DNA of 64,000 bases from Photobacterium sanguinicancri (GTDB taxonomy: Bacteria; Pseudomonadota; Gammaproteobacteria; Enterobacterales; Vibrionaceae). Positions 1 to 64,000 of the stretch are shown piece after piece. The stretch's first letter is position 1, and every line of letters starts with the position of its first letter. The position numbers were made by a program, and so were the translations under genes. The notes below the pieces were generated by a model. It was not told the DNA's origin. It did no database searches and saw only the letters and a list, made by a program, of their open reading frames with translations. The stretch is from NCBI RefSeq assembly GCF_024346675.1, contig NZ_AP024850.1:620001-684000 (forward strand), read 5' to 3'.

Positions 1-549
1 AAAATTGAAGTGATGGCGGAACGTATAAAGCTCATCAACCCTGAGTGTCAGGTGAATTTGATTGATGACTTTATTACGCCAGAGAACATTCGTGAATACA
101 TCGATGGTCGCCACGATTACATCTTAGATGCGATAGACAGCATGAAGCCAAAAGCGGCATTATTGGCACACTGTAAGAGTAATAAGTATAAAGTGATCAC
201 CACGGGTGGTGCGGGCGGTCAAACCGATCCAACGCAAATTCAAATCACGGATTTGACCAAGACGATTCAAGATCCACTGGCGAAAAAACTGCGCGATACA
301 CTACGTCGTCATCATAATTTTCCGACTAACCCCAAGCGTAAGTTTGGCATCGATTGTGTGTATTCAACAGAGCAGTTGAAGTACCCACAAGCGGATGGCT
401 CGGTCTGTAATATGAAGGCGTCAGCCGAAGGGCCTAAGCGTATGGATTGTGCCAGTGGCTTTGGTGCAGCAACAATGGTGACAGCGACATTTGGTTTTGT
501 TGCCGTTTCTCGTGTGTTGCAAAAGCTAGTACAAAAACACCTAAAATAA
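1..549 (+). CDS. tcdA: tRNA threonylcarbamoyladenosine dehydratase TcdA (CsdL), 3' part
   Basis: This is the C-terminal part of an E1-like enzyme that cyclises t6A to ct6A at position 37 of ANN-decoding tRNAs, using ATP. The reading frame is open from base 1, so the nucleotide-binding N-terminus lies outside the window. What remains includes a TcdA-type core (VITTGGAGGQTDPTQI near residue 65 of the visible part), the conserved MKASAEGPKRMDC segment and a hydrophobic C-terminal stretch that resembles the membrane-associating tail of the E. coli enzyme. It converges on csdE-csdA, whose products pass sulfur to TcdA in E. coli, so the neighbourhood supports the call. The internal ATG at position 13 is not a start. 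Confidence 0.93.
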   Translation, partial: KIEVMAERIKLINPECQVNLIDDFITPENIREYIDGRHDYILDAIDSMKPKAALLAHCKSNKYKVITTGGAGGQTDPTQIQITDLTKTIQDPLAKKLRDTLRRHHNFPTNPKRKFGIDCVYSTEQLKYPQADGSVCNMKASAEGPKRMDCASGFGAATMVTATFGFVAVSRVLQKLVQKHLK

Positions 550-577
550 CGGATAGTTATTACACCGTTCAAGAATA

Positions 578-618
578 TAAAAAAGCGGCTCGCGTAGTGA
601 TACGGAGCCGCTTTTTTG
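578..618. terminator. bidirectional terminator between tcdA and csdE
   Basis: The stem AGCGGCTC (584-591) pairs with GAGCCGCT (605-612). It is flanked by an A-run on the left and a T-run on the right, so it can end both convergent transcripts. Confidence 0.85.
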
Positions 619-636
619 TTATTTAATTTGAAGTGT

Positions 637-1068
637 TCACGCGTTTGTAGCAGTCACTTTAATTTGCTCAACAATGGCTTTAAGCCCATTACCACGCGAT
701 GGGCTTAGGTGTTCAATTAAACCTAAACGGTCAAAATACGCATCAATATCAAATGCTAAAATATCACTCGCAGATTTGCCTTCATAGGCAGCTAAGACCA
801 GAGTAATTAAGCCTCGAACGATACGGGCGTCAGAGTCAGCGGCAAAGTGGAACACACCGTTTTGATTATCGTGTGTCAACCAGACGAGGCTCTCACAACC
901 ACTGACGGTGAGATCGGCGAGCTTAAATTCATCAGGTAATGCGGGAAGCTTTTTGCCTAATTGAATGACGGTGCGATAACGGTCTTCCCAGCCTTTAGCT
1001 GTTTGCATTTGCGCGACAATATCGTCAGCGGTAATTTCAGTCCCAAATGGGTGGTGCGGTAATGTCAT
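637..1068 (-). CDS. csdE: sulfur acceptor CsdE (SufE family)
   Basis: This SufE-fold protein of 143 residues takes persulfide sulfur from the cysteine desulfurase CsdA and passes it on, including to TcdA. The acceptor cysteine is Cys58, in the motif VSGCESLVW, which matches the family's conserved SGC loop. Length is normal (about 140-147). It lies 9 bp downstream of csdA on the same strand and is surely co-transcribed with it. The N-terminal FGTEITADDI resembles E. coli CsdE rather than SufE, and no suf genes are nearby, so CsdE is the better name. Confidence 0.93.
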   Translation of the reverse strand: MTLPHHPFGTEITADDIVAQMQTAKGWEDRYRTVIQLGKKLPALPDEFKLADLTVSGCESLVWLTHDNQNGVFHFAADSDARIVRGLITLVLAAYEGKSASDILAFDIDAYFDRLGLIEHLSPSRGNGLKAIVEQIKVTATNA

Positions 1069-1077
1069 GGTCTTTCC

Positions 1078-2298
1078 TTACAGCAGGCTACAGGCTTTGT
1101 GTAGCGCAGCGATAAAACAGTCAATGTCTTGTTCAGTATTATAAAGCGCGATTGACACGCGTAATGTACCTGTTAATCCTAACGCATCAAGCATTGGGTG
1201 GGCACAGTGATGACCCGCACGCAGTGCGACGCCTTGCTGATCAAGTAAGGTGGCAATGTCTTGATGGTGTACGCCATCAACAACAAAAGAGAACAGGCTT
1301 GCGTGTTCTTGTAGGCCAACAATGCGTAGATCTTCAATATCTTTAATACCCTCGATAGCACGCTGGCGAAGGCTCGCAATATGTTGTTCGGCTTGTGGTT
1401 GATTAATGGCTTGAAACCAATCAATGGCTGTCGCAAGGCCAAGGCTACCCGCAACATTGGGAGTACCCGCTTCAAATTTACCAGGAACGCCTGAATAGGT
1501 GGTGCCGTTGAAGCTGACTTTTTCTACCATCTTACCGCCGCCGTGCCACGGTGGCATCGCTTCTAGTAATGCTAGCTTGCCATACAGAGCGCCAATGCCA
1601 GCAGGGGCAAACAGTTTATGGCCAGAGAAAACATAGAAGTCAGCATCCAGCGATTGAACATCTATCGCTTCGTGCACCACGCCTTGAGCACCATCAACGA
1701 CGACAACTGCACCATGTTGGTGAGCTTCGTCAATTATTTGCTCAATTGGATTTCGGGTGCCTGTGACGTTGGTGATATGGGCTATCGCCACTATCTTGGT
1801 TTTGTTTGATAGTAATTGGCTAAAAGCCGCCATATCGAGCGAGCAATCTGAACACATCGGAATTTTGACGACTTTTGCACCCGTCTGCTGGGCCACTATT
1901 TGCCACGGAACAATATTGGCATGATGTTCTAATTCGCTGACGAGGATCTCATCATTAGGTTGCAACGTTTGGCGAGCATAGGTTTGGGCGATTAAGTTTA
2001 ATGCTTCTGTTGCACCACGGGTCCAAATAATTTCACGGTTACTGGTCGCGCCTAAAAAGCGCTGTACAGTTTCACGTGCTTGTTCAAACTTGGCAGTGGC
2101 TTTGGCTGTCAAAGAATGGCTGCCACGGTGAACGTTAGCATTTTGACCGCTGTAATATTGCTGAATGGTATCGATCACCACCTGCGGTTTTTGCGCAGTC
2201 GCTGCACTATCTAAATACACTAAAGGTTGGCCATTACAGCTTTGCTGCAAGGCGGGAAACTGGGCGCGAATCGCATCGATAGAAAATTGTGCAGTCAT
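1078..2298 (-). CDS. csdA: cysteine desulfurase CsdA
   Basis: This PLP-dependent class V aminotransferase-fold enzyme of 406 residues releases sulfur from L-cysteine as a protein-bound persulfide. The Schiff-base lysine is Lys228 in FSGHKLFAPAG. His125-His126 of SELEHHANI stacks on PLP, and the active cysteine lies near residue 363 in LRAGHHCAHPML. The short active-site loop and the RAGHHCAHP signature place it in the group II (SufS/CsdA) desulfurases. Paired with csdE directly downstream, it is CsdA rather than SufS. Upstream, 99 bp separate it from the terminator of gcvB on the same strand, so it probably has its own promoter. Confidence 0.94.
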   Translation of the reverse strand: MTAQFSIDAIRAQFPALQQSCNGQPLVYLDSAATAQKPQVVIDTIQQYYSGQNANVHRGSHSLTAKATAKFEQARETVQRFLGATSNREIIWTRGATEALNLIAQTYARQTLQPNDEILVSELEHHANIVPWQIVAQQTGAKVVKIPMCSDCSLDMAAFSQLLSNKTKIVAIAHITNVTGTRNPIEQIIDEAHQHGAVVVVDGAQGVVHEAIDVQSLDADFYVFSGHKLFAPAGIGALYGKLALLEAMPPWHGGGKMVEKVSFNGTTYSGVPGKFEAGTPNVAGSLGLATAIDWFQAINQPQAEQHIASLRQRAIEGIKDIEDLRIVGLQEHASLFSFVVDGVHHQDIATLLDQQGVALRAGHHCAHPMLDALGLTGTLRVSIALYNTEQDIDCFIAALHKACSLL

Positions 2299-2397
2299 GG
2301 TGGGTCACATTGCTAATGTTCAAGCCCACAATTGTACTCTAAATTGCCTATTTTGGGTATGAAGGGCCGGTTGGGTGACAAAGCCCGCTTTTTTGGC

Positions 2398-2429
2398 AAA
2401 AAAAAAGCACTGCGTTGGGGCGCAGTGCT
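2398..2429 (-). terminator. gcvB Rho-independent terminator
   Basis: Read on the minus strand, AGCACTGCG pairs with CGCAGTGCT (2406-2414 with 2421-2429) and is followed by an uninterrupted run of T. No protein gene precedes it on this strand, so it marks the 3' end of gcvB. Confidence 0.9.
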
Positions 2430-2586
2430 AAAAATGATTTTGACAGACAGGTCAAATATACAGGAAGTAACAATTGGTAGATAACTACCGATCCGACACA
2501 ACTCGGACAATATGCAAACACAACATCGCAACATTGGTTAAGTACAAATGCTACAGAGCAAAAAACTTGTACTACGCCTCAGCTGC
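2398..2586 (-). ncRNA. gcvB: GcvB small regulatory RNA
   Basis: This Hfq-type small RNA represses many amino-acid and peptide transport mRNAs. It is recognised on the minus strand by several conserved blocks. The G/U-rich seed R1 (GTTGTGTTTGCAT) lies at about 2512-2528. Block R2 (GACCTGTCTGTCAAAA) lies at 2438-2453, preceded by ACTTCCTGTA as in E. coli. The small hairpin GGTAG-TTAT-CTACC lies at 2476-2489 and a second hairpin TCCGA/TCGGA next to it. A Rho-independent terminator closes the gene. Its position, divergent from gcvA, is the same as in Enterobacteria. The RNA is about 185-190 nt, near the usual 200. The 5' end is inferred from the promoter and may be off by a few bases. Confidence 0.93.
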
Positions 2587-2593
2587 GAAACGA

Positions 2594-2622
2594 ATAATAG
2601 GGTTTCTGTGGCACTTGAGCAA
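2594..2622 (-). promoter_or_regulatory. gcvB promoter
   Basis: On the minus strand TTGCTC (2617-2622) is followed after 17 bp by TATTAT (2594-2599). This places the start near 2586, just upstream of the conserved GcvB sequence. GcvA, encoded 60 bp away in the other direction, activates this promoter in E. coli. The operator itself was not identified here. Confidence 0.65.
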
Positions 2623-2681
2623 TGGACAATTTATAATGATTACCATAAAAAAAACTAATGTTATGGTCAGGTAGGAAAAGT

Positions 2682-3593
2682 ATGTCGAGACGTTTACCCC
2701 CGCTCAACTCATTAAAAGTATTTGAAGCCGCAGCAAGGCACTTAAGTTTTACCCGTGCAGCGGAAGAACTATTTGTCACACAAGCAGCTGTAAGCCACCA
2801 AATTAAAGCGCTAGAAGAATTTTTAGGGCTCAAATTATTTCGTCGTCGTAATCGTTCTTTATTGCTGACGGAAGAAGGGCAAAGTTACTTTCTCGACATA
2901 AAAGATATTTTTTCTGCAATTTCAGATGCCACAGATAAGGTATTAGAACGCGGTGCTAAAGGTGCGTTAACCATTAGTTTACCTCCTAGTTTTGCCATCC
3001 AGTGGTTAGTCCCTCGTCTGAGTGACTTTAACGAAAAACATCCCGATATAGATGTACGCATCAAAGCGGTCGATTTGGATGAAGGATCACTCACGGATGA
3101 CGTCGATGTCGCGATTTACTACGGACGTGGAAATTGGTCGGGTTTACGCGTCGATAAAATGTACCAAGAATTTTTAATGCCAGTCTGCTCGCCAATGCTA
3201 CTGAACGGGCCAAAACCCTTACGTTCCTTAGATGACTTGAAGCTGCATACCTTATTGCACGATACCTCGCGCAAAGAGTGGAAGAACTATGTTCGCCAAT
3301 ACAATGTTGCAGGAACAAACGTTAACCAAGGGCCGATATTTAGTCACTCAACCATGGTATTACAAGCTGCGGTACACAGTCAGGGTATTGCACTCGGTAA
3401 TAATGTATTGGCGCAACCCGAACTTGAAGCGGGTCGTTTAGTGTGTCCGTTCGATGAAGTCCTGCTGAGTAAAAATGCGTTCTATATTGTTTGCCAAGAA
3501 AAGCAGGCAGATACGGGGCGTATTCAGGTGTTCCGTGATTGGGTATTAACCAAAGCTGCACGTGAACAAGAGGACATGCCTGATGTCGAATAA
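2682..3593 (+). CDS. gcvA: glycine cleavage system transcriptional regulator GcvA
   Basis: LysR-type regulator of 303 residues (E. coli GcvA has 305). It controls the glycine cleavage operon and activates gcvB. The N-terminal winged helix-turn-helix covers about residues 6-65, with FTRAAEELFVTQAAVSHQIK as the recognition region. The substrate-binding domain follows from about residue 90. The first ATG at 2658 would add eight residues that are not in the family. The ATG at 2682 is preceded by AGGAAAAG at a normal distance and gives the typical start MSRRLPPLNSLKVFE. It is divergent from gcvB, as in Enterobacteria, which fixes the identity among GcvA-like LysR proteins. Confidence 0.94.
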   Translation: MSRRLPPLNSLKVFEAAARHLSFTRAAEELFVTQAAVSHQIKALEEFLGLKLFRRRNRSLLLTEEGQSYFLDIKDIFSAISDATDKVLERGAKGALTISLPPSFAIQWLVPRLSDFNEKHPDIDVRIKAVDLDEGSLTDDVDVAIYYGRGNWSGLRVDKMYQEFLMPVCSPMLLNGPKPLRSLDDLKLHTLLHDTSRKEWKNYVRQYNVAGTNVNQGPIFSHSTMVLQAAVHSQGIALGNNVLAQPELEAGRLVCPFDEVLLSKNAFYIVCQEKQADTGRIQVFRDWVLTKAAREQEDMPDVE

Positions 3594-4308
3594 TGTTTCG
3601 AACTCGATACAAAATGAAGCTAAAACTGCGGATTATCCGACGTACATTGTTGATGGCCCCTGTGAAAAAACAGCTAAAGCCACCTTCTTGTTTGCGCATG
3701 GTGCTGGTGCGGGAATGGATCATGAATTCATGACAGCGATAGCGCAAGATATTGCAAAACAGGGTATTCGAGTGGTGCGATTTGATTTCCCTTATATGGT
3801 CAAGCGTCGTGAAGATGGAAAAAAACGTCCACCCGATCGCCAACCTAAACTTTTAATCGACTTTTTTCGCCATATTGGTGCGCACGAATCGGATACGCTT
3901 GTGATTGGTGGTAAATCCATGGGAGGGCGTATGGCCAGCCTGATGGTGAGTGATGTTGCTGCTGAAACACCGGATGTGATGAATTGCCAATCGCGGGTAA
4001 AAGGTGTCGCTTGCTTAGGTTTTCCGTTTCACCCTCCGGGTAAACCAGAAAACTTTCGGGGTGAGCATCTAAAAACTATGGCAACGCCAACGCTTATCTT
4101 ACAAGGAGAGCGCGATACCTTTGGTACACGCGAAGAAGTGGAAGCATGGCAATACAGCGATCAAGTTGAAACGGCTTTTTTACCTGATGGCGACCATGGT
4201 TTTAAGCCGCGTAAAAAATCGGGCCATACTGAGACCGCTAATCGGGCATTGGTTGTGAGCCAATTGGTTGATTTTATTCTTCGCTGTACTCAGCCTAAGA
4301 GTGAGTAA
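3583..4308 (+). CDS. alpha/beta-fold hydrolase
   Basis: Cytoplasmic serine hydrolase of 241 residues with an intact catalytic set. The oxyanion region is FAHGAGAGMDH near residue 30, the nucleophile elbow GGKSMGGRMA near residue 105, an acidic residue in LQGERDTFG, and the histidine in PDGDHGFKP. It looks like the KANL3/Tex30-type family (COG3571). The substrate is unknown. The start at 3583 overlaps the end of gcvA by 11 bp and has GAGGAC upstream. A start at 3562 is possible but has no better ribosome site. It lies in one run with ygdD and rlmM. E. coli lacks a gene at this place, so this is an insertion relative to the enterobacterial order. Confidence 0.8.
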   Translation: MSNNVSNSIQNEAKTADYPTYIVDGPCEKTAKATFLFAHGAGAGMDHEFMTAIAQDIAKQGIRVVRFDFPYMVKRREDGKKRPPDRQPKLLIDFFRHIGAHESDTLVIGGKSMGGRMASLMVSDVAAETPDVMNCQSRVKGVACLGFPFHPPGKPENFRGEHLKTMATPTLILQGERDTFGTREEVEAWQYSDQVETAFLPDGDHGFKPRKKSGHTETANRALVVSQLVDFILRCTQPKSE

Positions 4309-4311
4309 GCG

Positions 4312-4758
4312 ATGACTAGCCTACCAAGGAAAAAATCAAGCGTTGCATTAAGCGATGAATATGCAACGGCAAACCGTGCTCGCTGGATCCTCGTTTGTGC
4401 AACGCTTAGTGGGGCAATCACAGTGATGCTTGGAGCCTTTGCGGCACATGGGCTTAAAGCACAGTTATCGCCGTATCTACTTGATGTATTTAAGACTGGC
4501 GTCCAGTACCAAGGATTGCATTCGGTCGCGTTGATCGGATGTGGATTATGGGCACGCATTCTGCCGTCAAAAGCGGTATCATACGCAGCCCTATTTTTCG
4601 GTGCGGGCATTGTGTGCTTTAGTGGCAGCTTGTATGCGCTCGCATTAACGGGCATAAAATGGTTTGGACCCATCACACCACTGGGTGGGTTTTGTTTTAT
4701 TTTTGGCTGGGTAGCATTAACTGTTGCTGCTTGGCGTTCAGCTGAGGGTTCAAAGTGA
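4312..4758 (+). CDS. ygdD: DUF423 membrane protein YgdD
   Basis: Small inner-membrane protein of 148 residues. Four hydrophobic segments are visible (about 25-45, 62-80, 88-108 and 118-140), with the family motif GAFAAHGLK after the first and [11 protein letters not shown] before the last. The molecular role is not known. It starts three bases after the hydrolase stop and overlaps rlmM by 4 bp, so translation of the three genes is probably coupled. Confidence 0.88.
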
Positions 4759-5837
4759 ATCACGTAATTTTATACTGTCGTCCAGGCTTTGAAAAAGAAT
4801 GTGCCGGTGAAGTTCAAGACAAAGCAAACAAACTGGAGTTGTATGGTTTCCCTCGGGTGAAAAACAATACCGGTTATGTTGTATTTGAATTTTACCAGCA
4901 AGGTGATGCGCAGAAGTTTATTAAACTGCAGCCATTTTCTTCACTTATTTTTGCGCGTCAAATGTTTGCAGCGAAGCCTTTGCTGACAGATTTACCGCAA
5001 GACGATCGTATTTCTCCTATCTTAGCGGCGGTTGATGGTTTCCCGCGCTGTGGCGAATTACGCATTGAAACGCCAGACACCAATGAAGCGAAAGAGCTGC
5101 TGAAGTTCTGTCGTAAATTTACCGTGCCGCTACGCCAAGCGATGCGTAAAAAAGAAATTCTTTACGCACAAGACAGCACTTGGAATCCAGCATTGCATGT
5201 GTGCTTTATTGCTCCAGGTTGTTGCTACGTGGGCTACTCATTCACGAACAACAACTCACAGTTCTTCATGGGGATCCCGCGTCTGAAATTCCCATCGGAT
5301 GCTCCAAGTCGTTCTACGCTTAAATTGGAAGAAGCCTTCCATGTCTTTATCCCTCGCGAAGAGTGGGATGAGCGTTTAGCGCCAGGTATGTGGGGCGTTG
5401 ATTTAGGTGCATGTCCAGGTGGATGGACCTATCAATTAGTGAAGCGTTCAATGTTCGTTCACGCGATTGATAATGGCCAGATGGCGCAAAGCTTGATGGA
5501 TACAGGTCAGGTTAAACACCACGAAGTGGATGGTTTTAAATTTGAGCCACCACGTAAGAACGTAACTTGGATTGTTTGTGACATGATTGAAAAGCCTGCA
5601 CGCGTTGCACACTTAATGGGTGACTGGCTAATTAAAGCATGGGCGAAAGAGGCAATCTTCAACCTGAAACTACCAATGAAAGGTCGTTACGACGAAGTAC
5701 TGCAAGATATTGAAAATTTGAAGCTGTACTTGGTTAAAAATGGCGTGAAGTTTAATCTTCAAGCTAAACACCTATACCATGATCGTGAAGAAATCACGGT
5801 ACATATTCAACGTACAGATAACCGTTCAGCCTATTAA
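4755..5837 (+). CDS. rlmM: 23S rRNA 2'-O-ribose methyltransferase RlmM
   Basis: Methylates the ribose of C2498 in 23S rRNA with S-adenosylmethionine. The protein has 360 residues (E. coli 366). An N-terminal THUMP-like domain covers about 1-160 and a Rossmann methyltransferase domain follows, with the SAM loop [14 protein letters not shown] near residue 216 and catalytic lysine/acid residues further on. The start is GTG, inside a GTGA overlap with the ygdD stop. It is the last gene of the gcvA run and is followed by a strong terminator. Confidence 0.95.
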
Positions 5838-5864
5838 TTTGTTGTCGGATACTGGATGTTAGAT

Positions 5865-5900
5865 AAAAAAGCGGCCTCGTTAATGAGGCCGCTTTTTTTG
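5865..5900. terminator. bidirectional terminator after rlmM
   Basis: GCGGCCTC (5871-5878) pairs with GAGGCCGC (5885-5892), with an A-run before and a T-run after. It separates convergent rlmM and xni. Confidence 0.87.
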
Positions 5901-5969
5901 TTTCTGGATGAGATAGAGAGAGTTAACTCTAGGCTGTGCTACTTGGTTAGCGCGGTACTCATGATGTGG

Positions 5970-6743
5970 TTATTCAGGGGCTTGGTAGCGGATATCTTGC
6001 AGGTTGAAGCCAAGCTCTAAGTCTGTTTTCAATGACGATACTTGTTTACTTGCACGTGCTGTATCTTCATTACCCGTGATTTTCTTTTGCCATTTTGGGG
6101 GTAAATCAGTGGCCGAAAGTACGGCTTCTAAGTCAGGATAGAGCCCTAATAACTCCACAGCGGCTTTTGGGCCAATGCCGGCGATACCGGGGATTTTGCT
6201 CGAACTAATTCCTGCTAATCCCCAATAATCAGTAAGTTGCTCTGGCGCAATACCGTATTCTTTTTTGACAAAAGGGGCGTCTAACCAACGTTGTTGGAAG
6301 TAATCACGTACCCGTAAGGTCGGTTGGAGTAATTGGCAGTATCCCTTATCTGTCGAGATGATGGTGACCTGTTGGCTGCGTGAGGCGACTTTGAGTGCCA
6401 AGGTGGCAACTAAATCATCGGCTTCATCACCATCTGATAGCAATGAATCAATACCGAGTGCCATGAATGCATCTTGAATTTTATCCATGCCTTGAGCTAA
6501 CTCTTCAGGCATAGGTTTACGCCCTTCTTTATAATGTGGCAGTAGCTCGGCGCGCCAACCTCTGTCATCGCTGTGATGATCAAAGACGGCGACGATATGG
6601 GTGGGTTGGCTGTTGTTGATGATTTTATCTAGTGCCTGACAGCACACTTTGGCTGTATTTTCGACGTCAGGTTCACCTGGCTGAGCAGCATGAACACGAC
6701 GAATAAGGTTTAAAGCATCAATAACAACAAGATGAATAGACAT
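5970..6743 (-). CDS. xni: flap endonuclease Xni (formerly exonuclease IX)
   Basis: Structure-specific 5' flap nuclease related to the 5' nuclease domain of DNA polymerase I. It has 257 residues, the usual size. Acidic metal-binding residues are seen in VVIDALNLI near the start, GDEADDLVATLA near residue 120 and ISTDKGYCQLL. A helix-three-turn-helix DNA-binding segment, LAGISSSKIPGIAGIGPKAA, lies near residue 180. A TTG nine bases upstream of the chosen ATG would only add three unlikely residues. It lies downstream of ppnN, as in other Vibrionaceae. Confidence 0.92.
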   Translation of the reverse strand: MSIHLVVIDALNLIRRVHAAQPGEPDVENTAKVCCQALDKIINNSQPTHIVAVFDHHSDDRGWRAELLPHYKEGRKPMPEELAQGMDKIQDAFMALGIDSLLSDGDEADDLVATLALKVASRSQQVTIISTDKGYCQLLQPTLRVRDYFQQRWLDAPFVKKEYGIAPEQLTDYWGLAGISSSKIPGIAGIGPKAAVELLGLYPDLEAVLSATDLPPKWQKKITGNEDTARASKQVSSLKTDLELGFNLQDIRYQAPE

Positions 6744-6750
6744 AGCACAC

Positions 6751-6778
6751 AAAAAAAGGACCTAGACAGGCCCTTTAT
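6751..6778 (-). terminator. probable terminator after ppnN
   Basis: On the minus strand AAAGGGCCT and AGGTCCTTT form an imperfect stem followed by seven T. It sits between the ppnN stop and the xni start, so it may only lower readthrough into xni. Confidence 0.5.
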
Positions 6779-6796
6779 TGTACGCGTTAAATTGTG

Positions 6797-8170
6797 TTAT
6801 TTCATTACTGGTGGTGCAGTCACGATCTCATAGCAGGGTTCATACTTGGATCCTGGGAGTTTCATTCGCTGCTGTTCCACGAAACTTTTCAGTAATTTAT
6901 CCATCCGCTTCATTAGTACGCTATCGCCATTGATTTTAAAGCGACCCTTATGTTCGATTTCACGGATCCCTTCTTCCTTCACATTACCCGCAACAATACC
7001 TGAGAAGGCGCGACGTAAATTAGCGGCTAAATGTTCAGGGCGTTGATTCATGTGCAAATCTAAACTTGCCATCGAATCATGCGTTGGCTCGAACGGCAGT
7101 TGAAACTCGGGTGGGATCTTCAGCGACCAGTTATAACTGTAGGCATCCCCTGTCGCTAAGCGGTGCTCTTTGACTTGTGGCATCGCATTTTTCATGATGC
7201 GAGCAACTTCAGCTGGGTTATCTATTACGATCTGGTAGTGTTTGGTTGCTGCTTCGCCTAACGTGTCGTGAATAAAGCTATCCAAGGTACGGAAATAGGC
7301 TTCACTTTCTTTGGGCCCCGTTAAAACAAGTGGCATTGGTTGTGATTCATTTTCTGGTTCCATGAGGATACCAAGAATATAAAGCAACTCTTCGGCCGTA
7401 CCTGCACCGCCAGGGAAAATGATAATGCCGTGACCAACACGCACAAAGGCCTCTAGACGTTTTTCGATGTCAGGCAGAATGACCAGCTCGTTCACGATAG
7501 GGTTAGGTGGTTCGGCCGCGATAATAGATGGTTCCGTTAGGCCCAGAAAGCGACTGTCACCGTAACGTTGTTTAGCATGGCCAATGGCAGCCCCCTTCAT
7601 CGGGCCCTCCATCGCGCCGGGTCCACAACCGGTACAAATATTCAGCTCGCGTAAACCGAGCTCGTGACCCACTTCACGGGTGTATTGGTATTCAATCGGG
7701 TTAATCGAGTGTCCCCCCCAGCAGACCACCATGTTTGGACTTTCACCTGCACGTAATGTTTGTGCGTTACGTAAAATACTGAATACGAAGTTGGTGATAT
7801 GCGGTGCGCTCGTCAGGTTTAAATCATTACGTTGTTGGACGTGCATGTTCACATACACAATGTCACGTAGCACTGAAAACATATGTTCTTGAATACCACG
7901 AATGATTCGGCCATCCACAAAAGCATGCTCGGGTGGGTTCATCAATTCGAGTTTAATACCACGCTCACGGCGCATGACGTTAACATCAAAACTTTTATTT
8001 TTTTCGAGCAGTTCTTTGGAGTTATCGGTGTGACTGCCAGAATTCAGTACCGCAAGCGAACAGTTGCGGTAAAGACGGTAAATATCGCTAGAAGCCGTTG
8101 CTTTAAGGCGATCGACTTCGAGTTGTGATAGCAGATCCATGCTACCAACTGGGCTGATATGGGTAATCAT
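6797..8170 (-). CDS. ppnN: pyrimidine/purine nucleotide 5'-monophosphate nucleosidase PpnN
   Basis: Hydrolyses nucleoside 5'-monophosphates to base and ribose 5-phosphate. The E. coli enzyme is stimulated by (p)ppGpp. The protein has 457 residues from the chosen ATG (E. coli 454). It shows the family start [20 protein letters not shown], a LOG-type core with [16 protein letters not shown] and the [15 protein letters not shown] loop, and the extra N- and C-terminal domains of the long PpnN type. Upstream in-frame codons to 8245 are not conserved, and GGAGGTCACC directly precedes 8170. It was formerly annotated ygdH. Confidence 0.94.
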
Positions 8171-8460
8171 GGTGACCTCCCTGTTCATGGGAAACAGCAG
8201 TTGCTGTGAGGAAAACGAGGAATAGATCCCTTTATCTGGGTTCAAATCGTTTAGTTCTTGGTTTTAGTTTGTGTGATTAGCAAGCCTGAATCGTTCGGGA
8301 TTGATTATGGTTGTTGATAACGAATCATACTCAGGCGGTAAGCATAACTATTAGTATAGTCAGCTCTTTTTGCTTTTAGCTATTTAATATCAGTAGCTTA
8401 ATTTTTACATTACACAGCAATATGTGCTTTGCCTAGTAATAAATGTGCAGGGTGTGAGGT

Positions 8461-10017
8461 TTAAGCTATCCAGCTTAAGCGGTTAGAGCCGGTACTTTTA
8501 GCGGTATTGAGTGCTTTTTGGGTGCGTTCAATAATATTCGGCGGGGTATCGTTGGTGTCGAACATGGTCGCACCAATTGAAACGGTAATTGAGACTTGTT
8601 GATCACGAAAATGAAACGGTAGATGAGCAACCGCTTCTCGAATGGCATTGATGCGTTTCGTTCGCTCTTCTTCTGTGGTATCTGGCATGATCACCATGAA
8701 CTTATCGCCATCAAAACGGGCAATAAAATCGGTGTCATCAAGGCTCTGATGAATAGTACGAGCGATGATTTTTAGCGCTTTATCACCCGCGACATAACCA
8801 AAGTTAACATTGGTTTCTTTGAAATTATCGACATCAAGCAGAGCGACACATAACGGGTGTTGGTATCGCAACCAGCGGCGGTATTCATGTTCTAGGCGAT
8901 CGTTAAATGCAGCACGGTTATACACCTTGGTTAAATGGTCTAAGAACATTTTTCGTTCTTGGTTGTTTAATGACTGGTGATGTTCGGCCGTTTTTTCATA
9001 AAGTGTAATGACTTTATTTTCGTTATATGCCAATTGATCCAATAACTCGTGCTCTCGTTTTTCGAGCGCGTGAGTACGTTCAATTAAGACCTGTAATTCA
9101 GAGCTGATTGTTTCAAGCTGTGGTCGCCATGTCTCGAGGCTTTCTTGTTCTTTCAACCCTTGCTTCATCTGCTGAGATAAGGCTGAGACCCCTGATATCA
9201 TGGTATGACGTTGTTCGATTAAGGCGCTTGATTGGTCTACCGCCTGATGGGTGGTTTTTTTTAGCGCAGCCAAATCACTGTGTACGCCATCGACAAATTT
9301 TTGAGTCGAGCGACGATCTTGGTGATGGCCGTTAATCACTAATCGTAAAATAATTAATGCGTGCTCTACGAGTCTTTCTGCTGTGACACCAGCCAATAGC
9401 TTATTACGAATATCTAGCAGCGTGGCGCTGTTGTCATCAGTAAAATCTAGATCGGTGATAAGGTGCTGTAATTCGCAGCTAAGATGAATCAATACATCTT
9501 GATCTATGCTGTTACTTTGATGCTGATTGGTTGAGTTTGATAGTAGTTTAACCGCGCTTTCGTACAGTTCTAATAGGCGTATGAGACGGTTGTGATTATC
9601 ACTTAAACTATCAGGTGATGCTGACAATATATTGCGAAGGTCACGTTTGAGCTGCGGAGGTAAGCCACGAACCCGATTTAGCGTATCACCGCTTAAGTGA
9701 ATATGTTGCTCAAGGTTTTGGCTTGCTTGTTCGGTGAGTGCCGCTTGACGAGTGACGAGACGCTCAATTAAGGCTAATCGTGGGATCAGCTTACTGATGT
9801 CTTTGGGTTGCTCTAGGTCGTGGCGTAGCTCAATCAGTTTTAGGTCAAGCTCCTGGTCTATCCCTCGGCATGCGACAGATAGACGGGTGATCAGGCGCTT
9901 TAAAATGACAATCTCGCGACGCGACTTGAGTGAGGCATCACGGAAAGATAGTTGAGCTTGGTCTAGGCGCTGTTTCAATTTACTCACTTCAGAAACAACG
10001 GCATTTACGTCAGTCAC
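8461..10017 (-). CDS. degenerate GGDEF-domain protein, CdgG-like
   Basis: 518 residues without an evident membrane segment. About 1-340 is helical, rich in heptad-like Leu/Gln/Glu and probably coiled-coil. A GGDEF fold covers about 350-518. The signature is DGDKF (436-440) instead of GGDEF. The guanine-contacting Asp of NDxxGH is Val (NVNFGY), and the inhibitory RxxD is DDTD (427-430). Losing both catalytic and allosteric residues argues against diguanylate cyclase activity, so a scaffold or nucleotide-sensing role is more likely. V. cholerae has a degenerate GGDEF protein, CdgG, in the same gene neighbourhood (near ppnN and queF). I infer orthology from memory of that synteny, not from an alignment. 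Confidence 0.85.
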   Translation of the reverse strand: MTDVNAVVSEVSKLKQRLDQAQLSFRDASLKSRREIVILKRLITRLSVACRGIDQELDLKLIELRHDLEQPKDISKLIPRLALIERLVTRQAALTEQASQNLEQHIHLSGDTLNRVRGLPPQLKRDLRNILSASPDSLSDNHNRLIRLLELYESAVKLLSNSTNQHQSNSIDQDVLIHLSCELQHLITDLDFTDDNSATLLDIRNKLLAGVTAERLVEHALIILRLVINGHHQDRRSTQKFVDGVHSDLAALKKTTHQAVDQSSALIEQRHTMISGVSALSQQMKQGLKEQESLETWRPQLETISSELQVLIERTHALEKREHELLDQLAYNENKVITLYEKTAEHHQSLNNQERKMFLDHLTKVYNRAAFNDRLEHEYRRWLRYQHPLCVALLDVDNFKETNVNFGYVAGDKALKIIARTIHQSLDDTDFIARFDGDKFMVIMPDTTEEERTKRINAIREAVAHLPFHFRDQQVSITVSIGATMFDTNDTPPNIIERTQKALNTAKSTGSNRLSWIA

Positions 10018-10152
10018 GGGGGTAAGGCATACCTAAAGCAATCGCTATATAGAGTTAAAGGGGCAAACGAAACCAATAATATGGCGCGTATAGTAACAAA
10101 AACATAGTAACTACTATTGATGTAGCGGCATTAATTTCAAATTCTGGATGAT

Positions 10153-12432
10153 TTAATTGACCTTATTATCAGAATCGTGATCATTATTCCAACAAAATTC
10201 CAAGCTTGTCGATGCTTGTACTTTGACTAACCCATTATTAATACCTTGCAGACAGGCTTTACGAATATTATCACTCGCAAAACTGGCTGCTGGAGCTGCA
10301 TCTATTGCACTTAAGTGAACCCATTGACTTCCTTCCTCTTTTTTATTGTTTAAACGGGCAGCATTGGTTGCCATGAGTAGTATGTCGATCAGCTCTTGGT
10401 CGTTAATTGCCGTATAAGCACGGGGTAAAAATGGGTATTCAGCCATCCCAATGCGGACTTTGTTGTCGATGTGTCGATCGGCGATAAAACCATCAATTAA
10501 TTGCTGAATAGAATCAGCGAGCTGAGCGGGTTCACTGTTTAAACGCGAGTTGGGCTCTATGTACAAGAACATCGCATCAGAGAAATGATAAAGGCGTGCT
10601 GGCTTGCACACTTCATTTTGGAAGTAAGCGCCGAGCTGACGTTCCATCTCTAACCCTTGTTGGTAGCCTCGTTCCAAGTAAATGTGTTTGAGAAATGGAA
10701 TTTCAACTAATGCAAAGCGTAAACGATCGCTAAGTGGTTCGTTAATGATGTCGCCTAAGTGCCATTGCTCGAAGTTAGCACTGCTTTGTTGCAGTGAATC
10801 GGGGAGGCGTGCATTGAGCATTCGCAGGTTTCTTAGTCCACTACGAGGGTGGGTGTAAAACTCGGTACGCAGCTGCTTAAAGCGATTTTGTAGCATATTT
10901 GCCACACTATGGCGGCGCCATAACACAATGCTCACAACCAGCAGTAAACTGATCAGGAAAATGCTCACTTGTTGCTGTTGGTAGAGGGATTTTTCACTCT
11001 CAAATTGCTGTCTCTCTAACTCTTCGAGCATTAAAGAGCGTTCCATCATGCGTTGCTGCTGCTTAAACACTTCGACATTGCTTTTTAGCTGTGTTTTTTG
11101 CTGGCGTTCAAACAATTGCTCATAACGACGCTGGCTGAGTAAAGCGTTGTAATAATCGCTATTTTGCTCAAAGGCTTGCGATAAAATGACTTCGCCTTGA
11201 AGTTGTAAGTTCAGCTGTCCAATTCGACTTGCCGCCAGTAGCCCTGATTGCAGGGTTGAAATGGCTTTCGCTATGTGTCCTTCAGCCAGTTGAAGTTTAC
11301 CCTCAAGTAAAAGTGTATCGGCATTTAATGCTTCGTTACCTGATCGCTTTGCCATTTGGCGTGCTTGCTGCAGATACTGTTCTGCTTTCGGGTAGTTATA
11401 AAGCTGAAGATATACACGTGCAATATTGAGGTATAGCTGCGATGAACGGCCATCGTGCTTTAACTGACTCTCTTGATCTAATGCATTAAAATAATGCACT
11501 AAGGCGAGGTTGTAGCGGCCTTGTTGTTCATAGATGGATGCAATAAGCGCGAGCGTTTTTGCCAGTGGTTGGGTGCGTTTGAAGTGCTCGAAAAATTCAC
11601 CCGCTTGGGTGGCGTGCTCTAAGGCTTTATCAAATACACTGCGCTGTTCAAATAGCGTCGCGAGTCCTAAATTCGCCACGGCGGTCTGCGCTTTGTTATC
11701 TTCTTCAACCGATAACCAATACCCGCTTAGTAGGCGATCCAGCGCCAAATCATAGTGGTTATATTTTAAGTAATGTTGACCCAGCGTGAGTTGGTACTCA
11801 ATTAAGGCTGTAGTGTTATCTAAATTGGTTAATAAGCGTTTCGCTTTGCTAAAGAGCTTTTCGGCTTTTTCTTCAGTACCCACGGCTGATTCAATCACAG
11901 CGCGCTGCAATAGCGTTTCGTATTGCAATACCTTCACTTGTTTGGTCAATTTGAGTGGCTCAGATTGGCTAATGGTTGTATCTATATTGTCGAGTAATTT
12001 TAAGGCCAACACACTGTTTTGCAGGTTCTCCCAATAGATCTTTGAATAGATCAATTGAGTTTCAATAATGGTGAATTCGAGTTCATTTTCTATCGCGAGT
12101 TTAATCGCTTTTTTGATGGTGCTAATAGCGCGATCAGGCTGATTAAGCAGCGAGTGAGCACGCGCCTTAATTTGCATCGCATTGACGGTATTTAGTGGGG
12201 TGCGCACCGAGTGATCGGTATCATCATTTACATGGACACGTGAGCTTTCAGTTTGCTCACTCATGCGGCGCTGTTTTAAATAGCGATCGGTGATTCGGAG
12301 TGATTTTTCAGGGCTCGTTTGCAGTAGCTCATGTGCTTCCGCAAGGATCGGTGTTGTATAGATTTTTGCTGAAGCGCTAAAAGGAAGGAAACAGATTAGG
12401 AAAGCGCAAAAAAGCCAGCGGCAAAAATTCAT
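10153..12432 (-). CDS. TPR-repeat membrane protein with degenerate GGDEF-like domain
   Basis: 759 residues. A signal peptide (LFCAFLICFLPFSASA) is followed by a periplasmic array of tetratricopeptide-type helix pairs at about 30-470, for example YDLALDRLLSGYWLS and YPKAEQYLQQARQMAK. A membrane span covers 489-505 and a cytoplasmic C-terminal domain about 510-735. That domain keeps GGDEF-fold features (RSGLRNLRML near the start, VRIGMAEYP as the strand before the last helix), but the signature position reads FSDAMF (617-622), so it cannot be an active cyclase. It resembles sensors that pass a periplasmic signal across the membrane. It lies directly upstream of the other degenerate GGDEF gene on the same strand, with 135 bp between them. 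Function unknown. Confidence 0.78.
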   Translation of the reverse strand: MNFCRWLFCAFLICFLPFSASAKIYTTPILAEAHELLQTSPEKSLRITDRYLKQRRMSEQTESSRVHVNDDTDHSVRTPLNTVNAMQIKARAHSLLNQPDRAISTIKKAIKLAIENELEFTIIETQLIYSKIYWENLQNSVLALKLLDNIDTTISQSEPLKLTKQVKVLQYETLLQRAVIESAVGTEEKAEKLFSKAKRLLTNLDNTTALIEYQLTLGQHYLKYNHYDLALDRLLSGYWLSVEEDNKAQTAVANLGLATLFEQRSVFDKALEHATQAGEFFEHFKRTQPLAKTLALIASIYEQQGRYNLALVHYFNALDQESQLKHDGRSSQLYLNIARVYLQLYNYPKAEQYLQQARQMAKRSGNEALNADTLLLEGKLQLAEGHIAKAISTLQSGLLAASRIGQLNLQLQGEVILSQAFEQNSDYYNALLSQRRYEQLFERQQKTQLKSNVEVFKQQQRMMERSLMLEELERQQFESEKSLYQQQQVSIFLISLLLVVSIVLWRRHSVANMLQNRFKQLRTEFYTHPRSGLRNLRMLNARLPDSLQQSSANFEQWHLGDIINEPLSDRLRFALVEIPFLKHIYLERGYQQGLEMERQLGAYFQNEVCKPARLYHFSDAMFLYIEPNSRLNSEPAQLADSIQQLIDGFIADRHIDNKVRIGMAEYPFLPRAYTAINDQELIDILLMATNAARLNNKKEEGSQWVHLSAIDAAPAASFASDNIRKACLQGINNGLVKVQASTSLEFCWNNDHDSDNKVN

Positions 12433-12487
12433 ATTTTCTCTTAAACCACAATAAACACAGTGGTCTAATATACTGGCTTAGGCAATC

Positions 12488-12520
12488 AAGTCCAGCAAAG
12501 GGTATGCTTTTGCTGGACTT
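12488..12520. terminator. hairpin between the TPR gene and queF, possible weak terminator
   Basis: AAGTCCAGCAAA pairs with TTTGCTGGACTT around a short loop. There is only a short U-rich tail on either strand, so termination efficiency is doubtful. Confidence 0.45.
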
Positions 12521-12548
12521 ATTTTACATCTGTATCGCAGAGTTAGAA

Positions 12549-13394
12549 TTACTGTCGAGCAAGACGGAAATTGTTGCTAGGCGTTTTACCCTGATTTGTA
12601 CGGTATGGATTAATATCTAGGCCGCCACGACGGGTGTAACGCGCATAAACGGTCAGCAATTCTGGCTGGCAGAAGGCCATAATGTCACTGAAAATACGTT
12701 CAACGCATTGCTCGTGGAATTCGTTGTGATTACGGAACGACACTAAGTAACGCAGTAATTTCTCGCGATTAATTTTCTTACCTTTATAAGAAATACGCAC
12801 GCTGCCCCAATCTGGTTGGTTAGTAATTAGGCAGTTTGATTTTAATAGGTGGCTATGAAGCTCTTCTGTAACGACGTCACCGTCTGCAGCACCATCTAAA
12901 TGATCAGCGCTGAAATCGTATTCTGTGATTTCAATATCTTGATCATCAATACATTCGCCAGTGAAGTTTACGATGGTTTCATCGGTAAAATCAGTCAAAG
13001 GTTGAATGGTGACATCAACGTCAAGGCCTGCGCATGCACTCAGATCTTTGTGTAGTGTTTCAACAATCTCTTGCCAGTCGCTAAAACGTGTTTGGTTAAA
13101 GCTGTTAAGATAGAGCTTAAACGATTTAGATTCGATCAGGTTTGGACTGTTGGCGGGTAAACGAACTTCACCGATAGCGACTTGTGGTAAGCCTTTACCG
13201 TTTAACCATGACAATTCATAGAGTGTCCAAATGTCGTAGCCAGTGAACGGTAGTTCATCGCCAAGGGCGAGATCGTCACGATTAAGGCTACGTGGAACGG
13301 CTTGCAGCAGTGAAGGATCATATTTATCAGCGTATTCAGTTTTTTGACCTAACGTTAAATCCGCTAATTCTGCCGCGTCTTTATATTTGCTCAT
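12549..13394 (-). CDS. queF: NADPH-dependent 7-cyano-7-deazaguanine reductase QueF
   Basis: Reduces preQ0 to preQ1 in queuosine synthesis. At 281 residues it is the long, two-module QueF of the E. coli type. The N-terminal tunnelling-fold half holds the family motif [12 protein letters not shown] near residue 85. The C-terminal half holds the nucleophilic cysteine in [15 protein letters not shown] near residue 190. It is divergent from syd with only 63 bp between starts. No preQ1 riboswitch was recognised upstream. Confidence 0.95.
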
Positions 13395-13457
13395 ACTGTC
13401 TTGGACACTCTTGGATTAGAATATCCAAAGTTTACTTAATCTTTAATGAGGTTGCGA

Positions 13458-14012
13458 ATGAATCATCCAGTTACGGACGCATTATCTGATTTTTCGGTCC
13501 GTTTTATGAAAGCGTGGCACGATGCAGGGCATACATTTCCCCGTAGTGAGGACTTAGTCGGACTTCACTCGCCATGTGTACAACATGATTCGGGTGATGA
13601 CGTGACTTGGCAGGCAGTAACACGTGAACCTATGGGTGACCTAGCGGCAGTCGAGAAAGGAATTGAGCTGACACTGCATGAAGATATTGTTGCTTTTTAT
13701 GCCAGCCAGTACAGCGGTGATATGGCGGCGAAGTTTGGCGATCTTGAATTTGATTTATTGCAATCTTTCAGTGAAGACGACACTTTGCGCTTACAAGAGA
13801 ATATTCTGGGCCACTTAGTGACACAGCGTCGGTTAAAACTAAAGCCTACCGTTTTTATCGGTGCACTGGCTGTTGAAGATAAAGTGATTTCTATTTGTAA
13901 TATGACGGGGCAGGTTATTTTAGAAACCTTAGGTAAAGATATACGTGATGTGCTCGCTGCGGATGTAGAAAGCTTTTTGACTAAGCTTGAACCTATCGTA
14001 CGTGAGGATTAA
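13458..14012 (+). CDS. syd: SecY-interacting protein Syd
   Basis: Peripheral cytoplasmic protein that binds SecY in E. coli. 184 residues (E. coli 181). Recognised by the conserved FGDLEFDLLQSFSEDD and QENILGHLVTQRRLKL segments. An ATG at 13446 would add four residues, but GAGG at 13448-13451 is correctly placed for 13458. In E. coli the csrB gene lies between syd and yqcC, and the same interval here holds two csrB-like genes. Confidence 0.93.
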   Translation: MNHPVTDALSDFSVRFMKAWHDAGHTFPRSEDLVGLHSPCVQHDSGDDVTWQAVTREPMGDLAAVEKGIELTLHEDIVAFYASQYSGDMAAKFGDLEFDLLQSFSEDDTLRLQENILGHLVTQRRLKLKPTVFIGALAVEDKVISICNMTGQVILETLGKDIRDVLAADVESFLTKLEPIVRED

Positions 14013-14014
14013 GC

Positions 14015-14788
14015 ATGTACGTTGTAGAAATGAGTTTTGAGTGTTTTGATAACACCACAGTGTCGGCGGTTGATCAGGCGATTAATGGCTTGATGGATGC
14101 GTTGCGCTATAACGGTCAGGTGTTAGGCCGTGAATTTCCTATTGTGATGGATGAGGCGATCTTTCGCGTACGAGCCGTTTGCCCTGAAATCGAGAGTCTT
14201 CACGCCCAGTTTAATAGTGATAGTGTAAGAGCGTGTTTAAATCGCTTATCACAAGCGAGTTTACTGGCACCTAAAGTGAAAGTGTTAGGTCGTGATCTGA
14301 ATTCGGAAGCGGCTGCAGAAAATTTTGTGCCATCATGGCAAGTGATCTACACCACTTTTGTTCATACCTGCTCACCATTGCGTTGCGGTGAAACGTTAAT
14401 GCCAATCCCGTTATACCGAGTCCCCCCAGTATTAAATGGCGATCATAAATCGATCGTTAAATGGCAAACAGAGTGGCAAGCCTGCGATGAAGTGCAAATG
14501 GCGGGCGGCTGTAAAGCTGAACATGCCACCCTGCATGAAATTAAAGATGCTGACAGCGACCTGTTTCGACGTGGCTGGGATTTACGTGGCCGAATTGAAT
14601 ACATCACTAAGATCCCGACGTATTACTACCAGTATCAAGTGGGTGGAAAGAGCCTAGCAGAAGAAAAACAACGTCCATGTCCTAAATGTGGCGGTGATTG
14701 GTCGCTTGATGAGCCTATCCATGATCTTTTCCATTTTAAGTGTGATGATTGTCGGATTGTTTCAAATCTATCGTGGGATTTTCAGTAG
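14015..14788 (+). CDS. zinc-ribbon protein of the DUF2310 family
   Basis: 257 residues. The C-terminus holds a CPKCGG...CDDC zinc ribbon (about 225-250). The larger N-terminal part has no motif that I recognise beyond family resemblance (DUF2310, described as a possible nucleic-acid-binding protein). It begins two bases after the syd stop with GAGG upstream, so the two are co-translated. Function unknown. Confidence 0.8.
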   Translation: MYVVEMSFECFDNTTVSAVDQAINGLMDALRYNGQVLGREFPIVMDEAIFRVRAVCPEIESLHAQFNSDSVRACLNRLSQASLLAPKVKVLGRDLNSEAAAENFVPSWQVIYTTFVHTCSPLRCGETLMPIPLYRVPPVLNGDHKSIVKWQTEWQACDEVQMAGGCKAEHATLHEIKDADSDLFRRGWDLRGRIEYITKIPTYYYQYQVGGKSLAEEKQRPCPKCGGDWSLDEPIHDLFHFKCDDCRIVSNLSWDFQ

Positions 14789-14837
14789 GTTCGCAATCAT
14801 AATTATTCATTCCTCAGTGCGGTTACTGTGGAAAAGC

Positions 14838-14872
14838 AAAGGGCTAAACAGCGATGTTTAGCCCTTTTTTTA
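14838..14872 (+). terminator. terminator after syd operon
   Basis: GGGCTAAAC (14841-14849) pairs with GTTTAGCCC (14856-14864), followed by seven T. Confidence 0.88.
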
Positions 14873-14897
14873 GTTAATTGTGCTTTCAGGTTTGTTT

Positions 14898-15170
14898 TCA
14901 ATCTTTGCTTTCAAGCGCGGTGAGACGAGCTGTTAATGTTGCGACTTGCTGTTCTAGCTGTGCGATTCGCTGTTCTGTTGTAAATGTTGGCGATGTTTTT
15001 TCAATCTTAGGCACCTTGGCATTTTTCTTCCAAGCTTGTAGTGCCTTGATGATTAATGGCATAGGTAATGGTGACGTTAGGCGTGACTTTATTAAAGCAA
15101 CCGATGGCTCTTTCCCTTCGGTAATCAAGGATTGAATCGCTTGTTCTAAATCTTGGCTGATGTCTGACAT
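14898..15170 (-). CDS. small protein with C-terminal coiled coil
   Basis: 90 residues. The N-terminal half is compact and resembles KfrA-type DNA-binding segments (GKEPSVALIKSRL...IIKALQAWK), which is a weak likeness only. A short linker leads to a heptad segment, EQRIAQLEQQVATLTARL. The start has AAGGA at a good distance. It lies 38 bp downstream of the next gene on the same strand. I do not recognise the function. Confidence 0.68.
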   Translation of the reverse strand: MSDISQDLEQAIQSLITEGKEPSVALIKSRLTSPLPMPLIIKALQAWKKNAKVPKIEKTSPTFTTEQRIAQLEQQVATLTARLTALESKD

Positions 15171-15208
15171 GGTGTTCCTTTCGAGTCGATATCGAGTACT
15201 GATACCGT

Positions 15209-15439
15209 CTATTTTCGTAGCAAAGCATCCAATTGATCAATCACTTCACACCAATCTGCATCTTGCTCTTGTGATTCTTTGATAAAACGCTTCTGTGAAG
15301 GATGCCAAAAAGTGGCTTCTGATAGTGACTCATGCTGCTCTAAGCGGTGGCTTGCTAAGAATTGTTCGATAAATGCTTGTGAATCATTAAGCCCTAATTG
15401 ACTAAAAAGGTGGCTGAGATTGTGGTTAAAGGTTTCCAT
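15209..15439 (-). CDS. DUF2789 family protein
   Basis: 76 residues, soluble and acidic. It shows the family pattern LFSQLGLNDSQAFIEQFLASH, then TFWHPSQKRF and a final DADWCEVIDQLDALLR. GGGGAAG precedes the ATG at 15439. It is probably co-transcribed with the 90-residue gene below. Function unknown. Confidence 0.8.
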   Translation of the reverse strand: METFNHNLSHLFSQLGLNDSQAFIEQFLASHRLEQHESLSEATFWHPSQKRFIKESQEQDADWCEVIDQLDALLRK

Positions 15440-15664
15440 TGCACTTCCCCTTTGATTGAAATGAGCCTAGCACAGTGCTCCTTGTCTAATTCACTAAGTA
15501 TAGGCAGAGAGTGCTGATGAGCAGGGCAATAATGGATGTGATGAAAGTGTTTATTTTGTGATTAATTATGCCAATCATTGTTGGTTTTGTTTGTCGGAGT
15601 AATGTGCGTTTTGATCTTTCTAGGATCGTGCTTTTTGTGATGCTTAGATATACACCTTGTTGCT

Positions 15665-15682
15665 TGTGCGAGATCTCTTACA
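15665..15682 (+). promoter_or_regulatory. GacA/UvrY/VarA-type box upstream of csrB1
   Basis: TGTGCGAGATCTCTTACA matches the GacA upstream-activating palindrome TGTAAGAGATCTCTTACA at 16 of 18 positions. The centre lies about 176 bp before the predicted csrB1 start, a distance typical of csrB/rsm genes. The same 18 bases recur before csrB2. Confidence 0.82.
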
Positions 15683-15817
15683 AGATTGTGGGAAAAAAGC
15701 AGAAATCTTCGTGTTCTTACGCTTACCTATGTCATTTATATCTTATTAAACAATAACTTAGTCTTTTTGTGGTGTGGTGTTTATGAACTGTATCACCCTA
15801 AAGTGTTATTGGGTGGG

Positions 15818-15845
15818 TTGTTGGGCTATCGAAATCACGTAATAT
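15818..15845 (+). promoter_or_regulatory. csrB1 promoter
   Basis: TTGTTG (15818-15823), a 16-bp spacer, then TAATAT (15840-15845). It predicts a start near 15850, just before a GTGTC/GACAC stem. CGTAAT and the following GTGTC are shared with the csrB2 promoter region. Confidence 0.6.
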
Positions 15846-16014
15846 CTACCGTGTCAGAGGGACACTGGCATTGGAACTTGGAAACGGTTTTTGGAACGAA
15901 CCGACCTCAGGATGAGGGAAGTAAGCCGGAGCGCTTACTCGCTAGGATAGCGAAAGGACAACGAACGGATACGTTAATGCGGGCTGGATGCTGGCTGAAA
16001 GGATACAAAGGATC

Positions 16015-16268
16015 ACTTCAGGATGAAGTCAGGGAACACCTCTAGGATAGAGGCATAAGGGATTCACTTCAGGACGAAGTAAGGGAACACCTCTAGGATA
16101 GAGGCATAAGGGATTCACTTCAGGACGAAGTAAGGGAACACCTCTAGGATAGAGGCATAAGGGATTCACTTCAGGATGAAGTAAGGGAACACCTCTAGGA
16201 CAGAGGCATAAAGGATTCACTTCAGGATGAAGTCAGGGAACACCTCTAGGACAGAGGCATAAAGGATC
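16015..16268 (+). repeat. 51-bp tandem repeat inside csrB1, five units
   Basis: Units begin at ACTTCAGGA at 16015, 16066, 16117, 16168 and 16219, and a sixth partial unit at 16269. Periods are 51, 51, 51, 51 and 50. Each unit has two GGA-loop hairpins (ACTTCAGGAYGAAGT and CCTCTAGGAYAGAGG) and two unpaired GGA sites. Units differ by only a few bases, mainly T/C in the loop, with paired arms unchanged. Confidence 0.95.
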
Positions 16269-16452
16269 ACTTCAGGATGAAGTAAGGGATACCTCCAGGA
16301 TGGAGCGAGAGTCGACATAGGATGTGGCGACGGGTCAAGGAACAACCGAAGGACAACTCTAGGATAGAGATTAGGAATTACGCTTGGAAATAAGCTAATC
16401 ATGGATTGATGCAGGGAGCACCATAGTAGCGGGATTGCTGCATGTAAGACCT

Positions 16453-16487
16453 AAGGGCGCAACAGAAATGTTGCGCCCGTTCTTTTT
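16453..16487 (+). terminator. csrB1 terminator
   Basis: GGGCGCAAC (16455-16463) pairs with GTTGCGCCC (16470-16478), then a T-rich tail. Confidence 0.9.
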
Positions 16488-16648
16488 CTACTATTTAGAT
16501 CTATCTTGTTCGCCTCCACGTTTATCTGTGTCTTCTCTTTTTACCGCTATTTCCTACTCTTATTTTGCTTTTACTGCTGTTTTACTTTGTTCATTCATTG
16601 TATTGATTGGTTTGGCTATCGTTACCCCCTACCAATATCTGATCACTT

Positions 16649-16666
16649 TGTGCGAGATCTCTTACA
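16649..16666 (+). promoter_or_regulatory. GacA/UvrY/VarA-type box upstream of csrB2
   Basis: Identical over 18 bases to the box at 15665 (TGTGCGAGATCTCTTACA) and again centred about 176 bp before the predicted RNA start. The flanking bases are also similar (ACAA then GTGTGGGA versus ATTGTGGGA). Confidence 0.82.
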
Positions 16667-16801
16667 AAGGTGTGGGATAAAGCAATGATTCCTTGCTATA
16701 AAAGAGATGCTGACTTTATTAAATTACTGTTATTTATAGCTTTATGTTTTTATGGTCTTTTTCTTAATATAAAGATACGAATAAGTTTTTTCTTACATGG
16801 G

Positions 16802-16829
16802 TTCAATCTGCAGTGGAGCAGCGTAATCT
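16802..16829 (+). promoter_or_regulatory. csrB2 promoter
   Basis: TTCAAT (16802-16807), a 16-bp spacer, then TAATCT (16824-16829). It is weaker than the csrB1 promoter by inspection, as expected for an activator-dependent gene. The GTGTC that follows aligns with the csrB1 start. Confidence 0.5.
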
Positions 16830-16833
16830 TATT

Positions 16834-17276
16834 GGTGTCGGAAGGAACTGACGGAACGGAACAGGAAATAGCCAAGGATTTGGGCAGTCTCAGGATGAGA
16901 CCGATGTATTAGGATGATATATCGTACATGGACTGTGAAGGGAAAGCCGAAGGATTCGGTAATAGTAAGTTAGGATTACTTACTGGTCAGGATGACAAAT
17001 GGACCACTTCAGGATGAAGTTAGGGACACCTCTAGGATAGAGGCATAAAGGAACACTTCAGGACGAAGTAAAGGACACCTCCAGGACGGAGACGAGAGTC
17101 GGATCAGGATGAAACGACGGGTCAAGGTAAGGCCAAAGGACAACTTCAGGATGAAGAATTAAGGATTACGCTGACGGATTACAGCGATTCAATGGATGGA
17201 TGCAGGGAGCACCATAGTAGCGGGATTGCTGCAAGTAAGACCTCAGGGCGCGACGCAAGTCGCGCCCGCTCTTTTT
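16834..17276 (+). ncRNA. csrB2: CsrB-family small RNA, second copy
   Basis: RNA of about 440 nt, the usual CsrB size, with about 32 GGA triplets. Several sit in loops (CTCAGGATGAG, ACTTCAGGATGAAGT, CTCTAGGATAGAG, CTCCAGGACGGAG). It has one copy of the unit that is repeated five times in csrB1 (starts 17006 and 17055). It shares the segment ending ACGAGAGTCG/ACGGGTCAAGG and the 3' module with csrB1. It should act as a second CsrA sponge under the same activator. A tandem duplication of the whole gene, including its control region, explains the arrangement. Confidence 0.9.
17244..17276 (+). terminator. csrB2 terminator
   Basis: GGGCGCGAC (17246-17254) pairs with GTCGCGCCC (17259-17267) around GCAA, followed by CTCTTTTT. 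The stem differs from that of csrB1 at paired positions (AA/TT versus CG pairs), so pairing has been kept. Confidence 0.9.
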
Positions 17277-17336
17277 GGGGAAGGAGCGGGAGCGATTCGA
17301 GCCCAATACCAAGACAGACAGATATGACCTATTGGT

Positions 17337-17505
17337 ATTATACCAATCTAACTAAGCAACTGATCGTTCTTGCTGGTTAAAATCAATGATAACTGCGTTG
17401 TAGATTTTGTAGATAGAACAACTAGCTATCCGCAATCTACGCCTTGTTCTCAGTGATTTTTCCTGCGCAATCACCTGATCATTTACTTACCCAGATTGGT
17501 ATTAC
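17337..17505. repeat. MITE-like long-hairpin element
   Basis: The ends TACCAATCT (17341-17349) and AGATTGGTA (17493-17501) are inverted repeats. The similarity continues inward on both arms (TAAG..AA.TGATC, TTGC, AAAATCA, GCGT..GTAGATT), so the whole 160 bp can fold into one imperfect hairpin. There is no open frame. It resembles the short intergenic repeats common in Vibrionaceae, but no second full copy is in this window. Confidence 0.6.
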
Positions 17506-17534
17506 AAAAAAAGCAGCCTTGGCTGCTTTTTTTG
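17504..17534. terminator. bidirectional terminator downstream of the DUF3301 gene
   Basis: AAGCAGCC (17511-17518) pairs with GGCTGCTT (17521-17528) with A- and T-runs outside. It serves the minus-strand gene that ends at 17568 and blocks rightward readthrough. Confidence 0.83.
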
Positions 17535-17567
17535 TGTCTGCTATTTAGTGATTGGTCGATATTAGGG

Positions 17568-17873
17568 CTAATACTCATCCGGTAAACGGTGAGGTGGCAC
17601 ATAAAAACGCATAGGTCTAAACCCTTTCATTACTATGTACCCTTGATAATAGTCTTGCCCATCAGCCGAAAATTCAAACCAATATACGGTATGCCAGTGC
17701 CATTGTTGCTCATCACGCAGCTTATGCGATCCTCGGGCTGTACTGAGTAGCTGTAAGCCTAACTTTTCACAGCGTTGCTCTATAAATTTCTGCGCCAATT
17801 CCGTTTGGCGGCGTTGTTGCCAAAACAGAAAACAGCCAAACGATACTGTGACAATCCAAAATAAATTGGTCAA
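17568..17873 (-). CDS. DUF3301 family membrane-anchored protein
   Basis: 101 residues. One N-terminal hydrophobic helix (LFWIVTVSFGCFLFW) is followed by QQRRQTELAQKF, typical of the family, and a C-terminal beta-rich part ending GYIVMKGFRPMRFYVPP. I chose TTG at 17873 because AAGGAAG lies just upstream. A GTG at 17894 would add seven residues (MVYKEDN). It lies next to the DUF3549 gene, with which it is usually paired. Function unknown. Confidence 0.8.
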   Translation of the reverse strand: MTNLFWIVTVSFGCFLFWQQRRQTELAQKFIEQRCEKLGLQLLSTARGSHKLRDEQQWHWHTVYWFEFSADGQDYYQGYIVMKGFRPMRFYVPPHRLPDEY

Positions 17874-17930
17874 ATTATCTTCCTTGTAAACCACATTTAA
17901 CGGCTAATACCCATAGCTTGCAGCGAGTTA

Positions 17931-18977
17931 CTATTGACTACGTGCATGCTGCTGTAACTGAGTAATGGCAGTTACGAGTTCAGGGTTTGCTTGGCTATGA
18001 AGTACTTGCAACATGATGCCACGCAATAAAGGCAACATAACTAAGTCGGTAAATAGCTGATTAAACAACACTTGGTCATTAGTTTGAGCCAAGCGTAATA
18101 AAAACTCACCGGCAGTATCAGTATGCGTTAAGCCATTCCAGCAGCGCCCTGCAATTGCGACCAGCACTTCTGGGTGGCACAGCTTTGGCTGGCTCAGTAC
18201 CGCTTTTAAGGCAAGGTTGAGTTGTTGGGCGTCAATTCCTGCCATTGCACGCAATAATGCAGCAATCAGGAATAGGTCGGGCTCAGCTTGTTCGCATTCA
18301 AGGTTGAGGCGCTCTTGTAATCGTTCTGCGAGGCTTTGCGGTAATTCACAATGCTCTAAGCAACCGAGTAATGCATATAACGGTGTCATTGGTAGCTTAT
18401 TGATGCCTTTACGGAGCAGAGTGGTATTGTTTTCTTGTTTCATGCGAGCACAGACATCAGCCAAACCTTGTAAACCAACGGCTTGCCATTGCTCCCAGCC
18501 TAAGTCGCCAGTGAGGTAATGCTGAGCGTGTTCATAGTACTGGCTAGAGGAAAGCGATAAGCGTTGGCGAAGCTGAGCATGAAAGATCGCCATCTTGTCG
18601 TCGCTAGGTTTGAAGGTGTAAGGGTTTGCTGCTAGCTTTTCTTGTTCTTCTTCCGTTGGCTCACTGTTGAGTGTTGCGCCCATGGCTTCAATCACATACT
18701 TGATGAAGTCGCCTACAGCAGCTTGCTTTAGAAGACCACGTTCATCAAGCGGTAAGCGTAAGAACCAAATCCAAGGTGTATTACCCGCTTGCCAAAAAGA
18801 AATGGATAAATGAGCATGCTGTTGCAATGGCCATGGATAAGGTTGGCGGTTTTCTTCGACGGCTTTAAATTGCTCAACATCGATTTCGCAAACGCGGCGG
18901 CCAAGATCAAAAATTTTGTATTGGCAGCCGGCATTGTCTAACAGTTGGGTGAGGGTATGAAAATTATCCATGGACAT
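17931..18977 (-). CDS. DUF3549 family protein
   Basis: 348 residues, soluble. The N-terminal half has the family pattern (LLDNAGCQYKIFDLGRRV, then WIWFLRLPLDERGLL). The C-terminal half is all-helical and HEAT-like. The ATG at 18977 has GGAG nine bases upstream. Function is not known. The gene lies in a fixed order with DUF3301 below and yqcC-truC divergently above. Confidence 0.82.
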   Translation of the reverse strand: MSMDNFHTLTQLLDNAGCQYKIFDLGRRVCEIDVEQFKAVEENRQPYPWPLQQHAHLSISFWQAGNTPWIWFLRLPLDERGLLKQAAVGDFIKYVIEAMGATLNSEPTEEEQEKLAANPYTFKPSDDKMAIFHAQLRQRLSLSSSQYYEHAQHYLTGDLGWEQWQAVGLQGLADVCARMKQENNTTLLRKGINKLPMTPLYALLGCLEHCELPQSLAERLQERLNLECEQAEPDLFLIAALLRAMAGIDAQQLNLALKAVLSQPKLCHPEVLVAIAGRCWNGLTHTDTAGEFLLRLAQTNDQVLFNQLFTDLVMLPLLRGIMLQVLHSQANPELVTAITQLQQHARSQ

Positions 18978-19072
18978 CTTTGATTACTCCTAAATGGTTC
19001 TTTGATTATATGGACTCTGCGTGCGAGATGGTATCCTTGCGCGCCTGAATTCATCGCACTGGGATAAATGAC

Positions 19073-19393
19073 GTGGATAAATACCTTCATTGCCAACAAT
19101 TACTGGGAAAGTTGCAGCAAACTATGCAACAACATCAACAATGGGATGCGTGTTCACCGAGTGCGCAGGCATTGGCAAGTATTGAGCCGTTTGCGATAGA
19201 TACCTTGTCGTGCTCCCAGTGGTTACAGTGGATTTTCATCCCTAAAATGACCCTATTGGTGAGTCAGCATTTACCGCTGCCTAGTCAGTTTGAGATTGCC
19301 CCCTATGTGGAAGAGGCGATGAAAAACGAACAAGGTTACGAGGCTATTCTTGCTGTGTGCCATGAATTCGATCATTTACTAAAAGCGAAGTGA
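19073..19393 (+). CDS. yqcC: YqcC family protein
   Basis: 106 residues, helical. The family core LQWIFIPKMTLLV and LPLPSQFEIAPYVEEAM matches E. coli YqcC. The start is GTG at 19073. The ATG five bases upstream is in another frame. It is 4 bp before truC and forms the yqcC-truC-yqcA set of E. coli. Function unknown. Confidence 0.88.
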   Translation: MDKYLHCQQLLGKLQQTMQQHQQWDACSPSAQALASIEPFAIDTLSCSQWLQWIFIPKMTLLVSQHLPLPSQFEIAPYVEEAMKNEQGYEAILAVCHEFDHLLKAK

Positions 19394-19397
19394 GCTA

Positions 19398-20141
19398 ATG
19401 GAACTCGAAATTTTATTCCAAGATGAATATTTAGTGGCGGTGAATAAGCCCGCAGGTATGTTAGTGCACCGATCTTGGCTCGATAGTCATGAAACGCAGT
19501 TTGTAATGCAAACATTGCGTGATCAAATTGGTCAGCATGTATTCCCGTTACACCGTCTTGATCGCCCAACATCGGGTGTGTTGATCTTCGGATTATCGAG
19601 TGAAATTGCGGCACAAATGATGCCATTATTTGCAGGACGAGATATTCATAAAACGTACCATGCCGTGGTGCGCGGTTGGGTAAAAGAGGCGGCAGTATTA
19701 GATTATCCACTGAAAAAAGAGTTGGATAAAATCGCCGATAAACACGCCAAAGAAGAACAAGAAGCGCAAGAGGCGGTAACTGCATATTGCCCACTCGCAA
19801 CCGTTGAAACAAACATTGCAGTGGGTCGCTATAATACCAGCCGCTATTGTTTGGTTGAAATGAAGCCGGAAACTGGCCGTAAACATCAGCTTCGTCGCCA
19901 TATGCACCATTTAAGTCACCATATTATTGGTGATGTGAACCACGGTGATGGTCGTCATAATCGTATGTTCCGTGAAAATTATGATTGCCACCGCCTGATG
20001 CTACACGCATCTCGCTTGCAGTTTGCACATCCGATTACAGGCGAAGCGTTAGACATCCGCGCCAATGTTGATGAGCCATGGCTACGAGTGATGACGGCGT
20101 TTGACTGGCCTATTTCTTTAATGTGTGTTGCTGAAAGCTAA
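19398..20141 (+). CDS. truC: tRNA pseudouridine(65) synthase TruC
   Basis: RluA-family pseudouridine synthase acting on U65 of certain tRNAs. 247 residues. The catalytic aspartate is in HRLDRPTSGVLIFG near residue 55. YHAVVRGW and ETGRKHQLRRHMHHL are the further family motifs. No S4 domain is present, as expected for TruC. The ribosome site overlaps the end of yqcC. Confidence 0.94.
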   Translation: MELEILFQDEYLVAVNKPAGMLVHRSWLDSHETQFVMQTLRDQIGQHVFPLHRLDRPTSGVLIFGLSSEIAAQMMPLFAGRDIHKTYHAVVRGWVKEAAVLDYPLKKELDKIADKHAKEEQEAQEAVTAYCPLATVETNIAVGRYNTSRYCLVEMKPETGRKHQLRRHMHHLSHHIIGDVNHGDGRHNRMFRENYDCHRLMLHASRLQFAHPITGEALDIRANVDEPWLRVMTAFDWPISLMCVAES

Positions 20142-20239
20142 CGATTAACCGCTTAAATTGTTTGCAACTTTTATCAATGCCGACCACTCTAATACTAAAG
20201 GAATGTAATTGTCAGCCTGAGAGGCTAAGCGAGGAAGCG

Positions 20240-20695
20240 ATGGCAAAAATTGGCGTGTTCGTCGGCTCGGTATTTGGTGGCGCGGAAGATGTCGCAGAAG
20301 AAGTTGCAGCAAAATTAAATGAAAGCGGCCATTTAACCCAAGTGTATCTTGACCCTGAATTGAGCGATTTAGTCGCCTATCAGCAAGATATAGTGTTGGT
20401 GATTTCATCAACCACAGGGCAGGGTGAGATCCCCGATAACTTGATGCCATTGTTTATGGCGTTAAGCGATCAATTCCCGTTAATGCCTGCGATGCATTAT
20501 GGTGTGGTTGCCTTAGGTGATTCTAGCTATGGCGAAGATCGCTACTGTGGTGGTGGCCGTCAGTTTGATGAGTTGCTACAGCAGTTGCAGGCTAAACCAC
20601 TCGCACCGCGGTTAGACGTTGATGCTTGTGTTAACTTCGATGCACTAGAAGTGGTGATCCCTTGGCTTGGTGGGCTATTGAAGAAAGTCGCCTAA
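20240..20695 (+). CDS. yqcA: flavodoxin YqcA
   Basis: FMN-binding flavodoxin-like protein of 151 residues. The phosphate loop is VGSVFGGAEDVAEEV. ISSTTGQGEIPDN and ALGDSSYGEDRYCGGG form the isoalloxazine-side loops. In-frame codons upstream to 20162 are not conserved, and GAGGAAGCG precedes the ATG at 20240. It follows truC by 98 bp. The redox partner is unknown. Confidence 0.9.
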   Translation: MAKIGVFVGSVFGGAEDVAEEVAAKLNESGHLTQVYLDPELSDLVAYQQDIVLVISSTTGQGEIPDNLMPLFMALSDQFPLMPAMHYGVVALGDSSYGEDRYCGGGRQFDELLQQLQAKPLAPRLDVDACVNFDALEVVIPWLGGLLKKVA

Positions 20696-20769
20696 ATTGT
20701 TTCTTATCACGATAACAATGACGAACATAAACACAATGACCATTAAGATGCTGTTGTGAGCGTGGCATA

Positions 20770-20808
20770 TAAAAGCACATGGCCAATATAAAGGCGATGT
20801 GCTTTTTT
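20770..20808. terminator. terminator between yqcA and the DUF3461 gene
   Basis: AAAAGCACAT (20771-20780) pairs with ATGTGCTTTT (20797-20806), with extra T after it. It can serve both convergent genes. Confidence 0.75.
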
Positions 20809-20832
20809 GTTGGAGAGGGTGGCGGCTAGCGA

Positions 20833-21213
20833 CTATTTTAGCTTTTCGAGATCGGCTTCGATCTCTGCAATTTTATGGCTAACCACTTGTTCTAAGTGGC
20901 GAAGATCACCTAATATTTTTTTCTTAACATCCACTTCTACATGTTTGCGTTTCGTGATTTTATCAAGCTCATCAATGATATGAGTTAGGTTTCGATTGAT
21001 CTCTGTAACTTCTTTGTATTCTCGGCTACCACTGTTTACAACAACAGATTTGCGTTGGCGTGGAAATTTGAATTTCACACTTTTTGCGAACAGCTCGCCT
21101 TTTCGTTTTTTAAAGTAAATTTTAAGAATATCGTTCGCGGCTTCTTGGCGAAGGCTATAGCGTTCGATAGTTTCTGGAAGTTCGATGCCAATGCCGGTGA
21201 GGTTTGGGTACAT
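20833..21213 (-). CDS. DUF3461 family protein
   Basis: 126 residues, basic. It begins [20 protein letters not shown], the family start. A central KFPRQRK stretch and a C-terminal coiled-coil helix pair follow. It lies between yqcA and glnD on the minus strand, and adjacency to glnD is common in this lineage. Function unknown. Confidence 0.85.
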
Positions 21214-21404
21214 AAAGGCCTCATGTATGGGGTACGGTGGGAGAGAAATGTTGCAATACCAATCTATTCATCATCTAAGTAAATTGGCGATTCTTGTTTG
21301 AATAATGTAGCAAGATTGTAAGTTGGACGCTTGCTAAGAGGGCGGGATATGTGGACAAGATCGCCCTTACTCATTTTAAAATCAGTAAGGGCTGATAGGG
21401 AGGA

Positions 21405-24026
21405 TTAGTCGTGATGGTCGAGTTTAGCGATCAACTCAGCTTTGAGTACCAGTTGCTCGTCATCCGTTAATTGGCTGCCATGTTCATTAACCACGATGAA
21501 AAAGTCTTCTGCGCGTTCACCTATGGTGGTGATTTTTGCGGCTTGTAAGCTGATACGCAGCTTAGCAAAGACGGCACCAATTTTAGCTAATAGCCCTGGC
21601 ATATCGAGCGCGACTAATTCCATCATGGTTTTCTTACCTGTTTTGGTCGGTAAGAAATCGACTTTGGTTTTGACGTTAAAGTGCAGTAATTTACGTGGCG
21701 CGCGTTTCTTTTTACGATCTGACTTCATGTGTGTTAACGCATTCACCAGTGCGCGACGTACTGTATTATGGCGATTTTCATTCAGGGTTTTCCCTGTGGG
21801 ATCGAGAACCATAAAGGTATCTAATGCATAGCCATCTTTACTGGTCATGATTTGGGCGTCGTGCACGCTCAAATTCTTCTTGTCGAGCTCTGAGACCACA
21901 ATCGAAAAGAGCTTAGGCTTGTCTTTACAATAAACAAAGACCTCAGTGCCGCCTCTCGTTGATTTCTTACTGAGTAAAATCAATGGTTTTTCATGGTCAT
22001 GCTGCAACATAGCTTCGGCATGCCATGCCAATTGTTTATGGGTATGTCGTAAGAAGTAATCCGCTTTAAAGCGTTGCCATAAGACTTCTATTTCACGTGG
22101 TGCAAAGTTTTGGCTGCGCAGTAACGCAGACGCTAAATGTTGATTGTGGCGGATACGTTCTCGTATATCGGGCGGATTTTCTAATCCGCGACGCAGTGCC
22201 TTTTGAGTTGAGTAATACAGCTCTGCCAGTAGTGTGCGCTTCCAGCTATTCCACAGATCTTGGTTCGTGGCACAAATGTCGGCAACGGTGAGGCAAATAA
22301 GGTAATCCAGTCGTTCTTCATCACGGACTATTTTGGCGAATGTAGTAACGACTTCTGGGTCGTAAATATCACGGCGCTGCGCGGTCACTGACATCAGTAG
22401 GTGGTGTTTGACTAACCAAGAGACAATGTTGGCTTCTGGGCGAGATAAACCATGCAAGATACAGAAATCATAAGCTTCGATAGCCCCCAACTCTGAGTGG
22501 TCCCCACCGCGTCCTTTGGCGATATCATGGAAAATCGCCGCGATAAGCAGTAACTCTTTTTTGATGATCCTTGGGTACACTTCGCAGCAAATTGGGTGGC
22601 GTTCACGGTTTTCTGGATCGTTAAATTTATTAATATTTTTGAGTACGCGGACACTATGTTCATCGACGGTATAGACATGAAAGAGATCAAACTGCATTTG
22701 ACCTACAATTTGGCTCCACTGCGGTAAATATGACGACAAAATACCGTGGCGATGCATCAACCTAAAGGCTTTTTGCAGGGCGTTGGGTTGACGGATCAAC
22801 TCCATGAACTTCTCACGAGCTGCTGGAATATCAACGAGGAAAAGGTTAAGACGACGGCGAGCTGTACGCAGTTGCCGTAAAGTGGGTGCGGCGATACCTT
22901 CTATGCTGGAGTTTTCCGCAACGTGTTGGCACATGTCTAAAATGGTTTCAGGGCGCGCCTGAAATAGGGCCGGTTTAGTGGCTTCGATTAAATGCCCGCG
23001 AATGTGAAAATCATCACTTAATACAATGACTTCACGTTCTTCGCGATTATTCAAAATAGCCTGATCAAATAACTGCAATAGCATTTTATTGAGTTCTAAC
23101 ACCCGTCTCAGGGTACGGTAGAACTCTTTCATCATCATTTCAACGCCACGGTTCCCTTCAGCGATGAAACCTAGGTTTTCAGCAACAGAAGCTTGGTGGC
23201 CAAAGGTGAGTCGATTGTCGTAGCGACGTAGCTCGATGTGCAGTGCAAATCTAATTTGCCATAAAGCGGTTTGGCATTCGGCGAGCTCTCGGTATTCAGC
23301 ATCGGTAAGAAAGCCAAATCGACTCATTTCCAATAGGCTGGTGGCACCAAAGTGGCGCCGAGCGATCCAACTTAAGGTGTGAATATCGCGTAGGCCACCG
23401 GGGCTAGATTTAATATCTGGTTCTAAGTTGTAAGTGGTATCGTGATAACGGGCATGACGCTTTTTTTGTTCATCAAGTTTTGCTTGAAAGAAGACCTCAC
23501 TGGGCCAGAAGTCTGTCGCGTGTATACGTTCTTCGAGTTGTAGGAATGTTTCTTCACAGCCGCAGATCTGACGCGCTTCTTGCAAATTAGTTGCCACGGT
23601 TAAGTCATCAGAACCAATCTCGATACATTGTTCGACAGTACGTACGCTGTGGCCGACGTCGAGTCGTAAATCCCAAAGTAGGGTTAAGTATTGGCTGACT
23701 TTTTCGCCGATTGCTTCATCAAGTGCAGTCTGACTCAGTATGAGGATATCGACATCTGAAAGTGGGTGTAATTCACCTCGACCATAACCACCGACTGCAA
23801 TGAGTGCGAGACCGGGTAACTCATGGAATTGAAAGTTGCGCCATAATCGATGGAGCAAGCTATCAATAAAATGAGAACGAGCATGCACCAGTTCTGTAAC
23901 TGGACTTCGTGCGAGAAATTGGTCTTTTTGCAACTCTGCAAACTGCTCTAGCTCATCGCGTAGATGCTGTGGGTTACAGTCATGATTATAGTGAGTTGAA
24001 GAATCAGTCATTGCTGTCCATGCCAT
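21405..24026 (-). CDS. glnD: bifunctional uridylyltransferase/uridylyl-removing enzyme GlnD
   Basis: Senses glutamine and adds UMP to, or removes it from, the PII proteins. 873 residues (E. coli 890). The nucleotidyltransferase motif is GGYGRGELHPLSDVDILIL near residue 78. The HD hydrolase motif AIFHDIAKGRGGDHSELGA lies near residue 495. Two ACT domains cover about 690-870 (TEVFVYCKDKPKLFSIV and LVALDMPGLLAKIG). The start MAWTAMTDSS has weak ribosome sites, and the second ATG (24011) is an alternative. Confidence 0.95.
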   Translation of the reverse strand: MAWTAMTDSSTHYNHDCNPQHLRDELEQFAELQKDQFLARSPVTELVHARSHFIDSLLHRLWRNFQFHELPGLALIAVGGYGRGELHPLSDVDILILSQTALDEAIGEKVSQYLTLLWDLRLDVGHSVRTVEQCIEIGSDDLTVATNLQEARQICGCEETFLQLEERIHATDFWPSEVFFQAKLDEQKKRHARYHDTTYNLEPDIKSSPGGLRDIHTLSWIARRHFGATSLLEMSRFGFLTDAEYRELAECQTALWQIRFALHIELRRYDNRLTFGHQASVAENLGFIAEGNRGVEMMMKEFYRTLRRVLELNKMLLQLFDQAILNNREEREVIVLSDDFHIRGHLIEATKPALFQARPETILDMCQHVAENSSIEGIAAPTLRQLRTARRRLNLFLVDIPAAREKFMELIRQPNALQKAFRLMHRHGILSSYLPQWSQIVGQMQFDLFHVYTVDEHSVRVLKNINKFNDPENRERHPICCEVYPRIIKKELLLIAAIFHDIAKGRGGDHSELGAIEAYDFCILHGLSRPEANIVSWLVKHHLLMSVTAQRRDIYDPEVVTTFAKIVRDEERLDYLICLTVADICATNQDLWNSWKRTLLAELYYSTQKALRRGLENPPDIRERIRHNQHLASALLRSQNFAPREIEVLWQRFKADYFLRHTHKQLAWHAEAMLQHDHEKPLILLSKKSTRGGTEVFVYCKDKPKLFSIVVSELDKKNLSVHDAQIMTSKDGYALDTFMVLDPTGKTLNENRHNTVRRALVNALTHMKSDRKKKRAPRKLLHFNVKTKVDFLPTKTGKKTMMELVALDMPGLLAKIGAVFAKLRISLQAAKITTIGERAEDFFIVVNEHGSQLTDDEQLVLKAELIAKLDHHD

Positions 24027-24049
24027 ATGATGAAGGTCGGGATGTGCTT

Positions 24050-24083
24050 ATAAAAAAGCCGACGTTATCGTCGGCTTTTTTTA
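24050..24083 (-). terminator. terminator after map
   Basis: AAAAAAGCCGACG pairs with CGTCGGCTTTTTT around TTAT. It sits between the map stop and the glnD start, both on the minus strand, so glnD probably has its own promoter or depends on readthrough. Confidence 0.83.
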
Positions 24084-24914
24084 TTATGCGTTGTTTACAA
24101 AGCGAGGTAATGATTCCTCTTTGCGAAGGGTTAACACTTCGCAACCGGTTTCCGTTACCAGCAATGTGTGTTCCCACTGCGCCGAGTTTTTACCGTCGAC
24201 GGTGTAAACTGTCCAGCCATCTTCGTCATCGACTAAACAACCAAATTTACCCGCATTGATCATCGGTTCAATCGTGAAACACATGCCCGCTTTAAGTACT
24301 GTGCGGTCATTGTTTTTGTAGTGAACCACTTGCGGCTCTTCGTGGAATTCGTTGCCAATGCCATGGCCACAGAAATCTTTCACGATAGAGAAACGGCTGT
24401 TACCGTTTTTGATGAACTTTTGAATAGCTGTACCAATTTCGCCTAGTTTCGCACCAGGTTTTACTTTCTTAATAGCAAGGTACAGGCTTTCTTGTGCCAC
24501 GCGGCAAAGACGTTTGTTTTCAAGTGATGCTTCACCCACTTCAAACATCTTAGAGGTGTCACCATGGTAACCGTCTTTGATAACCGTGATATCAATGTTC
24601 ACAATATCGCCATCTTTAAGGATCGCTGGTTTACCAAATTTTTGGCCTTCGTTACCATCTTTCTCAGCCGGAATACCGTGACACACGATGTGGTTGATTG
24701 ACGTACAGATAGATTTCGGGAAGCCGTGGTAGTTAAGCGGAGCTGGGATACAACCTTGCTCTTTGGTGATGTACTCGTGACAGATGCGGTCAAGCTCTTC
24801 TGTCGTCACGCCCGGTTTTACGTGAGGTTCAATCATTTCTAATACGTCAGCAGCTAATTGACCTGCTACGCGCATTTTTTCGATTTCTTCCTGCGTTTTG
24901 ATCTTGATAGTCAT
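24084..24914 (-). CDS. map: type I methionine aminopeptidase
   Basis: Removes the initiator methionine from nascent proteins. 276 residues, without an N-terminal extension. Metal ligands appear in order: Asp in GDIVNIDITV, Asp in DGYHGDTSKMF, His in GHGIGNEFHEEP, Glu in FTIEPMIN and Glu near the end in WEHTLLVTETG. It is divergent from rpsB, the standard map/rpsB arrangement in Gammaproteobacteria. Confidence 0.96.
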   Translation of the reverse strand: MTIKIKTQEEIEKMRVAGQLAADVLEMIEPHVKPGVTTEELDRICHEYITKEQGCIPAPLNYHGFPKSICTSINHIVCHGIPAEKDGNEGQKFGKPAILKDGDIVNIDITVIKDGYHGDTSKMFEVGEASLENKRLCRVAQESLYLAIKKVKPGAKLGEIGTAIQKFIKNGNSRFSIVKDFCGHGIGNEFHEEPQVVHYKNNDRTVLKAGMCFTIEPMINAGKFGCLVDDEDGWTVYTVDGKNSAQWEHTLLVTETGCEVLTLRKEESLPRFVNNA

Positions 24915-24989
24915 TCAATCTTCTCTACGAATTACGGTTTACCTCTCATGTTATCAGCGAGGGGGCAATATGAAAACCAAGTTTCGCTC

Positions 24990-25232
24990 TTGAGCTAGAT
25001 TTGGCTGGATTATTGGTGGCTTTATATGGTATAAAGCGCGCCGTAAATGTACTAATTCGGGTTGAAGCTTCGCACTTCACTGGGTTAGTTGCGTTTGCAC
25101 TAAACTTTATTAATCACTCACACATATCGACACATGCTCCGGGGTGCCCGCTGTTATTTCGCTTAGGCAAATGCAGAAAGAGGGTCGGTAGGATGGGATA
25201 TGTGGACGCCTAACCCCATAGAGGAATATTCA
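24990..25232 (+). promoter_or_regulatory. rpsB promoter and untranslated leader
   Basis: The map-rpsB gap of 318 bp holds no gene. TATAAA at 25030-25035, followed by the GC-rich stretch GCGCGCC, looks like a growth-rate-controlled ribosomal promoter with a discriminator. TGGATT at 25006 could be its -35 at 18 bp. About 190 bases of leader follow. In E. coli S2 represses rpsB-tsf through the leader, so this region is the expected target, but I could not model its fold with confidence. Confidence 0.5.
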
Positions 25233-25955
25233 ATGGCAACTGTATCAATGCGCGACATGCTTCAAGCTGGTGTTCACTTCGGTCACCAAACTCGTTACTG
25301 GAACCCAAAAATGAAGCCTTTCATTTTCGGTGCTCGTAACAAAGTACACATCATCAACCTAGAAAAAACTGTACCAATGTTTAACGACGCTCTAGCTGAA
25401 ATCAACAAGATTGCAGCTCGTAAAGGTAAAGTTCTTTTTGTTGGTACTAAGCGCGCAGCCAGCGAATCAATTAAAGAAGCAGCTGTAAGCTGTGACCAGT
25501 TCTACGTAAACAACCGCTGGTTAGGCGGTATGTTGACTAACTGGAAAACTGTTCGTCAGTCAATCAAACGTCTAAAAGATCTAGAAGTTCAGTCAGCAGA
25601 CGGTACTTTCGACAAGCTAACCAAGAAAGAAGCGCTTATGCGTACTCGTGAAATGGAAAAGCTTGAAAAATCTCTTGGCGGTATCAAAAACATGGCTGGC
25701 CTACCAGACGCTATGTTTGTAATCGATGCTGATCACGAACACATCGCAATTAAAGAAGCTAACAACCTGGGTATCCCAGTATTTGCTGTTGTAGATACTA
25801 ACTCTAACCCAGACGGCGTAGACTTCGTTATCCCTGGTAACGATGACGCAATCCGCTCTATCCAGCTTTACACTGGTGCGGTAGCGACAACTGTTACAGA
25901 AGCACGTAACCAAGATATCGTAGCGCAAGCTGAAGAAGGCTACGTAGCTGAGTAA
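25233..25955 (+). CDS. rpsB: 30S ribosomal protein S2
   Basis: 240 residues (E. coli 241). It starts [20 protein letters not shown]. Signature regions are [26 protein letters not shown] and [25 protein letters not shown] (split here only by description). GAGGA at 25221 fits the ATG at 25233. An in-frame ATG at 25200 is upstream of this site and not conserved. The first gene of the plus-strand core block. Confidence 0.98.
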
Positions 25956-26014
25956 TAGCCAAGCTCCTTTATTTGAGCTTCTTAAGTTACCTTGCGTAAA
26001 CTAAGAATGGTTAG

Positions 26015-26043
26015 CAGGGGCCTACTTAGGCCCCTGATTTTTA
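26015..26043 (+). terminator. hairpin between rpsB and tsf
   Basis: CAGGGGCC (26015-26022) pairs with GGCCCCTG (26029-26036) followed by ATTTTTAT. It probably lowers tsf transcription relative to rpsB, as a partial terminator does in E. coli. Confidence 0.75.
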
Positions 26044-26073
26044 TATCAAGTATTTAAAACTGAGGATATGACA

Positions 26074-26919
26074 ATGGCAACAGTTACAGCTGCCCTAGTT
26101 AAAGAACTGCGCGAACGTACTGCCGCAGGCATGATGGAATGTAAGAAAGCACTTGTTGAAGCAAATGCTGACATCGAGCTAGCAATTGAAAATATGCGTA
26201 AGAGCGGTGCTGCAAAGGCTGCTAAAAAAGCAGGTAACGTTGCTGCTGAAGGTACAATCTTAATTAAAGATGCAGACGGCGTTGCCGCTCTTCTTGAAGT
26301 TAACTGTCAAACTGACTTCGTAGCTAAAGATGTTAACTTCCTAGCATTCGCTAACGAAGTACTAGATGCAGCACTAGCTGAGCGTCTAGACATCGCTGCA
26401 CTTCAAGCTAAGTTTGAAGACGCACGTATCGCTCTAGTAACTAAAATCGGCGAGAACATCTCTATCCGTCGCGTTGAGTTTATCGAAGGCGCTAAAGTTG
26501 GTTCTTACCGTCACGGCGACCGTATTGGTGTTGTTGTTGCTGGTGAAGCTGACGAAGAAACGATTAAGCACGTTGCAATGCACATCGCTGCATCTAAGCC
26601 TGAGTTCGTTAATCCTGAAGACGTTCCAGCTGAAGTAGTTGAGAAAGAGAAAGCAATCCAAGTAGCTATCGCTGTTGAATCTGGCAAGCCACAAGAGATT
26701 GCAGAGAAAATGGTTGTTGGCCGCATGAAGAAATTCACTGGCGAAGTTTCTCTAACTGGTCAAGCATTCATCATGGACCCATCTCAAACTGTTGGTCAAA
26801 TGCTGAAAGCTAAAGGCGCTACAGTAACTAACTTCATCCGTCTTGAAGTTGGTGAAGGTATCGAGAAAGCTCAAGAAATGAGCTTCGCTGACGAAGTAGC
26901 AGCTGTACAGAAGGGTTAA
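26074..26919 (+). CDS. tsf: elongation factor Ts
   Basis: Nucleotide-exchange factor for EF-Tu. 281 residues (E. coli 283). The N-terminal UBA-like domain carries [19 protein letters not shown], and the core contains CQTDFVAKD. An ATG two codons upstream (26068) lies only two bases after GAGG, so 26074 is the likelier start. Confidence 0.98.
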
Positions 26920-26937
26920 TCCTTCTTGTAAGAACTC

Positions 26938-26968
26938 TAAAGACCGTAGCCAAGGCTGCGGTCTTTTT
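26938..26968 (+). terminator. terminator after tsf
   Basis: AAGACCGTAGCC pairs with GGCTGCGGTCTT (one mismatch inside), followed by TTTT. Confidence 0.82.
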
Positions 26969-27009
26969 ACAACTCCATATCTCAATTGTAAGCCTGGAAG
27001 GTAATCCTA

Positions 27010-27738
27010 ATGACCACAAACCCTAAACCGACTTATCAACGAATCTTACTTAAACTGAGTGGCGAAGCGCTACAAGGCGAAGAAGGTTTTGGTATCGACG
27101 CACAAGTTCTTGACCGTATGGCACAAGAAGTTAAAGAACTGATTGAACTGGGTGTACAAGTTGGTCTTGTTATCGGTGGTGGTAACTTGTTCCGTGGTGC
27201 TGGTCTTGCTGAAGCGGGTATGAACCGAGTTGTGGGCGACCACATGGGCATGCTAGCAACTGTTATGAATGGTCTTGCGATGCGTGACGCACTTCACCGT
27301 GCCTATGTGAACGCTCGAGTAATGTCTGCAATTCCTCTAAACGGCGTATGTGATAACTACAACTGGGCTGACGCTATCAGCCAGTTACGTCAAGGTCGTG
27401 TTGTGATCTTCTCTGCTGGTACCGGCAACCCATTCTTCACAACTGATTCTGCTGCGTGTCTACGTGGTATTGAAATTGAAGCTGATGTGGTGCTTAAAGC
27501 AACGAAAGTTGACGGTGTGTTCACAGATGATCCAGTTAAAAACCCTGATGCTGTTCTTTGTGATAAGCTGGGCTACAATGATGTTCTTGAAAAAGAACTG
27601 AAAGTGATGGACTTAGCTGCATTCACTCTTGCTCGTGACCACTCAATGCCTATTCGTGTATTCAACATGAATAAGCCTGGCGCTCTTCGCCGCGTGGTAA
27701 TGGGTGAGAAAGAAGGCACTCTGATCACTAACGACTAA
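27010..27738 (+). CDS. pyrH: uridylate kinase
   Basis: Phosphorylates UMP to UDP. 242 residues of the hexameric bacterial type in the amino-acid kinase fold. The phosphate loop is [13 protein letters not shown], the glycine loop [12 protein letters not shown], and [16 protein letters not shown] binds UMP. AAGG is placed before the ATG. It sits in the universal tsf-pyrH-frr order. Confidence 0.98.
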
Positions 27739-27744
27739 TTTTCG

Positions 27745-27770
27745 TAAAGGGCTCTAAAGGGCCCTTTATA
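27745..27770 (+). terminator. weak hairpin between pyrH and frr
   Basis: AAAGGGC and GCCCTTT form a short stem without a good T-run. It may be an RNA-processing or attenuation point rather than a true terminator. Confidence 0.4.
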
Positions 27771-27797
27771 GTGACCGAATAATCAAGGATATTAATC

Positions 27798-28355
27798 GTG
27801 ATTGATGCAATTAAACAAGATGCGCAAGAGCGCATGGCAAAAAGCGTTGATGCGCTAAAAAACCAACTGGCTAAGATTCGTACTGGTCGTGCGCATCCAA
27901 GCCTACTAGATACTATTTACGTAGAATACTACGGTGCAAATACACCGCTTAAGCAACTTGCAAACGTTGTTGCTGAAGATTCTCGTACACTGGCGATCAC
28001 TGTATTCGATAAAGAATTGACGCCTAAAATTGAAAAAGCAATCATGATGTCTGACTTGGGCCTAAACCCAATGTCTGCTGGCACGGTTATCCGTGTTCCA
28101 CTTCCTGCACTAACAGAAGAGCGTCGTCGCGATCTTGTTAAGATCGTACGTGCTGAAGCTGAGCAAGGTCGTGTTGCTGTTCGTAACATTCGTCGTGACG
28201 CTAACGCAGACGTTAAAGGTCTTCTAAAAGACAAAGAAATCTCTGAAGATGATGATCACCGCGCACAAGATGAGATTCAGAAACTGACTGATGTTGCAGT
28301 GAAGAACATCGATGCAGTACTAGAAGTTAAAGAAAAAGAGTTAATGGAAGTTTAA
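27798..28355 (+). CDS. frr: ribosome recycling factor
   Basis: 185 residues, exactly the family length. Motifs: [31 protein letters not shown] and [16 protein letters not shown]. It splits post-termination ribosomes together with EF-G. Start is GTG at 27798 with AAGGA upstream. Confidence 0.98.
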
Positions 28356-28387
28356 TTCCTCTCAGCTCATTAGCTTTATGTAAGTTA

Positions 28388-28420
28388 AGGCGCTGTGCGT
28401 GCAGCACAGCGTTTTTTTTT
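28388..28420 (+). terminator. terminator after frr
   Basis: GCGCTGTGC pairs with GCACAGCG around a short loop, followed by nine T. Confidence 0.85.
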
Positions 28421-28431
28421 GAGGAAGATTT

Positions 28432-29196
28432 ATGTCGGAATCGACAACTGACACCCCACTGAGCATCGATAGCCTTCCTAAGCATGTTGCAGTGATCATG
28501 GATGGCAATGGTCGTTGGGCTAAAGCACAGGGCAAGGCTCGTGTTTTCGGTCATAAAGCAGGTGTTGAGGCTGTTCGAAAAACAGTATCTGTAGCTAATC
28601 GTTTTGGCATTAAAGTTGTCACCTTATTCGCGTTTAGCAGTGAAAACTGGCGCCGCCCAGAGGCGGAAGTTTCATTGTTAATGGAACTGTTCATGACGGT
28701 ATTAGGTCGTGAAGTTAAACGTCTGCACAAAAATAATATTCGTTTGAAAATCATTGGTGATACCAGCCGTTTCAGCCAACGTTTACAAGACAAAATCATG
28801 GCAGCTGAAACATTAACCGCAGACAATACCGGCATGGTGTTGAATGTGGCGGCGAACTACGGTGGCCAGTGGGACATCCTTCAAGCAACCAAACGTCTTG
28901 CTGTTCAAGTGGCTGAACACGGTTTGACGGCTGAAGATATTACCGAAGATATGTTCGCTGAAGGTTTAACCACCGCAGGGTTACCTGATGTTGATCTGTT
29001 GATTCGTACCAGTGGTGAATCCCGAATTAGTAATTTCATGCTGTGGCAGATGGCTTATGCTGAAATGTACTTTTGTGAGCAGCACTGGCCAGATTTTAAT
29101 GACGACAGCTTTGCGAATGCGATGGCATGGTTTGTTAATCGTGAGCGCCGTTTTGGCTGCACCGGTGAGCAGCTCCAGGCATTGCTTCAACAATAA
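28432..29196 (+). CDS. uppS: undecaprenyl diphosphate synthase
   Basis: Makes the C55 lipid carrier for peptidoglycan and O-antigen. 254 residues. The catalytic Asp24 is in [14 protein letters not shown], with [13 protein letters not shown] and the late segment [27 protein letters not shown] precedes the ATG. It follows a terminator, so the cell-envelope genes from here on may have their own promoter. Confidence 0.97.
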
Positions 29197-29220
29197 AAAA
29201 GATTTTAAAGAGGATGCAGC

Positions 29221-30063
29221 TTGCTTAAGCAACGAATTATAACGGCATTGATTCTCGCGCCTTTGGTTATTGCGGGTATTTTCTTCCTACCTTTTCCTGC
29301 TTTTGTTGTGGCACTTGCCGCGATTACTATGGTGGGCTTTTGGGAATGGACTCAATTTATAAATGGTAACGCTCGCGTCCAAATCGTGAGCCTGTTTACA
29401 CTGGTATTTGGTGCTTCTTTAGCTGCAATGCCCACTGATGTTACGGCGCTGGCTGCGGTTGGTGATTCCCACCGTGCGATGCTAGCCGTCGGCGGTATTT
29501 GGTGGTTAGTGGCTTCTACGTTGGCGATCACTTACCCAAAAAGCGCTAAGCTTTGGTCATCATCGGCATTGTTGAAAGGTGTATTTGGTGTATTGACGTT
29601 ATTGCCTTTCTTTTGGGGCATTTTACTGCTTCGTGCCGTTAACTATGCTGAATCACCGTATCACGGCTCACAGCTTGTGATGCTGGTATGCTTTATTGTA
29701 TGGGCGGCAGATACAGGTGCGTATTTCACTGGTAAACGCTTTGGCAAACATAAAATGGCGCCATCAGTTAGCCCGAATAAGACCATCGAAGGTTTAGTCG
29801 GTGGAGCTGTATTGGCAATGTTTATTGCTTGGAGTGGTGCTTCACTGATGAACATTCCATTTTCAGGTGTAGGCTCATTACTTGCTATCGCGATGGTGAC
29901 AGTGGTGATTTCTGTTCTTGGCGATTTGGTTGAAAGTATGTTCAAGCGTGTTGCTGGTATAAAAGATAGCGGCACAATATTACCTGGTCACGGTGGTATC
30001 TTAGACCGTATCGACAGTTTAACCGCCGCGCTTCCCGTCTTTGCTCTATTCTACCTTTGGTAG
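29221..30063 (+). CDS. cdsA: phosphatidate cytidylyltransferase
   Basis: Makes CDP-diacylglycerol. Integral membrane protein of 280 residues with about eight hydrophobic segments. The C-terminal CDP-diglyceride signature KRVAGIKDSGTILPGHGG is complete. The start is TTG at 29221 with GAGGA nine bases upstream, and no in-frame ATG or GTG would give a better start. It lies 24 bp after uppS. Confidence 0.96.
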   Translation: MLKQRIITALILAPLVIAGIFFLPFPAFVVALAAITMVGFWEWTQFINGNARVQIVSLFTLVFGASLAAMPTDVTALAAVGDSHRAMLAVGGIWWLVASTLAITYPKSAKLWSSSALLKGVFGVLTLLPFFWGILLLRAVNYAESPYHGSQLVMLVCFIVWAADTGAYFTGKRFGKHKMAPSVSPNKTIEGLVGGAVLAMFIAWSGASLMNIPFSGVGSLLAIAMVTVVISVLGDLVESMFKRVAGIKDSGTILPGHGGILDRIDSLTAALPVFALFYLW

Positions 30064-30128
30064 TCATTATCTCCCATTCAAAGGTAGCTACAGTGTAGCT
30101 ACCTTTTCTAAGCCAAATGAAGTGATAT

Positions 30129-31325
30129 ATGCGTAAGTTATCAATCTTAGGTGCTACTGGTTCTATCGGTACAAGCACACTGGCTGTTGCAGCACAAAAC
30201 CCTGATTTATTTGATGTCGTAGCGCTTGCTGCAGGTTCTAATGCTCAAAAAATGTTTGAGTTGTGCTGCCAGTGGCAGCCGAAATATGTCGCGATGGCTG
30301 ATGAGTCGGCGGCGAATGCGTTAGCCGCTATGCTGATTGAGCAATCGATGCAAACAATCGTGCTCGCAGGCGAACAGGGACTCTGCAAGGTTGCCTCCCT
30401 AGACGAGATTGATACGGTTATGGCTGCCATTGTGGGCGCGGCAGGGTTACTGCCAACCATGGCTGGTGTAAAAGCGGGTAAGCGTATTTTACTGGCGAAT
30501 AAAGAAGCCTTGGTAATGTCAGGACAAATGTTCATTGATGCTTGCGAACAATATGGTGCTGAATTGCTGCCAGTAGACAGTGAACATAATGCTATCTTTC
30601 AATGTTTACCTGCCGAAATTCAGCGTCGGATGGGGCGCTGCGACCTGACTGAGCATGGTATCAGCAAGATTTTACTTACAGGCTCTGGCGGTCCGTTTCG
30701 TTACACGGATATTGCAGAACTAGATGCAGTAACGCCAGAAATGGCAATTGCACACCCGAATTGGTCAATGGGACCGAAGATTTCGGTGGATTCTGCCACT
30801 ATGATGAATAAGGGCTTAGAGTACATAGAAGCACGCTGGTTGTTTAATGCTTCGCGTGAACAAATGCAGGTGATTATTCACCCTCAGTCTGTGATCCACT
30901 CAATGGTGCAATATAAGGATGGCTCTGTGCTTGCGCAGATGGGGCTACCGGATATGAGAACCCCAATTGCGTGTGCGATGTCCTATCCTGAAAGGGTAGA
31001 TGCAGGTGTTGCGCCGCTCGATTTTAGCCAAGTGGGTGAGTTTACTTTTTTACAGCCAGATTATGACCGTTACCCTTGTCTGAAATTAGCGATGGATGCG
31101 TGTTACAGTGGTCAAGCAGCAACGACGGCACTGAATGCCGCCAATGAAGAAGCGGTTGCAGCATTCTTAGATAAGCGCATTGGCTTTACTGATATTGCTA
31201 AAATCAACCACTTAGTCTTAGAAACAGCACCCAAGGAAGAACCAACTGACTTGGAATGTGTGATTGAGCTAGATAGAATGGCACGACTTTTAGCTCAGGA
31301 AGAGATTGCTAAGGTAGCAAAATGA
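30129..31325 (+). CDS. ispC: 1-deoxy-D-xylulose 5-phosphate reductoisomerase
   Basis: First committed step of the MEP isoprenoid pathway. 398 residues. NADPH is bound at [15 protein letters not shown]. The metal-binding region is [14 protein letters not shown], and GSGGPFR and [20 protein letters not shown] are further active-site segments. It overlaps rseP by 4 bp (ATGA). Confidence 0.97.
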
Positions 31326-32713
31326 CAGGCATTTTATGGAATTTAGGCGCATTTCTTGTTGCGCTTGGTGTACTAATCGCAGTCCACGAGTTTGGTCACT
31401 TTTGGGTTGCTCGCCGTTGTGGTGTTTTTGTTGAGCGTTTTTCCATCGGTTTTGGTAAGGCAATTTGGCAAAAGAAAGGCAAAGATGGTACTGAATATAC
31501 CTTAGCGATGATCCCGCTAGGCGGTTACGTCAAAATGCTCGATGAGCGAGTTGATGACGTACCAGAGCATCGTCGTCAGCAAGCGTTCAATAATAAAACG
31601 CTGTGGCAGCGCAGTGCGATTGTTGCTGCCGGACCAATAGCAAACTTCATTTTTGCTATTTTTGCTTACTGGGTGGTTTACCTCATTGGTGTGCCTGCAG
31701 TTAAGCCCGTGATTGGTGATATTGCGCCGCAATCTATTGCTGCAACCGCAGGAATTGAACCAGGAATGGAACTTAAATCTATTTCAGGTATCAAAACCGC
31801 TGATTGGGAATCCGTTAATATGGCGATGATCTCCCATATTGGCGATAAGAAAATGGTGATCACGGCGACGGAACCCGAAGGTGGAGCTACTGTCGAAAGA
31901 ACATTGGATTTAGAGTATTGGCACTTTGATCCTGAAACTGAGCGTGTAATGACGAGTCTAGGGATGAAACCCTATACCCCAAAGATTACGCTCTCTATTT
32001 CACAACTTGTTGACGGCGGTGCAGCTATTGATGCTGATATGCGGTTAAATGATCGTATTACTGCAATTGATGGACAACCTGTGACGCAATGGCAGCAAGT
32101 GGTTGATGCTGTACGTTCTCATCCCGAGCAAGCGTTAATTATCGAGGTGAGTCGCCAGAGTCAGTTAGTCGATTCAGCCGAGGTTGCTCCTGAGACTAAG
32201 TTAGTGACGTTAACATTAACACCTAAAGCCCGAACCTTAGCTGACGGTGAAGTGATTGGTTACGCTGGTTTTGCCCCTGAGCTTGAACCTTGGCCGGAAT
32301 CTTACCGTCTTAATTTACAGTTTGGTCCTATTGAAGCTGTAGGGAAAGCAACGGAAAAAACGTGGCAGTTAGTCACATTAACATTTGATATGGTCACTAA
32401 ACTTGTAACGGGTGATGTGGCTGTAAAAAACCTAAGTGGCCCTATTTCAATTGCAAAAGGTGCCGGAATGACCGCCGACTATGGCTTGGTTTACTTCCTT
32501 GGCTTTCTAGCATTGATCAGTGTGAATTTAGGTATTGTGAATTTGTTACCGCTTCCAGTATTAGACGGTGGACACTTGATGTTCTTCGCTATCGAAGCAG
32601 TAACACGCCGACCAGTCTCTGAACGCGTTCAGGACATTGGCTACAGAGTGGGCTCAGCCATTTTGGTTGCGTTAATGGCCGTCGCGCTATTCAATGATTT
32701 TACCCGCCTTTAA
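31322..32713 (+). CDS. rseP: site-2 intramembrane zinc protease RseP
   Basis: Cleaves the anti-sigma factor RseA to release sigma-E. 463 residues, slightly longer than E. coli RseP (450). The zinc motif is H22-E-F-G-H26 in the first membrane helix. Two PDZ domains occupy about 115-300, and the second metal motif [13 protein letters not shown] lies near residue 410. It is translationally coupled to ispC, with bamA downstream. Confidence 0.97.
31768..31795 (+). promoter_or_regulatory. putative sigma-E promoter inside rseP
   Basis: GGAACTT (31768-31774), a 16-bp spacer and TCAAA (31791-31795) fit the sigma-E pattern AACTT-N16-TCnnA. In E. coli sigma-E promoters for bamA-skp-lpx also lie in the upstream coding region. 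It lies in coding sequence, so a chance match is possible. Confidence 0.5.
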
Positions 32714-32749
32714 TAAATGCGTTTTTAGCAAGGAATAATCAGAACAGTA

Positions 32750-35167
32750 ATGGCGATGAAAAAACTGTTGGTCGCATCGCTACTGCTAAGCAGTAGTATG
32801 GCGCAGAGTGCTGAACAATTTGTGGTCGACGATATTCGATTTGAAGGTCTTCAACGAGTAACGTTAGGTGCTGCACTATTGAAGATGCCAGTACGTGTTG
32901 GTGATAAGGTCGACGACCGTGATATCGCTGATGTTATTCAAGCGCTATTTGCTTCTGGTAACTTTGAAGACATCAAAGTTTATCGCGATGGTGAGGTGTT
33001 GTTAGTCAAAGTGTTGGAGCGTCCAACGATTGCTAATATCTCGTTTTCAGGCAATAAAGCGATTAAAGAAGAGCAGTTAAAAGAAAATTTAAATGCCTCA
33101 AACATTCAAATTGGCGAAGCCTTAGATCGCACAACGCTGAGTAAAATTGAAAAAGGTCTTGAAGACTTTTACTACAGTGTGGGTAAGTACAATGCGACAG
33201 TGCAAGCTGTTGTGACGCCGTTGCCACGCAACCGTGCTGACTTAAAGTTTGTATTTACGGAAGGCGTGTCGGCAACCATTAAGCAAATTAACTTTATCGG
33301 TAACGAAGTTTTTACTGATGATGAACTGCGCGGTAAATTTAACCTACAGGCCAATGTGCCGTGGTGGAACTTCCTAGCCAATGAAAAGTATCAAAAGCAG
33401 GTGCTGGCTGGTGATATGGAAGTATTGCGCTCTCAGTATCTGAATAATGGTTATTTGAAGTACAAGTTAGAGTCTACCCAAGTATCGATTTCGCCGGATA
33501 AGAAAGGTGTCTATATCACCTTGAAGGTTGATGAAGGTGATCAATACACGGTTAAAGGTGTTCAATTCCGTGGGGAAGTTGCTGGTCGCCAAGATGAGTT
33601 AGATACACTTGTTACTTTCAATAACGGTGATATTTACAACGGTGCGCAAGTAACAGCTCTAGAAGAAGCCATTAAGCGTAAGCTGGGCGAATCTGGGTAT
33701 GCGTATCCGCAAGTTACCACTATTCCAGATTTTGACGATGATACGAACGAAGTTTCTTTGTTGGTTAATGTTGAGTCGGGCAAGCGCGTGTATGTACGTA
33801 ATATTGGTTTCTCTGGTAATACGACAACCAAAGATGAAGTACTACGCCGTGAAATGCGTCAGATGGAAGGCAGCTGGCTAAATTCTAAATCGGTTGAACG
33901 TGGCAAAGAGCGTTTGAGCCGTACTGGTTTCTTTGAAACCGTTGACGTTCAGACATCACGCGTTCCTGGAACCGATGATCAGGTGGATGTGACCTATAAC
34001 GTAAAAGAAGCAAACGCAGGTAGCGTTAACTTCGGTGTTGGTTATGGTACTGAATCAGGTATTAGTTTCCAGGCGGGTTTACAGCAAGATAATTTCTTAG
34101 GTACAGGTACACGCTTTGGTATCAATGCGATGACCAATAAATACCAAAAGAATATAAGCTTAGATTACCGTGACCCATATTTTACATTAGATGGGATCAG
34201 CCTTGGTGGTAAGGTTTACTACAACGAGTTTGAAGCATCGAATGCCAACATCTCGGACTATACCAACCAAAGTTACGGTGCTAGTTTGACCTGGGGTTTC
34301 CCATTTGATGAGCTAAACTTCTTTGAGTTTGGTGTTGGTTATGATCATAACAAGATCTCTAACACCCGAGAGTACTACCAAATCGAAAAATTCAAAGCGA
34401 TCCATGGTTTTGACCGTGGTGAAAACATCATTGAATTAGATGATTTTGATTGGTCGGTTTCATGGTCGCGAAATAACTTGAACCGCGGTTATTTCCCAAC
34501 AGCGGGTAATCACCAACGTGCGTCATACCGTATGACGATCCCTGGTTCTGATGCGCAGTACTTCAAAATGCAGTACGATGTGCGCCAGTACATTCCATTG
34601 AATGAAGGCCATGATTTCACGGTATTGCTACGCGGTAAAGTGGGTTATGGTAACGGCTACGGTACAACAGAGAATGGCAGTGATCAATTAATGCCATTTT
34701 ATGAAAACTTTTACGCTGGTGGCTTTAGTACTTTACGAGGCTTCCGCTCTAATACTGTAGGTCCGAAAGCTGTTTATGTTGAAGGTTGTTCCGGTGGCGG
34801 CCCATCAGGCAACAACAACTGTGCTACGGGCACAAAAGATGCCGCGGGTGGTAACGCTATTGCATTGGCAAGTGTGGAGTTGATTGTACCAACCCCGTTT
34901 GCATCGGAAGAATTTAAAAACCAAATTCGTACCAGTCTGTTTGTGGATGCGGGTTCAGTGTGGGATACCGAGTACGACCTGAAAGATACTGATGGTAAGT
35001 ACTTGTATGACTACTCTGATCCATCATTAATTCGTGCGTCATACGGTGCCGCGCTTCAGTGGATGTCCCCAATGGGGCCGCTGGTATTCTCGGTAGCTAG
35101 TCCGCTTAAGAAGTATGACGGTGACCAAGAGGAATTCTTTACCTTCACAATCGGACAGACATTCTAA
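32750..35167 (+). CDS. bamA: outer membrane protein assembly factor BamA
   Basis: Core of the BAM complex that inserts beta-barrel proteins. 805 residues. A signal peptide of about 21 residues ends SSMAQSAEQ. Five POTRA domains cover about 24-420 and a 16-strand barrel follows, with the final strand ending FTFTIGQTF (terminal Phe). The conserved loop motif RGF appears in STLRGFRSNTVG. It is followed by skp, its periplasmic partner chaperone. Confidence 0.97.
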   Translation: MAMKKLLVASLLLSSSMAQSAEQFVVDDIRFEGLQRVTLGAALLKMPVRVGDKVDDRDIADVIQALFASGNFEDIKVYRDGEVLLVKVLERPTIANISFSGNKAIKEEQLKENLNASNIQIGEALDRTTLSKIEKGLEDFYYSVGKYNATVQAVVTPLPRNRADLKFVFTEGVSATIKQINFIGNEVFTDDELRGKFNLQANVPWWNFLANEKYQKQVLAGDMEVLRSQYLNNGYLKYKLESTQVSISPDKKGVYITLKVDEGDQYTVKGVQFRGEVAGRQDELDTLVTFNNGDIYNGAQVTALEEAIKRKLGESGYAYPQVTTIPDFDDDTNEVSLLVNVESGKRVYVRNIGFSGNTTTKDEVLRREMRQMEGSWLNSKSVERGKERLSRTGFFETVDVQTSRVPGTDDQVDVTYNVKEANAGSVNFGVGYGTESGISFQAGLQQDNFLGTGTRFGINAMTNKYQKNISLDYRDPYFTLDGISLGGKVYYNEFEASNANISDYTNQSYGASLTWGFPFDELNFFEFGVGYDHNKISNTREYYQIEKFKAIHGFDRGENIIELDDFDWSVSWSRNNLNRGYFPTAGNHQRASYRMTIPGSDAQYFKMQYDVRQYIPLNEGHDFTVLLRGKVGYGNGYGTTENGSDQLMPFYENFYAGGFSTLRGFRSNTVGPKAVYVEGCSGGGPSGNNNCATGTKDAAGGNAIALASVELIVPTPFASEEFKNQIRTSLFVDAGSVWDTEYDLKDTDGKYLYDYSDPSLIRASYGAALQWMSPMGPLVFSVASPLKKYDGDQEEFFTFTIGQTF

Positions 35168-35186
35168 TTTTTTGAGGAGAACTCTT

Positions 35187-35696
35187 TTGAAACAATGGAT
35201 CAAAGCAGCAAGTCTTAGCCTTGTCATTTTATCATCGTCGATGTATGCACAAGCAGCTGAAGCAGCACAAAAAGTCGGTTATGTAGCGACAGGTCAGGCC
35301 ATGCAACAGTTGGCTAAACGCTATAATGTTACCGAAAAATTACGTAGCGAATTCAAAGATCGCATCGATGAACTTCGTAGCATCGAAAATCGCATGAAAA
35401 CAAAAGTTGATAAAGCGAAGCGTGATGGTGAGCTACTAAGTGAATCTGACCGTACCAAGATTCAACGTGAACTTGCGTCACTCGATTCAGACTACAAATT
35501 AAAAGCAAAAGCGCTTCAAGAAGATCAACGTCGTCGTGGCGCTGAAGAAGAACAAAAACTAGTGATGAAAATCCGTACAGCAATTCAAAGTGTTGCGAAA
35601 AAAGAAGGCTATGACATCGTTGTTGATGCACAAGCTGTACTTTACGCAGATCCAAAAGATGACCTATCAAGCAAGGTTATCTCTGCTGTAAAATAA
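35187..35696 (+). CDS. skp: periplasmic chaperone Skp (OmpH)
   Basis: Holds unfolded outer-membrane proteins in the periplasm. 169 residues with a signal peptide (SLSLVILSSSMYAQAAEA) and a long helical tentacle region rich in Lys/Glu/Asp. The start is TTG at 35187, with GAGGAGA six bases upstream. Longer versions would run into the bamA coding region. It lies 19 bp after bamA. Confidence 0.95.
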   Translation: MKQWIKAASLSLVILSSSMYAQAAEAAQKVGYVATGQAMQQLAKRYNVTEKLRSEFKDRIDELRSIENRMKTKVDKAKRDGELLSESDRTKIQRELASLDSDYKLKAKALQEDQRRRGAEEEQKLVMKIRTAIQSVAKKEGYDIVVDAQAVLYADPKDDLSSKVISAVK

Positions 35697-35721
35697 TTGA
35701 TTAAAGCGCCACAGATAACCT

Positions 35722-35760
35722 AAGCTGCTATGCGTTTAACGTATGGCAGCTTTGTTGTCT
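35722..35760 (+). terminator. hairpin between skp and lpxD
   Basis: AAGCTGC and GCAGCTT pair, extended by G-U pairs, then TGTTGTCT. It is a weak terminator or a processing signal. Confidence 0.4.
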
Positions 35761-35803
35761 CTACCCTTAATGGTGGCGTCTAACAAAAAAGATAAGGTAA
35801 CTC

Positions 35804-36829
35804 ATGGTTGTAATTACCCTTGCTGAATTAGCAGACAAATTAGGTGCAGAGCTTCATGGTGATGGCACTGTCGAAATTCACTCTATTGCTGGCACTGAGC
35901 AAGCTGGTGAAGGTCAAATTACATTTATTTCAAATAGTAAATACCGAAAGCAACTTGCTGACTGCCAAGCTTCGGCTGTCATGCTACAAGAAGGGGATCG
36001 CCCTTTCTTTAATGGCAATGCATTAGTGATGGCGAATCCTTATTTAGGTTATGCCAAGGTAGCTCAGTTGCTTGATACCACGCCTGCAGCCGCGAACGAT
36101 ATTGCAGCATCAGCATACATTGCAGATGATGCCGTCGTGGGCAAGGGTGTTGTTATTGGCCACAATGCCGTGATTGAATCTGGCGTTAAGCTGGGTGATA
36201 ACGTGCAAATTGGCGCAGGCTGTTTTGTGGGTAAAGAAGCCGAGATTGGTGCTAATACTAAACTGTGGGCAAACGTGACTGTTTACCACCGCGTGACATT
36301 AGGCACTGATTGTTTAGTACAATCAGGCACGGTATTGGGTTCTGATGGCTTTGGTTATGCGAATGACCGTGGTAATTGGATCAAAATCCCTCAACTAGGT
36401 TCTGTTCGTATTGGCAACCGTGTTGAAATTGGTGCATGTACCACGATTGACCGCGGCGCATTGGATGACACTATTATCCATGATGGTGCGATTATCGATA
36501 ACCAATGTCAGATTGCTCATAATGTATCGATTGGTGAAAACACTGCAATTGCAGGTGCAACTGTGATGGCTGGTAGTTTAACCGTAGGCAAAAACTGCTT
36601 CATTGGCGGCGCAAGTGTATTTAACGGTCACATGGAAATTTGTGATGGTGTGTCGATTGCAGGTATGGCGATGGTGATGCGTCCGATTACTGAGCCGGGT
36701 TTCTACTCGTCAGGTATTCCGCTTCAGCCAAACAAAGAGTGGCGTAAAACGGCGGCACGCGTTATGAAAATTGACGACATGCATAAACGCCTACGTGCTG
36801 TTGAGAAAAAAATAGACGCTGAAGGCTAA
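35804..36829 (+). CDS. lpxD: UDP-3-O-acyl-glucosamine N-acyltransferase LpxD
   Basis: Third step of lipid A synthesis. 341 residues, exactly the E. coli length. The N-terminal domain binds the nucleotide, and the body is a left-handed beta helix of hexapeptide repeats, with catalytic His in [19 protein letters not shown]-terminal helix follows. Confidence 0.97.
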
Positions 36830-37022
36830 TGCCAGCGCCATGTATGCCGATATAAATGGGCAACATGCGATTGTGTTCTACGACTCTTAATATCGTAGGA
36901 CACTTCATTTCCTTGCTATTTTAGCTTTGATTCATCGAACTCGGCTTTGAAATAGCAGCGAATTGAATAACCAAAGTAACATTGTTATTTTGCGTTTCAC
37001 TTTACTGACAGGAATCCAAGTT

Positions 37023-37475
37023 TTGACTCGCGAGAACAAAACGTTAAACATCACTGAAATTCAAGAGCTTCTTCCTCATCGTTACCCGTTCTTAATGATC
37101 GATCGCGTAACAGATTACGATGAAGGAAAAACACTAACGGCAATTAAAAACGTTTCAGTGAACGAGCCGCAATTTACTGGCCACTTTCCAAAAATGCCTG
37201 TATTCCCAGGTGTAATGATCCTTGAAGCAATGGCACAGGCGACTGGTTTATTAGCATTCAAAACATTTGGTGCGCCAGCTGAAAATGAACTTTACTACTT
37301 TGCTAGTATTGATAAGGCGAAGTTCCGCAAGCCTGTTGGCCCTGGTGATCAGCTGATCATCGAAGTGGAATACCTGAAAGAGCGCCGTGGCATTGCTATG
37401 TTTAATGGTGTAGCAAAAGTTGATGGCACAGTTGTTTGCTCTGCTGAACTAAAATGCGCAAGACGAGAGTTTTAA
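37023..37475 (+). CDS. fabZ: 3-hydroxyacyl-[acyl-carrier-protein] dehydratase FabZ
   Basis: Hot-dog-fold dehydratase of fatty acid synthesis. 150 residues (E. coli 151). The active region is [14 protein letters not shown], with the catalytic His in [15 protein letters not shown] and Glu in [11 protein letters not shown] chose TTG at 37023, with AGGAA upstream, because the in-frame codons from 36963 are not conserved. It shares the base at 37475 with lpxA (TAATG). Confidence 0.95.
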
Positions 37476-38263
37476 TGATTCACGAAACGGCACAAATACA
37501 CCCTTCTGCTGTAGTGGAAGAAGGGGCTAAAATCGGCGCGAATGTGACGGTTGGTCCATTTACCTATATCACTAAAGATGTAGAAATTGGCGACGGCACA
37601 GAAGTGATGTCTCATGTTGTGATTAAAGGCCCGACGGTCATTGGTCAGGATAACCGCATCTTTCCGTTTGCGGTTATTGGCGAAGAGTGTCAGGACAAGA
37701 AATTTAGCGGTGAAGCGACACGCCTCGTTGTCGGTGATCGTAACGTGATCCGTGAGAGCGTCCAGCTTCACCGTGGCACTACCCAAGATAAAGGGGTAAC
37801 CACTGTTGGTAATGACAATTTACTTTGTGTAAATGCTCACGTTGCTCACGATGTAGTGATTGGCAATCATACCCACATTGGTAATAACTCCATCCTTGGT
37901 GGCCATGTTACGGTTGGTGACTATGCTGGCGTGATGGCGTTGTCTGCTATTCACCCATTCTGTACTGTTGGTGCTTATAGCTACATTGGTGGCTGTTCTG
38001 CGGTTGTGCAAGATGTACCACCATACGTATTGGCACAAGGGAACCATGCGACACCTTACGGGTTAAACTTGGTTGGCCTTCAACGCAATGGCTTTGAAAA
38101 GCCAGAGCTTCATGCTTTACGTCGAGCATACAAAGAAATTTACCGTTCAGGTAAAACATTGGCGGAAGTAAAGCCTGTGTTAGCTGAGATGGCAGAAGAA
38201 TGGCCATCTATCGGTTTATTCTGTGATGCATTGAATAACACAGAACGCGGTATTATTCGTTAA
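37475..38263 (+). CDS. lpxA: UDP-N-acetylglucosamine acyltransferase LpxA
   Basis: First step of lipid A synthesis. 262 residues, identical in length to E. coli LpxA. A left-handed beta helix with catalytic His in [14 protein letters not shown], then the C-terminal helical part from about residue 190. Stop-start overlaps on both sides (TAATG) couple it to fabZ and lpxB. Confidence 0.97.
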
Positions 38264-39423
38264 TGGCTAAACCTCTTCGAATAGGTATTGTCGCCGGAGA
38301 AATCTCCGGCGATATTTTAGGTGCCGGTTTTATTAAAGCGGTAAAAGCGCAATACCCAGACGCTGAATTTGTTGGTGTGGCTGGCCCTCGCATGATTGAA
38401 GCAGGCTGTGAAGCCTTATTCGATATGGAAGAGCTTGCTGTCATGGGGATTGTTGAAGTGTTCGGTCGCTTGCCTCGCTTGTTTAAAATAAAAGCCGAGT
38501 TGGTGAAGTACTTTTCAGATAATCCCCCCGATGTTTTCGTTGGCATCGATGCCCCCGATTTTAATTTGCGCCTAGAGCGAGACTTAAAAGAAAGCGGCAT
38601 TAAAACGGTTCATTATGTGAGTCCATCGGTATGGGCATGGCGTCAAAAGCGGATTTTCAAAATTGAAGCTGCGACTAACTTAGTGTTGGCCTTCTTACCT
38701 TTCGAAAAAGCGTTTTACGATAAGTTTAACGTGCCGTGTGAGTTTGTTGGCCACACTATGGCTGATGCCATTCCGTTACAGACAGATCAGCTTGCTGCCC
38801 GTGAATTGCTAGGTTTAGATAACAGCAAACGTTGGTTAGCGGTATTGCCTGGTAGTCGTGGTGGTGAAATGAGCATGATAGCGACGCCATTTATTGAAAC
38901 GTGTCGGCGTTTACACCAGCAACACCCTGACTTAGGTTTTGTGGTTGCTTTAGTGAATGAGCAACGTCGACAGCAGTTTGAGCAAGCATGGCGTGAAACC
39001 GCACCCGAGCTGAATTTCGTATTGGTCGATGACACCGCACGAAATGTGATGATTGCTTCTGATGCCGTATTATTGGCATCGGGTACTGTGTCTTTGGAAT
39101 GTATGCTCGTGAAGCGTCCCATGGTGGTTGGCTATATTGTTAAGCCTCTTACTGCGTGGATTGCACGTCGCATGCTGAAAACCAAGTATGTTTCCTTACC
39201 CAATATTCTCGCGGATAAGGAATTGGTACCTGAGTTACTGCAAGAAAATTGCACGCCTGAAAAACTGACTGAACAGGTTAACCATTACCTCAGCACCGAT
39301 AGCAGCGAATTAATGGCTGAATTTAATCAGCTTCATCAACGCATTTGCTGTAACGCCGATCAAAAAGCCGCCCAAGCTGTGCTTAACTTGATTGGCAAAA
39401 CGACAGATCAACAAGCAGATTAA
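38263..39423 (+). CDS. lpxB: lipid-A-disaccharide synthase LpxB
   Basis: Joins UDP-diacyl-GlcN and lipid X at the inner membrane. GT19 family, 386 residues. Motifs: [14 protein letters not shown] near the start, [14 protein letters not shown] in the middle and [20 protein letters not shown] near residue 275. Confidence 0.97.
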
Positions 39424-39425
39424 TC

Positions 39426-40028
39426 ATGAAAGAATTCGAACCATTTGTGTACCCGCAAGCAAATTGTATTGCAGGGGTAGATGAAGTAGGGCGTGGTCCA
39501 CTTGTTGGTGCCGTGGTAACTGCTGCGGTGATCTTAGATTCTAATAACCCAATTGAAGGGCTAACGGATTCTAAAAAACTGACGGAAAAGAAACGCAATG
39601 TGCTGTTTGATGAAATCAAAGAAAAAGCATTAGCGTGGTCGCTAGGGCGTTGCGAACCTGCAGAGATCGATGAGCTGAATATTTTGCAAGCGACGATGGT
39701 TGCAATGCAACGTGCAGTTGCAGGCCTGCATATTCAACCTGACTATGTGTTGATTGATGGTAATAAAGTCCCTCAACTACCCATGGATGCCCAAGCCGTG
39801 GTAAAAGGCGATTTACGGGTGGCGGAAATCAGCGCGGCATCTATTATTGCTAAAGTGACCCGTGATCGTGAAATGGAAGAGCTCGATGCTCAATATCCGC
39901 AATACGGCTTCGCAAAGCACAAAGGGTATCCGACCAAAGCACATTTTGAAGCGCTAGAAGTACATGGTGTTATAGAACAACACCGCAGAAGCTTCAAACC
40001 TGTAAAACGCATATTGGGCATAGATTAA
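39426..40028 (+). CDS. rnhB: ribonuclease HII
   Basis: Removes RNA, including single ribonucleotides, from DNA. 200 residues. Active-site acids are in [13 protein letters not shown] (Asp and Glu), in [11 protein letters not shown], and Asp in [16 protein letters not shown]. It lies 2 bp after lpxB. Confidence 0.97.
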
Positions 40029-40141
40029 TCGAGTTGCACACGCACTGATTCGCTCACTAAAAATTTGTGTCAGAAGCGCGCTCCGTGCGGTGTTTTCTGG
40101 CACAATGTCCCTCTCGAAATTACCTATCTGATCTGGTTGTC

Positions 40142-43100
40142 ATGGCAGAACCTCGTTTTATTCATCTTCGTATTCACAGTGACTTTTCAATGGTCGACGG
40201 CTTGTCGAAAGTACCTCCATTGGTAAAAAAAGTGGCTGAAATGGGCATGCCCGCAATGGCATTAACCGATTTTACTAACCTATGTGGTTTGGTGAAATTT
40301 TACTTTGCAGCGCACGGTGCAGGCATGAAGCCAATCATTGGTGCTGATTTCAAAGTGAAGTCGGAAGAGATGGGTGACGAGTTATGTGACTTGACGATTT
40401 TGGCATCGAACAACGAAGGGTATCAAAACCTGACGATGTTGATCTCGAAAGCGTATCAGCGTGGTCATTATCACCATCAAGTGGTGATGGATAAAGAGTG
40501 GCTGCTTGAGCACAAAGAAGGCTTAATTCTACTTTCTGGCGGTAAAAGTGGTGATGTGGGTAAGGCCTTACTCAAAGGCAATCAGACCCTGATTAACCGT
40601 TGTGTTGAATTTTATCAAACCCACTTTGAAGATAACTATTATCTTGAGTTGGTTCGCACGGGTCGCACTGATGAAGAAGCGTATTTGCATTTCGCGGTAG
40701 AACTGGCTGAGCAGCAAGGCTTGCCTGTTGTTGCGACCAATGATGTACGTTTCTTAACCTCTGATCAGTTTGATGCCCATGACATTCGTGTGTGTATCCA
40801 CGATGGTTACACTATCGTGGATCCTAACCGTCCAAAACTGTACAGCGATCAGCAATATTTACGCAGCGAAGAAGAAATGTGTGAGTTATTCTCAGACATA
40901 CCTGAAGCGCTCGAAAACAGCGTAGAAATTGCTAAGCGTTGTAATGTTACCGTTCGTCTTGGAGAGTATTTCCTACCAAACTTTCCAACTGGTGATATGA
41001 CTATTGAAGATTTCTTAGTCAAAGTGTCGGAAGAAGGATTAGAGCGCCGTTTAGCCTTCTTATTCCCTGATGAAGAAGAGCGTCTGAAGCGTCGTCCTGA
41101 ATATGATGAACGCCTTAAAATCGAGCTCGACGTAATCAACCAAATGGGATTCCCTGGTTACTTCTTGATCGTAATGGAGTTCATTCAGTGGTCGAAAGAT
41201 AATGATGTACCAGTAGGACCTGGTCGTGGTTCGGGTGCGGGTTCATTAGTGGCTTATGCCCTTGATATCACAGACTTGGATCCGCTTGAATTCGACTTGC
41301 TCTTCGAACGCTTCCTGAACCCTGAACGTGTATCTATGCCCGATTTCGATATCGATTTCTGTATGGATAAGCGTGATTTGGTTATCGATCACGTGGCTGA
41401 AATGTATGGTCGAGATGCGGTATCGCAGATCATTACTTTCGGTACTATGGCAGCAAAAGCCGTCATTCGAGACGTGGGGCGTGTTCTAGGGCATCCCTAT
41501 GGCTTTGTTGATCGCATCTCTAAACTGGTACCTGCTGAACCGGGGATGACGTTGGCGAAAGCGTTTGAGGCTGAGCCTCAATTGCCACAGGTTTATGCTG
41601 CCGATGAAGAAGTCAAAGCCCTGATTGATATGTGTCGCATTCTTGAAGGTGTAACACGAAATGCCGGTAAGCATGCGGGTGGGGTTGTTATTTCACCCAC
41701 CACTATCACTGATTTTTCACCTTTATATTGCGATGCCGAAGGTGGTAACCCAGTTACTCAGTTCGATAAGAATGATGTCGAAACGGCAGGCTTGGTCAAA
41801 TTCGATTTCTTGGGTTTGCGTACGTTAACCATCATTGACTGGGCACTGGGAATGGTTAACCCGCGTCTTGTTGCCAATGGCGAAGAGCCTGTCAATATCG
41901 CGTCTATCCCTATGAATGACCCTAAGTCATTTGCGATGCTACAGCGTTCTGAATCGACCGCGGTATTCCAGCTTGAATCCCGCGGGATGAAAGATTTGAT
42001 CAAACGTCTTCAGCCCGATAGCTTTGAAGATATGATCGCATTGGTAGCTTTGTTCCGCCCAGGTCCTTTGCAATCAGGCATGGTAGATAACTTCATCGAC
42101 CGTAAGCATGGCCGAGAAGCGGTTTCATACCCGGATGAAAAATGGCAACACGACTCGCTAAAAGAAATTCTTGAACCCACTTACGGCATCATTCTGTATC
42201 AAGAACAGGTTATGCAGATCGCGCAGGTACTCTCTGGCTACACCCTCGGTGGCGCCGATATGCTTCGTCGTGCGATGGGTAAGAAAAAACCAGAAGAGAT
42301 GGCGAAACAGCGTGCCACTTTCGAAGACGGCGCGATTAAGAACGGCGTAGACGGCGAGTTGGCGATGAAAATCTTCGACTTGGTAGAAAAGTTTGCGGGC
42401 TATGGTTTTAACAAATCCCACTCCGCAGCATACGCTTTGGTTTCTTATCAAACACTTTGGCTAAAAGCGCATTACCCAGCAGAATTTATGGCTGCGGTAA
42501 TGACTGCTGATATGGATAACACTGATAAAGTTATCGGCTTGGTAGATGAATGTCTTCGTATGAAGCTGAAGTTACTGCCGCCTGATGTAAATAAAGGTCT
42601 ATACCGTTTCAATGTCGATGATAACGGTGCCATTGTTTACGGTATCGGTGCAGTCAAAGGGGTGGGTGAAGGCCCAATCGATAATATTATCGAAGCCCGT
42701 AATAAAGGCGGTCATTTCAAAGATTTGTTTGATTTCTGTGCCCGAATAGACACTAAAAAAGTCAATAAGCGTGTATTGGAAAAATTGATTAAAGCCGGTG
42801 CAATGGACCGTTTAGGGCCAAACCGTGCAGCTATGATGGCGACGTTAGATGCGGCGATTAAAGCGGCGAGTCAGCACCATCAGGCGGAAGCGTTTGGTCA
42901 AGCAGATATGTTCGGCGTACTGACGGCGGCGCCTGAAGAAGTGGAACATGCTTACGCGAACATCCCTGAATGGCCTGATGCAATATGGCTAGAGGGTGAA
43001 CGTGAAACATTAGGGTTATACCTAACTGGTCACCCGATTAATGCGTATTTATCTGAGCTAAAACATTACACAACGTGGCGCTTGAAAGATGCGAATCCAA

Positions 43101-43621
43101 CCGGACGTGATAAAGTAGCGACTGTTGCAGGTTTAGTGATAGGCGCAAAAGTGTTTACCACCAAACGCGGCACACGAATTGGCGTTATTTCATTGGATGA
43201 CCGTTCAGGTCGAATGGAAGTAATGTTATTCTCTGAAGCGTTAGAACGTTACGTCGATCTGATTGAAAAAGATAAAATTGTGGTCGTAACAGGACAGGTC
43301 AGCTTTGATGATTTCAATGGTGGCCTTAAAATGTCCGCGCGAGAAGTGTTAGATATCTCTGAAGCAAGAGAAAAGCACTTAAGAGGTCTTGCCATCTCGG
43401 TCACCGAGGGGCAGATTGATGAACAGTTTTTTGCACGCTTCAGCCAAGTGCTGGAGCCACACAAAGCAGGTACAGTACCTGTGAACGTGTATTATCAGCG
43501 CTCGAACGCACGCGCTAAACTCACCTTAGGCACAGAATGGCGGGTGACGCCTAGTGATAAGCTAATCCTTGATCTCAAAGGGTTGTTGGGTGAGAAGCAA
43601 GTCGAGCTTGAGTTTAATTAA
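40142..43621 (+). CDS. dnaE: DNA polymerase III alpha subunit
   Basis: Replicative polymerase, 1159 residues (E. coli 1160). An N-terminal PHP domain begins [12 protein letters not shown]. The catalytic aspartates are D401, D403 and D405 in [10 protein letters not shown]. The polymerase core includes [14 protein letters not shown]. An internal clamp-binding motif QADMFG lies near residue 920, then the OB fold. In-frame codons from 40067 are not conserved. Confidence 0.98.
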
Positions 43622-43669
43622 TAATGTCTGTGATCGCTTACGATGATAGACAAAAGGATTTTGAGTGGT

Positions 43670-44629
43670 ATGAGCCTGAACTTTCTTGAGTTTGAACAAC
43701 CAATTGCTGAACTAGAAGCCAAGATTGAAGCATTACGTGATGTTTCTCGTCGTGATGAATCTGCGTCGGTTGATCTGGATAAAGAAATTGAACAACTAGA
43801 AAAGAAAAGCCTAGAACTGACTAAGAAAGTATTCAGTGATTTAGGTGCGTGGCAAGTTGCCCAAATGGCACGTCACCCTCAGCGTCCTTATACGTTTAAT
43901 TACGTTGAGCACATTTTTGAAGAGTTCGATGAACTAGCCGGTGACCGTGCTTTTGCTGACGATAAAGCGTTAGTGGGTGGTATTGCACGTATTGACGGTC
44001 GCCCTGTGATGATCATTGGTCATCAGAAAGGCCGCGAAACCAAAGAAAAAGTGTTACGAAACTTTGGTATGCCGAAGCCAGAAGGTTACCGTAAAGCCCT
44101 TCGCCTAATGAAAATGGCAGAGCGTTTTAAAATGCCGATCATCACGTTTATCGATACAGCGGGTGCATACCCAGGTGTCGGTGCAGAAGAGCGTGGTCAA
44201 TCTGAAGCTATCGCAACTAACTTAAAAGCAATGGCTGGCCTTACTGTGCCAATCATTTGTAATGTTGTTGGTGAAGGCGGTTCTGGTGGCGCATTAGCTA
44301 TTGGTGTGGGTGATTGCGTGAATATGCTGCAATACTCAACGTACTCAGTGATCTCACCTGAAGGGTGTGCATCTATCTTGTGGCGTGATTCAGATAAAGC
44401 GCCACAAGCCGCTGAAGCTATGGGTATTACCGCTGGTCGTCTAAAAGAACTAGAGCTAATCGATAATATTATTGAAGAGCCGTTAGGTGGTGCACACCGT
44501 GATGTGGCTCTGATGGCTGAAAGGCTAAAAGCGCAGTTTAAAGCAACGCTTGAAGAGCTTGATGCACTAGATACAGAAACCTTGTTAGAGCGCCGTTACC
44601 AGCGCTTAATGAGCTACGGTTACTGCTGA
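43670..44629 (+). CDS. accA: acetyl-CoA carboxylase carboxyltransferase subunit alpha
   Basis: Half of the carboxyltransferase that makes malonyl-CoA. 319 residues as in E. coli. Key regions are [32 protein letters not shown] and [15 protein letters not shown]. The upstream in-frame ATG at 43643 would add nine unconserved residues. Confidence 0.97.
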
Positions 44630-44659
44630 TAGTCAGTGACTAAAGTAATAACAAATTCA

Positions 44660-44694
44660 ATGGGGCAGCCTAACTAGGCTGCCCCATTTTTTAT
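44660..44694 (+). terminator. terminator after accA
   Basis: TGGGGCAGCCT (44661-44671) pairs with AGGCTGCCCCA (44676-44686), then six T. It marks the end of the envelope block. Confidence 0.88.
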
Positions 44695-44768
44695 GCTTGT
44701 TTTCCCTTTCTTTGTACGTCTTATTTCTTCTCATTGTTATACTGACGCCGTGTTTATTTTCAACGATC

Positions 44769-46100
44769 ATGGTTGCTATGTCTCGCTCGTCGCTTTATCG
44801 CCAGCTTCATCTTTGTTTACAGTCCCACTCGCCTAAGTCAAAACGTTTTGTTTTAGCCTTGAGCGGCGGTATCGATTCGCGTGTATTGCTGGATGTCATG
44901 GCCGAGTACCTTACGTTACATCCTGATCACCAGTGCGATGCTGTTCATGTTCATCATGGATTAAATGTTCATGCGAATGAGTGGGCAGAGAAGTGTTATA
45001 TGTGGGCGAAAGCGGTTGGTATTCAATGTTATGTCGAACGAGTTACTTTAATGAAAGACTCTGGAGATAGCCTTGAGCAACTAGCACGAGATGCCCGTTA
45101 TCAAGCGTTGGCAAAACACATCAAACGTGGCGATGTTTTACTGACTGCGCAACATGCAGATGATCAGGTCGAAACCTTGCTGCTGGCACTAAAGCGAGGC
45201 AGTGGACCGGCAGGTTTGGCAGCAATGCCTGTATCAACATCGTTTGCCAACGGCCATCATGTTAGGCCATTACTGCAAATAAGCCGAGTGGATATCGAGG
45301 CATATGCCGAGCAGAAAAACCTTGATTGGGTAGAAGATGACAGTAATCAAGATACTCGTTTTGATCGTAATTTTTTGCGTCATCAGATAACCCCATTATT
45401 AGTACAGCGTTGGCCTGGGTTACGTAAAGCTGTTGCTCGCAGTGCTGTCTTATGTGGTGAACAAGAGGCCTTACTTGATGAACTCTTAGCAGACAAGCTT
45501 GCACTTGCTACTGCTGTTGATGGCAGTTTAGCCTTGAGTGAACATACGCAAGAGCGATTAGGTAAAGCCCTGATCCGACAATGGCTTCAACGGCAAGGTG
45601 TCGCGATGCCATCTTGTGCTCAGCTTGAGCAAGTATGGCACTCAGTGGTGCTCGCGCAGCAAGATGCCAATCCACAACTGAATTGGCAACAGCACCAAAT
45701 TCGACGTTATCAACAGCGCCTATACCTAGTGCAACAATGGCCTGATATCCAAGGTGTTCAGCTGCCTATCACATGCTCTGTACCGTGTGAATTACCACAA
45801 GGGTTAGGTCGAGTGACGCTTATGCCAAGCAAACATGGTCAACTTCGTTTACCTCAAAACGATGAGATTGTTTCGGTTCGTTTCAACCCTGAAGGGATAA
45901 ATGTAAAGCCTGTTGGTAGGGTAGGTAAGCGTAAGCTGAAAAAACTATTCCAAGAGTATGGGGTGCCTAGTTGGAACCGTCGCCGTACCCCATTGGTTTA
46001 TTATGGCGATCAATTAGTGGCGGTTGCTGGTCTCTTTGTGGTGGATGGTTTTGCTGGGCAAGAGTGTGAACTCACATGGCACAATCCGCTATCCGATTGA
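44769..46100 (+). CDS. tilS: tRNA(Ile)-lysidine synthase TilS
   Basis: Modifies C34 of the AUA-reading tRNA-Ile with lysine and ATP. About 443 residues. The PP-loop is VLALSGGIDSRVLLD. HVHHGLN and LLTAQHADDQVETLLL are family motifs, and two C-terminal domains follow. The start is uncertain. An extended -10 (TGTTATACT, 44735-44743) puts transcription start near 44750, which rules out 44697. ATG at 44769 or 44778 remains, neither with a clear ribosome site. Confidence 0.93.
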   Translation: MVAMSRSSLYRQLHLCLQSHSPKSKRFVLALSGGIDSRVLLDVMAEYLTLHPDHQCDAVHVHHGLNVHANEWAEKCYMWAKAVGIQCYVERVTLMKDSGDSLEQLARDARYQALAKHIKRGDVLLTAQHADDQVETLLLALKRGSGPAGLAAMPVSTSFANGHHVRPLLQISRVDIEAYAEQKNLDWVEDDSNQDTRFDRNFLRHQITPLLVQRWPGLRKAVARSAVLCGEQEALLDELLADKLALATAVDGSLALSEHTQERLGKALIRQWLQRQGVAMPSCAQLEQVWHSVVLAQQDANPQLNWQQHQIRRYQQRLYLVQQWPDIQGVQLPITCSVPCELPQGLGRVTLMPSKHGQLRLPQNDEIVSVRFNPEGINVKPVGRVGKRKLKKLFQEYGVPSWNRRRTPLVYYGDQLVAVAGLFVVDGFAGQECELTWHNPLSD

Positions 46101-46173
46101 TATTAAAAGTGCATTGGAAAGGTAAAGCAGGCACAATTACTAGCAGGAAACTACAACTATAAAAGAGGACCTC

Positions 46174-46482
46174 ATGAAGAAAGTTCTTACACTTGCACTG
46201 TTAGCCACTGTTATGTCAGCACCTGCTCTTGCTGGCGACCCTGCTGCGGGTAAAGCGAAAGCCGCCATTTGCGCAGCCTGTCATGGCGCAAATGGTATTG
46301 CTGTTATTCCAGGTTATCCCAATCTGAAAGGACAAAATGAGCAATATCTCGTTAACTCGTTAAAAGCTTACAAGAATAAAGAGCGTACAGGTGGCATGGC
46401 GATGGTGATGCAGCCACAGGCTTCCATGCTTAATGATACGGATATTGCTAACGTAGCCGCATATTTTGCTCAAATGAAATAA
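46174..46482 (+). CDS. class I cytochrome c (c553-like)
   Basis: Small periplasmic electron carrier. 102 residues with a signal peptide cut near ALAG (residue 20). The haem site is C33-A-A-C36-H37, and the distal Met lies in [18 protein letters not shown] precedes the ATG. It stands alone between tilS and an amino-acid permease, so no partner is suggested by context. Confidence 0.88.
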
Positions 46483-46510
46483 TTGCTCTAACTGTAATAT
46501 TGAATAACCG

Positions 46511-46546
46511 AAAAGCCGCTTGATCACTTGATGATCAAGCGGCTTT
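46511..46546. terminator. terminator after the cytochrome c gene
   Basis: AAAGCCGCTTGATCA pairs with TGATCAAGCGGCTTT, then more T. The rest of the gap to 46730 shows nothing recognisable. Confidence 0.88.
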
Positions 46547-46737
46547 TTCATTGGTAACGTGGCGTTTTTAATGAGTAAGAGCCGTGACCTTTATAGGGGA
46601 AGAGGCCGCTACAGTTGAATACAAGCAGTACCCGATAAAATGTAGTGATTAACGGATGTGATAATTCTTTCTATAAGGTGATGAATAATTGTTCAGTTGG
46701 TCATTCTCTAGTTGCTAAAAATAACAGAAGATATTAT

Positions 46738-46757
46738 TGTACTAGCACGCTGATACA
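46738..46757 (+). promoter_or_regulatory. TrpR-like operator upstream of the permease gene
   Basis: TGTACTAGCACGCTGATACA is a near palindrome. It matches the TrpR consensus (TGTACTAGTTAACTAGTACA) at 14 of 20 positions, with both ends intact. TATTAT at 46732-46737 could be the -10, which would place the operator over the transcription start, as expected for repression. Confidence 0.68.
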
Positions 46758-46782
46758 TTATTGTTGTTGTCTAGGAGTCATT

Positions 46783-47994
46783 ATGAGTAAACCATCCACA
46801 CTTGGGGGCGCGTGCATTATCGCCAGTGTTTGTGTTGGGGCTGGCATGCTTGGTTTGCCAAGTGCCGGTGCAGGTGCGTGGACGTTATGGAGTGTGGTGG
46901 CCATCTCTTTCACAATGATCATGATGACACTTTCTGGATGGTTGTTACTAGAAGCACTTAAGCATTACGAGTTTAAAGCCTCATTTAATACCGTCACCAA
47001 AGATTTATTAAACAATAAACTTAACGTTATTAATAACCTATCGCTTTATTTTGTCGGTGGTATTCTGCTTTACGCTTATATCTCATCATCAGGTATGATT
47101 TTTAGTGACATCTTGGGTGTGACGCGTGAATTGGCTTCTGTCCTGTTTGTTGCATTCTGTTCAGCTTTTGTATTGCACTCGACCCGTGCTGTTGATCGTA
47201 TTTCTATTGTACTGATCCTCTTTATGGTCATCAGCTTTGTATTGGGTATCTCTGGGTTAGCTTCAAATATCAGTGTGCCTGTGTTGTTTGAACAAGCTCA
47301 AGGTGGAACCCCATACTCGGCTTATGCACTCGCTCTATTGCCTGTCGCGCTAACATCATTTGGTTACCACCACTCGGTCAGTACGATGCGTGATTACTAC
47401 CAAGATGAACACCAAGCTAAAAAGGCGATCCTTGGCGGGACGCTAATTGCCCTTACGTTTTACTTAGGGTGGGTGATCTGTATCTTTGGTAATGTATCGC
47501 GTGAGGCGTTTGGTCCTGTTGTGACTGCGGGTGGCGGGGTCGATGTATTGATGTCGGCGCTAACTTCAGCGATAGATTCAAATAGCATTCAACAAGCACT
47601 GCATGTCTTTTCTATTGCCGCGATCGTTTCATCTTTTATCGGTGTGGGTTTAGGTGTGTTCGATTACTTAGCTGACTTTTTTGGCTTTGGCGATACTAAG
47701 CAAGGAAGATTAAAAACCTGGGGTGTAACTTTTCTTCCTCCGTTGGTTTTCTCGTTAGTCGCACCATTTGGTTTTGTTGCTGCAATTGGTTTAGCCGGTG
47801 CCGCCGCTACGATTTGGACCTGTATTATCCCTGCTATGTTGGCAAAAAAATTACGTCAAAGACAGCCAGAACAAGAAGGGTTTGTAGTACCTGGTGGCAA
47901 TGTGACTATTTATGTAGTGATCGCATTCGGGGTACTGACTGCTGCGTTCCATTTACTCGCGATGGCGAACTTACTGCCTATCTTTAAAGGTTAG
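46783..47994 (+). CDS. mtr: tryptophan-type aromatic amino acid permease (Mtr-like)
   Basis: Inner-membrane symporter of the HAAAP family, 403 residues, about eleven membrane segments. Close to E. coli Mtr in several places: FNTVTKDLLNNKLNVINN, SFGYHHSVSTMRDYY, GVGLGVFDYLADFFGFGDT and the C-terminal NLLPIF. The ATG at 46783 has TAGGAG upstream. Codons before it in the frame are not conserved. The TrpR-like operator supports tryptophan as substrate, but tyrosine or mixed specificity cannot be excluded. Confidence 0.85.
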   Translation: MSKPSTLGGACIIASVCVGAGMLGLPSAGAGAWTLWSVVAISFTMIMMTLSGWLLLEALKHYEFKASFNTVTKDLLNNKLNVINNLSLYFVGGILLYAYISSSGMIFSDILGVTRELASVLFVAFCSAFVLHSTRAVDRISIVLILFMVISFVLGISGLASNISVPVLFEQAQGGTPYSAYALALLPVALTSFGYHHSVSTMRDYYQDEHQAKKAILGGTLIALTFYLGWVICIFGNVSREAFGPVVTAGGGVDVLMSALTSAIDSNSIQQALHVFSIAAIVSSFIGVGLGVFDYLADFFGFGDTKQGRLKTWGVTFLPPLVFSLVAPFGFVAAIGLAGAAATIWTCIIPAMLAKKLRQRQPEQEGFVVPGGNVTIYVVIAFGVLTAAFHLLAMANLLPIFKG

Positions 47995-48029
47995 GGAATC
48001 TGCGAAGTAAATACATGAGTCATGTATTC

Positions 48030-48074
48030 GAGCAATAAAAAAACGGAAGCTTTGGCTTCCGTTTTTTATTGCTC
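48030..48074. terminator. bidirectional terminator after the permease gene
   Basis: AGCAATAAAAAACGGAAGC-type arms of about 18 bp (48031-48050 with 48055-48073) form a long stem with A/T-runs inside, so it serves both convergent genes. Confidence 0.87.
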
Positions 48075-48104
48075 TAAATTTGTGAGTCTTTTGGGGCTAG
48101 CGCC

Positions 48105-48293
48105 TTAACGAAATTGCTTTGTTTCCGGCAAGTAATCAAACCCTGCACTCGCCAAACGAGCAATCAGCTGGGCCTTATCAATTTCGTAATACTTCACCAG
48201 ATTATCAAGGTCACCAAACTCATCACGGATCTTCATATTGACGATGCTCATCAACATCACGGCATCCATGGTTTCAAAGTTGGTTAGCTTCAT
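48105..48293 (-). CDS. DUF4250 family protein
   Basis: 62 residues. Family pattern MLMSIVNMKIRDEFGDLDNL, then YEIDKAQLIARLASAGFDY. It is 2 bp downstream of yaeP on the same strand, so the two form one unit. Function unknown. Confidence 0.85.
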   Translation of the reverse strand: MKLTNFETMDAVMLMSIVNMKIRDEFGDLDNLVKYYEIDKAQLIARLASAGFDYLPETKQFR

Positions 48294-48295
48294 GA

Positions 48296-48499
48296 TTAAT
48301 CCTCGTGATCGCTCATTAATAGGTTAGCAGCAGCGTATGCTGCACGCTCACGCACTTCTTTGGGTAAATCCGTATTCGCAGCAACGTAGTCAAGCGCTTT
48401 GATGGCACAGTGAATTGCATTGGGGATATAACCGAGTTCACCACCACCAATTTGGGCGTAGTTCATTCGGATTAATTCGCAACACTCATGTACTTTCAT
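48296..48499 (-). CDS. yaeP: YaeP family protein (UPF0253)
   Basis: 67 residues. [20 protein letters not shown] and the C-terminal [16 protein letters not shown] match the E. coli protein, which lies close to tilS there too. GGATGAAC precedes the ATG. Function unknown. Confidence 0.9.
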
Positions 48500-48660
48500 T
48501 AGTTCATCCTTAATTAAATCATTAGCTCAATGTACCAGTGTCAGGTGCCGGTAGATTCAGCGAATGATTCACATTTGCAGATTAGTATACCGTGAATAGC
48601 GAGGCTTTGATCAATATTAAGAAAGAGGATTAAAAGGGGATACTAACGTGCTAGGTGTGG

Positions 48661-49542
48661 TTATTTTTGGCGCTTGTGTTGGTACAGTTGGCGATCTGCT
48701 CGATCAATTAACGAAATTGATGTATCGCCTTTTTGATAGTGCGCATAACCCAAAGACACGCTGATATTAAGTGCGCGTAATGTTTGGTCTTGCTTCATTA
48801 ATAGTTGGATACGAGTTGCTACCTTACTGGCAGACTCCCCCGTTGCGGGTTGGAGTAGCGTGGTAAATTCATCCCCACCTAAACGATAACAGCGATCGGT
48901 TGCACGCACGGCATCTTTTAAAATGGTCGCAAATCGTCGGATCACTTTATCACCATCAAGATGACCAAAGCGGTCGTTCACTTGTTTAAAGTTATCCAAA
49001 TCAAAAATGATTAGAACAAGCCCTACATTGCGGCGTTCGCTTAATGCTATTGCATGGCGAATATCTTGTTCAAAGCTGGTACGGTTTCCCAAGGTCGACA
49101 AGTAATCTTGTAGAGCGAGGTTTTTCACTCGACGGTATTCAATCGCATTTGCTAATGGGCCGGCAAACAGTCGATGGTAGGTATGAAGCAAGTTGATTTC
49201 GTCTTGGTCCAGTTTGTAAGGGGTACAGTACTGGAGTTTGCCGAGCTCATTTTCACCAAAGCGAAGTACAAATGTTTGACGATACTCGGTCGCTTTACCT
49301 CTACGGATCAGAGTCGCAGTGCCCTCTAACTCCCAAATTAGCCGATGAATATCAATTTGCTTTTCCATTTCACGAGTGAAAATTTCAAATAGCAGTGCTA
49401 AATCAAGCTTGCCTTGGAGCTTCTGTAGGATCAATAGGCGTACGTCAGCACCGAGCGGTTTTCTTCTCGGTTTCTGTGGTGCATCCGCATATTTATCCCA
49501 AAGAGCTGGATCCATATCATCATCGAAATAAAGGGTGGGCAA
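48661..49542 (-). CDS. diguanylate cyclase (intact GGDEF domain)
   Basis: 293 residues, soluble. The N-terminal 140 residues form an unrecognised domain, then a full GGDEF domain. GGDEF is at 222-226 and the inhibitory site R213-A-T-D216 lies exactly five residues upstream. NDRFGHLDGD carries the substrate contacts. It should make cyclic di-GMP from GTP with product inhibition. No membrane segment or known sensor is seen. Confidence 0.88.
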   Translation of the reverse strand: MPTLYFDDDMDPALWDKYADAPQKPRRKPLGADVRLLILQKLQGKLDLALLFEIFTREMEKQIDIHRLIWELEGTATLIRRGKATEYRQTFVLRFGENELGKLQYCTPYKLDQDEINLLHTYHRLFAGPLANAIEYRRVKNLALQDYLSTLGNRTSFEQDIRHAIALSERRNVGLVLIIFDLDNFKQVNDRFGHLDGDKVIRRFATILKDAVRATDRCYRLGGDEFTTLLQPATGESASKVATRIQLLMKQDQTLRALNISVSLGYAHYQKGDTSISLIDRADRQLYQHKRQK

Positions 49543-49608
49543 TCACTATATGCAAAATTCAGCGTCGATCAACCGTTTGTTGTTAAAATTGATAATAATT
49601 AACTGATT

Positions 49609-50733
49609 CTATTTTAAAAAGTTTCTGAGTTCGCCTTCTTGTCGAAGTGCATCTTCATATCCGAGCTGTATGAGTGACTTGATGTAACCTGGCTCAAACA
49701 ATATATAGCTCGTAATGGCAGCATCGTCTTGTGGGCTGATCCCTATCATTCTCATTAATGCCCGTGTCATTGGTGGCAGATAGCAGTAATTATCTTGCGC
49801 GAGTGGCTCAAAAGACTGGCTTGGGAAAAGGTGAATATGATCGACTACCTTCATATTGAGATTTTCTCGTGCAGTCGTAGGTAAGGTTTGTAATAAGCGA
49901 TTAGTTCGATCGAGATGCTCTAAATCAGCGGTTAATGTATCGCTGAAAATCGTATCCATTAAATGGCCACCTAAGGTTGCTAACCCTGGTGTTTGAATAT
50001 GCTCAGACGGTTCAATTTTCTGGTTGATTAAGTTAATGATCAGAATTTTGTCAGCGCCCATTTTGAGTGAAGGGCGTAATGGGGCTAATTGGTGAATAGA
50101 ACCATCCCCATAATAATGGCGACCGATACGACTGGCGGGGAAAACTAAAGGAATAGCGGCAGATGCCATTAAGTGATCGGTATTGAGCATAGCGCGGCGG
50201 CCTTTAGACTTAGCGCGATCCCACTCAGATAGGTGGGATTGGCCTTGAAAGAAGCTCACTGATAAACCGCTTTTGTAACTTGAGGCCGTAATGGATAGTC
50301 CCTCTAAGTTGCCAGCCATGATCTGTTTTTCAAGTCGATCGTAATTGTGGACTTGGTTGAGCAATTCGCGCAATGGACGATTATTAAGTAAACCAAATGG
50401 TGGTCTTTCGTGGTGCTGAGCTTGCATCCGGGCGTACCACTGGTGGGCTAAATAGCCCGTCATGCCTAATGGACTGGATTTAAAAATTCTACGGCTGTGG
50501 AGTCGCCCCCAAATCCATTCTAGTTTCTTCACACCAAGGCGAAAACAGGACGCGTAGCAGGCGATAGAGGTGGCGTTGATAGCTCCTGCGGAAGTACCAC
50601 AGTAAATAGAAAAAGGGCTGTGATGTACCCGTGGATACCATTCTGAAATGGCTTTGAGTACACCCACTTGATACGCTGCGCGCGCACCGCCACCACTGAG
50701 TAATAAACTGATTTTAGGCTTATCCTTTGCCAT
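49609..50733 (-). CDS. patatin-like phospholipase
   Basis: 374 residues. The patatin set is complete: oxyanion loop LLSGGGARAAYQVGV near residue 10, nucleophile in YCGTSAGAINA near residue 45, and the catalytic Asp in HYYGDGSIHQ near residue 210. No signal peptide and no membrane span, so it is probably cytoplasmic or inner-face. About 165 C-terminal residues beyond the domain are of unknown role. Its substrate (phospholipid or lysophospholipid) is not known. Confidence 0.86.
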   Translation of the reverse strand: MAKDKPKISLLLSGGGARAAYQVGVLKAISEWYPRVHHSPFSIYCGTSAGAINATSIACYASCFRLGVKKLEWIWGRLHSRRIFKSSPLGMTGYLAHQWYARMQAQHHERPPFGLLNNRPLRELLNQVHNYDRLEKQIMAGNLEGLSITASSYKSGLSVSFFQGQSHLSEWDRAKSKGRRAMLNTDHLMASAAIPLVFPASRIGRHYYGDGSIHQLAPLRPSLKMGADKILIINLINQKIEPSEHIQTPGLATLGGHLMDTIFSDTLTADLEHLDRTNRLLQTLPTTARENLNMKVVDHIHLFPSQSFEPLAQDNYCYLPPMTRALMRMIGISPQDDAAITSYILFEPGYIKSLIQLGYEDALRQEGELRNFLK

Positions 50734-50817
50734 ATCAACATCCTGACTATCTTTGTTTAACTATACAAGGTCTTGTCTGGCAGGATAAGTCTTTTTCGAT
50801 TAGGCCGAAGGCGGACC

Positions 50818-50850
50818 AATAAAAAAGCCTCCACGAGGGAGGCTTTAAGA
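50818..50850 (-). terminator. terminator after proS
   Basis: AAGCCTCC pairs with GGAGGCTT around ACGAG, and on the minus strand six T follow. It separates proS from the patatin gene. Confidence 0.8.
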
Positions 50851-50869
50851 TATTGCTTAGAGAGAAGGA

Positions 50870-52585
50870 TTAAGCCATTTTTTGCTTAATAAACTCAACC
50901 ATCTCAGCAACAGGTACACCGACCTTGCTGCCGTCTTTACGGTCTTTGTATTCCATCTCGCCATTTTCAAGGCTACGGTTACCGATAACGATAGTGTGAG
51001 GGATACCGATCAGTTCGTGATCTGCAAACATAACACCAGGGCGCTCTTTACGGTCATCGAATAATACTTCGATACCAGCAGCAGTCAGGTCAGCGTATAG
51101 CTTCTCAGCGGCTTCTTTAACTTCTGCAGACTTCGCCATGTTCATCGGTACGATAGACACTTGGAAAGGTGCAATAGCTGCTGGCCAGATGATGCCGTTT
51201 TCGTCGTAGTTTTGTTCAATAGCTGATGCAACAACACGTGACACACCAATACCGTAACAACCCATTTCTAGAATTGAGTTTTTACCGTTAGAGTCAAGTA
51301 CGCCACAGTTCATTGCTTCTGAGTAGGCAGTACCTAATTGGAAGATGTGACCCACTTCGATACCACGTTTTAGTTGTAGAGTACCTTGACCACATGGGCT
51401 TGGATCGCCTTCAACAACGTTACGTAGATCTTCAACTTGACCAAGTTCAACGTCACGACCCCAGTTGATACCGAAGTAGTGCTTATCGTCAACGTTAGCG
51501 CCAGCGCCAAAGTCGCTCATTACTGCAACCGTGCGGTCAACGATGAATGGTAGTTCAAGGCCAACAGGGCCTAGTGAGCCAGGGCCTGCGCCGATCAGTG
51601 CGCGAATCTCTTCTTCTGTTGCCATCTCTAGTGGAGCAGCAACTTCTTTTAAGTTTTCCGCTTTCACTTCGTTAAGCTCGTGGTCACCACGGATGATAAG
51701 CGCAACGATTGGAGCTTCGATTTCGTCAGATGCTTTGAAGAATAGTGTCTTAACTGTTTTCTCAATAGCCAAATCGTGCTGCTCAACAAGCTCAGCAATT
51801 GTTTTTGCGTTTGGCGTATCAACCAGCGTCATTTCTTGCGTTGGTGCTGCAAACTCAGTAGCAGGTGCTAGTGCTTCTGCTTTTTCGATGTTTGCTGCGT
51901 AATCAGACTCTGAAGAGAATGCGATTAAATCTTCGCCACTTTCAGCCAGTACGTGGAACTCCTGAGAACCACTGCCGCCGATAGCGCCAGAGTCAGCCAG
52001 TACTGGACGGTACTCAAGACCCATACGGTCGAATGCTTTACAGTAAGCATCGTGCATTGCATCGTAAGACTTTTGCAGGCCTTCTTTGTCGATGTCGAAG
52101 CTGTAAGCGTCCATCATGCAGAATTCACGTGCACGCATTACGCCAAAACGAGGGCGGCGTTCGTCACGGAATTTAGTCTGAATTTGGTACAGATTTAGCG
52201 GAAGCTGCTTGTAAGAGCTTACTTCGTTACGCACAAGGCTAGTAATAACCTCTTCGGCTGTTGGGCTAAGTACAAACGGACGAGCGTGACGGTCAGTAAA
52301 GCGAAGTAGTTCAGGACCCATCTTTTCAGAGCGACCTGTTTCTTCCCAAAGTTCAAACGGCTGAACAACGGGCATCAAAGTTTCAACTGCACCGGCATTG
52401 TTGATTTCTTCGCGAACGATGTTCTCGACCTTACGTAAAACACGCAGACCAGTAGGCAGCCAAGTGTAAAGACCTGAAGCCAGCTTACGGATCATACCTG
52501 CACGAAGCATTAGCTGGTGGCTAATAACCTCTGCGTCGTTTGGAGTCTCCTTCAGGGTAGAAAGAAGATATTTACTGGTACGCAT
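50870..52585 (-). CDS. proS: prolyl-tRNA synthetase
   Basis: Class II synthetase with the bacterial insertion (editing) domain, 571 residues as in E. coli (572). Motif 1 lies near [16 protein letters not shown], motif 2 in [19 protein letters not shown] and motif 3 in [10 protein letters not shown]. The INS domain covers about 225-390, and the anticodon-binding domain is at the C-terminus. Confidence 0.98.
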
Positions 52586-52646
52586 TGATGGTATCCGTTT
52601 GTTGATAAAAATTTATGTGAAGGGATCTATATTATCAGCTAATCCG

Positions 52647-53363
52647 TTACTCGCCAAAGGATTCATCATCAATTGGCTCTAATGCAATAACGGTAATTGC
52701 GTCAAAACTCACGCTGAACCTGACATTATAGTTAAACAGATGTACGGCGTATTGTTTATTGTCAGTTTTCCCTTTTTTGTAAGCTGGGCGGGGATCTTGC
52801 GCCAGCACTTCACTGATCACTGCTTGATGATAGGCAGCTTGGCCTTTTTGTAGCTGCTTAACTGCAGAGTCACTGAAAATGACGGGTAAAGTTTGCGGTT
52901 CTGAGGCTGCAAATCCTCCGTGGGCACTCGGTAAGCTATCGGAGTAAGGGATGTAAGGTTTGATATCCACAATAGGAGTACCGTCAACCAAATCAACGCC
53001 ACCTAATTCAATGATCACATTGCCATTTTGTTGGCGTACCCCTTTCAACTCTACCGCTGACATGCCGATGCCATTGGGCCTAAAAGTCGCGCGGCTAGCA
53101 AATACGCCAATACGTTCATTACCACCAAGGCGAGGTGGTCGAACGGTTGGGCGCCACCCCGCTTCTAGATTCTGATCAAATAAAAACAACAGCCACAAAT
53201 GGCTAAATTGCTCTAAGCCGCGAACCGCTTCGGCGGTGTTGGCATCACCTTGTAATACGATTTCAGCCCGCGCACTTGGCACTAGCCCTGGTTGGCGAGG
53301 CACCGCAAATTTTTCTTTGTAAGGGGAGTGAATAACACCAACAGGTTCGATAGAAACAGACAT
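52647..53363 (-). CDS. trmO: tRNA (adenine(37)-N6)-methyltransferase TrmO
   Basis: Methylates t6A37 of tRNA-Thr with SAM. 238 residues. A UPF0066/TsaA-type beta-barrel with EPVGVIHSPYKEKFAVPRQP, FLFDQNLEAGW, VFASRATFRPNGIGMS and GTPIVDIKPYIPY. A TTG 12 bp upstream would add four residues. The ATG at 53363 gives the usual start. It is divergent from the L31/L36 pair. Confidence 0.92.
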   Translation of the reverse strand: MSVSIEPVGVIHSPYKEKFAVPRQPGLVPSARAEIVLQGDANTAEAVRGLEQFSHLWLLFLFDQNLEAGWRPTVRPPRLGGNERIGVFASRATFRPNGIGMSAVELKGVRQQNGNVIIELGGVDLVDGTPIVDIKPYIPYSDSLPSAHGGFAASEPQTLPVIFSDSAVKQLQKGQAAYHQAVISEVLAQDPRPAYKKGKTDNKQYAVHLFNYNVRFSVSFDAITVIALEPIDDESFGE

Positions 53364-53442
53364 ACACGCATTCAAGTTAACGAGGATGAAGAAACTTTAT
53401 CATAAATAAACAAGGAAGAAGTTGTTGAGAATAGCTATCAAG

Positions 53443-53474
53443 TGTTACATTATAACAATTGTTATAGTGTAACA
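53443..53474 (+). promoter_or_regulatory. Zur-like operator upstream of rpmE2-rpmJ2
   Basis: A 32-bp near-perfect palindrome: left arm TGTTACATTATAACAA, right arm TTGTTATAGTGTAACA, with one mismatched pair. It contains the TGTTATA/TATAACA halves of the gammaproteobacterial Zur box. It is 32 bp before the rpmE2 start, and zinc-independent L31/L36 are typical Zur targets. Confidence 0.78.
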
Positions 53475-53506
53475 TTAAAATCAAAGCGAATAATAAGGAT
53501 AGCATC

Positions 53507-53767
53507 ATGAAATCGGGTATCCATCCTGAATACCGCACTGTCGTTTTTCACGACACCAGCGTTGATAAATATTTTCTGATTGGATCAACACTTCAAACAG
53601 AGCGCACGATCACTTGGCAAGATGGCAAGGATTACCCGTATTACACCTTAGATGTGTCGTCAGAATCGCATCCGTTTTATACCGGTAAGCAGCGTGTTAT
53701 TTCTTCTGAAGGGCGTATGGCTAACTTTAACCGTCGCTTTGGACAAATTGGTTCAGCAAAAGGATAA
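53507..53767 (+). CDS. rpmE2: 50S ribosomal protein L31 type B (zinc-independent)
   Basis: 86 residues. [20 protein letters not shown] replaces the cysteine-rich start of the zinc form, and no cysteine is present at all. It is thought to replace the zinc-binding L31 when zinc is short, freeing metal. AATAAGGA lies upstream. The E. coli name is ykgM. Confidence 0.94.
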
Positions 53768-53771
53768 GATG

Positions 53772-53915
53772 ATGAAAGTATTAAGTTCGTTAAAAAGTGC
53801 CAAGATGCGTCACCGTGATTGCCAAATCGTAAAACGCAAAGGCCGTGTCTATGTGATCTGCAAATCGAACCCTCGATTTAAAGCGGTGCAGGGCAGTGGC
53901 GGTAAGAAGAAATAG
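53772..53915 (+). CDS. rpmJ2: 50S ribosomal protein L36 type B (zinc-independent)
   Basis: 47 residues. [20 protein letters not shown] and the C-terminal [13 protein letters not shown] match L36. Compared with zinc L36, two of the four ligands are changed (first Cys to His14, final His to Phe36), so zinc is not held. It starts four bases after the rpmE2 stop. AAAGGA suits the second of two adjacent ATG codons. Confidence 0.93.
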
Positions 53916-53944
53916 CGTGTGATTTGTACTGAAGGAAAGAAAAC

Positions 53945-53976
53945 AATCAAGCCCCTTTTCGAAGGGGCTTGATATT
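53945..53976. terminator. hairpin between rpmJ2 and metQ
   Basis: ATCAAGCCCCTT (53946-53957) pairs with AAGGGGCTTGAT around TTCG, a tetraloop stem. Tails are only moderately T-rich on either strand. Confidence 0.65.
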
Positions 53977-54018
53977 AGGTTTGTTAGACATTATTGCCTA
54001 GCGATAGGGCTAAGTGGA

Positions 54019-54834
54019 TTACCAGCCTTTCACTACACCACCTTGAAAGATGTCTTTTGCTGCAGTGTAAACCGTTTCTGATTGGTATGCTTTTACGAAT
54101 GTTTTCACGTTTTCTGCGTCTACATTATCTTGGCGAGAAACAATCAGGTTTACGTAAGGTGATTCTTTATCTTCAACGAACACCCCGTCACGCTCAGGTG
54201 TTAGGTTAATGCTGCTAGCGTAAGTCGTGTTGATAATGGCAAGCTTCACGTCGTCCAGTGAACGAGGAAGTTGAGCTGCTTCTAGTTCAACAATTTTTAG
54301 GTTCTTTGGATTTTCAATAATATCAAGAACCGTTGCGGCTAGGCCTGAACCTTCTTTCAGTGTCAGTAAGCCTTGTTGTTGCAGTAGCAGCAGTGAGCGA
54401 CCTAGGTTTGTTGGATCGTTAGGTACCGCGACTTGATCGCCATCTTGTAGTTCATCAACCGATTTAATCTTGTTTGAGTAACCTGCGATTGGGTAAACAA
54501 AGGTATTGCCAGCAACGGTGAATTTGTAACCGCGGTCAGTAATTTGCTGATCAAGATAAGGTTTGTGTTGGAACGCATTCACATCAATTGAGCCTTCTTC
54601 AAGCGCTGCGTTTGGTGACACGTAGTCTGTAAAGGTGATCAGCTCAACATCAAGACCGTATTTGTCTTTGGCTTCTTTAGCTGCCACTTCTGCCACTTGC
54701 GCTTCCGATCCAGCCATTACCCCAACTTTAATCTTGGTATTATCAACCGCGGCTTCTTTTTCACCACAGCCAGTTAGTACAAGTGCAGATGCTAACCCTG
54801 CGACTGCAAAAATGTTTTTTAGATTAAACGCCAT
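54019..54834 (-). CDS. metQ: methionine-binding lipoprotein MetQ
   Basis: Substrate-binding protein of the D/L-methionine importer, 271 residues. The lipobox is LTGC with Cys23, followed by Gly, which would favour outer-membrane sorting in E. coli terms, although the protein must reach the inner-membrane permease. The NLPA-family fold shows EEGSIDVNAFQHKPYL and QVAVPNDPTNLGRSL. It follows metI after 115 bp. Confidence 0.95.
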   Translation of the reverse strand: MAFNLKNIFAVAGLASALVLTGCGEKEAAVDNTKIKVGVMAGSEAQVAEVAAKEAKDKYGLDVELITFTDYVSPNAALEEGSIDVNAFQHKPYLDQQITDRGYKFTVAGNTFVYPIAGYSNKIKSVDELQDGDQVAVPNDPTNLGRSLLLLQQQGLLTLKEGSGLAATVLDIIENPKNLKIVELEAAQLPRSLDDVKLAIINTTYASSINLTPERDGVFVEDKESPYVNLIVSRQDNVDAENVKTFVKAYQSETVYTAAKDIFQGGVVKGW

Positions 54835-54949
54835 GTTACTTCTCCTTTGCGGGGTATTCCCTGATTTTTTGCGTGAGTTAACTTGGCTAACTCACTGTCA
54901 TAATATGTTGTTGTGTTCGGTGATACGTTGTTATTACGTGATACTAAGA

Positions 54950-55636
54950 TTAGCGATGGTCGGTACGTTTGACTAAGTGATCACCAAGCGACTGGATCAG
55001 TTGTACTAAGATAACCAGCATAATGACGGTGATTGCCATGATGGTGCCATCAAAGCGTTGGTAGCCATAACGGATGCCCACATCACCTAGGCCACCGCCA
55101 CCTACGGTTCCGGCCATTGCCGAGTAACTTACCAGTGTTACTAAGGTGATAGTGACAGCGTTAATGATGCCCGGCAGCGCTTCAGGTAATAGTACTTTAG
55201 TTATTATTTGGATTGGCTTTGCGCCCATCGCTTGCGCTGCTTCAACTAGCCCAGTTGGAACTTCCAATAATGCCCCTTCAACCAAGCGAGCGATAAATGG
55301 AATCGCTCCGACGGTGAGTGGCACTATGGCTGCAGCTGTCCCGATCGAGCTACCTACAATAAAGCGGGTAAACGGTATAATCGCGACAAGTAGAATAATG
55401 AATGGGATTGAGCGACCAATGTTCACCACAATACCCAGTACTTTATTGAGTTTTGGGTTTGCCATTAGGCCGTTATTTTTGGTGAGGTGAAGTGCTACAC
55501 CTAGCGGAATCCCCAAAATAAACCCAATAAGCCCAGAGGCTAATACCATAGTTAATGTTTGGCCAAGAGCTTCAATTAACAGTTGAACTAAGCGTTCGTT
55601 GGTTTGCCACCAAGTAGTAATAGAATCAAGCAACAT
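54950..55636 (-). CDS. metI: methionine ABC transporter permease MetI
   Basis: 228 residues with five membrane helices. The coupling-helix motif is [29 protein letters not shown] (split here: [10 protein letters not shown] then [10 protein letters not shown]). It overlaps metN by 11 bp. Confidence 0.95.
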
Positions 55637-56660
55637 AACCTAGTACCTCTACGTTAACTTTGTGATCGCGAAGGAAGGCAACCGCATTTTCGGCTGCTTG
55701 TTCCGTACCATAAAACTCAGCCAACATCAGGCCAAATTTCACACCGCCAGCGTAGTCCATATCTGAGCTTAAGATACTGATATCAATATTGAACTCACGT
55801 GCTACTTGGCTGATCAGCGGAGCGTCAACAGAAGCGCCTGTGAATTCTAAGCGGATGAGAGGGTAACTGTTTTCAATGCGTTCCGCTGTCATCCGCGCTT
55901 TGTAATCTTCTGGAATAGAGAGATCCAATGTTGAGCGAATAAACTCCCGCGCGAGTTCTGTTTTTGGGTGGGCAAAAATATCGCCGACTGGGCCTTTTTC
56001 TACTAGCTCACCATCGCCAATGATGGCGACTTTAGAACAGATGTTTTTAACCACATCCATTTCGTGAGTGATCAATAAAATGGTGAGGTTTAGTTTACGG
56101 TTAATCTCTTTTAGTAGTTCTAAGATCGACTGGGTCGTTGCTGGGTCTAATGCGCTGGTGGCTTCATCACACAGTAGAACTTTGGGCTCAGAAGCCAGTG
56201 CGCGCGCAATGGCAACACGTTGTTTCTGGCCGCCACTTAAATTAGCGGGGTAGCTGTTGTGTTTGTCTGACAGCCCAACCAATTGAAGTAGTTCTGTCAC
56301 TTTGGCTTTTATGTCTGTTTTTGATTTATTCGCGAGCTCAAGGGGCAGGGCTACATTATCAAAAACGGTACGAGAAGAAAGTAGGTTGAAATGCTGGAAG
56401 ATCATGCCGATTTTGCGGCGAGCAAGGGTTAATTCTTGATTGGATAGCTGAGTTAGGTCAACGCCATCGACAATCACTTGGCCGCGACTAGGGCGTTCTA
56501 GCAAATTGACACAACGGATCAGGGTACTTTTACCAGCACCCGATGAGCCAATAACACCGAAAATAGTACCTTGTTCAATGGTAAGGTTGATATCACGCAG
56601 AGCATGTATTTCTAACTCTCCCTGATAAAACACTTTGTCTACTCTATTTATTTCTATCAT
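55626..56660 (-). CDS. metN: methionine ABC transporter ATP-binding protein MetN
   Basis: 344 residues. Walker [13 protein letters not shown], signature [15 protein letters not shown], Walker [13 protein letters not shown]. The C-terminal regulatory domain (about 265-344) binds methionine for trans-inhibition in E. coli. First gene of metNIQ. Confidence 0.97.
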
Positions 56661-56772
56661 CGAACTTCCTAGATACCAGATAAAATAATGCGTTTTGTGG
56701 TTATACGTATTGTATTTGTAACGCGTTTGTGCGAAAAGTTGAATTAAATCGCGTTATGTTGATAACGAGATT

Positions 56773-56820
56773 AGCAGTCTGGATGGCTAAGTCAATAGAT
56801 ATTTTTACGTCTAGATGGCT
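56773..56820 (-). promoter_or_regulatory. MetJ-box array upstream of metN
   Basis: Six consecutive 8-mers in plus-strand reading: AGCAGTCT, GGATGGCT, AAGTCAAT, AGATATTT, TTACGTCT, AGATGGCT. The outer pairs are close to the met box AGACGTCT and the two middle ones are weak. The array lies 113-160 bp before the metN start. Confidence 0.65.
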
Positions 56821-56950
56821 AAATGGATTTCGTGTTAAAAACACCCTGCTAAATCCTGACCTCTCTATATCCTCCTTAAAGCTGTAAATAGATGAATCGC
56901 AACTGCTGTCGTGCCATAATCTAGCGAAATGAAATATAGAGGGCTTACCT

Positions 56951-57505
56951 TTGGCCAAACCAGCAGTTTTTATCGATCGTGATGGTGTTATTAATGTTGA
57001 CCGCGGTTATGTTCATACTGTAGATGACTTTGAATACATCGAAGGTGTCTTTGAATCATGTAAGAAATTAAAAGAAATGGGCTACATGTTAGTACTTGTG
57101 ACGAACCAAGCTGGTATCGCACGTGGTATGTACACTGAAGATGAATTTCTTTCTTTAACAGAGTGGATGGATTGGAACTTTGTTGATCATGATGTTGAGT
57201 TTGATGGGATTTATTACTGTCCGCATCACCCAACGGAAGGCCAAGGTGATTACTTACAAGCTTGTGAATGTCGTAAACCTAATCCAGGTATGTTCATCTC
57301 AGCGCGTGATTTCCTAAAAATTGATATGGAAAACTCCATTATGATCGGTGATAAAACCGATGATATGAAAGCGGCGCAAGCGGCCAATGTCGGTTCGAAA
57401 GTTTTAGTTCGTACTGGTAAGCCAGTGACAGAAGAAGGTGAAAGCCTTGCATCCGTTGTGCTAGATAGCATCGCAGATGTGCCTGCATGGGTTGCTGCGA
57501 AGTAA
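56951..57505 (+). CDS. gmhB: D-glycero-beta-D-manno-heptose 1,7-bisphosphate 7-phosphatase GmhB
   Basis: HAD-family phosphatase for the LPS core heptose. 184 residues. Catalytic Asp pair in [11 protein letters not shown]. The zinc site is formed by Cys/His in [12 protein letters not shown] and [10 protein letters not shown]. Late motif [11 protein letters not shown]. The start is TTG at 56951 with GAGGG upstream. It is divergent from metN, as in other Vibrionaceae. Confidence 0.95.
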
Positions 57506-57525
57506 GCGTAATTCATTACGTTTAT

Positions 57526-57572
57526 GTTCAAAAAAAACAGGTCGCTTAGGCGACCTGTTTTCGTATTAGGGA
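57526..57572. terminator. bidirectional terminator between gmhB and the metalloprotease gene
   Basis: ACAGGTCGC (57538-57546) pairs with GCGACCTGT (57550-57558), flanked by an A-run and TTTT. Confidence 0.85.
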
Positions 57573-57581
57573 AAGGGTTAT

Positions 57582-60500
57582 TTATCGGTTATCAAGCGGT
57601 AGAATTTCTAATACTTGTTGATAACGATTGGCGAGTTTGAGCAGTTTAGGCTGTTGCTCTGAATCTTCAAACTGAGTCAATGTAATGTGCTTAAGTTCAA
57701 GCGTGCTGTTATCGATACTTGGGTCTAGCAGTTGGTTTAATTCATTGGTGAATTGAATCATCTGTAGCGCTAACCCATTCGCTGGGCCTGCATAGTAACT
57801 TTGACCATTCTGACGAACAAAAGTCTCTAGCTGGCTAACATGATCGTTACTGCTACGTAGTGAAACATACTGCGCTAATTTGTCACCGTTGGTGTAATAG
57901 CCTGTTTGGCTATCACTGAATTGCACGACCAATTTGAGTAACGCTTCAATCTGGCTGTACTCACCTTTATGTGGCAAGTTGTAGAAACGCTTGAGGTTCT
58001 TGGCGTAATAAGGTGTTGCTTCTACTTTGGTGTCCACTTCAAATATAGTGAACTCACCTTGTGGTGCAACAGCTTTACCTTGACGATCTCTAAATAACTC
58101 GGCGTCTAAGAGCGTTGGTGTATTGTTGGTACCCAAAGCAATGTCGTCCAGCAGTGTTTTAAATATATCGTATCTTATGTAACCGTTTCCGCCGGTAGGA
58201 ATAATGTAAGGTAAATCAACCAAGGCGCTATCTGTACGGTCAGTGGTACGACGAATACCATCTCGCTCTAGTAATGCAGCCATAGCTGCAAACTTATCAG
58301 GCCAGAAACCGTAGTAGTCAAACATGCCGACATAGTTAAACTTCGGATTCACGTTGGGTGCTTTACCGCTGTTGAGCATTTTACCAGCTTCAGCCTGGAC
58401 TGTTTGTCCTTGGCTGGCTAAGTATGATTCAACGGCTGGGTGGAAACAGCTACGTGGCACTTCCCCTTGATCTAGCTGGCTACGTACTGTGCTTTGATAG
58501 ATAACATCATTGAGTGTGCGATAACTTATTTCTCCAGTCGTATCTTGCACTTCACATTGGTGGTCTGGTTGTATGACGATATTCACTAAGTTGTTTCTTA
58601 GCTCGTCGATACCTTGCGCCATGCCACAGAAGTAATCGAAATTAAAATCAGACACAGGCCATATTTCCATCTGACCAGTACAGACAGGATCTGTTTTGGC
58701 GATGAATAGGCGATCTGCATCGCTCCAGCCGAGATATTGCGACATACGATCGAACATCTGAATGTTTTCACGCCAGTTCATGAAGGTGTTGACTCGACCT
58801 ATTGCGTAATCACTAAGTGTTGATTCATCAAAGTTTTTGCGGTTATTACGCTGCGTATTTAATGGGAAGTGCTCGTAGTAACGCTGCCAATTGTAATCGT
58901 TGATTTCGCTGTGGTTTCGTCCTTCATCATGACGGTTACAATCGGTATTTAAGCTGACATTACCATCGGTACAGTACTTAAATTCGCGTAGCACTTTGTC
59001 ACCAGGTACTTTGTCGCTCCATTTATCATCTAATACCGCATCGTTAACGGCTGCACTCAAAACACCATCGCTTAAGCGTGGGTCAAGGTGGGAGTTTTCA
59101 GCAAAGAAAGCGGTTTTAAGTTCTTTATCATAAGCGTTTAAGTTGAAGTACTCCGGTGATGTTGCGGATGAATCGGGTTTTGCACCGAAGGTTGATATTT
59201 CAACTTGGCGCTTATAGGCAAAACGCAATGCGGCTTTATCGTATAAGCCAAATACAGGGAGCGCGTCCATCATTGATGGGTTGTAATCCATGATAGAGCT
59301 ATACGCTGGAATGTATTTTAAACCGTGATTATGCGCTTGCTGTTTGGTGAAGAAGTTGGTGTCATCATTGCTGCCTTGGAAGTTATGGCGTAGCCCAAGA
59401 TTGTGACCAATTTCATGGACTAATGTTTTCGCGTAATAAATGCCAGCTAAGATACGCCCAACATGTGTTTGCTGCTCAATTGTGAGATCGTCCCAGCGTT
59501 TAAGTTGGGTTTTTTCATTATCAGCCCAGACATATGCCTCTTCAGAGGTGAAATCGATTGATTGCCCTGCCACTATCATAGTCGGCAGCATTTTCTCTGT
59601 TGTGCTTGACCATAAACTAGAAACTGGGAACATATTGTGTTCAGCCCACAGGCGCTTTTCGAGTTCGTTAATTTTGATTAAATCAACGGGGGTAAGCGTA
59701 TCTTGCGGAATTTTATTGAGTTCATTAAGTGCTTTTAATGCACTCTCAAGTGGTTCGCTCGCCAGCATTTGTGCTGCTGGTGGTAACGTATTCGATATCA
59801 CTGCGCCTTGTAAATCTGCCGAGCTTTCACCAAGTTGACCAGTACTTGCTGAATGGGAAAATGTCATCGGTTCAGTGGATTCAAAAGCCCCTTCTTCTAT
59901 TGGCATTGGTTGTACATTACCTTGGTTATATTGGATCGCGATACGATCCCACAAGCGATGAGCAATGCTTTCTAGTACACCTGAATACTGGTTGACGTGT
60001 GCGTGGACGATCTCACCAGTAACTGGATTGACGGCTGATGGACCATAGCCAGCCAAGCCATTTTGTAGGGGTTCGTGAATTAAGTTAATGACGTTGTAGC
60101 GTAAGTCGCCTGATCGCTTACCAGAAGGCTCGTGCAGCGTAATTGCTGGTACACCAACTTTGGTTAGTTGTGGATTAATGCGTTCAATGACATCAAGGGT
60201 AATTTGCTTATAAAACTGGGTTGTTGGGTCAACATTGAAACTATCAGACAGGTGGTAATCGACGGTAGCTTGCGTTGGATTGAAGCGATGCATGTAATGA
60301 ATGCGGTTACCATCTTGAGTGTTGTTCCCCAAGTGATCGGGACGAGAGACTTGCGAGGCAAACATACCAAAAGTATCTTCATCGCCTTTAGGGTAAAGCA
60401 CAGGTTCATAGTCTTGGCTTTGAACTGCATCAAGAGGGACAAATGAATAAAAGTTTGAAACCGTGAAAGTGAGGTTATTGAAATCGAGTCCGTCATTGCC

Positions 60501-61178
60501 TTGAAATAAGGCATTAACTAAACAGTTCCACTTATTTGAAATTTGATAGTCTTGCTCAAGTTCAATATTCAGTGCGCCATCTTTTAATTCATAACCTTCC
60601 CAATCGGTAGCGAGTCGAGCTGGTCCTACGGCAGTATAACACCCTGTTGAATAGGTAAATAAATCATCCCAATCACGCTCTAATACAGCAAGTTTGGTAT
60701 AATCAGGTGTAAAAAACTTTTTATCTTTCCAACTTACATCATCGTCTTTGTTTTCTTCTTCTTTATTTGTACAGTCATCGTAAGCATCTTCTTTACAGCG
60801 GTAATCTTGGTAAGTACCTGGTAGTTTAAGTAGTGGACTTAAGTTTGTGTCAATATCGGACCAACGACCAAAATCATTATTATTTATCTGAGCTTGGCTA
60901 ATGACATCTGGGCTTAATTGGCGTACTTCTAAACCTTCCTCAGTATAGAAAAATCGAACCAATTTTTCTTGACCTTGCATAAATGGCGCCATGCTAACGG
61001 CATAACGTGGTGCTTTTGCCATTGATGGCATATAAAGATAAACTTGGTCAGTTTTAATATCTCTTTTAGTTACTTGTTGAGGATCTCTTTCAACAAGGTC
61101 ATAACTTTGGTCATCAGCACCACAACCTGCGAGAAATAACGCAGAGATAATACTGGATGCGACCAGTGATCGTTTCAT
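57582..61178 (-). CDS. large metzincin-type zinc metalloprotease lipoprotein
   Basis: 1198 residues. A lipoprotein signal ends LAGC (Cys19), followed by Gly-Ala-Asp, so outer-membrane anchoring is likely. The zinc motif is H588-E-x-x-H592-x-x-G595-x-x-H598 (HEIGHNLGLRH), with a Met-turn SIMDY at Met630, the metzincin hallmark. The first ~540 residues and the last ~550 have no domain that I recognise, although the overall pattern resembles the DUF5117/DUF4953 zinc-dependent metalloproteases of Gammaproteobacteria. Substrate unknown. The adjacent gene (18 bp upstream) encodes a barrel-like protein in the same transcript. Confidence 0.83.
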   Translation of the reverse strand: MKRSLVASSIISALFLAGCGADDQSYDLVERDPQQVTKRDIKTDQVYLYMPSMAKAPRYAVSMAPFMQGQEKLVRFFYTEEGLEVRQLSPDVISQAQINNNDFGRWSDIDTNLSPLLKLPGTYQDYRCKEDAYDDCTNKEEENKDDDVSWKDKKFFTPDYTKLAVLERDWDDLFTYSTGCYTAVGPARLATDWEGYELKDGALNIELEQDYQISNKWNCLVNALFQGNDGLDFNNLTFTVSNFYSFVPLDAVQSQDYEPVLYPKGDEDTFGMFASQVSRPDHLGNNTQDGNRIHYMHRFNPTQATVDYHLSDSFNVDPTTQFYKQITLDVIERINPQLTKVGVPAITLHEPSGKRSGDLRYNVINLIHEPLQNGLAGYGPSAVNPVTGEIVHAHVNQYSGVLESIAHRLWDRIAIQYNQGNVQPMPIEEGAFESTEPMTFSHSASTGQLGESSADLQGAVISNTLPPAAQMLASEPLESALKALNELNKIPQDTLTPVDLIKINELEKRLWAEHNMFPVSSLWSSTTEKMLPTMIVAGQSIDFTSEEAYVWADNEKTQLKRWDDLTIEQQTHVGRILAGIYYAKTLVHEIGHNLGLRHNFQGSNDDTNFFTKQQAHNHGLKYIPAYSSIMDYNPSMMDALPVFGLYDKAALRFAYKRQVEISTFGAKPDSSATSPEYFNLNAYDKELKTAFFAENSHLDPRLSDGVLSAAVNDAVLDDKWSDKVPGDKVLREFKYCTDGNVSLNTDCNRHDEGRNHSEINDYNWQRYYEHFPLNTQRNNRKNFDESTLSDYAIGRVNTFMNWRENIQMFDRMSQYLGWSDADRLFIAKTDPVCTGQMEIWPVSDFNFDYFCGMAQGIDELRNNLVNIVIQPDHQCEVQDTTGEISYRTLNDVIYQSTVRSQLDQGEVPRSCFHPAVESYLASQGQTVQAEAGKMLNSGKAPNVNPKFNYVGMFDYYGFWPDKFAAMAALLERDGIRRTTDRTDSALVDLPYIIPTGGNGYIRYDIFKTLLDDIALGTNNTPTLLDAELFRDRQGKAVAPQGEFTIFEVDTKVEATPYYAKNLKRFYNLPHKGEYSQIEALLKLVVQFSDSQTGYYTNGDKLAQYVSLRSSNDHVSQLETFVRQNGQSYYAGPANGLALQMIQFTNELNQLLDPSIDNSTLELKHITLTQFEDSEQQPKLLKLANRYQQVLEILPLDNR

Positions 61179-61196
61179 ACAAACTCCTTTTGTATT

Positions 61197-62021
61197 TTAA
61201 AATGAATAGCCAACAGCGATTGAATATGTTGCTGTATTGAGATTGAATATGTCTATATCGCCAACAGTGCCACGCTCAGCATCGAAGTAGACACCTGAAT
61301 TAGAGGTGGAAAGGGCGGTGTAAAAATGTGGTGTTATTTGCCAAAGACCCGTTAATGCGCCTGAATAGTCCCAGTCATATCGAGTGCCATGGTAGTTCCA
61401 GCCTGTACCTGCTAGAAGGGATAAGTTCACTTTAAAATCATGCCACTTATAACCAACCCCTGTATTAAATGATGCAACCCATTCGGTTAAGTTTTTCTCT
61501 CCCGCTGTTTTGTATTTATGAAAGTTCTTTTTAACTCTGGGCGTGAAGAAGTAATTAAAGTTGTCCCATTTATTAGTGATTGGCATCGAAAGTCGTAAAG
61601 CCGTATATAATTCATCTTTCTCTGATAGTTCCGACGTCGGTAAAGTGAGTTGGGAGGCATAACCAATATGGCCGGTTTCTCCCCATGGAAATATCTCATT
61701 ATTCTTAATGCCAATAACGGTATCCGTTAAGTAAGTACCCGTTTCATCTTCATAAACGCGGTAGCCGCCAGAGTCGAGATAAAAAGTGTGGTTATTATTA
61801 AATGTGTAATTTAGATTGCCTGACCAATTTAAATTTCTAATGCTGCGGTGATCATCGGTGTCAAAATAATTAGATGTGTACGTTAGTGATAAATAGCCAC
61901 CAATATTATTAATATCAGCATGGCTACTATTAGCAAATAGAATATTTGCTATGAAAAAACAAAATATATGCTCTTTGGGAATTCCATTCCGTATTGTTTT
62001 TTTTATTTCCATCATGTTCAT
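61197..62021 (-). CDS. putative outer-membrane beta-barrel protein
   Basis: 274 residues. A signal peptide (IFCFFIANILFANSSHA) is followed by alternating aromatic/polar strands such as YLSLTYTSNYF, GYKWHDFKVNLSLLAG and HFYTALSTSNSGVYF. The last residues ATYSIAVGYSF end in Phe, as in BAM substrates. Size allows about ten to twelve strands. I do not recognise the family. The start could be 62021, 62015 or 62012. It is the first gene before the metzincin and its DNA is more AT-rich than most of the window. Confidence 0.65.
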   Translation of the reverse strand: MNMMEIKKTIRNGIPKEHIFCFFIANILFANSSHADINNIGGYLSLTYTSNYFDTDDHRSIRNLNWSGNLNYTFNNNHTFYLDSGGYRVYEDETGTYLTDTVIGIKNNEIFPWGETGHIGYASQLTLPTSELSEKDELYTALRLSMPITNKWDNFNYFFTPRVKKNFHKYKTAGEKNLTEWVASFNTGVGYKWHDFKVNLSLLAGTGWNYHGTRYDWDYSGALTGLWQITPHFYTALSTSNSGVYFDAERGTVGDIDIFNLNTATYSIAVGYSF

Positions 62022-62435
62022 CCATTAACAATATTATTGACGGTGCTTACTTTAATATTGTTACAGTTTTATATATGGCGTGGTCAATTTTTAGAACTTG
62101 TTGAATATTCTGCTTAAATGTAATTTTAAGAGTCACATGTCTCAGAGTAGTAGTATGTTATGGTTTATAAATTCAACTAACTACACTTAGGCTTTAATAT
62201 TTGACTTAATTATGTGAAGGGGCGTTATTTTGCTTTTATGCGTTTATTGAGTTGAATTTGACACGGTACTAAAAGATTACATTTGAGGTTGTTAGTGATA
62301 AATCACCTAATAAATAGTTTGCTATCACCACTTAATCTTATTGATGTAGGGTGATAATCCTTGTTATTAATTTTAATATAGTATTAAATTCTAATACAGA
62401 GCGACAAAGATAAATAACGACAAGGAGTGTCGTCG
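62022..62435. other. AT-rich divergent control region between barrel gene and yejB
   Basis: No gene is seen in this 414-bp gap. It holds promoters for both directions by position. A perfect 12-bp palindrome GTGATAAATCAC lies at 62295-62306, with related GTGAT/ATCAC pieces at about 62331 and 62350, possibly a regulator site. The factor is unknown. Confidence 0.45.
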
Positions 62436-63461
62436 ATGTTGTCATATTTTTTACGGCGGTTAATGTTGGTGATTCCTACATTTATCGGTGTAACCTTACT
62501 TATATTTACTATCACTCGATTTGTTCCGGGTGGGCCAGTTGAACGCCTACTTGCCAGTATGCAGGCCAAGGGGGATGTGCAATCTACTAGCACGGCTGTT
62601 GGCGGAAACAATGCGCTTTCGGATGATCAAATTGCTGAGCTGAATGCCTTTTATGGTCTTGATAAGCCTGTATTTGAAGCGTACACCGAATGGTTGAGCA
62701 AACTTGTTGTGCTTGATTTTGGTGAGTCGACCCGTTACTACGAACCTGTTTGGGATATGATTGCTGAGCGTATCCCTGTTTCTGCTTTTTATGGTGGTAT
62801 GACGTTTTTTATTAGCTATTTCATCTCTATCCCTCTTGGTTATTTTAAAGCCATGCGTCATGGCAGTGTTTTTGATTCCTCTTCTTCCATTCTGATTTTT
62901 GTTGGTTACGCATTGCCGGGGTATGTGGTTGGTATTTTATTGATTACCTTATTTAGCTATCACTTAGAGTGGTTTCCGATGGGGGGCTTTGTTGGGGATG
63001 ATTTTGATGATTACGAAACCATAGCGGAACAGTTTAAAGATATTATGTGGCATGCGGTATTACCGCTAATTTGTTATCTCATTGGTGATTTTGCCACGCT
63101 AACAATGACGATGAAAAATAACTTAATGGAAAACCTATCTGCGGATTATGTGCGAACAGCTATAGCCAAAGGTTTACCTTTTAAAACGGCGGTTCGTAAA
63201 CATGCCTTGCGTAATAGCCTGATTCCTATTGCGAGCCACTTTGGTAATTCATTACTCTTTTTTATGAGCGGCTCATTTCTGATTGAAGTGATTTTCAATA
63301 TAGATGGAGTCGGACTACTGGGGTATGAAGCTATTATGGAGCGTGATTATCCCGTTGTGATGGGGATTGTTGCGATAAATGCCGTGTTACTAATGATAGG
63401 CAATATATTGTCTGATATGTGTGTCGCGGTGGTTGATCCTCGTGTGAAATTTGGAGCGTGA
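62436..63461 (+). CDS. yejB: peptide ABC transporter permease, YejB-like
   Basis: Inner-membrane permease of 342 residues. It matches the YejB line of the Yej (microcin C / peptide) importer: RRLMLVIPTFIGVTLL, TRFVPGGPVERLLASM, KPVFEAYTEWLSKLVVLDFGES and LIEVIFNIDGVGLLGYEAI. The C-terminal DPRVKFG is typical. AAGGAG at 62422-62427 fits the ATG at 62436. The GTG at 62427 overlaps the ribosome site. In this locus no YejA binding protein is upstream. Confidence 0.87.
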   Translation: MLSYFLRRLMLVIPTFIGVTLLIFTITRFVPGGPVERLLASMQAKGDVQSTSTAVGGNNALSDDQIAELNAFYGLDKPVFEAYTEWLSKLVVLDFGESTRYYEPVWDMIAERIPVSAFYGGMTFFISYFISIPLGYFKAMRHGSVFDSSSSILIFVGYALPGYVVGILLITLFSYHLEWFPMGGFVGDDFDDYETIAEQFKDIMWHAVLPLICYLIGDFATLTMTMKNNLMENLSADYVRTAIAKGLPFKTAVRKHALRNSLIPIASHFGNSLLFFMSGSFLIEVIFNIDGVGLLGYEAIMERDYPVVMGIVAINAVLLMIGNILSDMCVAVVDPRVKFGA

Positions 63462-63465
63462 ATCA

Positions 63466-64000
63466 ATGACAATTAATCCATTAACTCGAAAAAAACTACT
63501 GCGATTTAAACAGATCAAACGAGGGTATTACTCCTTTATTATTTTGTCTGTATTACTGCTTTTATCATTAGTCGCTGAATTATTTATTAATAGTAAAGCG
63601 CTCATCGTCAGCTATAACGGGCAATGGCATTTTCCTGTCGTAAGTGATGTTCGTGCAGGATCGGAATTTGGCTTAGGATATAAAAAAGAGACCGATTATC
63701 GGGAGCTTCAAGCGCTATACCAGCAACAGTCTGAAGGCAATTGGGTATTATTACCTATTATTCCATGGGACCCGTATGAGCAAGATTTTAGTGGTGATTT
63801 CCCACCTACCGAACCGAACTTTGTCGATAAGCACTATTTAGGAACGGATACCATAGGCCGCGACATTGTAGCTCGGCTGGTTTATGGCTTTCGTATCGCG
63901 ATGGGATTTGCGTTAAGTACTATGGTGATTTCTTATGTGATAGGCGTCGCGGTAGGGTGTGCGATGGGTTTTTGGGGCGGTAAGTTCGATCTTGTTGCCC
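63466..64000 (+). CDS. yejE: peptide ABC transporter permease, YejE-like, 5' part
   Basis: Open to the end of the window, 178 codons visible. One N-terminal membrane helix (SFIILSVLLLLSLVAELF), then a periplasmic loop containing ELQALYQQQSEGN and LLPIIPWDPYEQDFSGDFPP, then HYLGTDTIGRDIVARLVYG, the standard start of the oligopeptide-permease domain. GGAG lies upstream, 4 bp after the yejB stop. It belongs to the same operon as yejB. Confidence 0.87.
   Translation, partial: MTINPLTRKKLLRFKQIKRGYYSFIILSVLLLLSLVAELFINSKALIVSYNGQWHFPVVSDVRAGSEFGLGYKKETDYRELQALYQQQSEGNWVLLPIIPWDPYEQDFSGDFPPTEPNFVDKHYLGTDTIGRDIVARLVYGFRIAMGFALSTMVISYVIGVAVGCAMGFWGGKFDLVA

Follow-up and report, generated by a model that had tools for sequence, protein, structure and literature searches.

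The window analyzed here is a stretch of 64,000 nucleotides (C1:620001-684000) from a two-contig genome of 5.55 Mb, with contigs of 3.70 and 1.85 Mb. It contains two complete genes of the CsrB family (RF00018), arranged head to tail on the + strand and hereafter called csrB1 and csrB2. csrB1 (15853..16487, start approximate) is a predicted small RNA of 635 nt with 46 GGA motifs, and csrB2 (16837..17276, start approximate) a predicted small RNA of 440 nt with 32 GGA; these lengths agree with the transcripts of about 640 and 440 nt put forward in an earlier note on this DNA. The pair is preceded by syd (13446..14012, +; Pfam PF07348), a gene of the DUF2310 family and an ORF of 90 aa, and DUF3301 and DUF3549 genes separate it from yqcC (19073..19393, +; Pfam PF04287, DUF446). 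The earlier note had located the two units in the syd-yqcC interval as in E. coli, which is right for the broad neighborhood but not in detail, since further genes intervene. The DUF2310 protein is 99% identical to its nearest named record, from Photobacterium sanguinicancri CAIM 1827; we take the host to be this species or a very close relative. The 90-aa ORF upstream of csrB1 (14898-15170, - strand) has no Pfam match.

The Rfam covariance search that the earlier note had proposed as a check of family membership (cmscan, gathering score 71) returned full-model CsrB matches for csrB2 (140.1 bits, 16965-17279) and for the 3' half of csrB1 (133.4 bits, 16173-16488). Because the csrB1 RNA is longer than the Rfam model, its 5' half gives a separate, third match that stays below threshold (51.7 bits, 15968-16172). 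As is typical of the RF00018 family, both genes are rich in GGA, a good part of it in hairpin loops, and both end in a rho-independent terminator. The GGA counts compare with 18.8 ± 3.5 (csrB1) and 13.5 ± 2.7 (csrB2) in mononucleotide shuffles, and 26 and 17 GGA, respectively, lie in loops on stems of at least four pairs, versus 5.8 ± 2.3 and 3.5 ± 1.6 in dinucleotide shuffles. Both RNAs also fold better than their shuffles (z = -5.15 for csrB1, with 0 of 20 shuffles as good; z = -5.67 for csrB2, 0 of 100), although the whole-RNA minimum-energy fold of csrB1 is of little use beyond this score, as its near-identical repeat units pair with one another. The intrinsic terminators lie at 16455..16487 (+; stem 16455-16478, then a T run) and 17246..17276 (+; stem 17246-17267, then a T run). 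Just as the earlier note had read from the letters, the 3' modules of csrB1 (16409..16461, +) and csrB2 (17200..17252, +) differ at two positions only; covariance, box and terminator scans agree with its description of two adjacent RNA genes, each with an activator box, a GGA-rich body, a 3' module and a terminator. One copy of csrA was found in the genome.

Each unit has its own control region. A UvrY/VarA-type activator box, TGTGCGAGATCTCTTACA, is the same in the csrB1 unit (15665..15682, +) and in the csrB2 unit (16649..16666, +), with no mismatch to our own consensus, and in both it lies 188 bp before the start motif. A role for the csrB1 box in activation may be inferred by analogy with the UvrY box of Shewanella oneidensis, given as TGTAAGN6CTTACA in PMC3171408. 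An alignment of 136 upstream regions shows conservation of the box, of a GTAATxT element and of the start region, and partial conservation of a TGTGGG motif after the box. The -10-like TAATAT of csrB1 (15840..15845, +) and TAATCT of csrB2 (16824..16829, +; within a conserved GTAATCT) both belong to the GTAATxT element. The idea that each unit has its own promoter is thus favored by a conserved element before each start, but no promoter on the + strand was returned by a scan for the sigma-70 consensus. Our start-motif pattern missed 35 of the 136 boxed rows (hand count), which limits the support for a fixed spacing to part of these genes.

Neighboring csrB genes are the rule in this genus and not special to this genome. 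A CsrB match was found by Rfam search in 51 of 52 congeneric genomes (this one included), and at least 43 of the 52 have at least two above-threshold matches lying no more than about 3 kb apart on the same contig (hand count); a family-wide search, used for breadth, gave a match in 143 of 150 genomes. At the DUF2310 gene, pattern searches counted by hand found one to three csrB copies in 18 of 21 named Photobacterium loci (in the other three the sequence ends before the csrB place) and one or two copies in six Enterovibrio and three Grimontia loci. The 3'-module pattern found no csrB at the DUF2310 gene in 42 of 43 loci labelled Vibrio (hand count). This pattern undercounts: in G007, G015, G016 and G035 it reports one copy where Rfam gives two close matches. 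The remaining Vibrio-labelled locus (L135, labelled Vibrio sp. Of7-15) has, unlike the other 42, two tandem csrB genes at the DUF2310 place. Beside the DUF2310 gene in Ferrimonas loci and one locus labelled Marinobacter nauticus (L161, L162, L165 and L166), we observed minus-strand stretches with 17-19 GGA per 250 bases, perhaps csrB genes on the opposite strand.

Two further CsrB matches lie elsewhere in the genome. A third csrB gene, with its own box and an above-threshold score of 127.5 bits, is present on the second contig (L003, G000:C2:183511-183823), between genes for a small multidrug-resistance-type (SMR) transporter and an MFS transporter. A fourth, weak match (L004, G000:C1:3567826-3568032, minus strand; 46.4 bits, below threshold) is flanked on one side by a cytochrome c gene whose neighbor encodes a GTPase (MMR_HSR1; EngB/YihA in our reading), and on the other by an ORF next to yihI that we read as methyltransferase-like. 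The E. coli csrC gene lies between yihA and yihI, the corresponding place, and this match is probably the csrC of this genome.

The tandem arrangement in itself adds little, as such pairs have already been published for both Shewanella and Aliivibrio. The CsrB gene of E. coli (b4408, syd-yqcC) shares with csrB1 and csrB2 the RF00018 family, GGA hairpins, terminator and broad neighborhood, but it is a single gene of 369 nt with 22 GGA; CsrC, counted in the same way, has 14, and both counts are given likewise in PMC11882849. According to PMC3171408, the CsrB1 and CsrB2 genes of S. oneidensis are likewise neighbors with a UvrY box each, and both RNAs are seen on northern blots in a UvrY-dependent manner; unlike the Photobacterium pair, they have a transposase gene in between and predicted lengths of 420 and 421 bp. 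PMC6262261 describes adjacent csrB2 and csrB3 genes in Aliivibrio salmonicida, attributed to duplication, csrB3 being closest to csrB2 and thus recent, whereas csrB1 and csrB2 of P. sanguinicancri are old paralogs. The same paper reports csrB1-4 in Vibrio tasmaniensis, again multiple CsrB siblings in a member of the Vibrionaceae but scattered with different synteny, and four putative csrB copies in Photobacterium profundum, for which two CsrB transcripts are named in PMC3505737.

How old is the pair? The earlier note had considered tandem duplication of the whole unit, control region included, the simplest explanation, and we may ask whether this took place recently in the present lineage, with both copies kept for dosage and redundancy. 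The two genes are adjacent and co-oriented, have the same box and nearly the same 3' module, and near-identical neighbors do occur elsewhere in the genus, for example the two equal-scoring copies of G018. The gene bodies tell otherwise. Over the first 155 nt, csrB1 and csrB2 are 59% identical, just above chance (100 comparisons of shuffled csrB1 with csrB2 averaged 52% and never exceeded 57%), and their upstream stretches are 55% identical. Over the same 5' body, csrB1 is 94% and 80% identical to its orthologs in G050 and G019 (the latter presumably P. jeanii), and csrB2 96% and 86%. Furthermore, csrB2 is closer to the second-contig gene (74%) than to csrB1. The last 80 bases of the two genes are 85% identical; we read the common 3' module as conserved, which would carry no sign of recency.

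The same is seen in a tree built from 132 csrB rows after shortening of the arrays: csrB1 and csrB2 fall in two different starred sets, the former together with the first copies of G037, G050 and G019, the latter with the second copies of these genomes. This tree has several long end branches, of which the program warns, and we did not rely on deep placements; P. profundum-like genes in position 2 join the outgroup rows on such branches. In G025, G006 and G036, neighboring copies group by genome, from which recent duplication or gene conversion appears to occur elsewhere in the genus, though not at csrB1 and csrB2. We therefore rejected the view of the two genes as recent tandem duplicates, whose probability we rate as very low, and retain tandem duplication of the unit as an old event only.

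The extra length of csrB1, about 200 nt relative to csrB2, is due to a feature that the earlier note did not mention: a 51-bp unit, comprising two GGA hairpins, that is present in 5.8 tandem copies (16013..16305, +; Tandem Repeats Finder, 94% match). Folded alone, one unit forms two hairpins of 6 bp, each bearing GGA in its loop (-10.5 kcal/mol); along the array, the distances from one hairpin GGA to the next are 24 and 27 nt. We scored arrays, defined as at least 2.5 units with a period of 44-56 bp, in 132 of 138 extracted genes; six were dropped, two for want of a box and four for an implausible box distance. Arrays are present in 13 of 109 genes scored in the genus, from 12 genomes (this one, G037 and ten others). 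Of the 30 rows in the csrB1 clade, 7 have an array and 23 have none; arrays are also seen in 3 of 4 P. profundum-like position-2 rows and in 3 of 75 other genus rows, and three arrays outside the csrB1 clade come from G009 and G017. The 23 remaining rows, from other genera or other-place copies, contain none. As units vary among the groups in both sequence and period, several expansions seem to have taken place separately.

Across species, array length ranges from 2.8 to 7.5 units. G032, 7.5 units, stands beside G011 (4.5), G018 (3.5) and G031 (no array), and the 5' bodies of pairs compared among these four genomes are 93-99% identical despite the array differences. G032, which we take to be P. 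profundum SS9, has three tandem csrB copies, and the longest of these differs from csrB1 in its unit, which is of 50 bp and another sequence. No account of csrB repeats was found in the portions of the literature on csrB and repeats or length that were available; a prediction paper (Kulkarni and colleagues, NAR 2006) may mention the long P. profundum copy.

Array length also appears to vary within the species. The draft genome of the type strain, CAIM 1827T (G037, 570 contigs), belongs to the same species as the window strain according to the genome tool. In the two strains csrB2 is identical, csrB1 is identical outside the array, and substitutions are found upstream of each RNA. The csrB1 array is longer in the draft by 291 bases, with seven N inside it, flanked by sides of five and six units. 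Ungapped overlaps between these sides with less than 6% mismatch are possible over 29 bases (1 mismatch), 80 (0), 131 (5), 182 (6) and 233 (7). With the 80-base overlap, the excess becomes 291 minus 80 minus 7, or 204 bases, exactly four units, and we therefore estimate an array of about 9.8 units in the type strain, some four more than in the window strain.

This difference might be an artefact of the draft assembly, with its 570 contigs and its N within the array, and overlaps of 131, 182 or 233 bases would reduce the gain to three, two or one units. Yet the only ungapped overlap free of mismatches is the one that leaves exactly four, and differences between species include that of G032, where the array is part of a contig of 4.09 Mb. 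Repeats tend to be shortened and not lengthened in short-read drafts, which also counts against an artefact, and we consider such an origin rather unlikely.

Taken together, these observations lead us to regard as quite probable that the locus holds two anciently diverged, separately controlled CsrB genes, of which the csrB1 lineage has undergone repeat amplification. In the established Csr pathway, VarS/VarA activates such sRNAs, which titrate CsrA; in the same manner, the response regulator VarA/UvrY would bind the far-upstream box of each gene and turn both on. Their RNAs would then present many (A)GGA hairpins and sequester CsrA, thereby freeing its mRNA targets, and it is plausible that two such sponges raise CsrA-titrating capacity, as the earlier note had proposed. 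In the csrB1 lineage, tandem copies of a two-hairpin unit of about 50 bp have accumulated, presumably through slippage or unequal recombination, and as a result csrB1 transcripts would quickly come to differ in their number of CsrA sites between strains and species. One csrB1 transcript should carry more CsrA than one csrB2 transcript. We take csrB1 to be a putative CsrA sponge whose length, and with it, we propose, its valency, can evolve through the array.

What this length means for the cell can be viewed in two ways. We may hypothesize that csrB1 is a hypermutable, variable-number-tandem-repeat sponge, in which repeat number sets the CsrA dimers bound per transcript and strains tune the system by slippage and not by promoter change; we hold this to be possible but doubtful. 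Alternatively, the array may be neutral, slippage altering its length with no change in CsrA control thanks to buffering by the other csrB copies and by feedback, a view to which we give somewhat less than an even chance. Close relatives such as G031 live without an array, further csrB copies are present in the genome, and by analogy with V. tasmaniensis, where PMC6262261 describes redundancy and compensation among csrB copies, these could buffer any change in csrB1 length. Against neutrality, hairpin stems and GGA loops are kept in the units of the window strain's array, and arrays seem to have emerged in several groups that differ in unit sequence, although both facts are compatible with neutrality too. 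Under either view, the repeat array of csrB1, as a sponge of variable length, is the part worth following, more so than the tandem pair. RNAs that are conserved outside the array here form a natural allele series, with 2.8 to 7.5 units across species and perhaps 9.8 in the type strain. Such a series could show how strongly CsrA control depends on the valency of a sponge, as distinct from its expression level. If csrB1 does act in this way, it would exemplify an effect of repeat-number variation exerted through a small RNA that binds protein.

Other elements were observed in the window. Near the csrB pair, a sub-threshold STnc50 match (17500-17561, - strand; 27.9 versus 55 bits) lies over a terminator-like hairpin and is probably due to chance. 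Farther away we found a GcvB small RNA (2399-2591, - strand; RF00022, 94.5 bits), a t44 RNA (25099-25214, + strand; RF00127, 69.5 bits) and, at 8461-12432 on the - strand, a gene for a protein with a DGC-associated coil and a GGDEF domain, adjoined by a gene for a TPR-repeat protein.
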